Shown here one piece after another: positions 1 through 64,000 of a DNA stretch of 64,000 nucleotides. This DNA is from Oceanospirillum multiglobuliferum. GTDB taxonomy: Bacteria; Pseudomonadota; Gammaproteobacteria; Pseudomonadales; Halomonadaceae. The stretch is from contig NZ_FUXG01000001.1 in assembly GCF_900167095.1 (NCBI RefSeq), positions 124,001 to 188,000 on the forward strand, written 5' to 3'. The stretch's first letter is position 1. The number at the start of each line of letters is the position of its first letter. The position numbers and the translations under genes are program-made. The notes below the pieces were generated by a model. The model had not been told where the DNA came from. It was given only the letters and a program-made list of their open reading frames with translations, and did no database searches.

Positions 1-1
1 A

Positions 2-664
2 GTGTATGACATTGTTGTTTGTCAAGCAGGTTACTACGGCATCCCTAGAGTTGAAGCCAAACAACGAGCAGAGCACTACCTAAAAGAACTAGGTCTATGG
101 GATAAACGCCATAGTGCCGCCCGTATGCTATCAGGCGGTATGAAACGGCGACTGATGATTGCACGAGCATTGGTGCATGATCCAAAAATTCTTATTTTGG
201 ATGAGCCTACAGCAGGCGTTGATATTGAATTACGTCGTTCAATGTGGGAGTTCATGAAAAAAATTAATGCTCAAGGCACTACAATCATTCTAACGACGCA
301 CTATTTAGAAGAAGCTGAGAACCTCTGTCGCAATATTGCCATTATCGACAAAGGCGAGATTGTGCAGAACACCAATATGAAGTCTTTACTGCAACAGCTC
401 AACACCGAAACGTTTATCTTAGATATACAGACTCCGTTGTCAAAAGCGCCTGAGCTAAATGGCTTTCAAACGCAGTGGCTAGACAGCAATAGCTTTGAAC
501 TACAAATGCAGCGGGGCCAACACCTCAACGACGCTTTTGCTTTACTAACTCACCAAGGCATTCAGATCAGTTCTATGCGAACTAAATCTAACCGCCTTGA
601 AGAACTGTTTGTTGAGCTTGTTGAAAAAGATCGCCAGCAGGATAAAAATAAGGTAGCTGTGTAA
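2..664 (+). CDS. yadG: ABC transporter ATP-binding protein, YadG-like (5' end outside window)
   Basis: This is the ATPase subunit of an ABC-2 type exporter; it hydrolyses ATP to drive the membrane partner encoded next door. The visible 220 residues contain the ABC signature LSGGMKRR, the Walker B/D-loop ILDEPTAGVD and the H-loop histidine in TTHYLEEAE. The Walker A half is missing only because the reading frame runs off the left edge of the window. The C-terminal 70 residues are the usual variable tail. The stop codon overlaps the next start by one base (TAATG), so the two are translationally coupled. The very close match of the partner to YadH supports the YadG name. The exported substrate is not known. 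Confidence 0.85.
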   Translation: MYDIVVCQAGYYGIPRVEAKQRAEHYLKELGLWDKRHSAARMLSGGMKRRLMIARALVHDPKILILDEPTAGVDIELRRSMWEFMKKINAQGTTIILTTHYLEEAENLCRNIAIIDKGEIVQNTNMKSLLQQLNTETFILDIQTPLSKAPELNGFQTQWLDSNSFELQMQRGQHLNDAFALLTHQGIQISSMRTKSNRLEELFVELVEKDRQQDKNKVAV

Positions 665-1437
665 TGACCATGCAAGAATATTTCATTGCGTTTTCAACGA
701 TTATTCACAAAGAGATTAATCGCTTTACACGTATTTGGGCACAAACGCTACTGCCTCCCGCTATCACGATGACATTGTACTTTGTGATTTTTGGTAATCT
801 GATCGGTAGTCGTATCGGTGAGATGGGTGGCTTTACCTATATGCAGTTTATTGTACCCGGCTTGATTATGATGTCAGTGATTACTAACTCATACTCAAAT
901 GTAGTGTCTTCCTTTTATGGTGCTAAATTTCAACGCAGCATAGAAGAGTTGCTGGTGTCGCCAACACCAAACTGGGTGATATTAAGCGGCTTTGTACTAG
1001 GTGGCGTTGCCCGTGGCTTAACTGTTGGCGCTATAGTGACCTGCTTATCACTATTTTTTACCGACCTGCACCTACATAATGTTTGGATCACCGTGCTTGT
1101 CGTCTTAATGACCTCAATTTTATTTGCGCTAGGTGGCTTTATTAACGCCATGTTTGCACGTAGTTTTGATGATATTTCAATAGTACCTACCTTTATTTTG
1201 ACACCACTGACTTATCTAGGGGGCGTATTTTATTCAATATCACTACTACCAGAATTTTGGCAAAACGTATCTATGCTGAATCCCATTTTGTATATGGTGA
1301 ATACCTTTCGATATGGTATTTTGGGTGTATCAGATATTGATGTAGTCTACGCCCTACTCACTGTGATGGGCTTTATTGTCGCAATGTTCAGTTTGGCACT
1401 GTGGTTATTAAATAATGGCAAAGGTATTCGGAGTTAG
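664..1437 (+). CDS. yadH: ABC-2 type transporter permease, YadH-like
   Basis: This is the inner-membrane permease of the ABC-2 exporter. At 257 residues it is nearly the length I recall for E. coli YadH (256). It has about six hydrophobic segments and a family-typical core, for example PPAITMTLYFVIFGNLIGSR near the N-terminus, FIVPGLIMMSVITN around residue 65 and PTFILTPLTYLGGVFYS around residue 177. The start ATG overlaps the stop of the ATPase gene by one base. The stop lies one base before the queF start, so three genes are probably co-transcribed. YadGH substrates are uncharacterised; a link to queuosine metabolism from this context alone would be speculative. Confidence 0.88.
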   Translation: MTMQEYFIAFSTIIHKEINRFTRIWAQTLLPPAITMTLYFVIFGNLIGSRIGEMGGFTYMQFIVPGLIMMSVITNSYSNVVSSFYGAKFQRSIEELLVSPTPNWVILSGFVLGGVARGLTVGAIVTCLSLFFTDLHLHNVWITVLVVLMTSILFALGGFINAMFARSFDDISIVPTFILTPLTYLGGVFYSISLLPEFWQNVSMLNPILYMVNTFRYGILGVSDIDVVYALLTVMGFIVAMFSLALWLLNNGKGIRS

Positions 1438-1438
1438 C

Positions 1439-2293
1439 ATGACAGAACAGTCTAAACAAGCACAGGTAGAAGACTCTCTTCTGGGCAAGCAAACTGAGTA
1501 CGTTGATCAATATGACCCGAGTTTGCTCTTCCCTATTCCTCGCCAGCCAAAGCGTGATGACATTCAACTTTCAGCGATTAGCCAAAGTGAAAAGTTGCCT
1601 TTTTTTGGGCAGGATATTTGGAATGCTTTTGAACTGTCATGGCTTAACCCTAAGGGGAAGCCAGAGGTTGCCGTTGCAACTTTCCGAGTACCTGCAAGCT
1701 CGCCTAATATTATTGAATCTAAGTCTTTCAAACTTTACTTAAACTCTTTTAATCAGACCCGTTTAACATCAACAAGTGAGTTACAAACACGCTTAGAGCA
1801 AGACCTATCGGCAGCAGCTGGTGATGCGGTTTTAGTTGAGCTTTACAGTATGAAAGAGGCTAAATATCTTCAAGTAGCACCTGCCTCAGGTCGTTGTATT
1901 GATGACTTAGACATTGAAGTTCAGCACTATCACCCAGAGCCTAAGCTACTGAAAACCCAGAGCGACCTAATTGTTGAGGAGCAACTACACAGCCATTTAT
2001 TGCGCTCAAACTGTCCCGTTACAGGCCAACCTGACTGGGCCACCGTTTTAGTACGCTACAAAGGCAAAAAGATTGATAAGGCAGGCTTACTGGCCTACAT
2101 CATCTCTTTTCGTTTACACAATGACTTTCATGAGCAATGTGTAGAGCGTATGTATGTGGATATTATGCAGCACTGTGAACCAGAAGAGCTAACAGTAGAG
2201 GCACGCTACACCCGACGTGGTGGATTAGATATTAACCCTTGGCGTTCATCTAACCTTCCTGATTTAGCCAACAATCGTTTATTACGCCAGTAA
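1439..2293 (+). CDS. queF: NADPH-dependent 7-cyano-7-deazaguanine reductase QueF
   Basis: QueF reduces the nitrile preQ0 to the amine preQ1 in queuosine tRNA-modification synthesis, in the cytoplasm. The protein is 284 residues, the long two-domain type found in E. coli (282). The NADPH-binding QueF motif reads ESKSFKLYLNSF (residues 93-104). The catalytic cysteine is C192 in SNCPVTGQPDW, with the proton donor D199. I chose the ATG at 1439 over an in-frame ATG at 1415 that lies inside yadH: it has a GGAG-like site about 6 bases upstream and gives the family length. One base separates it from yadH. No preQ1 riboswitch is visible, which fits an internal operon position. Confidence 0.95.
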   Translation: MTEQSKQAQVEDSLLGKQTEYVDQYDPSLLFPIPRQPKRDDIQLSAISQSEKLPFFGQDIWNAFELSWLNPKGKPEVAVATFRVPASSPNIIESKSFKLYLNSFNQTRLTSTSELQTRLEQDLSAAAGDAVLVELYSMKEAKYLQVAPASGRCIDDLDIEVQHYHPEPKLLKTQSDLIVEEQLHSHLLRSNCPVTGQPDWATVLVRYKGKKIDKAGLLAYIISFRLHNDFHEQCVERMYVDIMQHCEPEELTVEARYTRRGGLDINPWRSSNLPDLANNRLLRQ

Positions 2294-2344
2294 AATAGGC
2301 ATCACTAGCGATGGTTCAAACAAATCTAAGCGGAAAAAACGACT

Positions 2345-2378
2345 ATAAAAAAGATGCACTAGACTCTAAGTCTAGTGC
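2345..2378 (-). terminator. Rho-independent terminator overlapping the end of the upstream minus-strand gene
   Basis: A perfect 10-bp stem with a 3-base loop occupies 2356-2378, followed on the minus strand by a run of six T residues. The TAG stop codon of the preceding gene (2374-2372) lies inside the stem, so translation ends within the terminator hairpin. On the plus strand there is no T run, so it does not clearly serve queF. Confidence 0.75.
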
Positions 2379-2959
2379 TCTTGGGAGGACTCTGAGCTAT
2401 TAGAAGCTGCTTTTTGGCTGAGCAGCTTTTTAGCTTTAATCAACTGCTCTTTATACTGCTTAATTTTATCCTCAACCGCTGCTGCTTCTCGACGGCTTAA
2501 TTTGATGTATTCCTCTAAGTGCTTCAATGTACTTTTTTGCTGATCAGATACCGATGCCACCGAATCAGGATCATCGTCTAACGCTTCAATTAGCTTACGC
2601 ATATTAGCGGTGAGCAATAGCTTTTCATCCAGCATTTTGCGTAGCTCAACAATATCGCCTGTGACATGAGTGTCCTGCAGCGCTTCCATTTGCGAAGTTA
2701 AAGCATCAGACAGCGCCATTGCACTTTTGCTGACCTTTGTTGGAGGCGCCTCCCCTTCCATATCAAAACTTGGCTCGGGTTCAGAAGTTAAATCTGATGG
2801 CCCTTGAGTAGCTACATCAAGCGAATCAGATGCATCACCACGAAGAACTCTAATTTGCTTCTTCAAAAAACGAGTATGTAAAAATAGAAAAAAAACACCA
2901 CCTATCAACAAAACGATCAGCTGAATAAGGGCGATAACTGCCAATGTAGACAGAACCAT
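2372..2959 (-). CDS. Hypothetical membrane-anchored coiled-coil protein
   Basis: I do not recognise this 195-residue protein. Residues 5-28 form one strongly hydrophobic helix, and the basic stretch after it (residues 33-40) suggests an N-out, C-in anchor with a cytoplasmic tail. The middle (residues 42-80) is acidic, rich in Pro and Ser and probably disordered. Residues 100-185 are highly charged with heptad-like Leu/Ile spacing (ELRKMLDEKLLLTANMRKLIEAL), indicating a coiled coil. The tail is rich in Ser and Glu. It is a monocistronic gene divergent from the nitroreductase and ends in its own terminator. It might be a scaffold or septation-type protein, but nothing in the sequence proves that. 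Confidence 0.7.
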   Translation of the reverse strand: MVLSTLAVIALIQLIVLLIGGVFFLFLHTRFLKKQIRVLRGDASDSLDVATQGPSDLTSEPEPSFDMEGEAPPTKVSKSAMALSDALTSQMEALQDTHVTGDIVELRKMLDEKLLLTANMRKLIEALDDDPDSVASVSDQQKSTLKHLEEYIKLSRREAAAVEDKIKQYKEQLIKAKKLLSQKAASNSSESSQEH

Positions 2960-3045
2960 GTCACAATTCCTACGTAAATAATGAACGGGGCAATAGTACC
3001 CTATTAGACTTACTATCGACTATGCATTGAGCGAGATTCCCTTCT

Positions 3046-3603
3046 ATGAACGCCGAAACACTATTACTACAGCGTAACTCACACCCCCGTTTAGTAGCCC
3101 CAGCACCTACTGAAGAACAAATGACATTTATTTACAATTCAGCACTACGGGCGCCTGATCACGGTAACTTACGCCCTTGGCAAATCATTGAGTTCACTGG
3201 CGAAGGCCTCAACCGTCTAGGCACGCTTTATCAACAAGGCTTAATGACACGCCAACCTGATGCAGATGACGCCTTACTGAACAAAGTAAAATCAATGCCT
3301 CTGCGCGCACCTATGGTTTTAGCAGTGATAGCCAAGGTAACACCAGAGCATAAAGTCCCTGTGATTGAACAAATTATTTCTGCCGGAGCTTGCGCACAAA
3401 ATATTATTCTAGCAGCACACGCCCAAGGTTTAGGTGCGATGTGGCGCACTGGTGATGTCGCTTTTGATCCAGTGGTCGCAAAGGGCTTAGGTCTAGAACC
3501 ACAAGACCAAATCGTTGGCTTTATCTACCTTGGACAAATAGAAGGGCGCACGAAGCCAATTCCTGAGCACAATCTAAACGATTTTGTACAACGTTGGTCA
3601 TAA
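3046..3603 (+). CDS. ydjA: Nitroreductase family protein, YdjA-like
   Basis: This is a small FMN-dependent nitroreductase-fold oxidoreductase of the YdjA type, 185 residues (E. coli YdjA is 183). Recognisable parts are the N-terminal FMN phosphate-binding segment LLLQRNSHPRL, APDHGNLRPWQ around residues 43-53, and the C-terminal GLGAMWRTGDVAFDPVV and DQIVGFIYLGQIEGRTK segments, which track YdjA closely. The physiological substrate of YdjA proteins is unknown. The stop lies 16 bases before the likely GTG start of the next gene, so the two are probably co-transcribed. Confidence 0.85.
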   Translation: MNAETLLLQRNSHPRLVAPAPTEEQMTFIYNSALRAPDHGNLRPWQIIEFTGEGLNRLGTLYQQGLMTRQPDADDALLNKVKSMPLRAPMVLAVIAKVTPEHKVPVIEQIISAGACAQNIILAAHAQGLGAMWRTGDVAFDPVVAKGLGLEPQDQIVGFIYLGQIEGRTKPIPEHNLNDFVQRWS

Positions 3604-3619
3604 ATATAAGGAGATAATT

Positions 3620-4072
3620 GTGCAGCAAGCGCGTGTCGATCAATTTTTAGACCATATCAAAGCCAATATTCCATTGGTCAACCATATGGGTCTAAATAGC
3701 ATTACTTTTAATGGAAATAGCGTTGCATTTCACATAAGCCTAACACCAAACCTGAACGACAAAGGTACTGGGTTTGGTGGATCCATTAGTGCATTTTGCA
3801 CACTGGCAGGCTGGGCATTAACCACCTTAGCTCTAATAGATAAAGACTTAGAGCGCAGCGCTGTAGTCAAAACGGGTAACATCGAATTTTTCGCCCCTAT
3901 CACAGAGGACTTCATCGTCAACTGCTATAGCTCAGAAGCCACTGGAATTGAACAGCTTATTGAGCAAGTAAAGTCAAAAGGCCGAGGACGCCTCCCTATT
4001 ATTGCTGAAATTATTCAAAATGAGAAAATAGCAGTTCGCTATGAAGGTATTTATGTTGCATTTGAAGGCTAA
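3620..4072 (+). CDS. Thioesterase-fold protein, YiiD C-terminal domain family
   Basis: This protein of about 150 residues resembles the C-terminal thioesterase (hotdog-like) domain of YiiD-type proteins. The core includes FHISLTPNLNDKGTGFGGSISAFCTLAGWA and a later VKTGNIEFFAPITEDF strand pair, the typical pattern for this family. I place the start at the GTG at 3620 because AAGGAGA (3608-3614) lies just upstream with good spacing. The longer in-frame ATG at 3584 is inside the nitroreductase gene. The family name suggests acyl-CoA or acyl-ACP hydrolysis, but the substrate is not known. It is the last gene before the tRNA. Confidence 0.75.
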   Translation: MQQARVDQFLDHIKANIPLVNHMGLNSITFNGNSVAFHISLTPNLNDKGTGFGGSISAFCTLAGWALTTLALIDKDLERSAVVKTGNIEFFAPITEDFIVNCYSSEATGIEQLIEQVKSKGRGRLPIIAEIIQNEKIAVRYEGIYVAFEG

Positions 4073-4117
4073 CTTATTGAGATTATTCGTAATTTATTGA
4101 ATGTCCAGATATTTCTC

Positions 4118-4146
4118 TTGCTCTTGTCAAGCTAGCTCATTATAAT
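4118..4146 (+). promoter_or_regulatory. Sigma-70 promoter of tRNA-Ser
   Basis: TTGCTC (4118-4123), a 17-bp spacer and a perfect TATAAT (4141-4146) lie about 50 bases upstream of the mature tRNA. The bases after the -10 box include TTGCGCC, a GC-rich discriminator like those of stringently controlled stable-RNA promoters; that last point is inference. Confidence 0.65.
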
Positions 4147-4195
4147 TTGCGCCATCTGTTTTACGGCAAGTGGTAACACTGACTTAAAACAGTCC

Positions 4196-4283
4196 GGAGA
4201 GGTGGCCGAGTGGTCGAAGGCGCACGCCTGGAAAGTGTGTATATCGAAAGGTATCGAGGGTTCGAACCCCTCCTTCTCCGCCA
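4196..4283 (+). tRNA. tRNA-Ser (anticodon GGA)
   Basis: This is an 88-nt class II tRNA with encoded CCA. The acceptor arms GGAGAGG and CTTCTCC pair, with discriminator G followed by CCA. The anticodon loop CTGGAAA carries GGA at 4230-4232 and is closed by CACGC/GTGTG. A long variable arm follows, then the T arm with TTCGAAC. It matches the layout of E. coli tRNA-Ser(GGA), which reads UCC and UCU codons. Confidence 0.97.
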
Positions 4284-4294
4284 AATTCTAAAAA

Positions 4295-4320
4295 CCCGCT
4301 AGCGATAGCGGGTTTTTTTA
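4295..4320 (+). terminator. Rho-independent terminator of tRNA-Ser
   Basis: A 7-bp GC-rich stem (CCCGCTA/TAGCGGG) with a GCGA tetraloop at 4295-4312 is followed by seven T residues. It lies 11 bases after the tRNA CCA end. Confidence 0.88.
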
Positions 4321-4441
4321 TGCCTATATAAAACCCAAATTACTTTGTATCCGTGATTTTGCTTTCACAAAGCGCTGTGATTGAATAATCTTCAACTCTA
4401 ATGCTTGCATCGTCCCTTGTCTCCGCTGCTTTGGTAACACA

Positions 4442-7384
4442 ATGAACTACTGGCCGCTACGCAACAAAATACTACTGATCACTTTGCTACCTGCAATGGT
4501 GACAGCTTTGGTTCTCAGTACTCATCTCTTTTTAAATTACTACACACTGCTAGAAAATAAGCTGACAGAGCAAGGGGAATCTTTAGCTCGTCAACTGAGC
4601 ATCCCGCTATCTTATGCATTAGAGCGGCAGGATATGGAACAGATGCGTAAGATCGTTGATAAACTTTTGCAAGAGGGCAGTATTCGCGCGATTTCAATTC
4701 ATAATCAGAATCGTAAGAATATCTTACATGGCGGCCCTAGTATGTATGCGGTAAGCAATGCCGAGCACCGTTTACAAATACAGCCTCTGATTCGTTACTC
4801 TGATAGTACATTACGTATTATTCAGCCTTTGCTATTACAGAGTAGTCCTACATTAAATTTTTCAAATAGCGATATCGACAATATTACAAATAACAAAATC
4901 CAGCCTCAATTTGTGCCTGTTGAAGTGAAAAGCAATATGCTCGTTGGTTGGTTAGAGATAGAAGTTCATCTCAGCGAAACACGCTTAGAGACCATTTACG
5001 ATGTAATTTTAAATTGGATGGTCGTAATTACACTGCTGATCATCTCACTAATTGCGGGGCTACGTGTAAGCCGACAGTTTTTAGAACCGATTCAAGAACT
5101 TTCTAAGACCATTAAAAAAATCTCAGCGGGACAGTACCAAGCACAGGCTAAACCCCTAGGCTGCCAGGAGTTTCAAGACCTTACGACTGATCTCAATATA
5201 ATGACTCGTAAAATTATTGAGAGCAGAAAAGAGCTTGAAGAAAGTATTTCCCAAACGACCTCTGAGCTAGAAGAAACAATGGAAGCGATGGAGATGCAAA
5301 GTATTGAACTTGATCTCTCTCGCAAAAAAGCAGAAGAAGCGAATCGAATTAAATCAGAATTTCTGGCAAATATGAGTCATGAAATTCGTACTCCACTCAA
5401 TGGTATTGCAGGCTTCTGTAATTTACTGCGGCGTACGCCCCTTACACCAAGACAAAATGAGTTCTTAACCAATATTCGCAACGCCTCTGAAAGCTTATTA
5501 GCGATTATCACCGATATTTTAGACTTTTCTAAAATTGAGGCACAAAAACTAGAAATAGAGCAGATTCCTTTCAATCTGCGTGATGTAGTAGATGAGTCAA
5601 TCACATTATTGGCACCAGAAGTACATCGTAAACAGCTAGAATTAGTTTCCATGGTATATGACGATGTACCATTACACCTTATCAGCGACCCGCTTCGGTT
5701 AAAGCAGGTGCTCACGAATCTAATCAGTAATGCGGTAAAGTTCACTGAGCACGGTGAAGTCGTAGTACGCGTGATGCTTGAAGAGGAATCCAGCCAAGAC
5801 AAGCTGACAGTACGTTTTAGTGTCACTGATACAGGAATAGGCATTGATGAAGCGAAACAACTTCATCTGTTTACAGCCTTCACCCAAGCAGATCCGAGTC
5901 AAACTAGGCAGTTTGGCGGTACAGGTTTAGGATTGGTTATTTGCAAACGATTGGTTGAACTGATGGGTGGGGAAATTGGATTAAGTAGCGAAAAAGGTAA
6001 AGGCTCCACCTTTTGGTTTAGTATTCGTACACCTATCAGCTATGACAGCCAAGAAAGCGCCTATCACCCTAAATTAAAAGGGCTACAAACCTTACTTATT
6101 GAAAGCCACCCTCTAAGCCAAAGTGCTTTCAGCCATCAGCTTTCAAATTTAGGTCTACAAGTGACAAGCCATAACAGTTTATCAGGTGTTAATGTTCAAC
6201 ATCCTACGGCTCAGCTGGCCGTTATTGCCTTGAGCGCTAGTGAGGCCTCTGACAGAGCAACTCATGCATTAACTCATAAGCTTGCCCAAAATATTCCGGT
6301 ATTACTTTTACTGGGTAGTAACGACAGTGATCTTATTGCCCGTTACCAAAGTGCTAATGTTCGTCAGGTATCCACTAAACCTATTAGTAGCGATAAGCTT
6401 TTGAATGCTCTAGAGCAAACATTAAGAATTATTGATCCACTTGAACCCCAGTATACTCATCGGCAACCTGCACCAGCTTCATACTTAGCTGATAAAGTAA
6501 AAAACACAGCCAACGTGTATCAACCTGCATTAAGCCGCTATGAGGACAATTACTTTAGTGACTACAATGAACATCTTGCAAAACCTCCTACCATCTTAGT
6601 TGTTGATGATAATTCGGCTAATCTACTACTCGCCAGTAGCTTACTGAACGAATATGGTTTGAGTGTGCTTCAAGCTAATAGTGGCAAAAAAGCTATTGAG
6701 TTGACCTTGAGCCATCGCCCAGATTTAATCTTAATGGACATTCAAATGCCTGAAATGGACGGCATGGAAACAACTCGCCGTATTCGTCGACTTAGCCCTT
6801 GGTGTGAAACTTTACCTATTATTGCGCTCACTGCACATGCACTACCTGAAGAGGGTAATAAATTTATTTCGGCTGGTTTAAATGATCTACTCACTAAGCC
6901 TTTTGATGAGCAGAAGCTTGCTAAGATTATTCGACACTGGACAGGATTTACTCCAAGTATTGTCAATACCCTAACCGAAACACCTAGCCAGAAGGTGCAA
7001 GTAACGCCACCAAAACATGATGATATTGATGATGTTGTGGATATGGAGCTTGGTATTCGTTTGGCTGGCGGGAAACCAGCAATGGCTAAAGAGATGTTAA
7101 AAATGCTGGTAGAGAGCATACCAGAAACACGTCGAGCTTTAGAAAAAGCCTTCAATAGTGGTGACCTAGAAGAGATGGTACACGCTGTACATCACCTACA
7201 TGGCGCAACCCGTTACTGCGGCGTGCCACGATTAGCATTGACAACCGAAACCTTAGAAACACAGTTGAAAATGAACAAGCTCTTAGTCGCAGAGGATACC
7301 CTTGCGACTCTCTATCAAGAGCTGGATCGGCTAGAGGCATGGCAGATAGAGCAGGACAATCGACCAAAATCAGAACAGGTGTAG
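4442..7384 (+). CDS. barA: Hybrid sensor histidine kinase, BarA/GacS type
   Basis: This is the membrane tripartite kinase of the Gac/Bar pathway, which phosphorylates a GacA/UvrY response regulator. In order: TM1 at about 10-30, a periplasmic domain to about 180, TM2 at about 187-206, HAMP at about 208-260, and HisKA with the phospho-acceptor H313 in [11 protein letters not shown]. The HATPase has [16 protein letters not shown] and GGTGLGL. A degenerate receiver lies at about 545-660, then a true receiver with phospho-acceptor D766 ([11 protein letters not shown]), then an Hpt domain with H917 in [11 protein letters not shown]. At 980 residues it is somewhat longer than E. coli BarA (918). 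It converges on acpS, leaving only 2 bases between stops, and I see no terminator. The partner response regulator is not in the window. Confidence 0.93.
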
Positions 7385-7386
7385 GC

Positions 7387-7767
7387 CTATTGACGAGCCT
7401 CTAGAACAACAAAGGCCTGCGCGAGTCCGCCTTCATCAGTAATCGACAGATGGCAAACAAGATCTCTGTATTGTTGGTAGCGAGCAGCCGCTCGCCCTAA
7501 CAATACCAGCTGCGGGGCTCCGCTTTCAGCGCGTCGCACCTCAAGATCATGCCAGCCAATCGCACCAATACCTGTGCCTATTGCTTTAGCAGCGGCTTCT
7601 TTGGCGGCAAATCGTTTTGCCAAAAAAGCAGCAGGCTGTGGGTGCTGCGAAAATGCGGCCAGTTCAGCATCGGTTAAAATACGTTTTGCAAAGCGTTCAC
7701 CGTGGCGGCTTAACGCAGTTTCAATACGCTCAATCACGGCTAAATCTGTACCAATACCTAAAATCAC
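7387..7767 (-). CDS. acpS: Holo-[acyl-carrier-protein] synthase
   Basis: AcpS transfers 4'-phosphopantetheine from CoA to apo-ACP, the activation step for fatty acid synthesis. With the GTG start at 7767 the protein is 126 residues, the standard length. The Mg2+-binding residues are D8 in ILGIGTDL and E57 in RFAAKEA. A TTG at 7794 would add nine residues lacking family similarity, whereas AAGG-rich sequence precedes the GTG at suitable spacing, so I prefer the GTG. It is the last gene of the lepA-lepB-rnc-era-recO-pdxJ-acpS operon, 48 bases after pdxJ. Confidence 0.92.
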   Translation of the reverse strand: MILGIGTDLAVIERIETALSRHGERFAKRILTDAELAAFSQHPQPAAFLAKRFAAKEAAAKAIGTGIGAIGWHDLEVRRAESGAPQLVLLGRAAARYQQYRDLVCHLSITDEGGLAQAFVVLEARQ

Positions 7768-7815
7768 AGCCCCCCCTTCATCTGCCTGATTCAATGGATC
7801 TGTTGAACAAGTTAA

Positions 7816-8553
7816 TTATTTGGGCTGTGCAGCCATCATAATGCGCTTCATCTCGGCAACAGCCTCTTTCAATCCCACAAATAATGCTCTAGCAATGATG
7901 GCATGGCCGATATTCAGCTCTGTCATACCTGGGATTGCCGCTATAGGTTCAACATTGTGATAGTGCAAACCATGACCAGCATTCACAATAAGCCCGTTGC
8001 GTAAACCCAATTTAGTGCCTAGTTTTATCTCTTCTAAATGGCGCGCGATCTCTTCTGGATTTGTGGCATCGGCATAATGCCCTGTGTGTAACTCAACCAC
8101 AGGGGCAAGAGAGGCTGCGGCTTCAATCTGGGCTAGATCTGGGGCAATAAAAAGCGAGACTTCACAGCCTAGTGCAGACAGTTTGTCACAAGCTTTAGCC
8201 ACACGATCATACTGGCCTAAGACATCTAAGCCCCCTTCAGTGGTCAGCTCCTCACGCTTTTCAGGTACTAAACATACATGCTCTGGACGCACTTTTTCAG
8301 CAAAAGCGATCATCTCATCCGTTACGGCCATCTCAAAGTTCATACGCGTTTGTAGCACTTCTTTAATCAGCAGAACGTCACGCTCTTGGATATGGCGGCG
8401 ATCTTCACGCAGGTGTAAAGTGATACCATCAGCACCTGCTTCTTCAGCCAAAATTGCGGCTTGCACAGGATCTGGGTAGCGAGTGCCACGCGCTTGGCGC
8501 AAAGTGGCGATATGGTCGATGTTGACACCTAACAGTAGACGTTGAACGGACAT
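7816..8553 (-). CDS. pdxJ: Pyridoxine 5'-phosphate synthase
   Basis: PdxJ condenses 1-deoxy-D-xylulose 5-phosphate with 3-amino-2-oxopropyl phosphate to make pyridoxine 5'-phosphate, the ring-closing step of DXP-dependent vitamin B6 synthesis. It is a TIM barrel of 245 residues (E. coli 243). The family N-terminus [15 protein letters not shown] carries the catalytic histidine H14, and [27 protein letters not shown] and ELHTGHYA match the family active-site strands. It sits between recO and acpS, as in many gammaproteobacteria. The start ATG at 8553 is preceded by an AGGAAAC-like site. Confidence 0.96.
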
Positions 8554-8604
8554 ATTGTTTCCTTATTTGCACCTAAGATTGATCAGTTGAAATCTATAAA
8601 TCAG

Positions 8605-9387
8605 TTAACGCGTAGAACAGCTCAAATCTTCACAGGGCTGTTTATGCTGCGTAAATTCAGGTTGTGTGGAGTTTTGTTTTGAAGCTCGATGGACTTGAAA
8701 TAGTTGACGGGCTAACAGCGGTTTATCTCCTAAAAGTGGCTTAAAGGCGATGCGTGAGAGCTGCTTGGCTATTTTCAAACACTCAGCATCTTGCCATTCT
8801 TTCTCTTGCAAACGCAAAAGGTGCTCTCCTAAGAAACCTTGCTTCGATAGAACAAAACCAGATTGCCAATCATACTGATAATATTGCTCGGCTTGTAGGT
8901 TGTGACCCTGGGCTGAGACAAAGTTAATGGGGTAGCCCAATGAAGTTAGGAGCTGCCATTCGAACTGGCGTAACAAAGGCTCTAGTTGATTGGGTTGGGT
9001 GATCTGTTCAAGCTGTAGAAGTAGTAAAGCGTACTCTCGAAACAATGATGGGCAAGGCGCTTGCGGGAGCAGCAATCGACTCAGTAGCTCATTGGCATAA
9101 AGGACACAGTTAAGATAGCGACCATTGAGCCGTGCAGGCACGCCACAAGACTCTATATCGGAAAGTGTTTTTAAACTGTTGTCGCCACGCCATGAAACAT
9201 GCAGAGGTTGCATCGGCTGAAGCAATGCACGGCTACGGCTTTTGGCTTTTCGAACGCCAGCTACTACGCCATCAATGCGCCCATAGTCCAGTGTAATCAA
9301 TGAAGCAATCACACTGGTTTCTTTATAAGGGCGAGTGTGCAGTACATAAGCGGGCTGACACTCAATACGTGAAGCCAAACCTGTCAT
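8605..9387 (-). CDS. recO: DNA repair protein RecO
   Basis: RecO binds ssDNA and SSB and helps RecR load RecA at gaps. The N-terminal OB fold (residues 1-80) includes AYVLHTRPYKETSVIASLIT and GVVAGVRKAKSR. A helical C-terminal domain follows, with YANELLSRLLLPQAPCPSLFREY around residues 100-122. At 260 residues it is slightly longer than E. coli RecO (242), owing to a Gln/Ser/Lys-rich tail. No CxxC zinc motif of the Gram-positive type is visible. It starts 10 bases after era, so it is tightly coupled in the operon. Confidence 0.92.
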   Translation of the reverse strand: MTGLASRIECQPAYVLHTRPYKETSVIASLITLDYGRIDGVVAGVRKAKSRSRALLQPMQPLHVSWRGDNSLKTLSDIESCGVPARLNGRYLNCVLYANELLSRLLLPQAPCPSLFREYALLLLQLEQITQPNQLEPLLRQFEWQLLTSLGYPINFVSAQGHNLQAEQYYQYDWQSGFVLSKQGFLGEHLLRLQEKEWQDAECLKIAKQLSRIAFKPLLGDKPLLARQLFQVHRASKQNSTQPEFTQHKQPCEDLSCSTR

Positions 9388-9397
9388 CGGCTTAGGC

Positions 9398-10321
9398 CTA
9401 GATATCGCTATAACCCAAACTTTTCAGGGCACGCTCATCATCAGACCAGCCGTTTTTCACTTTTACCCATAAGTTCAGCATCACTTTCTCACCAAAGGCG
9501 CGCTCCATATCAATACGGGCTTCTTGTCCGATTTGTTTGATCCGAGAGCCTTGTTCTCCAATGATGATTTTCTTCTGGCCAATACGCTCAACCAAGATTA
9601 ACGCACTGATATGCAAGACATTGCCTGCATCAGAGAATTCTTCAATCTCAACAGTCACCTGATAAGGAATCTCATCCCCTAACTGACGCATGATTTTTTC
9701 ACGTACCAACTCAGAGGCCAGAAAGCGCTCACTGCGATCTGTAATTTGGTCTTCTGGGTAAAAGTGAAACGACTCAGGCATATGAGAGCGAACCAAAGTA
9801 TCTAGCTGCTCAAGGTTGTGACCATGATGTGCAGAAATCGGCAAAATCGCATCAAAATGACGTTTCTTAGCTACTTGCTCTAAATAAGGTAACAGCTCCT
9901 GCTTATCTTCCAAGCGGTCAATTTTGTTGATCGCCAAAATTACAGGACAGCGTATGCCTTCAAGCTTACTCAGTACAACATCATCCTCTTCAGTCCAACG
10001 CATGCGGTCGACAATAAAGATCACCAAGTTGACATCTTTTAACGCACTACTGGCCGCTTGGTTCATATAACGGTTGATCGCTTTGTTGCGATCTTTTTCC
10101 ATTTTATGCATGCCGGGAGTATCAACATATACTACCTGCACGTTGTCATCCGTTTTAATCCCTACAACCTGATGGCGTGTAGTTTGTGGACGACGAGAGG
10201 TAATACTCAACTTCTGCCCCAAGATATGGTTCATCAGCGTTGACTTACCCACATTTGGACGGCCAACAATGGCAACAAAACCACAATAAGTGGTGTGATC
10301 ATTCATCTGGTTAATGCTCAT
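9398..10321 (-). CDS. era: GTPase Era
   Basis: Era is an essential GTPase that binds the 3' end of 16S rRNA during 30S assembly. G1 is GRPNVGKS (residues 20-27), G3 is DTPG near residue 67 and G4 is NKID near residue 133. The C-terminal KH domain contains [18 protein letters not shown]. The length is 307 residues (E. coli 301). The ATG overlaps the rnc stop by four bases (ATGA), as is common for rnc-era. A second in-frame ATG five codons in (MNDHTT) could be the real start. Confidence 0.96.
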
Positions 10322-10998
10322 TTTTTTACATTTAAGGCTTGCAAAGCTTTTTTAGCAGCTTGCTGTTCTGCGTTACGACGGCTACTACCAATACCAAGAG
10401 GGCGGCTGGTGAGCGATTCAATTTCACACTCAACAGTGAAGGTCTGATCATGGGCGTCACCTTCAACCGATATGACTTCATATTTGGGCAGTGCCTGCTG
10501 ACGTGATTGCAAATACTCTTGCAATAAAGTCTTGGGATCTTTTTGCGTATCGCTTAAGTCTAGATTGCGTAAACGCTCGGCATACCAAATTAAAATGCGC
10601 TCACGGCAAATATCCATACCGCCATCAATATAAATGGCACCAATCACGGCTTCCATTGCGTCCGCAAGAATAGAGTCTCTACGAAAGCCTCCGCTTTTCA
10701 ACTCACCAGAGCCTAACTGTAGGTAATCCCCTAATTCGAACTCTCGCGCCAGTTCAGCCAGTGTCACCCCTTTTACCAGGCGTGCGCGTAGACGACTCAG
10801 CTGTCCCTCTCGAGCCTCAGTGAACTGGTGATAGAGTGCCTCAGCAATAACAAAGTTAACAATAGAATCCCCTAAAAACTCTAGGCGCTCATTGTTGCTG
10901 CCACCAAAACTACGGTGGGTTAAAGCTAAATTAAGATGCTCAATATCGTTGAAACTGTAACCCAATTGGTTACATAGTTTTTGTAAATTTGTTTTCAC
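10318..10998 (-). CDS. rnc: Ribonuclease III
   Basis: RNase III cleaves double-stranded RNA in rRNA precursors and some mRNAs. It is 226 residues, the same as E. coli. The catalytic signature [19 protein letters not shown] lies at about residues 38-56, the second acidic site is [15 protein letters not shown] near residue 113, and a double-stranded RNA-binding domain fills the last 70 residues ([16 protein letters not shown] to AAKKALQAL). The stop overlaps the era start. In E. coli RNase III cuts its own leader; a hairpin just upstream here could play that role. Confidence 0.96.
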
Positions 10999-11025
10999 TC
11001 GAAGCGTTCTTTTATTTCTGTCTGC

Positions 11026-11054
11026 AGAAAAGGCAAACCGGCCCAGAGGGCCGG
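11026..11054 (-). promoter_or_regulatory. GC-rich hairpin in the lepB-rnc intergenic region
   Basis: A perfect 7-bp all-GC stem (CCGGCCC/GGGCCGG) with a 3-base loop lies at 11038-11054, between lepB and rnc. On the minus strand it is followed by TTTGCCTTTT. It could be a weak attenuator or an RNA-processing hairpin upstream of rnc. Which one is not decided by sequence. Confidence 0.45.
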
Positions 11055-11065
11055 CTAATGATTCG

Positions 11066-11881
11066 TTACTTAATCAGTCGGGTATCTGAGAATTGGGGCA
11101 AACTTGACCAGCCCTCCCAATGCATCCATACCGCAAAGGCTTTACCTACAATAAGATCTTCAGAAACAAAGCCCCAATAACGGCTATCATTACTGTGATC
11201 ACGGTTATCGCCCATCATAAAATACTGACCTTCTGGCACCACAACTTCTCGCATATTTTGCCCAGTAGTCAGGCTATTATAAATCTGGTGCTCAACATCA
11301 CCCAGTGACTCAAGCAGTAGTTTGTGTTCTGGATTACCCGCAGGTAATGCAGCGACAAACTGTTGAGGCGCAGGCTCACCATTAATATAAAGCACTTTAT
11401 TCTCATAGCTTAGGCGATCGCCAGGTAAACCGACAACACGCTTAATGAAGTTTAGACGGGTATCCACTGGATAGCGAAAAACCATAACGTCGCCGCGTTG
11501 AGGCTCATCAATTTCAATAAAGCGTGTATTAATTACAGGTAAACGTAAACCATAGGCAAATTTATTCACCAGAATAAAATCGCCTATTTTCAGAGTTGGT
11601 AACATAGAACCACTTGGTATTTGAAATGGCTCAACCAAAAAAGAACGCAGCACCAAAACTAAAGTTAAGACTGGAAAAAAAGAGCGTGAGTATTCTGCCC
11701 ACCATGGTTCTTTTTCCAACTTTTCTATCACGTCTGCATCTAAGGCTGAGCGCGGGCCTTTGCTTGTGTACTGGTTTACGGCCTTTTGGCGCTGTTTTTG
11801 AAAAAACAGTAGATCAGCAGCATAACCCAATCCACTCAAACCAACAGCAATGACCAGCAATAAAGCAAAATCCATTTCCAT
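11066..11881 (-). CDS. lepB: Signal peptidase I
   Basis: LepB removes signal peptides from exported proteins at the periplasmic face of the inner membrane. Two N-terminal hydrophobic segments (about 4-26 and 68-84) anchor it. The catalytic serine is S92 in PSGSMLPTL and the general base is K147 in [11 protein letters not shown]. The later conserved box [14 protein letters not shown] is also present. The length is 271 residues; E. coli is 324, and shorter forms are usual in pseudomonads. It starts 4 bases after the lepA stop, the classical lepA-lepB pair. Confidence 0.95.
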
Positions 11882-11885
11882 ACCA

Positions 11886-13682
11886 TTAATCCACTTTAAG
11901 TACAGCTAGGAAGGCATCTTGTGGAATTTCCACTCGACCTACCTGCTTCATACGTTTTTTACCCTCTTTCTGTTTCTGCAAGAGCTTTTTCTTACGGCTT
12001 ACATCACCGCCGTAGCATTTTGCAGTCACATTTTTACGTAGGGCTTTTACGGTTTGGCGCGCCACCACTTGATTACCAATTGCCGCTTGAATGGCAACGT
12101 CAAACATCTGACGAGGAATAATTTCCTTCATCTTTTCAGTTAGCGCATTACCTTTAGTACGGATTTGATCTTTATGGATAATACAGGCCAAAGCGTCAAC
12201 TCTATCGCCATTGATCAAGATATCCAAACGCGCCAAGTCCGCTGCTTGGAAACGGTCAAAGCTATAATCAAGAGAGGCAAAGCCACGGCTGACTGACTTC
12301 AAACGATCAAAGAAGTCCAACACCACTTCATTCATCGGAATATCGTAGCTTAGCTGTACTTGACGCCCCACAAACTGCATATCAATTTGCACACCACGTT
12401 TTTCAACGCAAAGCGTAATCACGTTACCCAGCATTTCGTGCGGTACTAGAATGTTAACCCGAGCAATTGGCTCGCGCATCTCTTCAATACTAGATGGGTC
12501 TGGCAGTTTAGCAGGGCTATCAACTTGAATAACGTCCTTATTTTTGAGTAATACTTCAAAAATAACGGTTGGTGCGGTGGTGATTAGATCAAGATCATAC
12601 TCGCGCTCTAAGCGCTCTTGAATAATCTCCATGTGCAGCATGCCTAAGAAGCCACAACGGAAACCAAAACCTAGTGCATCACTGCTTTCTGGCTCATAAA
12701 ATAAAGACGCATCATTCAACGTTAATTTGGCCAACGCATCACGGAAGTCTTCATAATCGTCAGAACTGACTGGGAACAAACCTGCATAAACCTGAGGCTT
12801 AACCCGCTTAAAACCTGACAGCATTGGTACTTCTGGAGTTTTAGACAAGGTGATAGTATCGCCGACTGGCGCACCTTGAATCTCTTTAATACCCGCAACA
12901 ATAAAGCCTACTTCACCAGCTCTTAGTATGCCTGTTTCGGTACGTTTCGGTGTAAAAATACCGACACCATCAACACCCCAAGCTTTTCCGGTAGACTTGA
13001 TTAGGATCTTGTCGCCTTTTTTAACAGTGCCTTCCATTACGCGCACTAAGGAAACAACACCTAAGTAGTTATCAAACCAAGAGTCGATAATTAGTGCTTG
13101 TAACGAGCCATCAGGATCACCGGTCGGTGCTGGAATTTTGGCAATAATTTCTTCCAACACTTCATCAATACCTAAGCCACTTTTGGCGCTACAGCGCACA
13201 GCGTCATGGGCATCAATACCAATAATTTCTTCAATTTCCTCTGCAACACGCTCTGGCTCTGCTTGCGGCAGATCCATTTTATTGAGAACAGGCACCACTT
13301 CAAGATTCTGCTCAATTGCGGTGTAGCAGTTTGCGACAGACTGCGCTTCAACCCCTTGAGCCGCATCCACAACCAGTAAAGCCCCCTCACAGGCAGCCAA
13401 AGATCGGGAAACTTCATAAGAAAAGTCAACGTGACCTGGGGTGTCAATGAAGTTCAGCTGATAGGTATTACCATCTTTGGCAGTGTAATTCAGAGTTACG
13501 CTCTGAGCCTTAATGGTAATGCCACGCTCACGTTCGATATCCATAGAGTCAAGCACTTGCGCAGCCATTTCACGCTCACTCAACCCCTCACAGGTTTGAA
13601 TAAAGCGATCAGCCAACGTGGACTTGCCATGATCGATATGGGCGATAATTGAGAAATTACGGATATGACTTAAACGACTCAC
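11886..13682 (-). CDS. lepA: Elongation factor 4 (LepA)
   Basis: LepA is a ribosome-associated translational GTPase that affects initiation and tRNA movement. It is 598 residues (E. coli 599). G1 is AHIDHGKST (residues 14-22), G3 is DTPGHVDF, and G4 is NKMD. The EF-G-like domains follow, and the LepA-specific C-terminal domain ends with [24 protein letters not shown]. It is the first gene of the seven-gene minus-strand operon running to acpS. A terminator separates it from mucD upstream, so a promoter probably lies in 13683-13795; I did not find a convincing one. Confidence 0.97.
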
Positions 13683-13795
13683 AGTAAATATTCACCAAAA
13701 ATAGGTAATAGCCGCGAAAATGGCTCCAAAAAGCAGGTGCAAAGTCTACATGATTCCCTTGATCTACGCTATTACAGTATCACAGGTAATCAAGC

Positions 13796-13845
13796 ATACA
13801 AAAAAGCCGATCTATCGCAGAATATCTTCCGGATAGATCAGCCTC
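13796..13845 (-). terminator. Rho-independent terminator after mucD
   Basis: GATCTATC (13809-13816) pairs with GATAGATC (13832-13839) across a 15-base loop, and the stem extends by about five pairs including two G-T wobbles. On the minus strand it is followed by six T residues. It separates the envelope-stress operon from lepA. Confidence 0.75.
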
Positions 13846-13855
13846 CACTTAAAGT

Positions 13856-15274
13856 CTATTCAACTTTTAAAGGGATAAAGCTTGCACTACCTTGGCGGAC
13901 AACTCGAATTGGCACGGAGTCTCCAGATTTTAGAGCCGCAACAACTTCTAAGTAACGCTTCACGCTATCAATTTGAACGCCATTTAACATAGTTAAAAGG
14001 TCTCCCGAGCGTAAGCCTGCACGCTCACCACTACCAGCCACAACATCTTGAATCAGAATGCCGTGATCTGCTTGTAAGCGCTGCTTCTGTTCAGAAGATA
14101 AATCCACCACACGCAAACCTAAACGGTCTGCTGGGGCAACTTTCGGTTCCTCTGGTGCTTTGGCCGCTGCAATTGATTGCTCTGGCAGCTCTTCAATCAC
14201 AATGGTTAAGAAAATACGTTTACCACCACGGAGCACTTTAACTTTAGCACTGTCGCCTGGATGAATTTGCCCAACTACAGGTGGCAGTTCACCAGAGCGG
14301 TGAATTTCAACACCATTAAACTCAAGAATAATATCACCCTCTTGAATACCACCCTTACCTGCTGGATCATCTGAGGCGACCTGTACAACTAGAGCCCCCA
14401 TTGGCTTTTTAAGACCAAAAGACTCTGCTAAATCACGGTTTACCTCTTGAATGATAACACCCAGCCACCCCCTTGCAACGCGCCCTTCTGTTTTTAGCTG
14501 TTCAGCAACATTCATGGCAACATCAATTGGGATAGCAAATGATAGCCCCATAAAACCACCCGATCGGGTATAAATTTGAGAATTAATACCCACTACCTCA
14601 CCCTCTAAGTTAAATAAAGGGCCGCCAGAATTACCGGGATTGATGGCAACATCTGTTTGAATAAAAGGCACATAGTTTTCATTAGGTAATGAACGCCCTA
14701 CTGCACTGACAATACCAGCGGTTACGGAGTGGTCGAAACCAAAAGGTGAACCAATAGCCAGCACCCACTCACCTGCTTTAAGCTTCGATGAATCACCCAA
14801 CTCAACAACGGGCAGGTTTTGCGCGTCTATTTTCAGTAACGCAAGATCTGTGCGCTTATCTAGCCCTATAACCTTTGCTTCTAATTCTCGACGATCGGAA
14901 AGGCGAACAATGATCTGCTCAGCACCCTCAACAACGTGATTGTTCGTTAACAGATAACCATCTTCTGAGATAATAAAACCTGAACCCAATGACTGCTGAG
15001 GAGGCGTTTGTCCTCTCGGTGCATTAGGCGTAGGTATTTTACCACCAAAGAAATGCCTAAAGATTTCCGGCAAATCCTCTTCTTTTAAGCCAGATAATGG
15101 GTGCGCGCGCTTTGGATCTGGCGCTTTAGTCGTACTAATATTAACCACTGCAGGGGCAGCCTCTTCAACCAGTTCGGTAAAATCTGGCAGAGATGCTGCT
15201 TGTGTAAGCGTTGAAAAAAGTAATAGCGCAAACGCTAAACCCAAAAAAGCAAAACCTTGCTGAATTATTCTCAT
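13856..15274 (-). CDS. mucD: DegP/HtrA-type periplasmic serine protease MucD
   Basis: MucD is a periplasmic trypsin-like protease/chaperone that handles misfolded envelope proteins and moderates the AlgU response. From the ATG at 15274 it has 472 residues, close to P. aeruginosa MucD. The signal peptide ends near TLTQAA (residues 22-27). The triad is H113 (TNNHVVEG), D143 (RTDLALLKI) and S216 (GNSGGPL). Two PDZ domains follow (about 260-350 and 375-465). I chose this ATG because GGAG lies 8 bases upstream and a signal peptide follows directly; an upstream ATG at 15355 would overlap rseC. It is the last gene of the algU operon. Confidence 0.93.
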   Translation of the reverse strand: MRIIQQGFAFLGLAFALLLFSTLTQAASLPDFTELVEEAAPAVVNISTTKAPDPKRAHPLSGLKEEDLPEIFRHFFGGKIPTPNAPRGQTPPQQSLGSGFIISEDGYLLTNNHVVEGAEQIIVRLSDRRELEAKVIGLDKRTDLALLKIDAQNLPVVELGDSSKLKAGEWVLAIGSPFGFDHSVTAGIVSAVGRSLPNENYVPFIQTDVAINPGNSGGPLFNLEGEVVGINSQIYTRSGGFMGLSFAIPIDVAMNVAEQLKTEGRVARGWLGVIIQEVNRDLAESFGLKKPMGALVVQVASDDPAGKGGIQEGDIILEFNGVEIHRSGELPPVVGQIHPGDSAKVKVLRGGKRIFLTIVIEELPEQSIAAAKAPEEPKVAPADRLGLRVVDLSSEQKQRLQADHGILIQDVVAGSGERAGLRSGDLLTMLNGVQIDSVKRYLEVVAALKSGDSVPIRVVRQGSASFIPLKVE

Positions 15275-15317
15275 AACATGCTCCAATGACAGAGACTCGA
15301 AAAGAAGCCTTTTGAGC

Positions 15318-15794
15318 TTATAGTGTGGAAAGCGGTATTTTTTGCACAGATGCATTTGGCACTACTAACTTACGTAATACCACAGGTTGGTAATTAGGAT
15401 CGAGCTGATGCTGTTTGCTATAGCTACGCACAAACAAAAAACCAATCAGTAAGCCTGAAGCAGCCAAGGCTAAACTTTGCCAAGAATCTGCTCCAAATAG
15501 TTGCTCACCTACAATAGCCATAATAATCATCGCAATTAAGGGTAATAAATATACCAGCGCAGAGCCTTTTAAAAATGCGCTTTCGCTTAGCCCTAGCATG
15601 ACCTGATCACCCACCTCAAGATCAAGATGAGTTTTGACTAACATTCTTTGCGTTTGCCCTCGACTCATTTTGCCAAGCAGCGAGTGCCCACAACTACTTT
15701 TAGAAGCACAGCTTTGGCAGGCCGACTGACGACAGGTTTCCACCCAAACGCCTTGACTATCTTTATCGACCACAAGTGCTTGCTCTTCTAACAT
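15318..15794 (-). CDS. rseC: RseC/MucC family regulator of sigma-E activity
   Basis: RseC-family proteins are inner-membrane, cysteine-rich proteins encoded with sigma-E. This one has 158 residues. An N-terminal cluster C21, C26, C29, C35 could bind an Fe-S centre, as in the family. Two adjacent membrane helices lie at about residues 78-97 and 104-122, and a basic cytoplasmic tail ends the protein. It lies 37 bases after mucB and 43 bases before mucD. The exact role of MucC/RseC in sigma-factor control is only partly understood. Confidence 0.88.
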   Translation of the reverse strand: MLEEQALVVDKDSQGVWVETCRQSACQSCASKSSCGHSLLGKMSRGQTQRMLVKTHLDLEVGDQVMLGLSESAFLKGSALVYLLPLIAMIIMAIVGEQLFGADSWQSLALAASGLLIGFLFVRSYSKQHQLDPNYQPVVLRKLVVPNASVQKIPLSTL

Positions 15795-15831
15795 AGCATT
15801 CTCCTAACAGGGCACTGACCAGCAACTTAAA

Positions 15832-16812
15832 TTAAAAAGCCGCTGCGACTTTTTGGGCTGTATGTAAGGGGATCTCTCCCACTACAGTGACAACACGACC
15901 TGCATTATCGGCATTGATAACACGCACTACAACTACAGTCGCACCATGCTGGTGAGTACCCTCTTTCAACGAGTCTTCACGTAGCGGCTCAACGAATATT
16001 GAGAAGGTACTCACACCATCTGATAAATTATACATATCCGCCCGATGGGTTTCTGATACTGGTAATGCTGTTTTTACCGCAGACAACTTAAAACCGTCTG
16101 GTAACCAAGGGAGTTTTACATCAGGCAATGCTTCATGCTGAGTATCGGGTTGCGCCAAGGGCACATCACGCTTACTAAACTTGAAAGAAGCAAACTGAAA
16201 GGTTTCCAGTTCTCTAGCCAAAGGGTCTAACGTCACTGATTTTAGCAGCAGCGCAGACTCTTCATCTAACCATAGGCGATAGCCTAAACGCTGATTATCT
16301 CTTGGTGTAACTTCAATAATCTGTACTTGCCGCCCTACAATACGCCCTGTGCCCTTTACCTGTAGCTGATAGTACTGCTTAATTTTTGGCAAACCACCCG
16401 AAAAACGTCCTAACAGATTTCCACCATGAATTTGATCACTGGCCACCTCTTGTCCAGAAATTTTTCGCGTAATTTGGTCATCCTGATGTAAGAACTCACG
16501 AGGTAAACCATCGAGATAGCTTAAGCGTGATTTCTCTCCTTTTTCACTCACATCATGGCTCAGTTCAACTGTATTGAGTTGCCCTTCTCTTGAGTAAACC
16601 AAAACACCGTGATAGTCATAACGATGCATGGCATCTGAGAAACGCTCCAGCCATTGATCGGCGGTTGCACCATAGCTCAAGGGTGATATTAACAAAGTAA
16701 AACCAGCACAGATGCTTAAAAAACAACGACCAAGGCTACCATGATGCCGTTTAACCTGTGCCAGCTCCCGTTTATCGTTAAGAGTATGTACTGCCGTAAA
16801 TATATTACGCAT
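15832..16812 (-). CDS. mucB: Sigma-E regulatory protein RseB/MucB
   Basis: MucB is a periplasmic protein that binds the anti-sigma factor and protects it from regulated proteolysis; lipid-like signals release it. It has 326 residues, close to P. aeruginosa MucB and E. coli RseB. The RseB fold is recognisable from ADQWLERFSDAMHRYDYHGVLVYSREGQLNTVE onward (split here at residues 51-70 and 71-83), and DNQRLGYRLWLDEESALLLKS lies near the middle. The signal peptide's hydrophobic core (FLSICAGFTLLISPLSYGA) begins only at about residue 31, so the n-region is unusually long and basic. No better start codon is visible. Confidence 0.9.
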   Translation of the reverse strand: MRNIFTAVHTLNDKRELAQVKRHHGSLGRCFLSICAGFTLLISPLSYGATADQWLERFSDAMHRYDYHGVLVYSREGQLNTVELSHDVSEKGEKSRLSYLDGLPREFLHQDDQITRKISGQEVASDQIHGGNLLGRFSGGLPKIKQYYQLQVKGTGRIVGRQVQIIEVTPRDNQRLGYRLWLDEESALLLKSVTLDPLARELETFQFASFKFSKRDVPLAQPDTQHEALPDVKLPWLPDGFKLSAVKTALPVSETHRADMYNLSDGVSTFSIFVEPLREDSLKEGTHQHGATVVVVRVINADNAGRVVTVVGEIPLHTAQKVAAAF

Positions 16813-16855
16813 AGTGAAAAACCATCACCCGTTTATCCAAATAATCAAAACTGAT

Positions 16856-17512
16856 CTATTGCCCTACAGCTTGATACCCAGCAACGCGTACCATCGGCAT
16901 CATTCCGTGCGTACCTGTTGCAGAGACATATTCAGAGTGCTGCATTAAATAGGCTCGAATCAGCTGTTCTTGGCGCTGTTTCTGGCTATCCACCAGATGG
17001 TAAGCATTAGCCTGCTCAGCACCAGCACTTACAAGTTGAACGCCAGAAGAAGGTGCTACTCGACTTTGGCGCGGCAACTCATTTTGGTAGACTGGCGCAG
17101 CAGATTGCTTCGCTAGCATTGGCTGATCAATACTGGGTTGCGGCATCAGCAGTACTACAGCAGCGGCAACAGATGCTGCTATTGCAGTTTTACCCAACCA
17201 ACCATTGCCGGCCTCACGCCAAAAACTAAGTGTTTTTGTTTTATCACTGACAGTAGGTTGAACTACAGGTTGCTCTGGTGCTAAGACAATCTCATCTTCT
17301 AGGTCTATTGCAGCCGATATTCTATCCGATATATCAAATAGTTGCGGTTGCTCTAACTCTTTGTGTAGCACACTACGTATTAAATGATAGCGGTGCCAAG
17401 TTTGGGCAACTTCAGCTTGCTCTTGACTCGCTTTTAAGACACGGCGTAGTTCTAACTCGTCTGCCTCACTGTCCATCAAATTTGATAGAGATTGGTGAAT
17501 GTCATCACTCAT
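16856..17512 (-). CDS. mucA: Anti-sigma factor MucA/RseA
   Basis: This is the membrane-spanning anti-sigma factor that holds the sigma-E/AlgU factor inactive until DegS- and RseP-type proteases cut it. It has 218 residues. The N-terminal cytoplasmic sigma-binding domain includes LSNLMDSEADELELRRVL and WHRYHLIRSVLHKE (about 8-52). A transmembrane helix at about residues 106-123 follows, and a periplasmic domain of about 90 residues that should contact MucB. It starts 46 bases after the sigma gene. Sequence similarity to RseA/MucA is modest outside the N-terminus, but the gene context makes the assignment firm. Confidence 0.9.
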   Translation of the reverse strand: MSDDIHQSLSNLMDSEADELELRRVLKASQEQAEVAQTWHRYHLIRSVLHKELEQPQLFDISDRISAAIDLEDEIVLAPEQPVVQPTVSDKTKTLSFWREAGNGWLGKTAIAASVAAAVVLLMPQPSIDQPMLAKQSAAPVYQNELPRQSRVAPSSGVQLVSAGAEQANAYHLVDSQKQRQEQLIRAYLMQHSEYVSATGTHGMMPMVRVAGYQAVGQ

Positions 17513-17558
17513 GGCTGACCTCGGTCACTTTTGTGCTTTGAAAAACTCAAAGCAGAGT

Positions 17559-18149
17559 TTATTGAGCAGACAGCTCAGGTTCAAATAGCCGCTTGATCTC
17601 TTTATCAACGGCTTCCCTCGCCCGAAAAATACGTGAACGCACAGTCCCTACAGGGCACTGCATCACCTGAGCAATATCTTCGTAACTCATGCCATCAATT
17701 TCCCGTAGGGTGATGGCAGTACGTAATTCATCAGGTAACGCATTGATAGCACTAAAGACAGTCTTCTCCAACTCATCACGCTCTAAAGCACGCTCTGGAG
17801 ATTCATTGTCATTTAAGCGCCCATCATTGTTCAGTATTTCAGCGTCATCGTAATCAATATCAGTTCCTGGCGGCCTTCGCCCCCTTGAAACGATATAGTT
17901 TTTTGCTGTGTTGATCGCAATCCGATATAACCAAGTATAAAAAGCACTTTCTGATCGAAAATTTCCGATGGCACGGTAAGCTTTAATAAAGGCTTCCTGT
18001 GTCACATCCAGCACTTCGTGGGAGTCTTGGATATAACGGCTGACCAGCGCAGCAATTTTGTGCTGATATTTACGCACCAACAGGTCAAAGGCTCGCTTAT
18101 CGCCAGCCTGAACCCGCGCTACTAACTGCTGATCCGTATCCGTTGTCAT
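17559..18149 (-). CDS. algU: ECF sigma factor RpoE/AlgU
   Basis: This is the extracytoplasmic-stress sigma factor of 196 residues (E. coli RpoE 191). Region 2 is DLLVRKYQHKIAALVSRYI and DVTQEAFIKAYRAIGNFR (about 18-65), including the -10 recognition segment FYTWLYRIAINTAKNY. Region 4 has TAITLREIDGMSYEDIAQ and GTVRSRIFRAREA (about 142-180). It heads algU-mucA-mucB-rseC-mucD. In relatives it controls envelope quality control and, in Pseudomonas, alginate. No alginate genes are present here. I looked for the usual GAACTT/TCTGA autoregulatory promoter upstream and did not find a convincing one. Confidence 0.96.
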   Translation of the reverse strand: MTTDTDQQLVARVQAGDKRAFDLLVRKYQHKIAALVSRYIQDSHEVLDVTQEAFIKAYRAIGNFRSESAFYTWLYRIAINTAKNYIVSRGRRPPGTDIDYDDAEILNNDGRLNDNESPERALERDELEKTVFSAINALPDELRTAITLREIDGMSYEDIAQVMQCPVGTVRSRIFRAREAVDKEIKRLFEPELSAQ

Positions 18150-18417
18150 CTCTCAACCTCAAATGCACCTCAGATGAAGTACAAAGCAACCATTAGATAA
18201 TGTTGCAACTTTAAAATAATTATTTCGTTTCAAGCATCTACTTTCTACCGCTATAAAAATAGCAAATTTACAGTAAGTTTGTCTGATGACTGATTTTTAT
18301 CTACCATCTGCGCCTGACACGATTGCTTTTATGACTCAGCTTGAGCATAAAGGTTCATCATAATCTACGCACCGAACACTTTTTTTCTTTACTGCACTGT
18401 TTTTGGAAGCATGCCTG

Positions 18418-20016
18418 ATGAGTCAAGTTTTTCAACATGATGTCTTAGTTATCGGCAGCGGCGCTGCGGGCCTATCATTGGCTTTAAAACTAGCCGATCA
18501 CTGCTCGATTGCAGTATTGAGCAAAAGCACGATAGCAGATGGATCAACACGTTGGGCTCAAGGGGGAATTGCTGCCGTTTTAGACAATGAAGATAGCGTA
18601 GAGTCTCATGTACAAGACACATTAATTGCAGGCGGTGAGCTTTGCCATGAAGAGGCCGTGCGTTTCACAGTTGAAAATAGCAAAAGCAGCATCGACTGGC
18701 TTATCCAACAAGGTGTGCCCTTTACCCCTAGTGAAGAGGACAGCGAGCTACCCTACCACCTGACCCGAGAAGGAGGCCACAGCCATCGCCGAATTATTCA
18801 TGCAGCAGATGCTACAGGTCTAGCCGTATCCTCGACGCTAACTGAGCAAGCACTGAACCATCCTAATATAGACATATTCACCTATAAGATGGCCATCGAC
18901 CTGATTACAAGGCGAAAAATTGACAGCACAGGTCACGGCTGCATAGGTGCTTATGTTTTGGATTGTAAAACAGAACATGTTGATGTGTTTAAAGCTAAAT
19001 TTGTTGTATTGGCAACAGGCGGGGCTAGCAAAGTTTATCTATACACCAGCAACCCTGACGGCTCATCGGGCGATGGCATTGCAATGGCTTGGCGCGCAGG
19101 CTGTCGCGTGGCCAACATGGAGTTCAACCAATTCCATCCCACTTGTTTATACCACCCTCAAGCTAAATCATTTTTAATTACCGAGGCTCTGCGTGGCGAA
19201 GGGGCAATTTTGCGCCTACCGGATGGCTCACGCTTTATGCCAAGGTTTGATGAGCGAGCAGAGCTAGCACCACGAGATGTCGTCGCACGCGCCATTGATC
19301 ATGAAATGAAGCGCTTAGGTAGTGACTGCGTTTACTTAGATATCAGCCATAAACCTGCCGACTTTATTATTAGCCACTTTCCAACGGTCTATGAGCGCTG
19401 TTTAGAGTTTGGCATTGATATCACCAAAGACTCTATTCCTGTTGTACCTGCCGCACATTATACCTGTGGCGGTATTATCGTTAATACAAAAGGCCAAACA
19501 GACTTACCAAAACTTTATGCCATTGGTGAAGCAAGTTTTACAGGGTTGCACGGTGCCAATCGAATGGCCAGTAACTCACTGCTGGAATGTTTGGTATATG
19601 CGGATTCTGCAGCAGCAGATATTCTGGCTCAACTAAACAGCACACCAGTACCCCCCGACGCTCCAGAATGGGATGAAAGCCAAGTAACAGATTCAGATGA
19701 AGATGTAGTGATCTCTCATAACTGGGACGAGTTAAGACGCTTCATGTGGGACTACGTGGGTATTGTAAGAACAAACAAGCGCTTACAGCGTGCCAAACAT
19801 CGCATAGATCTACTCAATAATGAAATTGGCGAGTACTACTCTAACTACAAGGTATCAGGTGACTTAATCGAGTTGCGTAATTTGTCATTAGTCGCTGATC
19901 TCATTATTCGTTCAGCTCTGATGCGTAAAGAAAGTCGCGGCTTGCACTATACCTTAGACTATCCTGAGATGAGCACAGATCCTAGAGATACCATCCTGAC
20001 CCCTGATCAATGGTAG
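18418..20016 (+). CDS. nadB: L-aspartate oxidase
   Basis: NadB oxidises L-aspartate to iminoaspartate with FAD, the first step of de novo NAD synthesis. It has 532 residues from the ATG at 18418; GGAAG lies 8 bases upstream, and the in-frame TTG at 18403 lacks this support. The dinucleotide-binding motif [17 protein letters not shown] is near residue 12. Other family boxes are [23 protein letters not shown] and [14 protein letters not shown]. It is divergent from algU (268 bases apart), the same arrangement as in Pseudomonas. The intergenic region holds an AT-rich 12-bp palindrome at 18214-18225 of unknown role. Confidence 0.96.
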
Positions 20017-20018
20017 TT

Positions 20019-20438
20019 TTAGCTAGCTAAGCGCAGTAATACCCTCAATTGTCGGCGTGCCTCAGCAGAGGCACTGTCGGGCCAAATATGCAGTCGATAA
20101 CTTTGTCCGCGAGCATCAATAAACCAGCACCAAATAAATAAATCGGCAAATAATACTTTGCGAAACAACAGCACCTGCCGTGTCGCACCTGATTTATCTT
20201 TTAGGTGCCACTGTCCGTCATTGTAAGCACAGTGTTGAATTGTCGCATCATCACGAACAAAGTAGCTAATAGCCAATAAACTTAATAAACCATAGCAGAC
20301 TGCAAAGAACAGTAGCAAAGAAGCAGAAAGTGGTAGATACAATAACAAGAAAATGAAAGGTATCAGATGGCTGAGCAAACGCCAGCCATCTAAAATTTTA
20401 GAGGGATTTAAAGTGATCCAGATCGCTGTTTTCTGCAT
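20019..20438 (-). CDS. ygfX: YgfX/CptA family membrane protein
   Basis: This is a small inner-membrane protein of the YgfX family, encoded with SdhE. E. coli YgfX has been described as a toxin acting on cytoskeletal proteins MreB and FtsZ; whether that holds here is not known. From the ATG at 20438 it has 139 residues (E. coli 135). Two adjacent membrane helices lie at about residues 26-58, followed by a Trp-rich soluble part (WHLKDKSG, FIWCWFIDARGQ). The gene overlaps the sdhE 3' end by 41 bases, so translation is coupled. Its stop is 2 bases from the convergent nadB stop. Confidence 0.82.
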   Translation of the reverse strand: MQKTAIWITLNPSKILDGWRLLSHLIPFIFLLLYLPLSASLLLFFAVCYGLLSLLAISYFVRDDATIQHCAYNDGQWHLKDKSGATRQVLLFRKVLFADLFIWCWFIDARGQSYRLHIWPDSASAEARRQLRVLLRLAS

Positions 20439-20676
20439 ATTCAATGATTTTTTCAACGATAATACGATGCTCAGGATGCTCAGGAAGCTCTCGACGCATC
20501 AACCAAACAAACAGATCTTGATCTTCACAAGCCAATAGATCTTCGTAACGTTTGCGATCATCCTGATCTAACTCTGCATAGTGATTTTTGATAAACGGCA
20601 CCAAAAGCAGATCAAGTTCCCACATTCCACGACGGCTCTGCCAGTGCAGGCGATTGATCTCTGTTTCTAAACTCAT
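20398..20676 (-). CDS. sdhE: FAD assembly factor SdhE
   Basis: SdhE promotes covalent attachment of FAD to succinate dehydrogenase (and fumarate reductase) flavoprotein subunits. It is a small helical protein of 92 residues from the ATG at 20676. The hallmark RRGMWELDLLL motif is at about residues 15-25, followed by the YAELDQDDRKRYEDLLACED helix region. It overlaps ygfX. A TTG four codons upstream is in frame, but the ATG gives the canonical MSLETEINRLHW start. Confidence 0.93.
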   Translation of the reverse strand: MSLETEINRLHWQSRRGMWELDLLLVPFIKNHYAELDQDDRKRYEDLLACEDQDLFVWLMRRELPEHPEHRIIVEKIIEYAENSDLDHFKSL

Positions 20677-20714
20677 TTCTAACCACAACCTTAAAGTTAA
20701 AGCACGATTGTGCC

Positions 20715-20744
20715 AGTATAACGCGCTCCAGTTTGATTCCCCAA
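20715..20744 (-). promoter_or_regulatory. Probable sigma-70 promoter of sdhE-ygfX
   Basis: On the minus strand, TTGGGG (20744-20739), an 18-bp spacer and TATACT (20720-20715) lie about 38 bases upstream of the sdhE ATG. The -10 box is a 5/6 match; the -35 box is weaker. Confidence 0.4.
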
Positions 20745-20788
20745 CAGGGTTAGACTAATGATCAGAAACAAAAAAGTATTTTTTTCCA

Positions 20789-20816
20789 TTGATTTTTCAC
20801 TAACCTTTTGTTTAAT
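20789..20816 (+). promoter_or_regulatory. Probable sigma-70 promoter of ihfB
   Basis: TTGATT (20789-20794), a 16-bp spacer and TTTAAT (20811-20816) lie about 84 bases upstream of the ihfB ATG. It would give ihfB a promoter independent of rpsA, as in E. coli. Confidence 0.38.
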
Positions 20817-20899
20817 ACAGGAATATGCTTAATTTAGTAAAACAACTAAGCTGGAAAAAGAACAATAAATGCTGATTAGCAGTAGGTAGGAGCGAAACC

Positions 20900-21196
20900 A
20901 TGACTAAGTCTGAGTTAATTGAACAAATAAGCTTAAAGCAACCCGATCTCTCAGCAAAGGAGGTTGAGGCAGCGGTTCGTATTATTCTTGAGCAAATTGC
21001 AGAAGCATTAGCAAATGGTGGACGAGTTGAAATTCGCGGATTTGGTAGTTTCTCCCTACATTACCGCGAACCTCGCTCAGGTCGTAATCCTAAAACGGGT
21101 GAGTCTGTCGATCTTACTGGCAAATACGTACCTCACTTCAAGCCAGGTAAAGAGCTACGTGAACAAGTTGACGAAGCAAGAGAACAGCGCGACTAA
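20900..21196 (+). CDS. ihfB: Integration host factor subunit beta
   Basis: IhfB pairs with IhfA to bend DNA sharply at specific sites in recombination, replication and sigma-54 promoters. The protein has 98 residues and starts [11 protein letters not shown]. The DNA-binding arm region [20 protein letters not shown] (about 42-61) includes the minor-groove proline in [16 protein letters not shown] lies 8 bases upstream of the ATG. In most gammaproteobacteria ihfB directly follows rpsA in the same direction; here rpsA is about 12 kb away in the opposite direction. lapA-lapB follow as usual. Confidence 0.97.
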
Positions 21197-21311
21197 TCAA
21201 TGTGATATGATGGGGAGACTGTTACTTCCCCTTATCTAGCAACAGGACAGATGAGATTCCTGCTAATTACTGGCATAATTCTGGCCACTTCAACATGATG
21301 CAGGAGTAAGT

Positions 21312-21623
21312 ATGCGCTTGATTAAAAATGGGTTAGTGCTCATTGTAGCCTTGGCTTTATTGGTCACGGGAATACTCTTCGCGTCAAAAAATACTGCAAA
21401 CTACCCAATAGATCTTATTTTTGTGCAGCTGCCTGAAATCAGTATCGCTTTTTTGGTGCTCACAAGCCTACTCATTGGCTTAATCACTGGCTGGCTACTG
21501 TCTCTTAGTACTTTTATGCGTATAAAAACGGCTCAAATAAAAGCTGAACGTGCACTAAAACTAGCTAGAAAAGAGTTAGATGCCTTACGTATTTCGGGTC
21601 TAAAGGACTCAAAAGATGAATGA
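21312..21623 (+). CDS. lapA: Lipopolysaccharide assembly protein A (LapA)
   Basis: LapA is a small inner-membrane protein that works with LapB to tune LPS synthesis. It has 103 residues, with two transmembrane helices at about 5-25 and 45-68 and a cytoplasmic basic coiled-coil tail (MRIKTAQIKAERALKLARKE). Its coding end overlaps lapB by 8 bases, so they are translationally coupled. Confidence 0.9.
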   Translation: MRLIKNGLVLIVALALLVTGILFASKNTANYPIDLIFVQLPEISIAFLVLTSLLIGLITGWLLSLSTFMRIKTAQIKAERALKLARKELDALRISGLKDSKDE

Positions 21624-22827
21624 ATGGATGTTACTGCTAGTACTCATAGCAGCAATTGCCATTGGCTGGGGATTAGGAAGGTTTAGCTTAAAAAAAAGAC
21701 ATCGTAGCTCAACAGTTAACAGCGATAGCAGTGCACTAAACAAAGATTATTTTGCAGGTTTAACTTTTCTTCTCAATGATGAGCAGGATAAAGCTGTCGA
21801 AACCTTTATGCGATTGCTGGAGATTAACCCTGAGACTGTCGACACCCATATTGCGATGGGCAATCTTTTTCGCAGCAAGGGGGAAACAGAAAAAGCGATT
21901 CGCTTGCATCAAAATCTATTTGCTCGTCCCACTCTCAGTAGAGCGCTGACACATAAAATTCAACTTGAATTAGCACGGGATTTTTTTGCCGCTGGTTTAT
22001 TTGATCGAGCAGAACGCTTATTGATAGAGCTCAATCAAATTGCACAAGACGATCTTCGCCTACAAAGCCAACGCCTGCTCATTCGAATCTATGAACAAGA
22101 GAAAGAGTGGCACAAAGCAATAGAGGTCAGTGCGCATAAACTACTAAAAGAAATACCTGAACAAAAAGCCGCTCTCGCACACTACTATTGTGAACTAGCT
22201 GAACAACAACTGACTCAAAATGATTTTAGCCAAGCCAAAAAAACATTGAAGCAAGCGCTGTACAATGACAGTAAGTGTATGCGAGCTAACTGGATTTGCG
22301 CCGAACTAGAGCTAAAAAACCATGCCTATAAAAAGGCCATTCACCTATTGCAACGTATTCCAGAGCAAGATCCTCGCTTTTATTCTGTCGTACTTCCCAA
22401 AATAGCAGAACATTTATCAACTAAAGAGTTGCATAACTATTTAGATCTTATTCTTAGAACCGCACCAAGCCATACTGCCATCAGCTTAAAAGCAAGCCTA
22501 ATTGAGCAAGAGAGAGGCGCAGATGAGGCTTTTGAGTTTATTGCACAGCAAACAGCAGAGTTGAAAGCCGTTCCAATTAAGTTAGCCGCAAACATGCTAC
22601 AGCTAGTGACAGCACCAAGCTCAGAGGTTCAAAATAAATTACAAAGAGTAGTTCAACAGCTAATAACCAGCAGTAATAAAGCGCACTACTATTTACGCTG
22701 TCAAAAGTGTGGCTATAAAAGTCAGCAAGTTGTGCTGTGGCAATGCCCCAAGTGTCGTCACTGGGGCACATTAAGACCAGATGATTTACTGACAACCGTC
22801 AGCACACCCATAAAAAACATACTGTAG
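21616..22827 (+). CDS. lapB: Lipopolysaccharide assembly protein B (LapB/YciM)
   Basis: LapB is a membrane-anchored TPR protein that, in E. coli, works with FtsH and YejM/PbgA to set LpxC stability and so LPS amount. It has 403 residues (E. coli 389). An N-terminal anchor helix is at about 4-20, TPR repeats span about 50-330, and a rubredoxin-like C-terminus carries C362-x2-C365 and C377-x2-C380. lpxC, whose product LapB controls in E. coli, is also in this window. It is convergent with pyrF, with 20 bases between the stops. Confidence 0.94.
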   Translation: MNEWMLLLVLIAAIAIGWGLGRFSLKKRHRSSTVNSDSSALNKDYFAGLTFLLNDEQDKAVETFMRLLEINPETVDTHIAMGNLFRSKGETEKAIRLHQNLFARPTLSRALTHKIQLELARDFFAAGLFDRAERLLIELNQIAQDDLRLQSQRLLIRIYEQEKEWHKAIEVSAHKLLKEIPEQKAALAHYYCELAEQQLTQNDFSQAKKTLKQALYNDSKCMRANWICAELELKNHAYKKAIHLLQRIPEQDPRFYSVVLPKIAEHLSTKELHNYLDLILRTAPSHTAISLKASLIEQERGADEAFEFIAQQTAELKAVPIKLAANMLQLVTAPSSEVQNKLQRVVQQLITSSNKAHYYLRCQKCGYKSQQVVLWQCPKCRHWGTLRPDDLLTTVSTPIKNIL

Positions 22828-22847
22828 CGGTTTAACTTTGAGTTAGT

Positions 22848-23561
22848 TTAGCTACGAGCAGCTCTAATTTCGGCCTCAATTAAGGCCAGCGCCTGCATAG
22901 GATCTTCAGCTTTTGTGATTGGACGACCGATCACTAAATAATCACTCCCATCTTTTAAGGCTTGCGCAGGCGTTACAATGCGCATTTGATCGCCTTTTTC
23001 GGCAAAGCTTGGTCGAATACCGGGCGTAACCAGCTTGAAGTCTAAGGGTAATACCTCACGTAACATGAGAGCTTCTTGAGCAGAACAAACAACACCATCT
23101 AAACCTGATTGCTCAGTTAAGGACGCCAAATGTAGCACCTGTTCTCTCAATGAGTAGTTTACTCCTGTTTCTTTCAACTGCTGCTCATTCATACTGGTCA
23201 GCACAGTCACTGCAATCAACAACGTGTTATGACCATTATCTCGCAAACGTTTAACAGACTCCTCCATCATCGGGCGCCCACCAGAAGCATGTACGTTTAC
23301 CATCCATGCACCACAATCCGCTGCAGCTAATACCGCCTGAGCCGTTGTGTTTGGAATGTCGTGGAATTTCAGATCTAAAAAAACGTTAAAACCTTTTTTC
23401 GTTAGAGTTTCAACAATGGCAGGCCCAGAGCGAGTGAACAGCTCTTTACCCACTTTTAGCTGACAGCGCCCTGGTTCTAATTGGTCGACAAATGCCAGTG
23501 CTTGCGCAGCGTCAGCATAATCAAGGGCAACAATAACAGGATTCTCTGGGTGCAACGACAT
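22848..23561 (-). CDS. pyrF: Orotidine 5'-phosphate decarboxylase
   Basis: PyrF converts OMP to UMP, the last step of de novo pyrimidine synthesis. It is a TIM barrel of 237 residues. The catalytic signature [10 protein letters not shown] carries D63, K65 and D68, and VTPGIRP and YLVIGRPIT form the phosphate-binding end. In E. coli pyrF follows lapB in the same direction; here it faces lapB. No terminator hairpin is obvious between the two stops. Confidence 0.96.
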
Positions 23562-23767
23562 ATCAAGGTTCCTCTAGAAAGTTACGAGATATTATAAGCT
23601 GCTTTCCCCTGACAAACACCCGTCTAAAGCCTAGAGGTTTCTCTCACAAGCCCAACTCACAATCACCTACATCAAGCATGGTTAAAGTATTACGGCAGAA
23701 ATTTAGCTTATAGCCTACTTTCAAAAAGCAATCACTGAGGATTGTAGAAACTAAAAAGGATTTACTT

Positions 23768-24076
23768 ATGAAAAAACTGGTCATCGCCCTGCTTTCACTG
23801 GCTCTATCTTTCGCACTCCCCCCTATCAGTTTCGCTGAAACAAGTACCGATACCACAAATAACGCCACTGTCTCTGAAAACTCAACTCAGATTAATATCA
23901 ACCAAGCAGATATTAATACCCTTCAGCAGCTCAAAGGTATTGGCAAGAAGAAGGCTCAACTGATTGTGGATTATCGAACTCAAAATGGTGCTTTTAAAAG
24001 CATTGAAGAGCTTACACAAATAAAAGGTATCAGCCTGAAAACACTTGAGATGAACAAAGGACGTTTGTCTATTTAA
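23768..24076 (+). CDS. comEA: ComEA-family helix-hairpin-helix DNA-binding protein
   Basis: This is a short exported DNA-binding protein of 102 residues. It has a signal peptide at 1-23 (KKLVIALLSLALSFALPPISFA), a Thr/Asn-rich linker, and a tandem helix-hairpin-helix module (INQADINTLQQLKGIGKKKA and IEELTQIKGISLKTLEMNKG, about 42-100). In competent bacteria ComEA holds incoming DNA in the periplasm. Type IV pilus genes about 27 kb away fit a DNA-uptake role, but this is inference. A strong terminator follows. Confidence 0.85.
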   Translation: MKKLVIALLSLALSFALPPISFAETSTDTTNNATVSENSTQININQADINTLQQLKGIGKKKAQLIVDYRTQNGAFKSIEELTQIKGISLKTLEMNKGRLSI

Positions 24077-24092
24077 CTTTCAGAGGCTGAAA

Positions 24093-24122
24093 AAAAGGGA
24101 AGGCATCATAACCTTCCCTTTT
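24093..24122. terminator. Bidirectional terminator between comEA and the SDR gene
   Basis: An 11-bp perfect stem (AAAAGGGAAGG/CCTTCCCTTTT) with an 8-base loop lies between two convergent genes. It is flanked by A and T runs on both sides, so it can act in both directions. Confidence 0.82.
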
Positions 24123-24144
24123 ACGCTCAACGTTTCCAATAAAA

Positions 24145-24906
24145 TTAGATACGTAGACCACCATCACACTCAATCACACGACCAGTGAAGTAATCATTTT
24201 CAATGATGTACTCAACTGAATGAGCAATTTCATCAGGCTTGCCTAAACGATTCATAGGAATTACTGAACATACTTTTTCCAACGCTTCTGGCTTCATACC
24301 AGCAGTCATGTCAGTTTCGATGAAACCAGGCGCAATCGCACCAACGCGAATACCATAACGAGACAATTCTTTAGCCCAAGTAACGGCCATATTTGCCACA
24401 CCAGCTTTAGCCGCAGTGTAGTTTGTTTGTCCCATGTTGCCTGAACGAGAAATACTAGAGATGTTGATGATTACACCTGCAATATTCTTCTCAATCATCT
24501 TGCATGCAGCTTCACGTGCACACAGGAAAACACCTGTTAGGTTAACGTCGATCACTTGCTGCCAATGCTCTAGAGACATTTTCTGCAAAACTTCGCCGTT
24601 CTTAGCCTTGATAAACAAGCCGTCACGAGTGATACCAGCGTTGTTAACCAGCACATCTAAACGGTCAAAATCAGATGCGATTTGAGTAAATACAGTTTCA
24701 ACGCTTTCTTCGTTGGCAACGTTAGCGACATAAGTTTTCGCTTCGCTACCCGCTTCTTTAACCAAGGCTGCTGTTTCATCTAGTTTTTCTTGGTTAAGAT
24801 CAATCAGAGCCAATTTAGCGCCTTTAGCCGCTAAACGTAGTGCCATTGAACGGCCTAGTCCCTGACCACCACCTGTGATTACGACTACTTTATCTTGAAG
24901 ATCCAT
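24145..24906 (-). CDS. Short-chain dehydrogenase/reductase, FabG-like
   Basis: This is a 253-residue NAD(P)-dependent oxidoreductase of the classical SDR family. The cofactor motif is TGGGQGLG (residues 11-18), the NNAG motif is at 88-91, and the catalytic residues are S150, Y163 and K167. It looks most like 3-oxoacyl-ACP reductase or acetoacetyl-CoA reductase. It is not in a fab cluster, so it is probably not the essential FabG. An insertion relative to FabG occurs around [19 protein letters not shown] (residues 98-115). Substrate and cofactor preference cannot be settled from sequence. It is a single gene with its own terminator. Confidence 0.85.
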
Positions 24907-25106
24907 GGTAAAACCCCCTCAGTTCGCTTATGCGTGTATAGTTGTTTTCGATTGAATTCACCTGCGTTGTGCATTGCAATATAACTTATTTTTTTGCACT
25001 TGCGAAGCCTGTTTAAAACAAAGCCTGCATATTGAAAAAAACAATCTGCACCCCATATCAATTGTCACATTCAAAAATTAGCCTTCTGAGACAAATAAGG
25101 TTCTAG

Positions 25107-25565
25107 ATGAACAAACTATTACTGCTATTCATTGCAGTACCATTGGTCGAAATGGTGGTGCTGATTAAGGTTGGTGAGCAAATTGGCGCTCTTAGCACCA
25201 TCGCACTGGTTATATTGACGGCAGCTATCGGCATACATCTGTTAAAAAAGCAGGGTGTCGCAATGCTAAATCAAGCCAATTGGAAAATTAATCAAGGCCA
25301 GATTCCAGCAAAAGAGATGGCGGAAGGTATTGTGTTAGCGATTGGTGGCGCATTATTGCTTACACCGGGCTTTGTGACTGATGCCATTGGATTTGCCTGT
25401 TTAATACCTATTAGTCGACATTTTCTTTTAGGTGCTGTCTTGAAAAATATTAATGTCTCCCCAATTTATACACACAACAGCAAAACATCGTTTCATCAAC
25501 CACCTGAGCAATCAAAGAATATTGACCCTCAGGTGCTTGAAGGTGAATTTGAACGAAAAAAATAG
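25107..25565 (+). CDS. fxsA: Membrane protein FxsA
   Basis: FxsA is a small inner-membrane protein; overproduction in E. coli relieves exclusion of phage T7 by the F plasmid, and its normal role is unclear. It has 152 residues with hydrophobic helices at about 5-20, 28-46 and 75-98 and a polar C-terminal tail. The family opening LLLFIAVPLVEMVVLIKVG is recognisable. Its position immediately upstream of groES is conserved in many gammaproteobacteria. Confidence 0.88.
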   Translation: MNKLLLLFIAVPLVEMVVLIKVGEQIGALSTIALVILTAAIGIHLLKKQGVAMLNQANWKINQGQIPAKEMAEGIVLAIGGALLLTPGFVTDAIGFACLIPISRHFLLGAVLKNINVSPIYTHNSKTSFHQPPEQSKNIDPQVLEGEFERKK

Positions 25566-25574
25566 AATCAAGCT

Positions 25575-25602
25575 CTTGAAATTTCAGACTAAGGCCGCAT
25601 AT
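25575..25602 (+). promoter_or_regulatory. Sigma-32 heat-shock promoter of groES-groEL
   Basis: CTTGAAA (25575-25581), a 13-bp spacer and CCGCATAT (25595-25602) closely match the RpoH consensus (CTTGAAA, 11-16 bp, CCCCATNT). It lies about 98 bases upstream of the groES start. No CIRCE inverted repeat is present, so control is most likely by RpoH alone. Confidence 0.72.
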
Positions 25603-25699
25603 AGCGACTTATAGTTTGAACCCGAAAGGGTTAATACAAGAACGGGTTAAAACCCATATAAAGATTGAGAAATAACGATCTTTTAGGAGTATTTTGAGA

Positions 25700-25990
25700 A
25701 TGAAAATCCAACCTTTGCATGACCGCGTAGTAATTCGTCGCAAAGAAGAAGAAACCACCACTGCATCAGGTATTGTTCTGCCAGGTTCAGCAGCTGAAAA
25801 GCCTAATCAAGGTGAAGTTGTTGCCGTAGGTCAGGGCCGCTTGTTGAACAACGGCGATATTCACCCGATGTCTGTAAAAGTGGGTGATAAAGTTCTATTC
25901 GGCCAATATGCCAGCAATGTTGTTAAGCTGGATGGCGAAGAGCTGTTAATCATGAGCGAAAGCGAAATTTTTGCAGTACTGGAAGCTTAA
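25700..25990 (+). CDS. groES: Co-chaperonin GroES
   Basis: GroES is the seven-subunit lid of the GroEL folding chamber. It has 96 residues from the ATG at 25700, with AGGAGT ending 9 bases upstream; a TTG two codons earlier is not needed. The start [16 protein letters not shown] and the mobile loop [14 protein letters not shown] (about 19-32) are typical. groEL follows 69 bases later in the same heat-shock operon. Confidence 0.97.
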
Positions 25991-26032
25991 TTCACAACCT
26001 CTTCATCTCGGTTGTTCCAGTCGATTAACTAA

Positions 26033-27703
<1,671 letters not shown>

Positions 27704-27762
27704 TTCATCCCCCTTACGTCTCCTCAGATAGGCTCAGTCCTCTCGATTGAGCCTTGTCTGCA

Positions 27763-27791
27763 AAGCCTCGCAACTCGCGGGGCTTTTTTAT
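27763..27791 (+). terminator. Rho-independent terminator of groES-groEL
   Basis: A 9-bp stem (AAGCCTCGC/GCGGGGCTT, one G-T pair) with a 5-base loop is followed by six T residues. A weaker 7-bp hairpin (AGGCTCA/TGAGCCT, 27729-27753) precedes it. Confidence 0.82.
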
Positions 27792-27819
27792 TGACAGCCC
27801 TGACCCAAAGGGCAATTAA

Positions 27820-28560
27820 ATGAAGTGCTTTATGTTAAAACGTATCCGTATTGTGCTGGTTAACACCTTTCATCCGGGCAATATTGGCTCCGCCGCCCGA
27901 GCGATGAAAGTAATGGGCTTAACCCATCTTTATTTGGTCGCCCCACAAAGCTTTCCTGATGCAGAAGCTTCTGCAATGGCCGCAGGCGCAGAAGATATTC
28001 TGACCCAAGCCATTGTGGTTAGTACACTAGAAGAAGCAATCGGCGACTGTCAGCATGTGGTGGCCACCAGCGCCCGACCTCGGTCACACCAAGCTCCAGC
28101 AATGACTCCTGCCGAATGTGCAACATTTGTTTCTAAGCAGTCAGAACAGGACGAAATCGCTATTGTTTTTGGCCGTGAGCGTAGCGGGTTAACCTCCGAT
28201 GAATATGCTCTTTGTAACCGCCATGTGTTCATTCCAGCAAACCCTGACTATTCCATTTTAAATATGGCTGCGGCGGTACAGATTATCTGTTATGAGCTTT
28301 ATCAAAGAAGCCTGACAGAGTTTTACCCAGTAACTCAGAGTGAGGCTTTACCTGATGCAAAAGAAATGAGTTATTTCTTCGACAATATGTCTGTTCAACT
28401 AGAACAATCAGGGTATTTTAACGGCAAGCCTAAAGCTGCAACTCTAGGTAAGTTACGCGCTTATTTTCAGCGTAATCCACCTAATATTTCAGAGTTAGGC
28501 CTATTACACGGCATTATGAGACGCTTAACACCACAATCTAAAAAAGTTGATAAGGTTTAA
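27820..28560 (+). CDS. trmJ: tRNA (cytidine/uridine-2'-O-)-methyltransferase TrmJ
   Basis: TrmJ is a SPOUT-fold methyltransferase that 2'-O-methylates position 32 of several tRNAs. It has 246 residues, the E. coli length. The N-terminal motif VLVNTFHPGNIGSAARAMK holds the catalytic Asn/Arg residues, and VFGRERSGLTSDEYALC and PDYSILNMAAAVQI form the knotted SAM-binding part (about 113-160). The first ATG is used, since AAAGGG lies 7 bases upstream; MLKRIRIVL four codons later is an alternative. No iscR follows, unlike E. coli. Confidence 0.93.
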   Translation: MKCFMLKRIRIVLVNTFHPGNIGSAARAMKVMGLTHLYLVAPQSFPDAEASAMAAGAEDILTQAIVVSTLEEAIGDCQHVVATSARPRSHQAPAMTPAECATFVSKQSEQDEIAIVFGRERSGLTSDEYALCNRHVFIPANPDYSILNMAAAVQIICYELYQRSLTEFYPVTQSEALPDAKEMSYFFDNMSVQLEQSGYFNGKPKAATLGKLRAYFQRNPPNISELGLLHGIMRRLTPQSKKVDKV

Positions 28561-28566
28561 GCTAAA

Positions 28567-28598
28567 ACACAAAAGAGGCACTTTAGCCTCTTTTGTGT
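28567..28598. terminator. Bidirectional terminator between trmJ and the chemoreceptor
   Basis: A 13-bp perfect stem (ACACAAAAGAGGC/GCCTCTTTTGTGT) with a 6-base loop lies between two convergent genes. Confidence 0.8.
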
Positions 28599-28625
28599 AA
28601 TATCAGATTTTAGGCAAACCCATAT

Positions 28626-30257
28626 CTAACTAATCTTAAACCGTTTGATCATACCAATCATTTTTTGTGCCACATTTTGCAGTTCATTACTGGCTTGGGC
28701 CATCTGAGTGGATTCAGCCGCAACATTGGTAGTGAGATCTCTTAAACTCACAACATTGTGATTAATATTGGCAACCGTTGTACTTTGTTCTTCAGAGGCC
28801 GCTGCAATTTCTTGGTTCATACGTTGAATAGCACTGACTTCATCAGCAATACTCTCCAAAGCTGTCCCTGCAGATGCTGAGGTGCTAGCTGCGGCAACTG
28901 CTTTTTCTGCACCTTTACTCATTACGCTCACAGCTTGTTCAGCTGCACCTTGTAATTTTTCAACAATAGTTTGAATTTCAGTAGTCGACTCTTGCGTCCG
29001 TTGCGATAACGTGCGGACCTCATCCGCTACAACAGCAAAGCCACGCCCTGCCTCGCCTGCTCGTGCTGCTTCAATAGCAGCATTCAAGGCTAATAGGTTA
29101 GTTTGCTCAGCAATACCGCGAATCACTTCTAATACGGTATCAACATTGCGACTATCCTCCGCAAGCTTAGCAATCACCTCTCCTGCTTGACCAATATCTT
29201 CTGACAACATCTGCGCTTCAGATATATTGCGCTGAATGATTTTCTGACTGGCCTGTGCTTCACTCGTTGCTTGTGCGGTAGATTCTGTTGCCTGTACTGT
29301 ACGAGAGGTGACTTCGTCAACGCTAGCCATCATCTGTAACATTGCGCTAGCCAGTTGTTCTGCTTCATCTTTTTGGCGACCCACACTGTCATCAACAGAG
29401 CTTGTTGAGGCTGCCATCTGAGTAGCAGAAGAGGCCAAACGTTCAGCTGAGTGACTAACCTCTTGCATAATACCTTGTATAGAACTCACAAAATGATTGA
29501 AATATTTAGCTAGAGCAACAAGCTCTTTGCTGCCTTCTTCTTTTAAACGCTGAGTTAAGTCGCCATCACCCTGCGACAGGTCTTTCATCGCCTGCACAGT
29601 TTTATTCAAAGGCGTGGTGATGCTGCGGATGAAAAAGGCCAAAATTAGGGACAGAATGACCAAAATTATGCTGCCATTGAGAATAGACTTCAGCTCAGAC
29701 GTGGTGATATCTGCTTGTAAGGCGTCCATATTTAAACCACTGCCCACAGTCCACTGCCAAGGAGCAAAATAAGTGGCATAGCTGGTTTTAGGGTCTAATT
29801 GCTCTTTATTTTTAGCATTTGGCCATTTGTAATCGACAAATCCACCTCCTGCACGCGCTTTATCGTAAAGTGCTTGTACAAACATATTACCTGTAGGGTC
29901 TTTTAAGCCTGTGATTTTCTTACCGATCAGTTTCTTAACACCATTGGCAATAGCAATACCCTCTTTGTCACCGACAAACACGTAGTTACCATTATCAAAG
30001 CGCATTGCAGATACAGCCGCTAGAGCCTGCCTTTTGGCTTCATCTTCAGATAAAGCACCCTGTTGGCTCAGCTCATGGTAATGGGTCATTACACCTACAG
30101 CACTTTCAACAAGTAAAGTAACCCCTTTTTCATAGCTGCTACGCAAATGCTCTCGCATTTTCGCTGCATCCATTAAAGTATTCGCCAACAATCCAATCGC
30201 AAATAGCCCCAAAATCATCCACGCTCGTGTTGCGATAGATATTGATGATTGCCCCAT
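28626..30257 (-). CDS. Methyl-accepting chemotaxis protein with single Cache sensor domain
   Basis: This is a 543-residue chemoreceptor. TM1 is at about 13-30. A periplasmic domain at about 33-190 looks like sCache_2: [21 protein letters not shown], a central [13 protein letters not shown] element and a conserved [13 protein letters not shown]2 is at about 193-213, followed by a HAMP domain. The cytoplasmic hairpin tip reads [19 protein letters not shown], the CheA/CheW-binding signature. No C-terminal CheR-tethering pentapeptide is present. It is the last gene of a three-gene unit, 19 bases after the 88-residue gene. Related domains often sense small organic acids, but no ligand can be assigned. 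Confidence 0.93.
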
Positions 30258-30276
30258 TGCAAATTACTCCATTTGA

Positions 30277-30543
30277 TTAGCCCTGAGGCCCAGTTAAACA
30301 TTGCTTTGCCAATAACTGTTGATGCGCCTCTTGAAGTTGATTCAATTGATCAACAAGTCGGTCATCATCTACATCTCTTTGACATGACGTTGAGATAACA
30401 TCCCTGAAGTGATTAAGGAGCCGATCTGACTCGCTTATAGAAGCTACCTTCATGACGGCTTCTTGAGAGGTTTTTTCAGCTATTTGAACAGGATGCTGTT
30501 TAACTTTTAGCCTTATTTTTGAAGCCTTATTAAAAACACTCAT
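30277..30543 (-). CDS. Hypothetical small helical protein in the NHL-chemoreceptor operon
   Basis: I do not recognise this 88-residue protein. It has a basic N-terminus (MSVFNKASKIRLKVKQH) and a mostly charged, probably helical remainder ending in QLNQLQEAHQQLLAKQ, which has coiled-coil character. It has no signal peptide or membrane segment. The gene starts 6 bases after the NHL-protein stop and ends 19 bases before the chemoreceptor start, so it is expressed with both. It could be an adaptor between them; that is only suggested by position. Confidence 0.65.
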   Translation of the reverse strand: MSVFNKASKIRLKVKQHPVQIAEKTSQEAVMKVASISESDRLLNHFRDVISTSCQRDVDDDRLVDQLNQLQEAHQQLLAKQCLTGPQG

Positions 30544-30549
30544 TACCTT

Positions 30550-32616
30550 TTACTCCGGTTCAAACTGATATAAATTAATTCGATTTAATGCACAGTCAGG
30601 TAGATAAATTTTGCCATTTTTGACATGCATGAGATAAGGCATCCACATTTGACCTAAATTTTGATCTGCCCCGAAGCCACTAAAACTATTAATAAACTGC
30701 CCATCTATGTTGAAAACTTTAATAGCCCTATTAACTAGATCAGATACAAATATATAGCCTCTGTCGTGCTCTATACTGGTTGGAAGTAAAAAGTTATCGC
30801 CTGCGGAACCATAACCAGCTTGCCCCCAACTTCGCAGGAACTGGCCATTGCCATCAAAGACTTGAATCCTATTATTAAACTGATCGCTTACATAGCAATG
30901 GCCTTGCATATCTACTGTAATATCAGAAGGGGTATGAAACTCTCCTTCTTGATCACCAAGCCTACCGAAAACATCTACCAGACCTACTATGCCAGCAGCA
31001 TTCAAGCGCCAGCGTGAGATACGATTATTGCCTGAATCTGCAATTAAAATATCATTTGTAGTAGGGTCTACCGCTATGCCCTGAGGCTTGCTCAACTGCC
31101 AAGGTTCAGAGCCCAATGCACCAAAAACGGTATAGGGAATTAGCTCATCCAAAGGGGGATAATATTGATAAATTGTGACAATTCCGCTTAAAAAATTGCT
31201 AACGACCAATAAAGGGGAGTCATAATGGTATTGATTAGGCAAAGGCGTTGAAGGCTTTAGTGCAACAATACCCAATGAACCTGGTAATAAAGGCAAACTT
31301 GCTTTTCTAGCGCTATCAACATCAGCTTTGTCTGAGGCTTGAAGCTGGTAGTTACCTGCATCAACCATCCAAAGTACATCAGATGTACCGAGTTCTTTTT
31401 TAGGTATAAAAAGATTGATCCAGCTTCGCTGCCAACGCTGTAACCACTCTGTTTGCCAGCTTAAACTCATGCTGAGCCAAGCAGGCATCGCTTCAGGCTG
31501 CAAAGCTTTCAAGACCTGCTCTTGCAAACTTTGCTGTTGTTCAATTAGGCGCTCCAAGGGGCTTTCTAGCGTAGGTGTTGAGCTTGGTCTTAATGTAGAT
31601 AACTCACCTGCCGTTGAAGTGACAAAATGCAACTGCCCGAACTGATCACGTTCATCACCTATAGATTTAAGCACCAATGTTGAACGCTGGTTGTCTTTCT
31701 GTAGCGCCCGCAGATTAATTTCATGAAGTTGTACTGAGGCTAAAATAGGCTCAGTGATAAGTAACCTATTACTCTCTGGAAATGCAGTGATTTGAATCGG
31801 TGCAAAAAAGCCTTGTAAAAGGCCTTGGCGACGACCATTTAATCCGTATACAGCAATAGAATTCGCTTCTGCGCCTGGGATTAAAATTCGACCTTGAATC
31901 ACTGATACATCACGAGCCAGCTCTAAACCATCTATATAGGGTTTATTGGTTGCAGAAAAAGGCATTGATTGCCCTTTCCAGTCACACCGAATAACGGTAT
32001 TAAAACCAGTGTTAGCGATATAAAGAAGGCCCTTCTCATCAATGCTTAAACCTTGCGGCCATAGCAAGTGTAAAGGCTCATCAAGGGTTGGGCCTGTAAT
32101 TGCCTTAATCTCGTAAAGATATTGACCTAGCTCATCAAAAATAACTAAACGGCTTTCGCCATTTTCCCCTTCGTAGAATTCATCGGCTACACAAAGTTTG
32201 CCCTCATGATAGACGATACCATTTGGCCCCTTGAGCTCAACTGTTGCGCTATTACCAAAATGATTGATAGGTTCAATGGCTGACAGGTCATCATAATTTA
32301 AGATATGTACCCGTTTGTTACCAATATCTGTGACATAAATCCAGTTTTTATTAGGATGCGCTAACAATCGGAAAGGCATATTGAACTGCTGAGCACCGCT
32401 ACCAACAGTGCCATAAATTTGTAGCACCTGTTCTAGCGTTTTATCCAGAATCACCAAACGATTATGTGCGGTGTCTGCAACCCAAACACGTCCTAGGCGG
32501 TCAATACAACTGCCCACGGGGGTGTTAAAAGAGAGATTGCCATTAGCGGGGGTTGGTAAAGTATCAGAGAAGTGATTACTACTTTGACCAATATAAGACC
32601 GATACGAAATTCCCAT
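30550..32616 (-). CDS. NHL-repeat beta-propeller protein
   Basis: This is a 688-residue protein with two groups of NHL-type propeller repeats. The first (about 25-300) includes VGSCIDRLGRVWVADTAHNR, IYVTDIGNKRVHIL and GLLYIANTGFNTVIR. The second (about 510-685) includes ILIADSGNNRISRWR, CYVSDQFNNRIQVFD and IFVSDLVNRAIKVF. The middle (about 325-420) is different: a helical Gln/Leu stretch and the Trp-rich TEWLQRWQRSWINLF. I see no signal peptide, so it is probably cytoplasmic, unlike many NHL proteins. It heads the operon with the small protein and the chemoreceptor. NHL propellers usually bind proteins, RNA or ligands; its function is unknown. Confidence 0.82.
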   Translation of the reverse strand: MGISYRSYIGQSSNHFSDTLPTPANGNLSFNTPVGSCIDRLGRVWVADTAHNRLVILDKTLEQVLQIYGTVGSGAQQFNMPFRLLAHPNKNWIYVTDIGNKRVHILNYDDLSAIEPINHFGNSATVELKGPNGIVYHEGKLCVADEFYEGENGESRLVIFDELGQYLYEIKAITGPTLDEPLHLLWPQGLSIDEKGLLYIANTGFNTVIRCDWKGQSMPFSATNKPYIDGLELARDVSVIQGRILIPGAEANSIAVYGLNGRRQGLLQGFFAPIQITAFPESNRLLITEPILASVQLHEINLRALQKDNQRSTLVLKSIGDERDQFGQLHFVTSTAGELSTLRPSSTPTLESPLERLIEQQQSLQEQVLKALQPEAMPAWLSMSLSWQTEWLQRWQRSWINLFIPKKELGTSDVLWMVDAGNYQLQASDKADVDSARKASLPLLPGSLGIVALKPSTPLPNQYHYDSPLLVVSNFLSGIVTIYQYYPPLDELIPYTVFGALGSEPWQLSKPQGIAVDPTTNDILIADSGNNRISRWRLNAAGIVGLVDVFGRLGDQEGEFHTPSDITVDMQGHCYVSDQFNNRIQVFDGNGQFLRSWGQAGYGSAGDNFLLPTSIEHDRGYIFVSDLVNRAIKVFNIDGQFINSFSGFGADQNLGQMWMPYLMHVKNGKIYLPDCALNRINLYQFEPE

Positions 32617-32752
32617 CTGCCATTCCTTGTGACTGTATTTGGCGCTTAATAAAACAGTCTATTTATTACAACTATATGTATTTATGCAATTTAGCAACAA
32701 AACGGGGGAATTCAAGCCTTCTAAGCCAAAAAGCTGTAGTGCATCAAATTTT

Positions 32753-32788
32753 AAATAAAAAAAAGCCACCGCAAATGCGGTGGCTTTT
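32753..32788 (-). terminator. Rho-independent terminator of rpsA
   Basis: A 12-bp perfect stem (AAAAGCCACCGC/GCGGTGGCTTTT) with a 4-base loop lies at 32761-32788, followed on the minus strand by a run of T residues. It lies 23 bases after the rpsA stop. Confidence 0.88.
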
Positions 32789-32811
32789 TAGAACGATCTA
32801 ATCAATAACGA

Positions 32812-34491
32812 TTAGTTTTGTTCCATTTGCTGCTTGATCAAGTCACCAATTGTGGTTGGACCTGCAGCTTCAACTTCTTGCGAACGTACTTTCGCTAGAG
32901 CCGCTTTCTCGTCTGCTGCATCTTTCGCTTTTACAGACAAGTTGATGATGCGGTTTTTGCGATCGATGCTAACGATCTTCGCTTCAACTTCATCACCTTC
33001 GTTCAGTGCGTTACGTGCATCTTCAACTTTGTCACGGCTGATTTCTGAAGCTTTCAGAACAGCAGTTACGTCAGCTGCTAGCTCAACGATGGCTTCTTTT
33101 GCATCAACAGATACAACTTTACCAGTCACTAGGATGCCTTTGTCATGCTCAGATACGTACTCAGCAAATGGATCGCTTTCCAGCTGCTTGATACCTAGAG
33201 AGATGCGCTCACGCTCTGGATCGATAGACAGGATGATTGTCTCGATCTCGTCGCCTTTCTTGTACTTGCGAACAGCTTCTTCGCCAGTTTCGTTCCAAGA
33301 AATGTCTGACAGGTGAACCAGACCATCGATGCCGCCATCTAGACCGATGAAGATACCGAAGTCAGTGATTGACTTGATAGAGCCAGACACTTTGTCGTTC
33401 TTGTTGAACTTGCCAGAGAACTCTTCCCATGGGTTAGCAGTGCACTGCTTGATACCCAGAGAAATACGACGACGCTCTTCGTCGATATCCAGAACCATAA
33501 CACCCACGTCGTCACCAACGTTAACCACTTTAGATGGGTGAATGTTTTTGTTAGTCCAATCCATTTCAGAAACGTGAACCAGACCTTCAACACCTTCTTC
33601 CAGCTCAGCGAAGCAGCCGTAATCTGTCAGATTAGTAACACGTGCAGTTACTTTAGTGCCTTCTGGGTAACGAGCAATGATATTCACCCATGGGTCTTCG
33701 CCCAACTGCTTCAGACCTAGAGAAACACGGTTACGATCACGGTCGAACTTCAGTACTTTAACGTTGATTTCGTCACCAACGTTTACGATTTCGCTAGGAT
33801 GCTTGATACGCTTCCAAGCCATATCAGTGATGTGCAGCAGGCCGTCAACACCGCCTAGATCTACGAACGCACCGTAGTCAGTCAGGTTCTTAACGATACC
33901 TTTAACTTCTTGACCTTCTTGCAGGTTCGCTAGCAGCTGCTCGCGCTCTGCAGAGTTTTCTGCTTCCAGAACTGAACGACGAGAAACAACAACGTTGTTA
34001 CGCTTAGGATCCAGTTTGATTACACGGAAGTCTAACTCTTTACCTTCAAGGTGAGTTGTGTCGCGAACAGGACGCACATCAACCAAAGAACCTGGTAGGA
34101 ACGCACGGATGTTGCAAACGTCAACTGTGAAGCCGCCTTTAACTTTACCGTTGATCACACCTTTAACGATTTCGTTCTTCTCGAATGCTTCTTCTAGACC
34201 TTTCCAAGACTCAGCACGTTTCGCTTTTTCACGAGACAGACGAGTTTCACCGAAGCCATCTTCAACAGCTTCAAGTGCTACTTGTACTTCGTCGCCAATT
34301 GCTAAAGTGAACTCTTCACCTTCGTTAACAAACTGAGAGCGTGGGATAACGCCTTCAGATTTTAGACCCGCGTGTACCGTTACCCAGTCGCCATCGATAT
34401 CGATAACAACGGCAGTAACAATGGCACCCGGCTCCATGTTAACTTCTTGAAGGCTCTGTTCAAACATTTCAGCAAAGCTTAATTCGCTCAT
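32812..34491 (-). CDS. rpsA: 30S ribosomal protein S1
   Basis: S1 is the large mRNA-binding protein of the 30S subunit, needed for initiation on structured or SD-weak messages. It has 559 residues (E. coli 557) and six S1/OB repeats spaced by about 85 residues, seen from recurring motifs such as [40 protein letters not shown] and [11 protein letters not shown]. It lies downstream of cmk, the usual order. Its upstream region is long and structured, consistent with autogenous control known for E. coli rpsA. The usual downstream neighbour ihfB is missing here and found at 20.9 kb. Confidence 0.98.
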
Positions 34492-34754
34492 TATTTTTCC
34501 TACGTGATCAACAAGTTAAGGGATAGACAATCAAAGCGTTAAGCACCTCTTATCGATTGAAGATTAAGCGCCAAACGTTTATGTAGATTGCTTCTCCACA
34601 GTCTCCGTATCACCAGCGAATACGGGCTTCATGCAAAATGTGTTTGATAGTGTTAACGCTGGTTCAGACAGTGGCTGTTTATCAGAAAAGGAACAGCCAC
34701 TCCCTATGACACTGCAATCAAACACGCGCCAGAAATAATTCAATACAAAAACGA
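34492..34754 (-). promoter_or_regulatory. Structured rpsA upstream region (cmk-rpsA intergenic)
   Basis: This 263-base gap holds two hairpins: GTGGCTGTT/AACAGCCAC with a 12-base loop (34671-34700) and CCGTAT/ATACGG with a 9-base loop (34605-34625). Neither is followed by a T run, so they are not terminators. The ribosome site before rpsA is a modest AGGA. In E. coli the rpsA leader is folded and S1 represses its own translation; this region may do the same. Confidence 0.4.
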
Positions 34755-35432
34755 TCAAACCAAAGCTTTCGCCTTTGCCTGATCCAAGATGTAGGTCACC
34801 ACTTCCGGAATGGTCATTTCAGTTGTATCTAACATGATAGCATCATCGGCGGGCTTTAGAGGGGCAACAGCACGATTCATATCACGACCATCGCGAGATT
34901 GTATCTCGCTTAAAATGGCTTGGAATTTAGCATCAATACCTGCCGCTTGCAACTGCTTTACGCGTCTAGTCGCACGTTCTTCTGCACTTGCCGTCAGATA
35001 GATCTTCAAGGGCGCATCAGTAAACACAACTGTACCCATATCACGACCATCTGCGACAACACCAGGCGCTTGATTAAAATCACGCTGACGCTGCAATAAA
35101 GCATCGCGTACCGCAGTTAAAGCCGCCACTTTAGAGGCGTTATTACCACAGGCTTCTGTGCGAATCGCTTGGGAAACCTCTTCACCCTCTAGCATCACCC
35201 TTACAGGTTCATTTTCTGCACCGGGTAAAAAAGCAACGTCAAGTTGGCGGGCGATATTGGCCAACTCAGCTTCATCGTCAAAAGCCACTTGATGACGTTC
35301 AGCCGCCAATGCAGTTAAACGATACAAGGCGCCGCTGTCTAATAAATGCCAACCCAAAGTTGCTGCAATAATTTGGCTAATAGTGCCTTTACCTGCACCA
35401 CCGGGGCCATCTAAAGTGATAACAGATGCCAT
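34755..35432 (-). CDS. cmk: Cytidylate kinase
   Basis: Cmk phosphorylates CMP and dCMP in nucleotide salvage. It has 225 residues (E. coli 227). The P-loop is GPGGAGKGT (residues 9-17), the NMP-binding part has [11 protein letters not shown], and the family box [13 protein letters not shown] is at about 125-137. It lies 4 bases after tyrA-aroA and before rpsA, the standard order. Confidence 0.96.
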
Positions 35433-35436
35433 AAGC

Positions 35437-37650
35437 CTAGCCCTCTACCTTTTCAACTTTAAGATTCATGCCCGCGCCATTAGCTAACTCAACAAAGCCA
35501 GGGAACGAGGTCGCAACATTGGCACAATCTTCGATGAAAATCTCACCCTGTGAGCGCAAAGAAGCTACTGCAAATGACATGGCGATACGGTGATCATCAC
35601 GGCTATGCACAGCACCACTTTGAAGAGTACCCCCTGTAATATCAATACCGTCGTCAACCACCGTGCACTCGATACCCAGTGCAAGCAGACCATCGGCCAT
35701 CACTTGAATGCGGTCGCTTTCTTTAACTCGTAACTCTTCAGCGCCACGCAAACGGGTCACACCTTGTGCGCAAGCCGCTGCGATGAAAATAACAGGAAAT
35801 TCATCAATGGCTAAAGGCACTTGATCTTCAGGAATATCAATACCTTTTAACTGAGCTGAGCGCACACGAATATCCGCAACAGGCTCTCCACCCACTTCGC
35901 GCTCGTTTTCTAGGCTAATATCAGCCCCCATCAAACGCAGAATATTAATCACACCTACGCGTGTTGGATTTAAGCCAACGTGCTCAATCGTGATGTCTGA
36001 CCCTTCTGCAATAGAGGCTGCTACCATAAAGAAAGCCGCAGAAGAGATATCAGAAGGTACATCAATATCGGTTGCTGTCAATTTACCGCCACCGATAACT
36101 GTTGCAGATGCACCCTCACGCGCCACAGGATAACCAAAACCTGTCAACATACGCTCTGTATGATCACGGGTAGGCGCTGGCTCTACCGTTGTAGTTTCGC
36201 CTTGGGCATACAAGCCTGCCAATAAGACACAAGATTTCACCTGTGCACTGGCCATTGGCATATCATAATGAATACCTTTTAGCGCTTGTCCACCACGAAT
36301 AATCATTGGTGGACGTCCACCCTCTGACGTTTCAACTACAGCACCCATTGCACGTAGCGGCGCTGCAACACGCTCCATTGGGCGCTTACTGAGAGAGGCA
36401 TCACCCGTTAATTCAACATCAAAGTTCTGACCCGCCATTAAACCCGCCAACAGACGCATAGACGTGCCAGAGTTACCTAAATACAGCGCCCCTGCCGGTT
36501 TGGTTAAGCCCTTCAAGCCAACCCCGTGTACGGTCACTTCGCCCTGATGCGGACCCTCAATTACAACGCCCATATCGCGGAACGCTTGTAGCGTAGCCAA
36601 GCTGTCTTCACCTTCAAGGAAACCTGTAATATGGGTAACACCTTCCGCTAAAGAACCCAGCATGATGGAACGGTGGGAAATTGATTTATCGCCCGGAACA
36701 CGTAGTCGACCTGACAACGCTTTACCAGGTGCTGCACGGTAATGAATCAATGTGTTTTGCATAGGAATATAAGCCGAATTATCCAAAATTCTTGAAAAAT
36801 GATCCCGTGCTGATTTTGCACGGGTAAAAATACCTAACATCGCATCGCTGTCTGACTGCTCTACCGCAGCTCGCAGACGCGCAACACCCTCTTCAAAATG
36901 TCCAAGGGCCTGTAGTACCGCATCACGATTGGCGATAAAAATGTCCCGCCACATCACCGGATCACTGGCCGCAATACGGGTAAAGTCACGGAAGCCACCT
37001 GCGGCATAGCGGAAAATTTCTAAATTTTCATCTTGGCGCGCTAAAGTATCGACCAGTGAGAATGCCAAAAGGTGTGGCAAATGGCTCGTAGCCGCTAGCA
37101 CTTCATCGTGGCGGGCGATCTCCATCGTCAACACTTCTGCACCACAGGCTTCCCAAAGCTGGGTCACAGTTTGTATCGCCAACGCTGAGTTACAAGGTGC
37201 TGGTGTGACAATCACTTTATGACGCTGATACAGATCGACCTTCGCAGCCATTACACCGCTCTTTTCAGAACCTGCAATAGGATGCCCCAAAACAAAGTTT
37301 ACAGGCAGTTGTCCCCAAGTGCGCTCTGCTGCTGCCAAAACAGAACCTTTACTGCTTCCCACATCTGTAACAATACTGTCTGCTCGCAAATAAGGTGCAA
37401 TCTGTTGCATCACCGTTTCCATTGCGATAACAGGCACCGACAAAATGATCAGATCGGCTTGTGCGACCCAATCGGTTGCCATCACAGAGCCTTGGTCGAT
37501 CATGCCCAGTTTTAACGCTAGGTCAATTTCCGATTGATCTCGGTCACAGCCAATAAGCGTGCCACCTAGCTGAGCAGCCTTTAACGCTTTCGCTAAAGAC
37601 CCCCCTATAAGCCCTAACCCTATGATAAGGGTTGTCTTGATTTGCTTCAC
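35437..37650 (-). CDS. tyrA-aroA: Fused prephenate dehydrogenase / EPSP synthase
   Basis: This single 737-residue polypeptide joins two aromatic-pathway enzymes. Residues 1-290 are an NAD-binding prephenate/cyclohexadienyl dehydrogenase with GLGLIGGS at 11-18 and the catalytic-region [11 protein letters not shown]. Residues 300-737 are 5-enolpyruvylshikimate-3-phosphate synthase, with [23 protein letters not shown] and a KESDRI-type box [14 protein letters not shown]. This fusion is known in pseudomonads and relatives. The EPSP synthase looks like the class II type in its opening motif, but carries Gly in GNSGT, a glyphosate-sensitive-looking position. It overlaps hisC by 4 bases. Confidence 0.94.
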
Positions 37651-38747
37651 CCCAGCACCTTCTCTAATGCTTCAATAAAGCGCTGATTTTCAGCCATAGT
37701 ACCAATAGAGATACGCAGATGGTTTGGCATTTGATAAGCCCCAACAGGACGAACAATCACGCCTTCGTGCAACAAGGCTTGATCAACAGGGCCTGCAGGA
37801 CGTCCCACATCAACACAGACAAAGTTACCCACAGAAGGAATATAACTTAATCCTAGGCGCTTAAACTCAGACTCCAGATAAGCCATGCCTTGTTGGTTTA
37901 ACTCAACACCTTTTCGTAAGTAATCCGTATCCGCCAAAGCTGCAATCGCTGCTTCTTGTGCCATCATATTGACGTTAAAAGGCTGACGAATACGATTTAA
38001 AATATCTGCAACCTGTGGATTGCTGACACTGTAACCCACCCGCAAACCGGCTAAGCCATAAGCTTTTGAGAAAGTGCGTGTGACAACCAAATTCGGATAG
38101 TCGTTTAATAGCGTAATACCATTCGGGAACTCAGCTTCAGACACATACTCGGTATAGGCTTCATCTAAAACCACAATAATGCGCTCTGGCACTTGATCTA
38201 GAAATGCACGTACCTCAGTTTCTGTTAACCAAGTACCCGTCGGATTATTAGGGTTGGCAATAAAAATAACGCGGGTTTTCTCAGTGATCGCTGCGGCCAT
38301 CGCCTCAAGATCATGCCCCCAGTTTTTAGCGGGCACTACAATATGCTGTGCGCCAATGGCTTGGGTCACAATCGGGTAAACCGCAAAGGCGTGTTGAGAA
38401 TATAAAGACGCACTATGCCCAGTTAAATAAGCGCGAGCAATTAGCTCTAAAACATCATTAGAACCATTGCCTAATGTGACTTGATTGGCGGCAACACCTA
38501 ATTGCTCTGCAATAGCACTGCGTAAACGAAAGCCTGCACCATCAGGATAACGGGTCAGCTCTGGTAAGACTTTTTCAATGGCGGCTAAGGCTTTTGGGCT
38601 TGGCCCAAGGGGGTTTTCATTACTGGCAAGTTTAACAATATTGCTAATACCCAGCTCGCGCTCTAACTCTTCAACCGGCTTACCCGGCTGATAAGGCTGT
38701 AAACCCTGCACACCTTTGTTGGCTAATTCGATAAAGTCACATGCCAT
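37647..38747 (-). CDS. hisC: Histidinol-phosphate / aromatic aminotransferase HisC
   Basis: This is a PLP aminotransferase of 366 residues. The Schiff-base lysine is K228 in TFSKAYGLAGLRVGY, PLP is held by GNGSND (residues 93-98), and NPNNPTG lies at 165-171. Within the pheA-hisC-tyrA-aroA block this copy (HisC2/HisH type) probably acts on aromatic amino acids as well as imidazole-acetol phosphate. No other his genes are nearby, which supports an aromatic role. Its stop overlaps the tyrA-aroA start (ATGA). Confidence 0.92.
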   Translation of the reverse strand: MACDFIELANKGVQGLQPYQPGKPVEELERELGISNIVKLASNENPLGPSPKALAAIEKVLPELTRYPDGAGFRLRSAIAEQLGVAANQVTLGNGSNDVLELIARAYLTGHSASLYSQHAFAVYPIVTQAIGAQHIVVPAKNWGHDLEAMAAAITEKTRVIFIANPNNPTGTWLTETEVRAFLDQVPERIIVVLDEAYTEYVSEAEFPNGITLLNDYPNLVVTRTFSKAYGLAGLRVGYSVSNPQVADILNRIRQPFNVNMMAQEAAIAALADTDYLRKGVELNQQGMAYLESEFKRLGLSYIPSVGNFVCVDVGRPAGPVDQALLHEGVIVRPVGAYQMPNHLRISIGTMAENQRFIEALEKVLG

Positions 38748-38810
38748 GATGAAATCTGCCTTGTCAGTGATGGTACTGCGAAATGGTTAAAGTCGACGAC
38801 TCACGCTGTT

Positions 38811-38839
38811 GTTAAAACGGGAGGACAAGCCTCCCGTTT
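38811..38839 (-). terminator. Hairpin terminator/attenuator between pheA and hisC
   Basis: A 10-bp perfect stem (AAACGGGAGG/CCTCCCGTTT) with a 5-base loop is followed on the minus strand by a further T and then AAC. It would limit read-through from pheA into hisC; the T tract is short, so termination may be partial. Confidence 0.65.
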
Positions 38840-38904
38840 GGTTACACCTATTAACAAACAATAGGGCAACGATTTAGATAGAGATTACCGCTAAAAGCAA
38901 CTTT

Positions 38905-39993
38905 TTACAGTACACCCTTAGGGTATGAGCCTAAAATTTTCATATCTGATACACGCTGACCGATCTCTTTCAGTGCAGTTTGTACTTTCTCATCACCCGC
39001 ATGACCGGCAAAGTCGATGAAAAACACATAGTTCCAAGCCCCTACTTTTGAAGGGCGAGTTTCTACACGCGTTAAATCAATACCTAAACGGTGGAATGGT
39101 TCTAATAAATCATGCAAAGCACCCGGCTGATTGCGGGTGGCCACCATTAAGGAGGTTTTATCATCACCGCTGGCCAGCACCTCCTGATTACCGATAATCA
39201 GGAAGCGAGTAGAGTTGTCAGGCTGATCTTCAATACGTTCCGCCAATTTTTCCAACCCATACAGCTGGGCAGCCATATCCCCAGCGATTGCGGCTGAATG
39301 CCATTCACTTTGCACCAAGCGTGCCGCTTCAGCGTTGCTACTTACCGCGATACGCTCAGCGGTTGGATAGTGCTGATCTAACCACTTACGGCACTGCGCC
39401 AACGAGGACGAATGGGAATAGATGCGTGAAATCTTATCACGACGGGTATTCGTACCTACCAGTAGATACTGGTGGATACGCAACACCACTTCACCCGATA
39501 TTTTTAGTGATGAATCAATAAAGCTGTCTAAGGTATGGCTAATCACGCCTTCTGTTGAGTTCTCAACAGGCACCACACCATAGGCCACCGCACCCGCTTC
39601 TACTTCGCGGAATACATCATCAATCGAGGCCATTGGCGTAGTAACAGCCGAATGCCCAAAGTGCTTGAGGGAAGCCTCTTGAGTGAAAGTACCCTCTGGA
39701 CCTAAGAACGCTACTTTTACAGGCTCTTCTAGTGCCAAACAAGCGGACATGATTTCACGAAACAAGCGCGCCATCTCTTCATCAGAAAGCGGGCCTTGAT
39801 TGCGCTCCATCACACGGCGTAAAACCTGCGCTTCACGCTCTGGTCGATAAAACTGCACATCACCACCAGAAGCTTGTTTCACTTCGGCTACTTTTTGTGC
39901 GCACTGTGCACGCTGATTGATCAGCGTTTGAATCTGTTGATCAATTTGATCAATTTGGTCGCGTAATATTGCGAGCTGCTCTGCTTCTGTCAT
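38905..39993 (-). CDS. pheA: Bifunctional chorismate mutase / prephenate dehydratase (P-protein)
   Basis: This enzyme makes phenylpyruvate from chorismate. In 362 residues it has an AroQ chorismate mutase (about 1-90, LRDQIDQIDQQIQTLINQRA), a prephenate dehydratase (about 93-275, VAFLGPEGTFTQEA, with the TRF motif in DNSTRFLIIG) and an ACT regulatory domain (about 280-360, NQPGALHDLLEPF and TRVETRPSK) that should bind phenylalanine. The gene follows serC by 37 bases. Feedback inhibition by Phe is inferred from the ACT domain. Confidence 0.96.
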   Translation of the reverse strand: MTEAEQLAILRDQIDQIDQQIQTLINQRAQCAQKVAEVKQASGGDVQFYRPEREAQVLRRVMERNQGPLSDEEMARLFREIMSACLALEEPVKVAFLGPEGTFTQEASLKHFGHSAVTTPMASIDDVFREVEAGAVAYGVVPVENSTEGVISHTLDSFIDSSLKISGEVVLRIHQYLLVGTNTRRDKISRIYSHSSSLAQCRKWLDQHYPTAERIAVSSNAEAARLVQSEWHSAAIAGDMAAQLYGLEKLAERIEDQPDNSTRFLIIGNQEVLASGDDKTSLMVATRNQPGALHDLLEPFHRLGIDLTRVETRPSKVGAWNYVFFIDFAGHAGDEKVQTALKEIGQRVSDMKILGSYPKGVL

Positions 39994-40030
39994 TATTTTG
40001 AATCCTTGCTTTAAGCTTTAATCTGCCTTA

Positions 40031-41116
40031 CTAACCTTGACGCTGTTCAAAATCGGCCATAAAGGCGATCAATGCATCAACCGCAGCTTCTGGCACTGCG
40101 TTGTATAGACTTGCACGCATACCACCTACAGAACGGTGACCTGCGAGGTTAAGTAAGCCAGCAGCTTCCGCCTCTTTTAGGAACACCGACTCTAGCTTTG
40201 CATCAGCCAAAGTGAATGGCACGTTCATAATCGAGCGGTTGGGTATCGCAATAGGGTTACCATAGAAGGCACTGTTATCGATTGCAGTATAAAGTTTAGC
40301 GGCTTTACGCTGGTTAATTTCAGCCATTTTATCAATGCCGCCGACTTCGTTTTTCAGCCAGTCAAATACTAAACCTGATAAGTACAGTGCGTAAGTTGGA
40401 GGCGTGTTGTACATCGAATCATTATCAGCAGCGACTTTATAGCTGAACATAGTTGGGTTTTGTGCCAACTCACGTCCTAATAAGTCTTCGCGCACGATCA
40501 CGATGGTTAAACCTGCTGGGCCGATATTTTTCTGCGCGCCGGCGTAGATCAAACCAAACTGACTGATATCAATAGGTGCAGATAAAATGTCAGATGACAT
40601 ATCGCAGACTAAAGGCACATCACCCACTTGTGGTACATAATCAAACTGCAAACCACCAATGGTTTCATTACTGGTGTAATGCAAGTAAGCCGCATCTTCA
40701 GAGAGTTGCAACTCTGATTGGCTTGGTGCAATAAAGAAGTTTCGGTCTTCGGTGCTTGCGGCAATGTTCACGTTGCCATAACGCTTGGCTTCTGCAATGG
40801 CTTTTTTCGACCAGACACCAGTGTTCACATAATTGGCTTGACCACCTTGCCCTAACAGGTTTAGAGGCACCATCGCAAACTGGCTGCTTGCGCCACCTTG
40901 CATAAACAACACTTTGTAATTATCTGGAACACCAAGCAAATCGCGAAAATCTTGCTCTGCTTTTTTGGCAATAGCGACAAACTCATCACTGCGATGACTC
41001 ATTTCCATTACGGAAAGACCGCGGCCCTGCCAATCAAGAATCTCCGCTTGAGCTGTTTTAAGAACCGCTTCAGGAAGTGCTGCGGGACCTGCACAAAAGT
41101 TATATTTACGTGTCAT
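40031..41116 (-). CDS. serC: Phosphoserine aminotransferase
   Basis: SerC converts 3-phosphohydroxypyruvate to phosphoserine with glutamate (and acts in PLP synthesis on the 4-phosphoerythronate branch). It has 361 residues and PLP lysine K196 in YAGAQKNIGPAG. Other family boxes are NFCAGPAALPEAVL at the start, SHRSDEF and GGASSQFAMVPLNLL. A terminator separates it from gyrA, so it needs its own promoter; an 11-bp inverted repeat lies in that region. Confidence 0.97.
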   Translation of the reverse strand: MTRKYNFCAGPAALPEAVLKTAQAEILDWQGRGLSVMEMSHRSDEFVAIAKKAEQDFRDLLGVPDNYKVLFMQGGASSQFAMVPLNLLGQGGQANYVNTGVWSKKAIAEAKRYGNVNIAASTEDRNFFIAPSQSELQLSEDAAYLHYTSNETIGGLQFDYVPQVGDVPLVCDMSSDILSAPIDISQFGLIYAGAQKNIGPAGLTIVIVREDLLGRELAQNPTMFSYKVAADNDSMYNTPPTYALYLSGLVFDWLKNEVGGIDKMAEINQRKAAKLYTAIDNSAFYGNPIAIPNRSIMNVPFTLADAKLESVFLKEAEAAGLLNLAGHRSVGGMRASLYNAVPEAAVDALIAFMADFEQRQG

Positions 41117-41235
41117 TCTGGTGTTCTCATAGAAGAAGATAAACTTCTTTTAAACCTTCTGTTAGTTGAAACTAGGGGTAATCAAGCTTGCACTTTGCAA
41201 CCCGCTATTTTCGCTCTGCAATCAACTTGCGTTAT

Positions 41236-41279
41236 TTTCACTTGCTCTCTCCACTTGACTAGATCTATAGCAAGTGAAA
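41236..41279. repeat. Inverted repeat upstream of serC
   Basis: TTTCACTTGCT (41236-41246) is repeated in inverted form as AGCAAGTGAAA (41269-41279) with a 22-bp spacer. The spacer holds a partial third copy (CCACTTGAC). It lies just downstream of the gyrA terminator and 120-163 bases upstream of the serC ATG. It looks like a paired operator or a long RNA hairpin; the factor is unknown. Confidence 0.6.
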
Positions 41280-41304
41280 CAAAACAGGGGCCTAAGCCCC
41301 TGTT
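41277..41304 (-). terminator. Rho-independent terminator of gyrA
   Basis: A 9-bp perfect stem (AACAGGGGC/GCCCCTGTT) with a 4-base loop lies at 41283-41304, followed on the minus strand by TTGTTT. It begins 3 bases after the gyrA stop codon. Confidence 0.82.
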
Positions 41305-41307
41305 GTT

Positions 41308-44031
41308 TTATGCCTCGTCGGAGGCTGGTGTTTGGCTATCTGTCGGCTGTTCAGGCGCTTGTACTTCGGTTTCTACCGAAGCATCATTCTGCGCCTCATC
41401 AGACAAATCGTCTACACCTTCGGGTTCATTCACTTGCACTACAGTGACCAAGCGTTCTTCATCAGACAAACGAATCAAGGTAACACCTTGAGTGTTCCGG
41501 CCTGAAATCGAAACTTCGCTGACTCGAGTACGCACCAATGTACCTTGGTCGGTAATCAGCATCATTTCATCAGCGCTAGACACTTGAATTGCCGCAACAA
41601 GCTGACCGTTACGCTCGCTGGTTTGCATGGCGATTACGCCCTGACCACCACGTCCGTATACAGGGAAAGCTTCTAGGCGAGTACGTTTACCGTAGCCGTT
41701 TTCTGATGCCGTCAGAATATAGATCTCTTGATCTTCTAGCACCGCTGATTCGCCGTCAATAGCGTCAACGGCCTCTACAACTTGCTCCTCATCCTCTGAG
41801 GCAATCACGTTGGTTTGAGGAATAATCAAAGAGATCACCTGAGCGCCCTCAGGTAAACGCATACCGCGTACACCACGAGCGGTACGACCCATTGCGCGCA
41901 CATCGTTTTCATCAAAGCGAATCATCTTTCCGGCGCTGCTTAATAGCATCACATGCTGAGTACCATTGGTAATCGCAGCACCAATCAAACGGTCACCCTC
42001 TTCAATATCCAGTGCAATCAAACCGCTGCTACGTGGACGAGAGAACTGACTTAAAGCGGTTTTCTTCACTGTGCCTTTGGCGGTTGCCATAAAGACATAG
42101 TGATCCTCTTGATATTCACGTACAGGTAAAATTGCACTGATCTGCTCGCCTTCATCTAACGGTAGCAAGTTCACCATTGGACGACCGCGAGAGCCACGAC
42201 CCGCTTGCGGCAGCTCGTAAACTTTTAGCCAGTACACTTTACCTTTGTTGCTGAACAGCAGCACCGTGTCATGGGTTGAAGTCACCAATAAGTGTTCAAC
42301 CACATCTTCATCTTTTACTGCGGTAGCAGATTTACCACGACCACCACGACGCTGAGCACGGTAATCACTGAGTGGCTGCGCTTTGGCATAACCAGTACGA
42401 GAAATGGTCACCACCATATCTTCTTCGGTGATCAGATCTTCCATCGTCAGATCAAGTTGGCTGCTGATGATCTCGGTGCGACGAGGCTCGCCATACTGAT
42501 CTCGAATCGCCACCATCTCTTCACGAATCACCTGTAGCAACTTCTCAGAATCAGCCAGAATACTGCCCAACTCTGCAATTTTACCCAGAATTTCCTGATA
42601 TTCGTTCAGTAGTTTTTCATGCTCAAGACCTGTTAGGCGATGCAGGCGTAACTCAAGAATGGCTTGTGCTTGGGCAGGGGATAGATAATAGCTGTCATCA
42701 CGTAAGCCAAACTCGGCCTCTAACTCATCAGGACGGCAAGAATCTGCACCTGCGCGCTCCAACATCGCAATCACATTGCCCGGCGTCCAAGGATTCGCTA
42801 ACAGCTTCTCTTTTGCTTCAGCAGCTGATGGAGAGGTACGAATCAACTCAATGACAGGGTCAATATTAGCCAACGCAATGGCCAAACCTTCTAACAGGTG
42901 ACCACGCTCACGGGCTTTACGTAACTCATAAACAGTGCGACGAGTGACGACTTCGCGACGGTGACGCAGGAAAGCCTCAATCAGTTGCTTTAGGTTCATC
43001 ACCTTCGGCTGACCATTTTCCAGTGCCACAATGTTGATACCGAAAACGTTTTGCAACTGAGTTTGTGCAAATAGGTTATTAACAACCACTTCACCAGACT
43101 CACCACGCTTCAGCTCAATCACAACCCGCAAGCCATCTTTATCTGACTCATCGCGTAGCTCTGAGATACCTTCGATCTTCTTCTCTTTTACCAACTCAGC
43201 GATACGCTCAATCACGCGCGCTTTGTTCAGTTGATAAGGGATCTCATGGATGATGATGGTTTCACGATTGGTTTTGTCATCACGTTCAATGGTATGACGA
43301 GCACGCACATAAATGCGACCACGACCTGTACGGTATGCCTGTAGAATACCTGCACGGCCATTGATAATCGCAGCCGTTGGAAAATCTGGCCCTGGAATAA
43401 ATTCCATCAGATCATCAACACTGAGATCGGGATCATCCAAAAGCGCTAAGCAACCATTGATTACCTCCGCCAAATTGTGCGGCGGAATATTGGTTGCCAT
43501 ACCCACAGCAATACCCGAAGAACCGTTGACCAATAGATTAGGTACACGGGTCGGTAGTACTTCAGGAATGCGCTCGCTACCGTCGTAGTTGTCTACAAAA
43601 TCGACGGTTTCTTTGTCTAGGTCAGCCAACATTTCATGAGAGATGCGAGCCATACGCACTTCGGTATAACGCATCGCCGCCGCATTATCGCCGTCAATCG
43701 AACCAAAGTTACCTTGACCATCGACCAACATATGACGCATCGAAAAAGGCTGTGCCATACGTACAATGGTGTCGTAAACCGCACTGTCACCATGAGGGTG
43801 ATATTTACCGATTACGTCACCCACCACACGGGCAGATTTTTTATAGGCTTTATTCCAATCATTGCCTAATTCGTGCATCGCAAATAACACACGACGGTGT
43901 ACCGGTTTAAGACCATCACGTACATCAGGCAACGCGCGCCCGACAATTACGCTCATGGCATAGTCTAAATACGACTGTTTTAACTCGTCTTCGATATTGA
44001 CCGGCAGAATCTCTTTAGCAAATTCACCCAT
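41308..44031 (-). CDS. gyrA: DNA gyrase subunit A
   Basis: GyrA is the DNA-breaking subunit of gyrase. It has 907 residues (E. coli 875). The catalytic tyrosine is Y122 in [10 protein letters not shown]. The quinolone-resistance region has S83 and D87 ([12 protein letters not shown]), the sensitive wild-type pattern. The GyrA box reads QRRGGRG, near residue 560. The C-terminal pinwheel carries an acidic insertion of nearly 30 residues before [16 protein letters not shown], relative to E. coli as I remember it, and a long acidic Ser/Glu-rich tail. serC-pheA follow downstream, as in Pseudomonas. Confidence 0.98.
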
Positions 44032-44119
44032 GAGTATCCGAATCCTTTATCGCCAACACTTTGGTCGCAGCGGCAGCTTATTAACAGCACTGCAACGCTT
44101 CGTTTGTAAAATTCGCTGG

Positions 44120-44148
44120 ATTATACCCTTTTTTGTGCTCCATATCAG
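44120..44148 (-). promoter_or_regulatory. Sigma-70 promoter of gyrA
   Basis: On the minus strand CTGATA (44148-44143), a 17-bp spacer and a perfect TATAAT (44125-44120) lie about 89 bases upstream of the gyrA ATG. The rest of the gap to the chemoreceptor gene (44149-44309) holds two small inverted repeats: TTAACGC/GCGTTAA (44219-44244) and CTTGTTTT/AAAACAAG (44253-44271). Confidence 0.6.
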
Positions 44149-44309
44149 CTATTTAGCGTTCTGAGGCTTTCTGAGACGAAGACAACGTAATGGTAAAGAT
44201 TCTAGGGTGGGTGGGAGTTTAACGCAGAGGGCGAATAGCGTTAATATTCACCCTTGTTTTGACAAAACAAGCAGTTCAATAGGTTATACGCCTATCTATT
44301 CTTTGATCA

Positions 44310-46295
44310 TCATAGCAGTAGTTCTTTTTTATTACGCGACACACCCAGTGCGCTCGAAATCCACAATACTTTCTCGTGTACCTCAGTCTGAACTGACAGA
44401 ATTACATCTTCTGCTTGACGGGCTTGCTGCTCCATTTCCTCCATTGAGCAGATAAAGACCTCAACTTGCGCCACTTGGCTACGTGCTACAGCTGCACCTT
44501 GATGGGCAAAGCTTGCAGCTTTATCAGAGTGCCCCTGTACGACCTGTGACATTTCCAACAAATAAGTTGCTGCTGTTTTTTGTTCTTCAGCAGCAACTGA
44601 AATTTCTGCCATATTGGTTTTTAAGCCTGTGGAGGCTCTTTTTAGCTGATCCAAAATCAAGCCAATTTTAGAAACTGAACTTTGAGTTTCCATTGAAAGG
44701 TTGCGTACTTCATCCGCAACAACGGCAAAGCCCCGTCCATGTTCTCCGGCTCGCGCTGACTCAATCGCAGCATTAAGAGCCAACAGGTTAGTTTGATCCG
44801 AGATACCACTGATCACATCTAAAATGCTGGTCACTTCATCTACGGCACTGACCAGTTGATCTAAAGAGTTACGCCCTTGGGCAAGCGTCTCAATTGTTTG
44901 CTGACTGGCAATCTCAACATTACGCGCACTCTTTTGACTATCTACCATAAAGCTTGCGGTTTCACGGGCAAAATTCTCTACCTGTGTTGAACTGGCATTA
45001 ACATCTTTTGCCAGACGCGTCAGTTCATTAGTAAAACTGTGAGACTTGGAGACATAATTACGAGTTTCGTTGGCCGTCTTACTGATAGTGTCGATATCTG
45101 ATAGTACCACTTCTAATGAATCAGTAATTTGGCCCAGCTGTTGAGTTTTTTCTTGCTGTTGGAGCTGCATTTTTTCAATCAGATGATTGAAATTAATAGC
45201 GATAGCACCCGTTTCACTTTCGGGGCTACGCACGGGAATTAACTTCATTTCACCACTGCTGACTAAGCGATTAATTGCAGCAGAAAGCTCATTTAAGCCT
45301 TTTAATACCACTCGACTTTGAAACAGATGCAAGACAAAGGCAACGGCGACAATTAATGCCACGTAGCAGATAAAGATAAAGCGAACCTGCTCGTCTAGCT
45401 CCGCACGGTGCTGAATAATGGCATCTTGCCCATCGGCGATGCGAATCTCTAACTGATCAATCAAACCATTCACGGCTTTACGACTGGTAACACCTAATTC
45501 AATATTGTTTAAGGTGCTTTCTAGCTCTGACGGATAGCGACGTACCAAGCTTTGCAAAGCAGAGATTAAATCATCCCCCTTATCAACTTTGGGCTGCCCT
45601 TCTGATTGTTCATCTCCCCAGCCCATCAAAGCCTGCATATCATCTTCTTCTTGCTCGACATAAATGCCAAGCCTTGGTAACAGTTGCAGACTCTTTACAT
45701 TAGTACCCAGTTGATTCACACGCTCAAGTAAAGAGCTACGATAAGATGCATTACCTGTATCTGCAAACTGCTCGCGTAAGCTTTTCACCCTAACAAGACC
45801 AAGCGCCAGCTCATGCAGTTGTTGTTGATAACGCTGGGCTACAGCATTATTCACAACAGCACCTTCGATACTGTAGTCATAAAGGCTGTCGATACTGTCT
45901 GCGATCTCTTTTTCAGCTTGTATCAGTAAGCCTTTCTGATTGCCCGCAAGCTTGCCTGCACCACGAAACTGTCCTGTCAAACCTTGTTCTAGCGCTTTCA
46001 ATGAGGGCTGTATTGAGGCCGAAACCTGTGAAGGTAATAGCGGCAAGCGCTGCTCAGCCAGTTGTTTTAATTGCTGCTCAGCCCGATTTAACTCGACGGC
46101 ATCGCCTGTTGATAAATAGTTTTGTACTGTTTTACGCAGATCAATAGACACTTCTTCTTTTAGTACTGCATATTCTTGAGTGGCTGTAAACGCGCTATTT
46201 AACCGCTTCAACCCCCAAAGCAAGGTTGCGGCTAAAGAGATCGCAATAAGTACAAGAACTACTGAGGTTGCACGGGTTACCGTCGCAATTTTCAT
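44310..46295 (-). CDS. Methyl-accepting chemotaxis protein with large helical periplasmic domain
   Basis: This is a 661-residue chemoreceptor. TM1 is at about 11-29 and TM2 at about 306-325. The periplasmic part (about 33-304) is unusually long and almost wholly helical, the size expected for a two-module helical-bundle (HBM-like) domain. Between its halves is an acidic segment with [16 protein letters not shown] (residues 215-230). HAMP follows TM2. The signalling tip is [19 protein letters not shown]. No CheR pentapeptide is seen. A three-half-site Pho box upstream suggests PhoB control, so phosphate-starvation chemotaxis, as with P. aeruginosa CtpL, is a reasonable but untested role. Confidence 0.93.
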
Positions 46296-46389
46296 ATAAT
46301 GGTCAGCCTTTCCTATATGGAGAGATCACTGCTTTAACCTGTTAATAGGCACAAGCTAATCGCATCTAAATAAGGCAACCTTGCCAAAC

Positions 46390-46422
46390 TAAAATGACAC
46401 TTAGCTGACAGTTTTATGACAG
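46390..46422 (-). promoter_or_regulatory. Pho box: three tandem PhoB-type half-sites
   Basis: Read on the minus strand there are three contiguous 11-bp units: CTGTCATAAAA (46422-46412), CTGTCAGCTAA (46411-46401) and GTGTCATTTTA (46400-46390). The first unit plus the start of the second gives CTGTCATAAAACTGTCA, an almost exact match to the enteric Pho box (CTGTCATAAATCTGTCA). The repeats point toward the chemoreceptor gene, whose ATG is 95 bases downstream. A weak -10 candidate, TTTAGT, overlaps the end of the array on the same strand. Confidence 0.7.
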
Positions 46423-46512
46423 TTGCATTTCAATACACTAACCTTACAGCTCAAAGCCTCACCAAATCTATGTGGAAGCTTGATCTCAACTTTGTTACAA
46501 ACCGTAACCAGC

Positions 46513-46541
46513 GTGACATTTACGGCACTTCCTTAGATAAT
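46513..46541 (+). promoter_or_regulatory. Sigma-70 promoter of rdgC
   Basis: GTGACA (46513-46518), a 17-bp spacer and GATAAT (46536-46541) are each a 5/6 match to consensus. Transcription would start near 46548, which leaves a short leader before the ATG at 46573 and almost none before the ATG at 46555. Confidence 0.6.
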
Positions 46542-46572
46542 ATCGCTCCAATTTATGACGGATAGACAATCA

Positions 46573-47493
46573 ATGTGGTTCAAAAACCTACAACTGTTTC
46601 AGTTCAGCAAACCCATCACCATTGATATGGCTCAGCTAGAGGGGCAGCTACAGGCGTTTCAATTTGAACCATGCAAAAGCATTGAGACTTATCGTGCAGG
46701 CTGGAGTTTACCCACCCCTAATGCAATGACGCTTTACCACAGTAGTCATCACAATATTTTGCTCTGTATGCGTCGACAAGAAAAAGTAATTCCCGCTGCT
46801 GTAGTCAATGAAGCTCTAAAAGAACGCATCGCCGCAATTGAGTTAAAGGAACAGCGCAAGGTAGGTAGAAAAGAAAAGCTAACATTAAAGGAAGAGCTGC
46901 TATCTGAACTGACACCCCGTGCATTTGTGCGCTCTAGTTACACTTGGGGTTATATTGATTTAACTCAACAGCGTATTTTGATTGACGCTGTCAGCAGTAA
47001 AAAAGCAGAAGAATTTTTGGACCTGCTACGCCAAACTTTAGGCTCACTCCCTGTTATTCCTATTAACACTCAGCTAAGCCCCGCGCATGTGATGACACAA
47101 TGGCTAGGCAACACACACAAAAGACCTATTGGTTTGCTTTTAGATGGTCAATGTGAACTGCGCAGTGATTTAGAGGAAGGTAGTGTAATTCGTTGTAAAC
47201 AGCCTGATTTAGATGCAGATGAGGTTGTGGCGCATATTGAAACGGGCAAGCAGGTTGTAAAACTTGCGATCAATTGGCAAGAGCGTGTGCAGTGCATTTT
47301 ACAGGAGGACCTGTGTATCAAACGCCTACGTTTCGGTGATGATATATTAGATGAGGCGCGGGATAGTTATGTAGATGAAGACCCCATAACGCAACTAGAT
47401 GCAGACTTTGCTTTAATGAGTTTAGAACTACAGCGCTTCACTGACCATTTGATTGAGTGGTTAGGTGGCGTTGCAGAATTAGGTCAGTCCTAA
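46573..47493 (+). CDS. rdgC: Recombination-associated protein RdgC
   Basis: RdgC is a ring-forming, non-specific DNA-binding protein that restrains RecA-mediated exchange. It has 306 residues from the ATG at 46573, which gives the family start MWFKNLQLFQFS. An in-frame ATG six codons earlier is too close to the predicted transcription start. Family segments include LTPRAFVRSSYTWGYIDL near residue 115, KPITIDMAQLEGQLQAFQF at the start and RFGDDILDEARDS near residue 253. It is a single gene with its own promoter. Confidence 0.94.
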   Translation: MWFKNLQLFQFSKPITIDMAQLEGQLQAFQFEPCKSIETYRAGWSLPTPNAMTLYHSSHHNILLCMRRQEKVIPAAVVNEALKERIAAIELKEQRKVGRKEKLTLKEELLSELTPRAFVRSSYTWGYIDLTQQRILIDAVSSKKAEEFLDLLRQTLGSLPVIPINTQLSPAHVMTQWLGNTHKRPIGLLLDGQCELRSDLEEGSVIRCKQPDLDADEVVAHIETGKQVVKLAINWQERVQCILQEDLCIKRLRFGDDILDEARDSYVDEDPITQLDADFALMSLELQRFTDHLIEWLGGVAELGQS

Positions 47494-47565
47494 GCACTGA
47501 CAAGGGTAAACACTTACCTCCCCTTAATAATAAACACTCGCTTTCATAACGGACATTAGCACAAC

Positions 47566-48723
47566 ATGAATACATCGGCGCCCGACCCGTTTCAGGATAT
47601 TCGCCCCTACCACGATCAAGAAGCACCAGAGGTGATTCAACGTATCATCACCCATCCTGAGCTGATTGATGCGATTTGCAAATTCCGTTTTCCTCAGATC
47701 CACAATCTGATGGGCTTTATTTTACGCCCCTTGATTCGCCGTAAACTCCATGCTCAGTTCTCAAATATCAAAACAGTCAATGAGTTCCAAAGCCAAATTT
47801 CGTTCTACATGGCACGCATGATCAAAACTTCAACGGATGGTTTTACTGTATCAGGACTCGAAAACTTAGACTTCAGCAAGCCCTATCTTTTTGTCGCCAA
47901 CCACCGTGATATTGCGATGGACCCTGCGTTTGTTAACTACGCACTCTATCAAGCTGAGCAGGACACGGCCCGTATTGCCATTGGCGATAACTTGCTGCAA
48001 AAGCCTTATGTCAGTGACCTAATGCGTCTGAACAAAAGTTTTATTGTAAAGCGTTCCGCTAAAGGCGTGCGTGAGATGATGAAGGCTCTGACCGAACTGT
48101 CTGCCTATATCAATTACTCTCTGCTAGAAGAGCAACGCTCTATTTGGATTGCTCAGAAAGAAGGACGTGCTAAAGATGGTATCGATTATACAGATCCAGC
48201 CATTATTAAAATGTTCTTTATGAGTCGAAAAAAGAAAAGCGAAGGCCCTAGCTTTTCAGAAGTTATGAACGAGCTAAACATTGTCCCCGTTTCAATTTCT
48301 TATGAATATGATCCTTGTGATGAGCTAAAAGCTAAAGAATTTCACACCATTGCAACAGAAGGCAGTTATAAGAAGCCAGCCTTTGAAGATATTAAAAGCA
48401 TCGTAAATGGCATCTCTGGTTATAAAGGCCGTGTTCACCTGCACTTTTCTGCTCCGTTATCCGGTCAACTAGAGAATGCAGATGAAGTAGCCCAGAAAAT
48501 TGATCAAAACATCTTAGATAACTACTGCTTTTACCCATCAAACTGGCTGGCATTAGAGCGTCTAGGAGGCTATGACAATCTGAGTGGTAAGCCTGAAATA
48601 ACAGCACAAGAGCGCAAAGTATTTGATGAACGTTTATCAGGCTACCCTGAGCATTATATCCCCTATATTTTAAGGATGTATGCAAACCCTATCCTGAACA
48701 GTCGAGGCTTGATTAATCGCTAG
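47566..48723 (+). CDS. PlsC-family acyltransferase
   Basis: This is a 1-acyl-sn-glycerol-3-phosphate acyltransferase-like protein of 385 residues. The catalytic NHx4D box is NHRDIAMD (residues 112-119), and a later conserved stretch IWIAQKEGRAKDG (about 194-206) binds the phosphate end of the substrate. It is longer than housekeeping PlsC (about 245), with an N-terminal extension of about 100 residues and a C-terminal part of about 150. No clear membrane helix is seen. It may be an accessory acyltransferase for phospholipid or another glycerolipid. The efflux gene follows 51 bases later. Confidence 0.82.
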   Translation: MNTSAPDPFQDIRPYHDQEAPEVIQRIITHPELIDAICKFRFPQIHNLMGFILRPLIRRKLHAQFSNIKTVNEFQSQISFYMARMIKTSTDGFTVSGLENLDFSKPYLFVANHRDIAMDPAFVNYALYQAEQDTARIAIGDNLLQKPYVSDLMRLNKSFIVKRSAKGVREMMKALTELSAYINYSLLEEQRSIWIAQKEGRAKDGIDYTDPAIIKMFFMSRKKKSEGPSFSEVMNELNIVPVSISYEYDPCDELKAKEFHTIATEGSYKKPAFEDIKSIVNGISGYKGRVHLHFSAPLSGQLENADEVAQKIDQNILDNYCFYPSNWLALERLGGYDNLSGKPEITAQERKVFDERLSGYPEHYIPYILRMYANPILNSRGLINR

Positions 48724-48774
48724 ACGCTGATCAGCCGAAATGAGTACCGTATCCCGAACAGTTAGAGGCATGAA

Positions 48775-49908
48775 ATGCATCAAGAGCAAGCAAGAGACGC
48801 GCATAAAGTTACTCTGATTGGTTCGTTACTGGATACCTTTCTAGGCATACTAAAAATCATCATTGGCTGGGCCAGCAACTCCCATGCATTGATCGCAGAC
48901 GGCATTCACTCTCTGTCAGACCTATTAACTGATATTTTAGTGATTGGCGTTACTCACTATGGCAGACAAGCACCTGACAAAGAGCACCCCTACGGTCATG
49001 CCCGTTATGAAACTATGGGCACGCTTATTCTAGGGAGTTTATTGATGGCGGTGGCAGGCGCTATCGCCTACGACAGCATGGTTCGATTATTCAAGCAAAA
49101 TGAACTTGCCACTCCCGGATTATGGGCAATTGCAATTACCGTATTATCCATTGCAGGTAAGGAATGGATTTTCCACTACACCATGCGTGTGGCGAAAAGA
49201 ATAAAATCAGACCTACTGATTGCCAATGCGTGGCACAGTCGAAGCGATGCACTGTCTTCAATTGTCGTCTTAGTCGGTATTGTAGGCACCATGATGGGAG
49301 TTCACTGGCTTGATCAAGCAGCCGCTTTGATAGTGGGGTTGATGGTGGCGCATATCGGTTGGGGCTTGGTGGCCAATAGCATGAAAGAGCTGGTCGACAC
49401 CGCGCTCCCCGTAGCAGAAACAGAGGCAATGCGTACACAAGCCTTAAGCGTGGAAGGGGTTCGTGATGTACACAGTTTACGTACCCGTAAAATGGGATCA
49501 CAGATCTTTTTAGATATTCATCTACAGGTAAACCCAAAGATCAGTGTATCTGAAGGCCATCAAATCGGTGTCAAGGTCGCCAAGCTCTTACGAGAGCAGC
49601 ATGAAGATGTGCAGGACATCACCTTCCATATTGATGCCGAAGACGATTCAGAACAGCACCTACCACCTTTAGAAGGACTACTACCTCTTCGCAAAGAGGT
49701 TGTACAACAACTAAAAGACTGCTGGCAAGATCAAAACTTTCAGTGGAGCGACAAGCAGTTAACGCTACACTATTTAAACAATCGTATTGATATTGACCTC
49801 TTTCTAACAGGGTCATTACCAGTAGAGATTGATGAGAACAGGCTAAAACAAATGTTGTCTAGCCAAGCATGGCTGGGGCAGCTGCGAATATGGCAGCAAA
49901 AATCTTAG
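48775..49908 (+). CDS. Cation diffusion facilitator family transporter
   Basis: This is an inner-membrane divalent-metal/proton antiporter of 377 residues with six predicted helices in the first 210. The metal site is H45xxxD49 in TM2 (HSLSD) and H154xxxD158 in TM5 (HSRSD); E. coli FieF has DxxxD in TM2. The H-D/H-D pattern is typical of zinc-type members, so Zn2+ is a better guess than Fe2+. A cytoplasmic ferredoxin-like domain lies at about 205-285. A further 80 residues follow, with LTLHYLNNRIDIDLFLTGSLP, which resembles a second beta-alpha-beta domain. No metal regulator is next to it. Confidence 0.9.
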   Translation: MHQEQARDAHKVTLIGSLLDTFLGILKIIIGWASNSHALIADGIHSLSDLLTDILVIGVTHYGRQAPDKEHPYGHARYETMGTLILGSLLMAVAGAIAYDSMVRLFKQNELATPGLWAIAITVLSIAGKEWIFHYTMRVAKRIKSDLLIANAWHSRSDALSSIVVLVGIVGTMMGVHWLDQAAALIVGLMVAHIGWGLVANSMKELVDTALPVAETEAMRTQALSVEGVRDVHSLRTRKMGSQIFLDIHLQVNPKISVSEGHQIGVKVAKLLREQHEDVQDITFHIDAEDDSEQHLPPLEGLLPLRKEVVQQLKDCWQDQNFQWSDKQLTLHYLNNRIDIDLFLTGSLPVEIDENRLKQMLSSQAWLGQLRIWQQKS

Positions 49909-50089
49909 CCGAACATTAAAACAGCTACTTAAAGCGTTGAGCAACTTATATAATTTGAACACAGAGTATTTCTTTATTCAGCCAAGCTCTGATACCTTAA
50001 ACAGAGATATTCGAGCTTCAACTATTTGTAACCGACTGGGTTCTGACATAACAAAAAGAGACCGGTAGTGAATCCCAAAAGGAGTCTAC

Positions 50090-50365
50090 ATGAGCAGCGC
50101 AAACGAAATTAACAAAGGCCGTGTCATTAATGAGCTACGCCAATTTATTAAAAAGCTACTGCAAGATCCAAGCATTGTACCTACATCGTTAGAGGTTGCT
50201 CGCGCGCACAGCGGCCAGCCTAACTCAGCAGAAGTGATTGCACGTGAAATTAGCAGCCTAACCAGTGTAAAAATCCCTGACGATATCGCAGATTTTTCTG
50301 ATGCAGATCGCTTGTACCTTGAAGTATTGAAAGAAGTCATTGATGAAGAGCAAGCGATGTACTAA
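50090..50365 (+). CDS. Hypothetical small acidic helical protein
   Basis: I do not recognise this 91-residue protein. It has a strong ribosome site (AAAAGGAG, 7 bases before ATG) and its own terminator, so it is probably well expressed. The sequence is soluble: a basic helix ELRQFIKKLLQ near the N-terminus, a Ser/Pro linker, and an acidic helical C-terminus with RLYLEVLKEVIDEEQAMY. No Cys or signal peptide. The 181 bases upstream include TATAAT at 49949-49954, but no good -35 partner, so the promoter is uncertain. The stop codon is TAA at 50363. Confidence 0.75.
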   Translation: MSSANEINKGRVINELRQFIKKLLQDPSIVPTSLEVARAHSGQPNSAEVIAREISSLTSVKIPDDIADFSDADRLYLEVLKEVIDEEQAMY

Positions 50366-50380
50366 TCCATATCGCCTAAG

Positions 50381-50417
50381 ACGCAAAAAGCCCGCATTGA
50401 AAGCGGGCTTTTTGCGT
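50381..50417. terminator. Bidirectional terminator
   Basis: A 15-bp perfect stem (ACGCAAAAAGCCCGC/GCGGGCTTTTTGCGT) with a 7-base loop separates two convergent genes. The A and T runs inside the stem let it work on both strands. Confidence 0.88.
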
Positions 50418-50437
50418 TACACATCAACAATAATATA

Positions 50438-50935
50438 TTAGCGTCGAGAAGCTAGCACAAAGTAGTAATAGTCCATTTCTGGCACAGGTACACCATGTTC
50501 AACCAGCACGGCTGATATTTGACCGCGATGATGGGTGCCATGATTAAACACATGGATCAACAGGTCATCTAGATTAATCTCAGCTTTTTGTCCCGCGATA
50601 TTTCGGTACTCAATCGCCTTACTTAAGCGGCGTTCAGTTACTGTGGCGCAGGTTTGAAACCAAGTGTTGCATTGTGCCAATAGCGCCGTTTCCAGCGCTT
50701 TGGCATTGCTTTCAATTTCGTGGCTTAAATCGGTTACGGGGTAAGGTATGCCTTCAATACGAGCATGCCATAACTGATCTACCAGCAACAGATGGTTTAG
50801 CGTACCGTGTACACTACCAAAAAATAGCCCTGCATCTTGGCGGTACTGCTCATCACTCAGTAGCGACACAGATTCAAATAGCTTTTCCGTTGCCCAGCGG
50901 TGATAGCGAGATAGCTTTGCCAAATGTTGTTGCAT
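50438..50935 (-). CDS. DinB-fold metal-dependent protein
   Basis: This is a 165-residue four-helix-bundle protein of the DinB/YfiT superfamily (not DNA polymerase IV, which shares the name). The probable metal ligands are H48 in GTLNHLLLVD and H132 plus H136 in VFNHGTHHRGQ, the usual three-histidine pattern. Members include thiol-dependent transferases such as bacillithiol or mycothiol enzymes and many of unknown function. It is followed on the minus strand by the shared terminator and lies downstream of pilA, 22 bases away, so weak read-through from pilA is possible. Confidence 0.82.
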   Translation of the reverse strand: MQQHLAKLSRYHRWATEKLFESVSLLSDEQYRQDAGLFFGSVHGTLNHLLLVDQLWHARIEGIPYPVTDLSHEIESNAKALETALLAQCNTWFQTCATVTERRLSKAIEYRNIAGQKAEINLDDLLIHVFNHGTHHRGQISAVLVEHGVPVPEMDYYYFVLASRR

Positions 50936-50957
50936 AATATCAGTCTCTAGTCACTAC

Positions 50958-51362
50958 TTAAGCAGATGTTTCAGCCATAGCCCATTTAATGCCCGAAGCG
51001 TTCAACGTTGGCGTGTAAGTGCGGGTGTAAACCTTACCACCGATTGTAACGCTTTTAGCTGTAATCACACCTGTAGCAGACACTGCCAAAGTATCTAAGG
51101 TAGTATAGGTACCAGTTGTAATAGCAGCAGGCACACTATTTGAACCTGCACCACATGCAGTCAATCCACCTGTAGTTTGCGCACAAATTGAAACTGCCGT
51201 TTTATAACTATCTGCCACAGAATCAAGCTCAGTTAATTTGGCTTGAAGAGTGTAGTCTTGATACCTAGGCACTGCCACCGCAGCTAAAATACCGATAATT
51301 GCTACAACAATTAGCAGCTCAATAAGAGTAAAGCCCTTCTGCTTTCTATTCTTAAACATCAT
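50958..51362 (-). CDS. pilA: Type IV major pilin
   Basis: This is the main subunit of a type IVa pilus. The prepilin has 134 residues: a short basic leader ending G10, then the processed and N-methylated F11 and the conserved [20 protein letters not shown] with E5 of the mature form. Only one cysteine pair is present, about 10 residues apart in [16 protein letters not shown], in the middle of the protein. The C-terminal disulfide loop found in many pilins is absent. The first of two adjacent ATGs is chosen because AGAGG lies 8 bases upstream. It is divergent from pilB, as usual. Confidence 0.95.
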
Positions 51363-51396
51363 CTTTTCATCCTCTGAATGTAATATTGAACTCTAA

Positions 51397-51420
51397 ATTA
51401 TATTGCGACCGCAAATTTGC
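51397..51420 (-). promoter_or_regulatory. pilA -10 box and overlapping palindromes
   Basis: On the minus strand a perfect TATAAT (51402-51397) lies 35 bases before the pilA ATG. Directly upstream are two overlapping inverted repeats: a 12-bp element with TTGCG/CGCAA arms (51403-51414) and the perfect palindrome GCAAATTTGC (51411-51420). They occupy the space between -10 and -35. No good -35 or sigma-54 site was found. Confidence 0.45.
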
Positions 51421-51581
51421 TTAGAGTCGACAAGATTGATCAATCAAGTTTAGAGTACAGATACGTATGCTTACAATAGATTAGACCAAGCAAGGATAAA
51501 AAATATTTATATTATTCAAGTTTTAATTGACCGAATGACTTTATAATCGAACCATAATTATCAGCAGACAAGGAGATGACT

Positions 51582-53270
51582 GTGTCACTTGGTGGAATTG
51601 CAAAACGGCTGGTTATTGAAGGGGTTATGAGCAAAGAGGCTGCTTTGGCTGCTTCTGAGCAGGCTCAAAAAGAAAACACCTCTTTCTTACAACATGTTGT
51701 AACTACCCACAAGGTTGACGCCAAAGCGGTAGCACTTGCCGCTGCACGCGAGTTTGGCGTGCCTTTTCTTGACTTATCTGCTTTTGACCCTGAACACTTT
51801 CCTAAAGATTTAGTGAATGAAAAACTTATTCGCCACCACATGGCTCTCCCCTTATATAGACGCGGCAGCAAACTTTTTCTAGCAATTGCCAACCCAACCA
51901 ATTTAGCCGCAGTGGATGAGATTCAGTTCCAAACAGGATTGAATACCGAGGCAATTTTAGTACCTTATGATCAACTTGTTCGTGCTGTAGAGAACTATTT
52001 AGAGGGTGATGAAGAAGCTTTATCCAAACTAGAAGATGATGAGCTAGATAATCTTGATCTCGCCAGTAACGAGCCCAAAGAGATCGGTACAGATACATCA
52101 GGGACTGATGATGCTCCCATCGTAAAGTTTGTAAATAAAGTGCTACTTGATGCCATTAAGCTAGGTTCATCCGATATTCACTTTGAGCCTTACGAGCGTA
52201 GCTTTCGTATTCGCTACCGTACCGATGGCTTATTGCATGAGGCGATAAAACCACCCTTCAACCTACGACATCGTATTACTAGCCGCTTAAAGGTGATGGC
52301 AAAACTTGACATATCTGAACGTCGCGTCCCGCAAGATGGCAGCATCAAACTCAAGGTATCCAAAACCAGAACCATCGATTTTCGTGTAAACACCATGCCA
52401 ACCCTATGGGGGGAGAAAGTGGTGTTAAGGGTATTAGACTCAAGTGCCGCCCGTATTGGCATGGATGAGCTAGGTTTTACCCCTGAGCAAAAAGTGATGT
52501 ACGAAAAAACCTTAAGTCAACCGCAAGGTATGATACTGGTTACAGGTCCTACGGGCAGCGGTAAAACAGTAACTTTGTATACAGGGCTAAACATCCTGAA
52601 TACACCTGAGCGCAATATATCAACTGCCGAAGACCCTGTGGAAATTAATCTTGAAGGGATCAATCAAGTTAATGTGAACTACAAAGTCGGCTTAGACTTT
52701 TCGGCTGCTCTGCGTGCATTTTTACGTCAAGATCCAGACATTGTTATGGTCGGTGAGATTCGAGATTTAGAGACGGCTGAAATTGCTATTAAAGCGGCAC
52801 AAACAGGACACCTTGTTTTATCAACCCTGCATACCAATAGCGCAGCGGAAACACTGACGCGACTGCATAATATGGGAATCCCTGCGTTTAATATTGCAAC
52901 ATCTGTTAGCCTGATTATCGCCCAACGTTTGGCTCGCAAGCTTTGCTCAAACTGTAAGAAACCTTCTGATATACCTGAATCTGCATTATTAGAAGAGGGT
53001 TTTACTCTTGATCAGTTACGTAACGCCAAGCTATACCAGCCTGTAGGTTGCGAAAATTGCCATCAAGGCTATAAGGGGCGACTGGGTATCTATGAAGTTG
53101 TCCCTATTACCAGTGCGATTTCTAAACTGATTATGAATAATGCCAACTCATTAGAAATTGCAGAGCAAGCTCAAAAAGAAGGTTATGCTAACCTTCGGAC
53201 CTCTGGCTTGAAAAAAGCATTAGCTGGACTCACCAGCTTAGCGGAAGTAAACCGTGTCACTGTCGATTAG
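51582..53270 (+). CDS. pilB: Type IV pilus extension ATPase PilB
   Basis: PilB is the hexameric GspE-family ATPase that powers pilus growth. I start it at the GTG at 51582 (562 residues): the AAGGAG at 51570-51575 touches the upstream ATG at 51576 but sits 6 bases from the GTG. An N-terminal MshEN-like domain is at about 1-150. Walker A GPTGSGKT is at 322-329, the Asp box and Walker B are in DPDIVMVGEIRD, and the His box is in LSTLHTNSA. A tetracysteine zinc site (CSNC and CENC) is near the C-terminus. No retraction ATPase (pilT) is in the window. Confidence 0.95.
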   Translation: MSLGGIAKRLVIEGVMSKEAALAASEQAQKENTSFLQHVVTTHKVDAKAVALAAAREFGVPFLDLSAFDPEHFPKDLVNEKLIRHHMALPLYRRGSKLFLAIANPTNLAAVDEIQFQTGLNTEAILVPYDQLVRAVENYLEGDEEALSKLEDDELDNLDLASNEPKEIGTDTSGTDDAPIVKFVNKVLLDAIKLGSSDIHFEPYERSFRIRYRTDGLLHEAIKPPFNLRHRITSRLKVMAKLDISERRVPQDGSIKLKVSKTRTIDFRVNTMPTLWGEKVVLRVLDSSAARIGMDELGFTPEQKVMYEKTLSQPQGMILVTGPTGSGKTVTLYTGLNILNTPERNISTAEDPVEINLEGINQVNVNYKVGLDFSAALRAFLRQDPDIVMVGEIRDLETAEIAIKAAQTGHLVLSTLHTNSAAETLTRLHNMGIPAFNIATSVSLIIAQRLARKLCSNCKKPSDIPESALLEEGFTLDQLRNAKLYQPVGCENCHQGYKGRLGIYEVVPITSAISKLIMNNANSLEIAEQAQKEGYANLRTSGLKKALAGLTSLAEVNRVTVD

Positions 53271-53318
53271 CAAGCTGATTTTTTTACGCTACCAATTATT
53301 AATTAGGACTGACTGATA

Positions 53319-54554
53319 ATGGCCACCAATCAGGACGATAAAAGCAAGCAACAATACCAAGTGTTTCGCTGGGATGGCATTGACAGCAAAGGTAATAAAC
53401 AGAAAGGTGAAATCCAAGCTCTGAATCTTAGCCTAGCAAAAGCTCAGCTGAGAAAACAGGGCATTACAGCCAATAAAGTAGGGCGTAAAACTCAACTCCC
53501 ATTCGGAATTGGTGTAAAAGAAATCACCTCCAAAGAAGTGACGCTGTTTACTAGGCAACTTGCCACAATGCTTAAAGCGGGCGTGCCTTTGGTGCAATCA
53601 CTGAATATTGTGGCAGAAGGTTCTGAAAACTCCACTATGCAGAAGATGATAGTCTCCATACGCAATGAGGTATCTGACGGCAATATGCTAAGCATGGGGC
53701 TAAGAAAGCACCCTAAACATTTTGATAAGTTAATCTCTAATCTAGTAGAAGCAGGTGAGCGATCTGGAGCCTTAGATGTGATGCTAGAGCGTGTGGCTTT
53801 GTATAAAGAAAAAACCGAGCGCATCAAAGCCAAAATAAAAAAAGCACTCTACTATCCCGCATCAGTCATGACCATTGGCCTAGTGGTGATGCTCATTTTA
53901 CTACTCAAAGTAGTACCTCAATTTGAAACCATGTTTAAAAGCTTTAATGCAGAATTACCATTGATTACACAATTAGTGATTGATGCTTCTGAGTTTGTGC
54001 AGACCTATTGGTGGCTTATCTTTGCCACCTTATTTTTTGCACCGTTATTTATTGTGAATGCAGTTAAAAAATCAGAAACCTTTGCCTATAGAGTCGATGC
54101 TATAGTGCTAAAGCTACCTGTCATTGGTGCCATTATCAAAAAATCATCTATCGCTCGCTTTAGCCGCACTCTAGCAACCTCTTTTGCCGCCGGCGTACCT
54201 TTGGTAGAGTCGCTGGCCTCCTCTGCGGGGGCTACAGGTAATCGAGTTTATACCCGAGCTATTTTTGCAGTCCGAGACAACATCAGCACAGGGCAACAGC
54301 TAAATTTTGCACTTAAAACAACCCATCTATTTCCCAGCATGGTGACCCAGATGGTAGCGATTGGAGAAGAGTCTGGATCGCTGGATACGATGCTAGATAA
54401 AGTTGCAGAGTTCTATGAAGAAGAAGTAGATGATGCTGTCGATTCAATGACCACACTGATGGAGCCCCTTGTGATCTCTATTTTAGGCGTCATGGTTGGT
54501 GGCTTAGTGGTTGCGATGTACTTGCCAATATTCCAAATGGGTAGTTTATTTTGA
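53319..54554 (+). CDS. pilC: Type IV pilus inner-membrane platform protein PilC
   Basis: PilC is the polytopic platform on which PilB acts. It has 411 residues. Two GspF domains repeat: KEVTLFTRQLATMLKAGVPLVQ (about 69-90) and the matching IARFSRTLATSFAAGVPLVES (about 284-304). There are membrane helices at about 179-200, 225-250 and 382-405. It starts 48 bases after pilB and overlaps pilD by 4 bases. Confidence 0.95.
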   Translation: MATNQDDKSKQQYQVFRWDGIDSKGNKQKGEIQALNLSLAKAQLRKQGITANKVGRKTQLPFGIGVKEITSKEVTLFTRQLATMLKAGVPLVQSLNIVAEGSENSTMQKMIVSIRNEVSDGNMLSMGLRKHPKHFDKLISNLVEAGERSGALDVMLERVALYKEKTERIKAKIKKALYYPASVMTIGLVVMLILLLKVVPQFETMFKSFNAELPLITQLVIDASEFVQTYWWLIFATLFFAPLFIVNAVKKSETFAYRVDAIVLKLPVIGAIIKKSSIARFSRTLATSFAAGVPLVESLASSAGATGNRVYTRAIFAVRDNISTGQQLNFALKTTHLFPSMVTQMVAIGEESGSLDTMLDKVAEFYEEEVDDAVDSMTTLMEPLVISILGVMVGGLVVAMYLPIFQMGSLF

Positions 54555-55414
54555 TCGCACAACTCCTTGATAACCCTCTGCTGTTGAGTGGTATTATATT
54601 TTTTGCGGGTTTATTACTGGGTAGCTTTTTGAATGTTGTGATCTATCGCCTCCCTTTGATGCTGGAAAGACAGTGGCAACAAGAGTGTGCCAATTATCAG
54701 GCAGACTTAGCCATTGATCAGTCGAAACATAATATATTTAATCTGGCTTGGCCTGCATCACACTGTCCAAACTGCCACCACTCTGTAGCGGCTTATGACA
54801 ATATTCCCTTGCTAAGCTATCTATTATTGAAAGGGCGCTGCCGCCACTGTCATCAGAATATTGCCCGACAGTATCCCGCCGTTGAGCTAGCCAGCGGTTT
54901 GTTAGCACTTGCTAGCTTGTATGTCATCGGCATTCAGCTACAAGCATTGTTGCTATACGTGGTTAGCTTAGTACTTCTTGCACTGTTAGTGATTGATTTG
55001 AAGACACAGTTACTACCAGATTTACTGACCCAGCCTTTGTTGTGGGCAGGCTTGTTAACACAGCAACTTTTTTATCCTGAGCAACTAGATAGCGCATTAT
55101 GGGGAGCTGTTTTAGGCTATCTGGTTTTATGGTCTATCTACTGGCTTTTTAAATTAGCAACAGGCAAAGAGGGAATGGGCTATGGTGACTTTAAACTATT
55201 AGCAGCACTCGGCGCTTGGGGAGGCGCAGCTGCACTCCCTGCAATACTGTTAATCAGCGCATTAACAGGTTTATTAATAGCCTTGCTATTACGCACAACC
55301 GGACAGCTCGCGAGTGGACAAGCAATGCCTTTTGGCCCTGCCTTAGCACTGGCAGGATGGCTAGTGCTATATTTTCCAACACAAATTCAATCTTTGATGT
55401 GGACAATTTTTTAA
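54551..55414 (+). CDS. pilD: Prepilin peptidase / N-methyltransferase PilD
   Basis: PilD cleaves the leader of prepilins and methylates the new N-terminal Phe. It has 287 residues. The cytoplasmic zinc site is C72-x2-C75 and C97-x2-C100 (CPNC, CRHC). The aspartyl-protease residues are D149 in VIDLKTQLLPD and D213 in GYGDFKLLAALGAW. Several membrane helices span about 115-285. The start is a TTG overlapping the pilC stop (TTGA); no ATG or GTG lies before the conserved LLGSFLNVVIYRLP region, so the TTG is accepted. Confidence 0.93.
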   Translation: MIAQLLDNPLLLSGIIFFAGLLLGSFLNVVIYRLPLMLERQWQQECANYQADLAIDQSKHNIFNLAWPASHCPNCHHSVAAYDNIPLLSYLLLKGRCRHCHQNIARQYPAVELASGLLALASLYVIGIQLQALLLYVVSLVLLALLVIDLKTQLLPDLLTQPLLWAGLLTQQLFYPEQLDSALWGAVLGYLVLWSIYWLFKLATGKEGMGYGDFKLLAALGAWGGAAALPAILLISALTGLLIALLLRTTGQLASGQAMPFGPALALAGWLVLYFPTQIQSLMWTIF

Positions 55415-55416
55415 CC

Positions 55417-56028
55417 ATGCCGAAACATAAATTAATTATTGGCCTAACAGGTGGTATCGGCTCGGGTAAAACTGCCGCTTCTGATTACTTCCAAAAAATA
55501 GGCATCAACATCATAGATGCCGATATTGTTGCTAGGGCAGTCGTTCAACCAGAAACAGCGGCATGGCATCAAATTAAAGATTATTTTGGTACCGAAGTGT
55601 TAGAGGCTAATGGCCAATTAAATCGGGCATGGCTGCGTAAACAAATTTTTGCCAACCCAGAGCAGCGACGTTGGCTAGAATCCATTACTCATCCTGCAAT
55701 ACGTACTGAAATCATTGATCAACTTGGAAAGGTACAATCTGACTATGGTATTTTAGTGTCGCCCTTATTGCTTGAAAGCGGGCAGAATGAGCTGGTGGAT
55801 AGAGTGTTACTAATTGATGTACCAACCACTCTACAACGGCAGCGAACGCAAATCAGGGACAATAACAGCGCCGCTCAAGTAGATGCTATTATTGCGGCAC
55901 AAATGCCAAGGCAAGCACGCATCAGTCGTGCTGACGACATTATTATCAATGATCAAAGCCTTGAGCATCTTCAACAAGCCTGCCAAGCTTTGCATCAGCA
56001 ATATTTACAACTAAGCCAACTTAAGTAA
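55417..56028 (+). CDS. coaE: Dephospho-CoA kinase
   Basis: CoaE phosphorylates dephospho-CoA, the last step of CoA synthesis. It has 203 residues from the ATG at 55417 (E. coli 206). The P-loop is GGIGSGKT (residues 12-19), and IDADIVAR near residue 36 and HPAIR near residue 91 are family motifs. Much longer readings that begin inside pilD are wrong, because those residues have no CoaE similarity. It starts 2 bases after pilD and abuts yacG. Confidence 0.95.
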   Translation: MPKHKLIIGLTGGIGSGKTAASDYFQKIGINIIDADIVARAVVQPETAAWHQIKDYFGTEVLEANGQLNRAWLRKQIFANPEQRRWLESITHPAIRTEIIDQLGKVQSDYGILVSPLLLESGQNELVDRVLLIDVPTTLQRQRTQIRDNNSAAQVDAIIAAQMPRQARISRADDIIINDQSLEHLQQACQALHQQYLQLSQLK

Positions 56029-56241
56029 ATGCATATGACTGAGAAAGTAATGACTGTAAACTGTCCAACTTGCAAGAAAGCCGTAGAATGGAAGCCAGAG
56101 AGTGTACACCGACCATTTTGCAGCGATCGCTGCCGCCTAATTGATCTTGGCGAGTGGGCCAGCGAAAGTCATCGTATTGCAGGGGAACCTGCAATGGATG
56201 AGCTATCCAGCGACCTACTAGAGCAATTACCTAGAGGTTAG
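56029..56241 (+). CDS. yacG: DNA gyrase inhibitor YacG
   Basis: YacG is a small zinc-finger protein that, in E. coli, binds GyrB and inhibits gyrase. It has 70 residues with four cysteines, CPTC and CSDRC (C12, C15, C31, C35), and the family box [18 protein letters not shown]. The first ATG directly follows the coaE stop codon; ATGs at 56035 and 56050 are also in frame, and the 56035 start would give a length nearer E. coli YacG (65). It ends the pilB-pilC-pilD-coaE-yacG operon. Confidence 0.92.
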
Positions 56242-56306
56242 CCTCTCTGAAGGTCTATAAAAAAGGACTAAGCGTTCAAGCAGGAGTTACTCTATAAAAA
56301 CTTTCA

Positions 56307-56333
56307 TATTTTCCGGCTGTTAGCCGGAAAATA
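56307..56333. repeat. 12-bp inverted repeat between yacG and the Nudix gene
   Basis: TATTTTCCGGCT (56307-56318) is perfectly inverted as AGCCGGAAAATA (56322-56333) around a 3-base loop. There is no T run on either side, so it is not a classical terminator, although it lies between convergent genes. Confidence 0.6.
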
Positions 56334-56393
56334 CCGAAATACTCTTGTTCAGGAGCCAATAAATGCTCCTTTATTTGTAACAATTAAACTTGC

Positions 56394-57353
56394 TTACTTC
56401 CCACTACGGCTGACTTGCTGCCAAAATGCACCAATACCAGCAACACCCTGACCACCTAAACCTTTGGCTTTACGAATATCTTCACGCCCCATACCTCCAA
56501 GGGCATACACTGGCACAGGTACTTGTTCAATCAGCTCTTTGAAGCGTTGCCAACCCATCGGCTCAACACCAGGGTGGCTATCGGTAGCCTGTACGGGGCT
56601 AAGTGTAATCAAGTCAGCCTGTAAGGCAATCGCTTGCTCTAACTGTGCAAGGTTATGGCAAGCACAAGAGAGTAATTTGTCTCTAGGAATAGGGCGCTGA
56701 CTATAATGAGATAATCGTTCACTGCTCAAGTGAATGCCGTCAGCATCAATTTGACCTAACAGATCTGCAGCGCTATTTAGAATGAGTTTAGCGCCTGATT
56801 CTGAGGTAAGCGCTAACGCCTTCTTAGCGCGAGATAAAAATTCGTTTTTATCTAAACTTGGTACTCGCATTTGCACTAGTTCAGCACCTGCATTTAATGC
56901 CCGAGTCAACTTTAACAACCACTCCTCTTCATTCTCAGCAGCACCCGTTATCACGTAATAGTCTGGTATTGAAATCGCCTTTAATATTGAGTGGTTCGCC
57001 TCAGGGAAACTATATTTTTTCAAGTCTTCAGGCTTTACCCAGCGCACTGCTTGGCCCTCTCGACCATAGGCTTCACCGTCAAAACTATGTACACGCCACA
57101 CATCTAATAACACATTGTATTCTGGATATTGGTGGTTAATTGCAATGAGAGGAGAGGCGGAGGTCACCTGAATACCTATCTCTTCATTTAACTCTCGGGC
57201 TAAAGCTTGGCGTGCAGTTTCATAAGGTGCTAACTTCCCACCGGGAAACTCCCACAAACCACCTTGATCAACCGTTGCAGGACGACGGGCAATTAAGATA
57301 TCGCCATTTTCATTACAGATCACCGCAGCTGCGACATGAATAAACTTTGGCAT
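56394..57353 (-). CDS. Nudix hydrolase fused to a thiamine-phosphate-synthase-like domain
   Basis: This 319-residue protein has a MutT-like N-terminus (1-130). The Nudix box (residues 39-61) is complete: G39, E45, R53, E54, E57, E58, G60. This part probably removes 8-oxo-dGTP or similar oxidised nucleotides. Residues 133-315 resemble the TIM barrel of ThiE/TenI (YVITGAAENEEEWLLKLTRA, LILNSAADLLGQIDADGIHL, VYALGGMGREDIRKAKGLGG). The fusion is known in gammaproteobacteria. Whether the second domain is active in thiamine synthesis is doubtful: no other thi gene is nearby. It follows argJ, as in Pseudomonas. Confidence 0.87.
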   Translation of the reverse strand: MPKFIHVAAAVICNENGDILIARRPATVDQGGLWEFPGGKLAPYETARQALARELNEEIGIQVTSASPLIAINHQYPEYNVLLDVWRVHSFDGEAYGREGQAVRWVKPEDLKKYSFPEANHSILKAISIPDYYVITGAAENEEEWLLKLTRALNAGAELVQMRVPSLDKNEFLSRAKKALALTSESGAKLILNSAADLLGQIDADGIHLSSERLSHYSQRPIPRDKLLSCACHNLAQLEQAIALQADLITLSPVQATDSHPGVEPMGWQRFKELIEQVPVPVYALGGMGREDIRKAKGLGGQGVAGIGAFWQQVSRSGK

Positions 57354-57397
57354 TCACCCACCTGATACAGACTAAAAACAAAACATAAAATACTTCA

Positions 57398-57434
57398 AAA
57401 CAAAACGGGCTTGCTAACAAAGCCAACAAGCCCG
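57398..57434 (-). terminator. Rho-independent terminator of argJ
   Basis: CGGGCTTG (57406-57413) pairs with CAAGCCCG (57427-57434) across a 13-base loop, and the minus strand then reads TTTTGTTTTG. The gene downstream on this strand starts only 45 bases further on, so termination may be partial. Confidence 0.65.
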
Positions 57435-57449
57435 CTTACAACCGCTCAA

Positions 57450-58664
57450 TTAACTACGGTAATCCGCATTAATCGTCACATAATCATGGGACAAATCTGT
57501 TGTCCAAACAGTGTCTTCAACTTCGCCACGCGCCAGATCAATCTGGATACGAATAAAAGTTTCAGCCATTACGGCTGAACCAGCAGCCTCGGTGTAATCA
57601 GGGTTACGACCACCATTCAATACAATCTGTACGTCACCCAGCCAGATGTTAATTTTATCAACATCTAGTGCATCAACATTGGCACGACCCACTGCGGCCA
57701 AAATACGTCCCCAGTTAGCATCACTGGCAAACAGTGCTGTTTTCACTAGAGGGGAGTGCGCAACAGTGAAGCCTACTTCTATGGCTTCGTCTTGAGTAGC
57801 AGCATGAGAGACGGTGATTTCAACAAACTTAGTCGCGCCTTCTCCATCCTTCACAATGTCATGTGCCAAAGAGCGCATCACATCATCTAATGCAGTTTGA
57901 AAAGCGGTCATTGCAGCTTCATCTGCCTGATTAATCTCCGCAGATTGTCCACTGGCGATCAAAATGCAGGCATCATTAGTTGAAGTATCGCCATCTACAG
58001 TAATACGGTTAAAAGACCGATCTGTCGCGGTGCGTAACATCTGCTGTAAAAGCTCATGCTCAATTTTTGCATCTGTAGCCACAAAGCCCAGCATGGTTGC
58101 CATGTTCGGTTTAATCATACCCGAACCTTTGGCAATACCATTGATATGAACCAGCTGACCATTTACCTCAATAGCAGCTGTTGCACCTTTAGCACGAGTA
58201 TCTGTAGTTAAAATTCCCTCGCCTGCTACAGCCCAGTTAGCTTCTGACAGGTCTTGCTTCGCAGCCGATAGGACTGCTTCAATTTTAGCCACTGGCAAAG
58301 GTTCGCCAATAACACCCGTTGAGAACGGAAGAATCTGTTCAGCGGTCACGCCCATCTGCGCTGCTAATAATTCGCAGCACTGTTGGGCAGCAACTAAGCC
58401 TTGCTTGCCTGTTCCTGCATTGGCATTACCTGTGTTAATCAACAAATAGCGTGGCGTAGCCTGCGCCAAATGCTGCTTTGCAATCTGAACAGGTGCTGCA
58501 CAAAAAGCATTCTTAGTGAATACACCTACAACTGTTGCACCCTCTGGGCACTCAATCACCACAACATCCTTGCGGCCTGCTTTTTTAATACCAGCAGACG
58601 CAATGCCTAAACGTACACCATCAATTTGATGAAACACCGGTAACACAGACGGGCCAACAGCCAT
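57450..58664 (-). CDS. argJ: Glutamate N-acetyltransferase / amino-acid N-acetyltransferase ArgJ
   Basis: ArgJ recycles the acetyl group from N-acetylornithine to glutamate in arginine synthesis; some forms also make N-acetylglutamate from acetyl-CoA. It has 404 residues from the ATG at 58664, with AGGAG 6 bases upstream; the TTG two codons earlier is not needed. Self-cleavage at the Ala-Thr bond makes the two subunits; T190 in MIKPNMATMLGF is the nucleophile. NTGNANAGTG (78-87) and a GDTSTND segment are family hallmarks. A partial ARG box lies upstream. Confidence 0.95.
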   Translation of the reverse strand: MAVGPSVLPVFHQIDGVRLGIASAGIKKAGRKDVVVIECPEGATVVGVFTKNAFCAAPVQIAKQHLAQATPRYLLINTGNANAGTGKQGLVAAQQCCELLAAQMGVTAEQILPFSTGVIGEPLPVAKIEAVLSAAKQDLSEANWAVAGEGILTTDTRAKGATAAIEVNGQLVHINGIAKGSGMIKPNMATMLGFVATDAKIEHELLQQMLRTATDRSFNRITVDGDTSTNDACILIASGQSAEINQADEAAMTAFQTALDDVMRSLAHDIVKDGEGATKFVEITVSHAATQDEAIEVGFTVAHSPLVKTALFASDANWGRILAAVGRANVDALDVDKINIWLGDVQIVLNGGRNPDYTEAAGSAVMAETFIRIQIDLARGEVEDTVWTTDLSHDYVTINADYRS

Positions 58665-58689
58665 GACCAACTCCTAAAATAAGTTGTTT

Positions 58690-58707
58690 AACGATTAAAA
58701 ATTCATT
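58690..58707. promoter_or_regulatory. Candidate ARG box upstream of argJ
   Basis: The 18 bp contain CGATT-AAAA-ATTCA, where the right arm matches the ArgR consensus exactly and the left arm (TGAAT expected) matches 3 of 5. It lies 25 bases upstream of the argJ ATG, a good place for ArgR to act. One imperfect site alone is weak evidence. Confidence 0.3.
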
Positions 58708-58740
58708 TGTGGTCTATTTTGATCATTTTAATAACAAGAT

Positions 58741-58778
58741 CATAACAACACAGGGCGGTTGATTGCTCAACCACCCTG
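58741..58778 (-). terminator. Rho-independent terminator of secA
   Basis: A 12-bp stem with one mismatch (CAGGGCGGTTGA/TCAACCACCCTG) and a 4-base loop lies at 58751-58778. On the minus strand it is followed by TGTTGTTATG, a modest T-rich tract. Confidence 0.65.
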
Positions 58779-58811
58779 TTTCAGTGCCAACTTTAGATCA
58801 CCACACTTAAT

Positions 58812-61520
58812 CTACTGTAGTTTTCCATGACACTGTTTGTATTTTTTACCTGAGCCACATGGACAAGGTTCATTACGTCCGACTTTGCGCTCATCCCGAA
58901 TAAAGGGTTGAGCCTGCTCCGACTGATTTTGTCCAGCCTCACCATGCATACCCTCTGCTTGAGAGTGCTGATATTGGTATTGCTGTTTGGCCTGAGCTTC
59001 GCGATGGCGACGCTCCATTTCTTCAACCTCTTCCTCTTTCTGCACTTGCACATGGCTTAATATACGAATCACATCATGCTTAATGTTTTTCAGCATATCC
59101 TGAAAGAGTTCAAAGGATTCTCGCTTGTATTCTTGTTTCGGGTTCTTCTGTGCATAGCCCCGCAGGTGAATACCTTGGCGCAGATGATCCATAGCGGCAA
59201 GGTGTTCTTTCCAACGGGTATCAAGTACTTGTAATAAGACCTGTTTCTCAAACTGGCGAATAGTAGTGACGCCAGCCTGAGCTTCCTTCGCACGATAAAC
59301 CTCAATTAGCTCCGCGTGAATCTTTTCACGTAATGAGTCTTCATATAGCTGCTGATCTTCATCTAGCCACTGCTGAATAGGTAGGCGCAAAGCAAACTCA
59401 GCTTCTAAATGTTGCTCTAAACCAGGAATATCCCATTGCTCAGGCATGCTTTGTTCTGGAATGTAATTGCTGATGTTTTCTTGCAATACATCCGCACGAA
59501 TACTATCAATCATCTCGGCTAGAGACTCGCTGCGCAAGACCTCATCCCGCTGTTGATAAACAACTGTGCGCTGGTCATTTGCCACATCATCATATTCAAG
59601 CAGCTGTTTACGAATATCGAAGTTACGACCTTCTACTTTGCGCTGCGCTTTTTCGATGGCACTTGTCACCATACGATGTTCAATAGCTTCGCCATTTTCT
59701 AAACCTAGTGCCTGCATAAAGCCACGCACACGATCAGAAGCAAACAAACGCATCAAGTCATCTTCCAAAGAAAGGAAGAAACGGGTAGAGCCTGGATCAC
59801 CTTGACGACCAGATCGGCCTCGTAGCTGGTTATCAATACGACGTGATTCATGGCGCTCTGAACCGATCACATGCAAACCACCAGCCGCTAAAACATCCTC
59901 ATGGCGTTGCTGCCACTCGGCTTTAGCTGCCGCAATTTGTGCCTCTGTCGGATTATTCAAACGAGCAACTTCAGACTCCCAGTTACCACCCAAAACAATA
60001 TCCGTACCACGACCTGCCATATTAGTCGCGATAGTAACCGCGCCAGGACGACCTGCTTGAGCAATAATTTCAGCTTCGCTGGCGTGCTGTTTAGCATTCA
60101 AGACGTTATGAGGAATGCCAGCTTTCTTTAACAAAGCACTGACAAACTCAGAGGCTTCAATTGAGGCCGTACCCACTAAAATAGGACGTTTGGCTTCGAT
60201 CTTAGCCTTAACATCCTCGATAATGGCATCGAACTTTTCCTGCATCGTTAGATAGATCAGGTCATTACTGTCGATACGTTTTACGGGTTTATTGGTTGGA
60301 ATCACCACAACATCTAAACCGTAAATTTGACGAAACTCAAAAGCTTCAGTATCGGCAGTACCCGTCATACCTGCAAGTTTGTCATACTGACGGAAATAGT
60401 TCTGGAAGGTTGTTGATGCTAAAGTTTGGCTTTCATTCTGAATATGAACACCTTCTTTGGCTTCAACCGCTTGATGTAAACCCTCAGACCAACGACGCCC
60501 CGGCATCGTACGACCGGTGTGCTCATCAACAATTACAACTTCATTTTTCTGTACAATGTAATGTACATCTCGTTGAAATAATGCATGAGCCCGCAAAGCT
60601 GCATTAACATGATGTAGCAAACCAAGGTTGGCAGGGGCATATAGGCTTTCACCCTCTGGCAGCAAGCCATTCTCAGTTAGCAATTCTTCAATAAATTGAT
60701 GCCCATGCTCTGATAGTTCAATAGAGCGCTGCTTTTCATCTTTAAAGAAATGGCCTTCGCCACCCTCTTCCTTACACTCGATAAGGCTAGGCACCAATGT
60801 ATTAATTTTACGATACATCTCTGAGCTGTCTTCAACAGCACCAGAGATAATCAAAGGCGTACGTGCTTCATCGATTAAAATCGAGTCCACTTCATCCACT
60901 ACGGCAAAATACATCTCACGCTGTACACGATCTTCCAAACTGAAAGCCATGTTGTCACGCAGATAGTCAAAACCAAACTCATTGTTGGTACCATAAGTGA
61001 TGTCGCAGGCGTAAGCTGCACGCTTCTGCTCAGGTGTTAACCCCGGTACAGAAACCCCAACCGTTAAGCCTAAAAACTCATATAAGGGACGCATCCAGTC
61101 TGCATCACGACGCGCCAAGTAATCATTCACCGTTACCACATGCACGCCCTTTTGAGCCAATGCATTCAAGTAAACTGCCAATGTGGCAACTAAGGTTTTA
61201 CCCTCACCGGTTCTCATCTCTGCAATTTTGCCGAAATGTAGCGCCATTCCCCCAATTAACTGGGTATCAAAGTGGCGCATCCCCATCACACGGGAACTGG
61301 CCTCGCGAGCAACTGCAAAGGCTTCAGGTAATAGTTTATCTAGGCTTTCCCCTTTAGCGATGCGTTCACGGAACTCAGGGGTTTTAGCTTGTAGTGCCTC
61401 ATCTGACAACACCTTAACTTTCTCTTCTAAGGCATTAGTTTGACGCACAATTTTGCCAAGTCGTTTCAGCTCTCGGTCGTTTTTACTACCGATTAGTTTT
61501 CTTAATAACGATGCAACCAT
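58812..61520 (-). CDS. secA: Preprotein translocase ATPase SecA
   Basis: SecA drives export of unfolded preproteins through SecYEG. It has 902 residues (E. coli 901). Walker A is MRTGEGKT (residues 102-109), the DEAD-like motif is [10 protein letters not shown], and motifs such as [14 protein letters not shown] and [15 protein letters not shown] belong to the second nucleotide-binding domain. The C-terminal zinc-binding tail [14 protein letters not shown] is complete and should bind SecB and phospholipid. No secM is evident upstream, the DciA-like gene being on the other strand. Confidence 0.98.
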
Positions 61521-61569
61521 GATTTTTCTTCAGCAGTGAGGACGCCTTAATAACAGGCGTTAAGGCTTG

Positions 61570-61620
61570 AAAAATAAAAAAATTCTGCCTGCATAGTAAC
61601 ACGTACTTTTACAGGCAGAA
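61570..61620 (-). terminator. Terminator after the M23 peptidase gene
   Basis: TTCTGCCTG (61583-61591) pairs with CAGGCAGAA (61612-61620) across a 20-base loop. On the minus strand the stem is followed by seven T residues, ATT and more T. The long loop is unusual, but the T tract is strong. Confidence 0.72.
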
Positions 61621-61638
61621 ATAATTCAGGAGGGCTTT

Positions 61639-62568
61639 TTAACGGCTCGCGCGGTGAATAAACTTGGCAGGGTCTACTGCACGGCCTTTATAACGAACTT
61701 CATAATGTACATGAGGGCCAGTGGAGCGGCCACTACTTCCCATAGCGGCAACAACTTGCCCCTTGCCTACCACGTCACCTACTTTCACTTTTGTAACTTT
61801 ACTATGAGCATAACGCGTGGTGTAGCCAGCACCATGGTCAATTTCAACTAACAAACCATAACCGTAACGAGGCCCAGACCAAGTGACTACACCTGCTGCC
61901 ACTGCGATAACATCGGAACCATCCTTACCCGCAAAATCAACACCTTCATGCCAAGCTAAGCGCCCAGTAAAAGGATCAGCACGCTTACCGTAATTTGAAG
62001 ACAACCAACCTTTACGAATAGGTCGGCCTGCGATAAACACATCATCTTGAATTTTACGATTACCTAGCAAAGACTCGATCACTTGTAGCTGTTGCTCACG
62101 ATCATCAATAGTGCGAGCTAGCTCGTCTATAGTAGAAATAAAATCATCAACTTCAACCGTTATACCCAGCTCGTTAGCCTCTGGACCACCCACTGGTGGA
62201 GCTCTATCGAAGTCAAATTCGCCTTCATCTAAATCAGCAATATGGGTTAAACGTTTCCCTAGTGCATCAAGCCGTACCAAGCGTGCCTGTAGCTCTGCAA
62301 TTCGTACAGTTAGAGCATCAAGTTGTTCACGAGAGGCTTTTCTTAAGTCATCAATTTGCTTTTTTTGTTCTTGAAGATCATCCATCCACTGCTTCGCAGA
62401 TGCATCCGTCATTAGGGGCTGCTCGCTATCTAGCGCCAAATACAGACCCACGCCCCCTACTGATAAAGGTGCTACAATAAATATCGTAACTAGCAAAAAA
62501 ATAATCAGCTTAGAAAGGTGAATATTTTTAGATGTTAAATGTTTATCATCAAAAATTACGACATTCAT
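61639..62568 (-). CDS. Membrane-anchored M23 family peptidase with coiled coil
   Basis: This protein of 309 residues has a membrane anchor (about 20-46), a periplasmic coiled coil (about 62-100 and 135-175) and a C-terminal LytM/M23 domain (about 185-305). The zinc-binding pattern is present: H and D in WHEGVDFAG and the HxH of GPHVHYEV, so unlike NlpD/EnvC-type activators it could be an active endopeptidase that cuts peptidoglycan cross-links. It resembles the M23 gene next to secA and lpxC in many gammaproteobacteria. It is divergent from the DciA-like gene. Confidence 0.9.
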   Translation of the reverse strand: MNVVIFDDKHLTSKNIHLSKLIIFLLVTIFIVAPLSVGGVGLYLALDSEQPLMTDASAKQWMDDLQEQKKQIDDLRKASREQLDALTVRIAELQARLVRLDALGKRLTHIADLDEGEFDFDRAPPVGGPEANELGITVEVDDFISTIDELARTIDDREQQLQVIESLLGNRKIQDDVFIAGRPIRKGWLSSNYGKRADPFTGRLAWHEGVDFAGKDGSDVIAVAAGVVTWSGPRYGYGLLVEIDHGAGYTTRYAHSKVTKVKVGDVVGKGQVVAAMGSSGRSTGPHVHYEVRYKGRAVDPAKFIHRASR

Positions 62569-62631
62569 TTATTCAACCTTATTTCTTGTATTTTAAATAC
62601 TTTTTTCTTGACCTAACAATAGACAGAGTAT

Positions 62632-63093
62632 ATGCGATCATACCGCTCGACAAAACGCCTGAGTGAAATAATTCATACAGATTCCAGTCTTCTCGGTAAG
62701 CTTTTTCATAAAGCTGAAATCTTACAATCTATACAGAAGCAAATAGCATACCTACTACCTGAGCCTTTACAGCACAAGTTTCAACTTGCCAATATTAGCC
62801 GTAAAGAGATTGTTATTCACGTACACTCGGCAGCTCTGCTCTCAAGATTTCGGCTTTGTCAAAATCAGGTAATGCAGTTAATTAACAGCCAATACTCATG
62901 GGCTAAAATTGAGAAAGTTGTTTTAAAAGTTAGACCCCACCGAGATCAAAACACTTCTATAGCAAAACCTCATAGAATTAAAAGCACTGCTATTGCTGAA
63001 ACCGTATTATCTTGCGCCCAAAGCTGTCACGATACCGAACTTAAAAATGCATTACTTTCCTTAGCTAAACATATCGCGCCAGAGCACTTATAA
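62632..63093 (+). CDS. DciA-like protein (DUF721 family)
   Basis: This 153-residue protein resembles the DUF721/DciA family, which in most bacteria lacking DnaC helps load the DnaB helicase. The KH-like core is about 20-105, with the family-like pattern ANISRKEIVIHVHSAALLSRFR, and a basic, probably disordered region follows (VRPHRDQNTSIAKPHRIKS). Its position between the M23 peptidase/secA and lpxC is conserved in relatives. The assignment is by fold pattern and context; direct identity is low. No strong ribosome site precedes the ATG at 62632. Confidence 0.7.
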   Translation: MRSYRSTKRLSEIIHTDSSLLGKLFHKAEILQSIQKQIAYLLPEPLQHKFQLANISRKEIVIHVHSAALLSRFRLCQNQVMQLINSQYSWAKIEKVVLKVRPHRDQNTSIAKPHRIKSTAIAETVLSCAQSCHDTELKNALLSLAKHIAPEHL

Positions 63094-63101
63094 TAAAGGC
63101 T

Positions 63102-63133
63102 AAAAAAAAACCTCAACTAGATGAGGCTTTTTT
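63102..63133. terminator. Bidirectional terminator between dciA-like gene and lpxC
   Basis: CCTCA/TGAGG (63111-63126) with a 6-base loop is flanked by nine A residues on the left and CTTTTTT on the right. The short stem is compensated by long A and T runs, and it lies between two convergent genes. Confidence 0.68.
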
Positions 63134-63147
63134 CAAATCAAAGAATA

Positions 63148-64000
63148 TTAAACTGCAGCGGCAGCGGGTTTCATATAAGAGATTGGCGCTTCTTCTGCAT
63201 CGTCAAAAGTAATAACCTCATAGCACTCTGGGTGCTCCAATAACTCTCTAAGCAGCTTATTATTTAGCCCGTGACCTGATTTATAGCCCGTAAACTGACC
63301 AATTAAGCTAAAGCCTAATAAGTACAAGTCACCAATTGCATCTAGAACTTTATGGCGTACGAACTCGTCCTCATAGCGCAGGCCGTCTTCATTAAGAATG
63401 CTGTACTCATCCACAACAATTGCATTATCCATACTGCCACCAAGCGCAAGATTTTTTGAGCGTAAGAACTCAATGTCTTGCATAAAACCAAAAGTACGCG
63501 CCCGACTTACTTCTTTAACAAAAGAAGTGCTAGAAAAATCAATCGCTATGTCTTGTTTTTGAGAGGCAAATACAGGATGGTCAAAATTAATAGCAAATGA
63601 AACTTTAAAACCATCATAAGGCAGAAAAGAAGCTTCTTTGTCTGCCTCTGTGACAGTTACTGGTTTCTTGATACGAATAAACTGTTTCGCTTTGTTTTGC
63701 TCTTCAATACCAGCAGACTGCAGTAAAAATACAAATGGCCCCGAACTACCATCCATAATGGGTACTTCGGGTGCACTTACATCAACATACAAATTATCAA
63801 TGCCTAAACCAGCCAAAGCAGACAACAGATGCTCAACCGTACCAACTTTGGCAAGATCATTACCAATTGTAGTAGACAATGTTGTTTCGCACACATTCAG
63901 TGCAGTTGCTTTTATTTCAACAACTGGGTCTAAATCTGTTCTACGGAATATAACACCGGTATCAACCGCAGCAGGACGTAGAGTTAAGTAAACTTTCTGA
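63148..64000 (-). CDS. lpxC: UDP-3-O-acyl-N-acetylglucosamine deacetylase (5' end outside window)
   Basis: LpxC is the zinc-dependent committed step of lipid A synthesis. The frame is open to the right edge of the window, so about 20 N-terminal residues are missing; 283 of roughly 304 are visible. The first visible residues read [19 protein letters not shown], family typical. Zinc ligands are the His in [12 protein letters not shown] and the His and Asp in [16 protein letters not shown] later [19 protein letters not shown] includes the catalytic His. LapB, encoded at 21.6 kb, controls LpxC turnover in E. coli. Confidence 0.97.

Follow-up and report, generated by a model that had tools for sequence, protein, structure and literature searches.

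Chemoreceptor arrays are thought to be made of few kinds of cytosolic parts, and the cytosolic partners of chemoreceptors include CheW, CheV, CheD and ParP; to our knowledge none of these is a propeller protein or is specific to one receptor subfamily, and we know of no NHL-repeat partner of the receptor PscD. The NHL domains of TRIM71 and Brat belong to RNA-binding post-transcriptional regulators, and ScyF is an exported PEP-CTERM protein. On the receptor side, sCache_2 proteins of the PscD, McpP and Adeh_3718 type recognize C2-C3 carboxylates, and the PscD/McpP pocket has seven ligand-contact residues: Tyr90, Trp92, His103, Phe126, Tyr143, Trp145 and Lys156 (PMC5062169).

The locus described here lies in the window, by which we mean the whole 64,000-nucleotide stretch of Oceanospirillum multiglobuliferum DNA that was analysed, and our literature searches found no published description of such a system. 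Three open reading frames follow one another on the minus strand: an NHL protein gene (688 residues, 32616-30550; NHL repeats recognized by Pfam), a small-protein gene (88 residues, 30543-30277) and an sCache_2 chemoreceptor gene (543 residues, 30257-28626; domains recognized by Pfam). The ORF coordinates give intergenic gaps of 6 and 19 bases, just as the preliminary description had it; its further claim that the genes must be co-expressed is softened to probable co-expression, which the spacing makes likely. Terminator-like stems lie on the same strand between a gene read as rpsA and the NHL gene (32789-32760) and 3′ of the receptor gene (28598-28567); as classes, neither terminator-like sites (3 at the locus against a shuffle mean of 3.9) nor promoter-like sites (7 against 9.4) are enriched. 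No Rfam family was found at the locus, with one tRNA elsewhere in the window, and PHROGs and PADLOC searches returned no phage or defence families. The genome has a chemotaxis system, with 10 CheW-family matches.

The receptor is an sCache_2 methyl-accepting chemotaxis protein both by its domains, all above their Pfam cut-offs (sCache_2, 122.1 bits against 25; HAMP, 52.7 against 25; MCPsignal, 138.6 against 34.6), and by its two membrane segments, the 19-residue hydropathy reaching 1.87 close to the N-terminus and 2.74 at residue 192. Its best NCBIfam match is the chemoreceptor CtpM (NF058645, residues 13-542), but at 375.9 bits it falls far under the equivalog cut-off of 900 and is therefore not a CtpM orthologue by that rule. 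The hairpin tip is at G401, and the 142 residues beyond it amount to 20.3 heptads; in the 40H class each arm of the cytoplasmic hairpin has some 20 heptads, and by this length the receptor's signalling hairpin is putatively of 40H type. Its C-terminal end, KRFKIS, presumably lacks a CheR-type pentapeptide.

The ligand-binding domain (29688..30158, minus strand; located by Pfam and pocket alignment) resembles those of the PscD, McpP and Adeh_3718 type not only in being sCache_2 but also in retaining equivalents of Tyr90, Tyr143, Trp145 and Lys156, contacts that recur in 58 of 58 receptors compared. It differs from PscD in having Asn105 for the ligand-binding His103 (codon at 29943..29945, minus strand, by pocket alignment) and Phe94 for Trp92. 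Judged on these six of the seven contacts, the window receptor departs from the PscD/McpP C2/C3-carboxylate pocket, of which His103 is part. Position 105 is Ser or Asn in 26 of 26 receptors from NHL-plus genomes and in 6 of 32 NHL-minus ones, the NHL-minus relatives having mostly Thr, His or a gap; none of 8000 simulated histories gave as strong an association with NHL presence, and across all 543 receptor columns the signal is unexceptional, some column being equally strong in 34% of 600 simulations. Tree and pocket counts cover 32 of the 33 fetched NHL-minus receptors, a truncated one (L132 of genome G934, 546.7 bits) being left out. Eighteen hand-picked pairs gave no clear pattern of a receptor region with altered evolution after NHL loss.

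With 82.2 bits against the Pfam NHL repeat (PF01436, cut-off 20) and the NHL propeller fold, the first protein belongs to the NHL-repeat proteins; a match to the SMP-30/gluconolactonase-like PF08450 (29.9 bits, cut-off 26.3, residues 509-597) falls inside the NHL-repeat region, and Pfam gave no RING or B-box match. Its AlphaFold2 model (mean pLDDT 81.8, pTM 0.78) predicts a pair of propellers of six blades each, the second of which has a Trp-rich helical hairpin inserted in one blade. Propeller 1 would span approximately residues 26-320 (31657..32541, minus strand; from model strands, with residues 26..304 aligned to the Brat NHL domain) and propeller 2 approximately residues 323-688 (30553..31650, minus strand; from the model and structure comparison), the latter with the Trp/Gln-rich hairpin in its first blade (residues 353-401, 31414..31560, minus strand; helices 353-372 and 379-401), a block modelled at low confidence (pLDDT 62-68). 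The insert contains 7.8% Trp against 1.5% in the remainder across 26 homologues. Two propellers and a Trp-rich helical part had been read correctly before, but the model would make the helical part an insertion in propeller 2 and not a linker between the propellers. Both propellers share the NHL fold with Thin, TRIM2/3/71 and Brat (propeller 2 against the Thin NHL domain, Z 34.5 and rmsd 1.9 over 261 residues; propeller 1 against Brat NHL, Z 29.2), whereas the window protein is bacterial, has two propellers per chain and would carry the hairpin in a blade. Long two-propeller Foldseek matches were disregarded, their rmsd lying above 15. The highest NCBIfam match is ScyF (NF035926), but the 149 bits fall under the equivalog cut-off of 350 and, unlike ScyF, the window protein lacks a signal-peptide-like start. 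This last point, taken from hydropathy of the window's protein, agrees with the preliminary description and speaks against secretion; neither it nor the small protein of the window has a membrane-like stretch by hydropathy, and the NHL protein is probably cytosolic. No NHL relatives were found in plasmid and phage collections.

The small protein has a conserved N-terminal V-F-x-x-A-x-x-K-R-like motif and a C-terminal G-P (the small-protein alignment A5 omits one member, L087), and its model has three helices at low confidence (mean pLDDT 69.9). No family above cut-off was found in Pfam or NCBIfam, and none in PHROGs or PADLOC. The window's own member had zero profile matches above cut-off; the weak single-member matches of other members, judged without cut-offs, scatter over models each common to at most 4 of 25 members and were taken as chance, as were three PDB matches with E values of 0.028 to 0.62.

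Homologous NHL loci number 26, in two distant families, with the small gene directly following the NHL gene in every one and the NHL stop overlapping the small-gene start by 4 bases in 10. The order NHL-small-receptor holds in 19 of the 26, in several differing neighbourhoods, so the genes are not usually apart; the other seven, all in Vibrionaceae, have the receptor orthologue on another contig and form one clade, and therefore are not independent cases. All 8 NHL-plus genomes of the window's family have a receptor orthologue, which occurs in 8 of 275 genomes, as do all 17 NHL-plus genomes of the Vibrionaceae sample, where it occurs in 55 of 296; a naive hypergeometric calculation that ignores kinship gives 1e-15 and 4e-14, respectively. 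An NHL gene without the receptor was not found among these 275 and 296 genomes, and 38 of the 55 receptor-plus Vibrionaceae genomes have no detected NHL gene. In the genomes searched, the NHL gene therefore depends one-way on the receptor, which presumably works without it. It is important to note that few first-look candidates were scored per genome (5 or 4 for the receptor, 3 or 4 for NHL), so that misses of either are possible. What is constant is the pairing of NHL and small protein; the receptor is often found with neither. Of the 38 receptors from NHL-minus Vibrionaceae genomes, 33 were taken with their neighbourhoods (the other five are those of G756, G770, G781, G791 and G782); tblastn found no NHL fragments at 40 loci where the receptor lacks an adjacent NHL gene (33 NHL-minus and 7 separated). 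The small gene adjoins the receptor without NHL in two genomes, with a small-gene remnant likewise placed in a third. NHL and receptor distances agree (rho 0.72), as shared history would also make them. In part of the genomes the trio or the receptor has a recurrent NUDIX gene nearby.

The region upstream of the unit (32617..32759, minus strand) holds a weak TGCTAAATT element within 32680-32709 that does not exceed background, 40 of 316 control regions, nearly all from Vibrionaceae neighbourhoods, scoring equally high; 14 of 26 NHL upstream regions, the window's included, are without an element above background. The separated NHL genes behave differently: six of seven upstream regions outscore all 316 controls and the seventh outscores 310. 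The element model was built from 18 of 29 NHL-minus upstream regions, which contributed 19 sites, a site being kept only if it had a TGCTA core. In both G919 and G922, searched as whole genomes, CTGCTACNNTTATA, a pattern derived from the two sites themselves and run in three of the seven genomes with separated genes, occurs only upstream of the NHL and receptor genes; in the third, G899, it matches the receptor site only, the NHL site being missed because its last base differs, and the reversed control also matches once. Of six separated NHL genes, three have perfect six-base inverted repeats in the 130 bases upstream, so that no constant operator is apparent. A sigma-28 (FliA) promoter was sought upstream of the NHL gene and not seen, the best candidates in 22 regions matching, by raw count, 9 to 12 of the 16 consensus bases.

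We propose, at a probability of about one half, that one subfamily of sCache_2, 40H-type chemoreceptors has a dedicated cytosolic accessory made up of the NHL and small proteins. There is good support for a functional partnership of the pair with the receptor; that they touch, and to what effect, we infer. The sensory module envisaged in the preliminary description is supported as far as gene linkage goes, through two families, varied neighbourhoods, the upstream element shared where the genes are apart and the pocket residue, but the trio is better seen as a constant pair and a receptor that is often alone. That the three genes are chance neighbours preserved by common descent is highly improbable and largely refuted: in six Oceanospirillum genomes the trio does stand beside the gene read as rpsA with identical flanks, but in a second genus and in Vibrionaceae the same order stands among different flanking genes, and where the genes stand apart co-presence and the element persist. 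Chance linkage was rejected on the co-occurrence in two families.

A possible, though somewhat unlikely, alternative is a shared pathway without contact, in which the NHL and small proteins serve a process that uses or makes the sensed compound, the receptor guides the cell there and all are co-regulated. The ligand-pocket correlation and the common element would fit it equally, the pair can be far from the receptor gene, and the recurrent NUDIX gene would suit it; against it, no transporter or enzyme gene constant in all neighbourhoods was seen by eye among ten neighbours scanned, the NHL protein falls far short of the curated threshold of ScyF, its top-scoring NCBIfam model, and the two genomes keeping the small gene and receptor without NHL suggest joint action of the small protein and the receptor. 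That the NHL protein might instead bind RNA and control the receptor message post-transcriptionally is improbable: NHL domains solved with RNA (TRIM71, Lin41, Brat) are among its best structural and sequence matches, but a common fold is no proof of function, and the locus has no Rfam family.

If the accessory reading holds, the receptor's Ser/Asn-bearing pocket would bind a small ligand from outside the cell, probably a carboxylate. The double propeller may provide a rigid scaffold inside the cell; its Trp-rich hairpin, together with the small helical protein, could dock on the receptor at either the HAMP region or the cytoplasmic coiled coil, tuning or gating what is signalled to CheA/CheW. 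We consider it unlikely that, beyond this, the propeller senses an internal signal, or is loaded by one, and gates the receptor through the small adaptor, making taxis to the external ligand depend on cell state. That a large, probably intracellular double-propeller protein and a tiny helical protein accompany, and are probably expressed with, one receptor in some marine bacteria suggests an undescribed taxis add-on; like CheW, CheV, CheD and ParP it would be a cytosolic receptor partner, and, if receptor-specific, a new kind of cytosolic array part. Direct, testable predictions follow from the pocket residue and from the element found at both genes where they are separate, and close relatives with and without the NHL partner offer natural controls. 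Lack of the NHL/small-protein pair mostly coincides with an altered ligand pocket.

Three consecutive genes on the minus strand of the window encode an NHL-repeat protein of 688 residues (32616-30550), a small protein of 88 residues (30543-30277) and a chemoreceptor of 543 residues (30257-28626); their ORFs and coordinates agree with the preliminary description of a three-gene unit with gaps of 6 bases (NHL to small) and 19 bases (small to receptor). Terminator-like stems flank the trio on both sides, and its neighbours we take, from reading their sequences without a tool, to be rpsA, groEL and a gene for a TrmJ-like methyltransferase. Pfam assigns NHL repeats to the first protein and sCache_2, HAMP and MCPsignal domains to the third, with no family above cut-off for the small protein. 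Together, the data presented here show that the three proteins form a functional partnership.

The co-occurrence check proposed earlier came out positive in both families searched. The NHL protein is present in 8 of 275 genomes of the window’s family, six from its own genus and two from one other, of which at least one further genome (G030) lacks it; the same eight carry receptor orthologues (at least 906 bits, the next best match scoring 506), with none found in the remaining genomes of the 275. In a Vibrionaceae sample, 296 genomes from the family to which a Vibrio penaeicida genome belongs, all 17 NHL-carrying genomes fall among the 55 with receptor orthologues (54 score at least 762 bits; a truncated one scores 547), so that the receptor accompanies the NHL protein in 8/8 and 17/17 cases. 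Wider samples yielded the NHL protein in one of 369 genomes (class) and one of 390 (order), each time the window’s own. With one further Photobacterium locus (L015), whose genome lay outside these searches, the set comprises 26 NHL loci: the small gene directly follows the NHL gene in all 26, with a four-base overlap of stop and start in 10, and the receptor gene is next in order in 19. The L015 small protein (Photobacterium chitinilyticum, L015:8079-8291) is shortened and lacks the conserved C-terminal G-P.

The trio’s surroundings vary, their identities being established by domain scan for part of the neighbours only: the rpsA and methyltransferase/groEL block in Oceanospirillum, DHH/DHHA2 and PTS genes or NUDIX and YceI genes elsewhere. 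Nitrite-reductase-like and ABC-transporter genes adjoin it, in differing orientation, both in G007 of the second genus (L024:1235-4631) and in some Vibrionaceae (L080:10709-14151), an arrangement that may reflect horizontal transfer or some connection with nitrogen metabolism. The scanned NUDIX-domain genes were located close to the trio, both in Photobacterium and in a single genome of the window’s family (L014:5067-5606, L090:11811-12365); by sequence look, a NUDIX gene also follows many of the stand-alone receptor genes in L119-L158.

In seven genomes the NHL-small pair lacks an adjacent receptor gene, which is found on a different contig; transporter genes adjoin the separated pair, identified as MacB-type by scan in L083 only. 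The seven NHL proteins form one clade and thus count as about one separation, their receptors occupying two or three places in the receptor tree. That tree intermixes linked, separated and NHL-minus receptors, and NHL presence requires seven changes on it by parsimony. Of the 38 receptors in the Vibrionaceae sample that lack an NHL gene, 33 were examined with their neighbourhoods: the small gene immediately precedes the receptor in two, a small-gene remnant (54% identity over 37 residues) lies beside one, and no NHL fragment was found near any of the 33.

Separated genes share an upstream element. A site resembling TTTACTGCTACATTTATATTTA precedes the receptor gene in 18 of 29 NHL-minus genomes, and a weight matrix was trained solely on 19 sites upstream of NHL-minus receptor genes and compared with 316 control upstream regions. 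Six of the seven separated NHL upstream regions outscore every control and the seventh outscores 310 of 316; the seven separated receptors, close kin of the training set, outscore all controls too. At linked loci, 4 of 19 NHL genes (two Oceanospirillum, two V. penaeicida) exceed all controls and one more exceeds 310 of 316, the scores of the remaining 14, the window included, not being distinct from controls. CTGCTA occurs within 200 bases upstream of 11/26 NHL genes and 25/62 receptor entries (those inside operons counted), against a background of 0/22 other receptors and 18/876 other ORFs. Genome-wide, CTGCTACNNTTATA has exactly two occurrences each in G919 and G922, upstream of the NHL and receptor genes, and one in G899, at the receptor; as it was derived from those very sites, the informative point is its absence elsewhere in the genome. 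The element could represent an extended -10 promoter element plus an additional part. By eye, TTGCA/TGCAA-like inverted sequences lie near the NHL start in loci of the window’s family (upstream regions of L009, L020, L022, L023 and L090) and TATGT/ACATA-like ones upstream of NHL in some Vibrionaceae; both could be operators.

One residue of the receptor’s pocket tracks NHL presence. Ligand-contact residues were taken from the PscD structure report (PMC5062169), and the list was fixed before NHL-plus and NHL-minus receptors were compared, list and column ranking being output of one script. In PscD numbering, equivalents of Tyr90, Tyr143, Trp145 and Lys156 are conserved in 58/58 receptors and that of Trp92 is Phe in 58/58. 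At the position equivalent to His103 (residue 105 of the window’s receptor), every one of the 26 NHL-plus receptors carries Ser (23) or Asn (3); among the 32 NHL-minus receptors the position holds Thr in 19, Ser in 6, His in 2 and Ile in 2, and is lost by a one-residue deletion in 3. The contrast recurs within Photobacterium (Ser versus His), the V. penaeicida group (Ser versus Thr) and the G727 genome’s group (Ser versus deletion), and is less clean among other Vibrio. None of 8000 NHL-presence histories simulated on the tree matches the strength of this association. Column 105 ranks best of 543, and since an equally strong column arises somewhere in 34% of 600 simulations, the claim depends on residue 105 having been named as part of the pocket. 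Most simply, the partnership would be an accessory serving receptors with a Ser/Asn-type pocket.

How the accessory might act is suggested by its anatomy. The AlphaFold2 model of the NHL protein (26 input sequences, mean pLDDT 81.8) is, by repeats and structural matches, predicted to comprise two six-bladed propellers, Brat superposing with propeller 1 (Z 29.2, rmsd 2.4, 248 residues) and the NHL domain of Thin with propeller 2 (Z 34.5, rmsd 1.9, 261 residues). The middle described earlier as lying between the propellers is indeed helical (two modelled helices, residues 353-401, block pLDDT 62-68) and Trp-rich (7.8% versus 1.5% in the remainder, 26 homologues), but the model places it inside propeller 2’s first blade: strands 332-337 before it and 415-419 and 424-428 after it look like that blade, and GQLHFVTSTAG ... 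VLWMVDAGNYQLQAS reads as a single NHL repeat interrupted by the insert. A 19-residue hydropathy scan found no membrane-like stretch in the window’s NHL and small proteins (maxima 1.11 and 0.21; receptor 2.74); within the N-terminal 60 residues of the 26 homologous NHL proteins hydropathy, the sole measure used, peaks at 1.61, a value for the set rather than for a named homologue. The small protein is modelled at low confidence (69.9) as three helices. Three features, a probable location in the cytosol, the aromatic residues of the hairpin and the helical make-up of the small protein, point to a possible docking of the NHL and small proteins on the receptor’s cytoplasmic part; the main rival is that the pair and the receptor share a ligand pathway without contact. 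In the open-licence literature, judged by title and abstract opening, no description of an NHL or beta-propeller trio with a chemoreceptor was found, nor anything on such a trio among reports on accessory proteins of receptors or arrays and on Oceanospirillum chemoreceptors. Cysteines at NHL protein residues 37, 142, 211 and 675 (window numbering) are invariant in 26/26 homologues.
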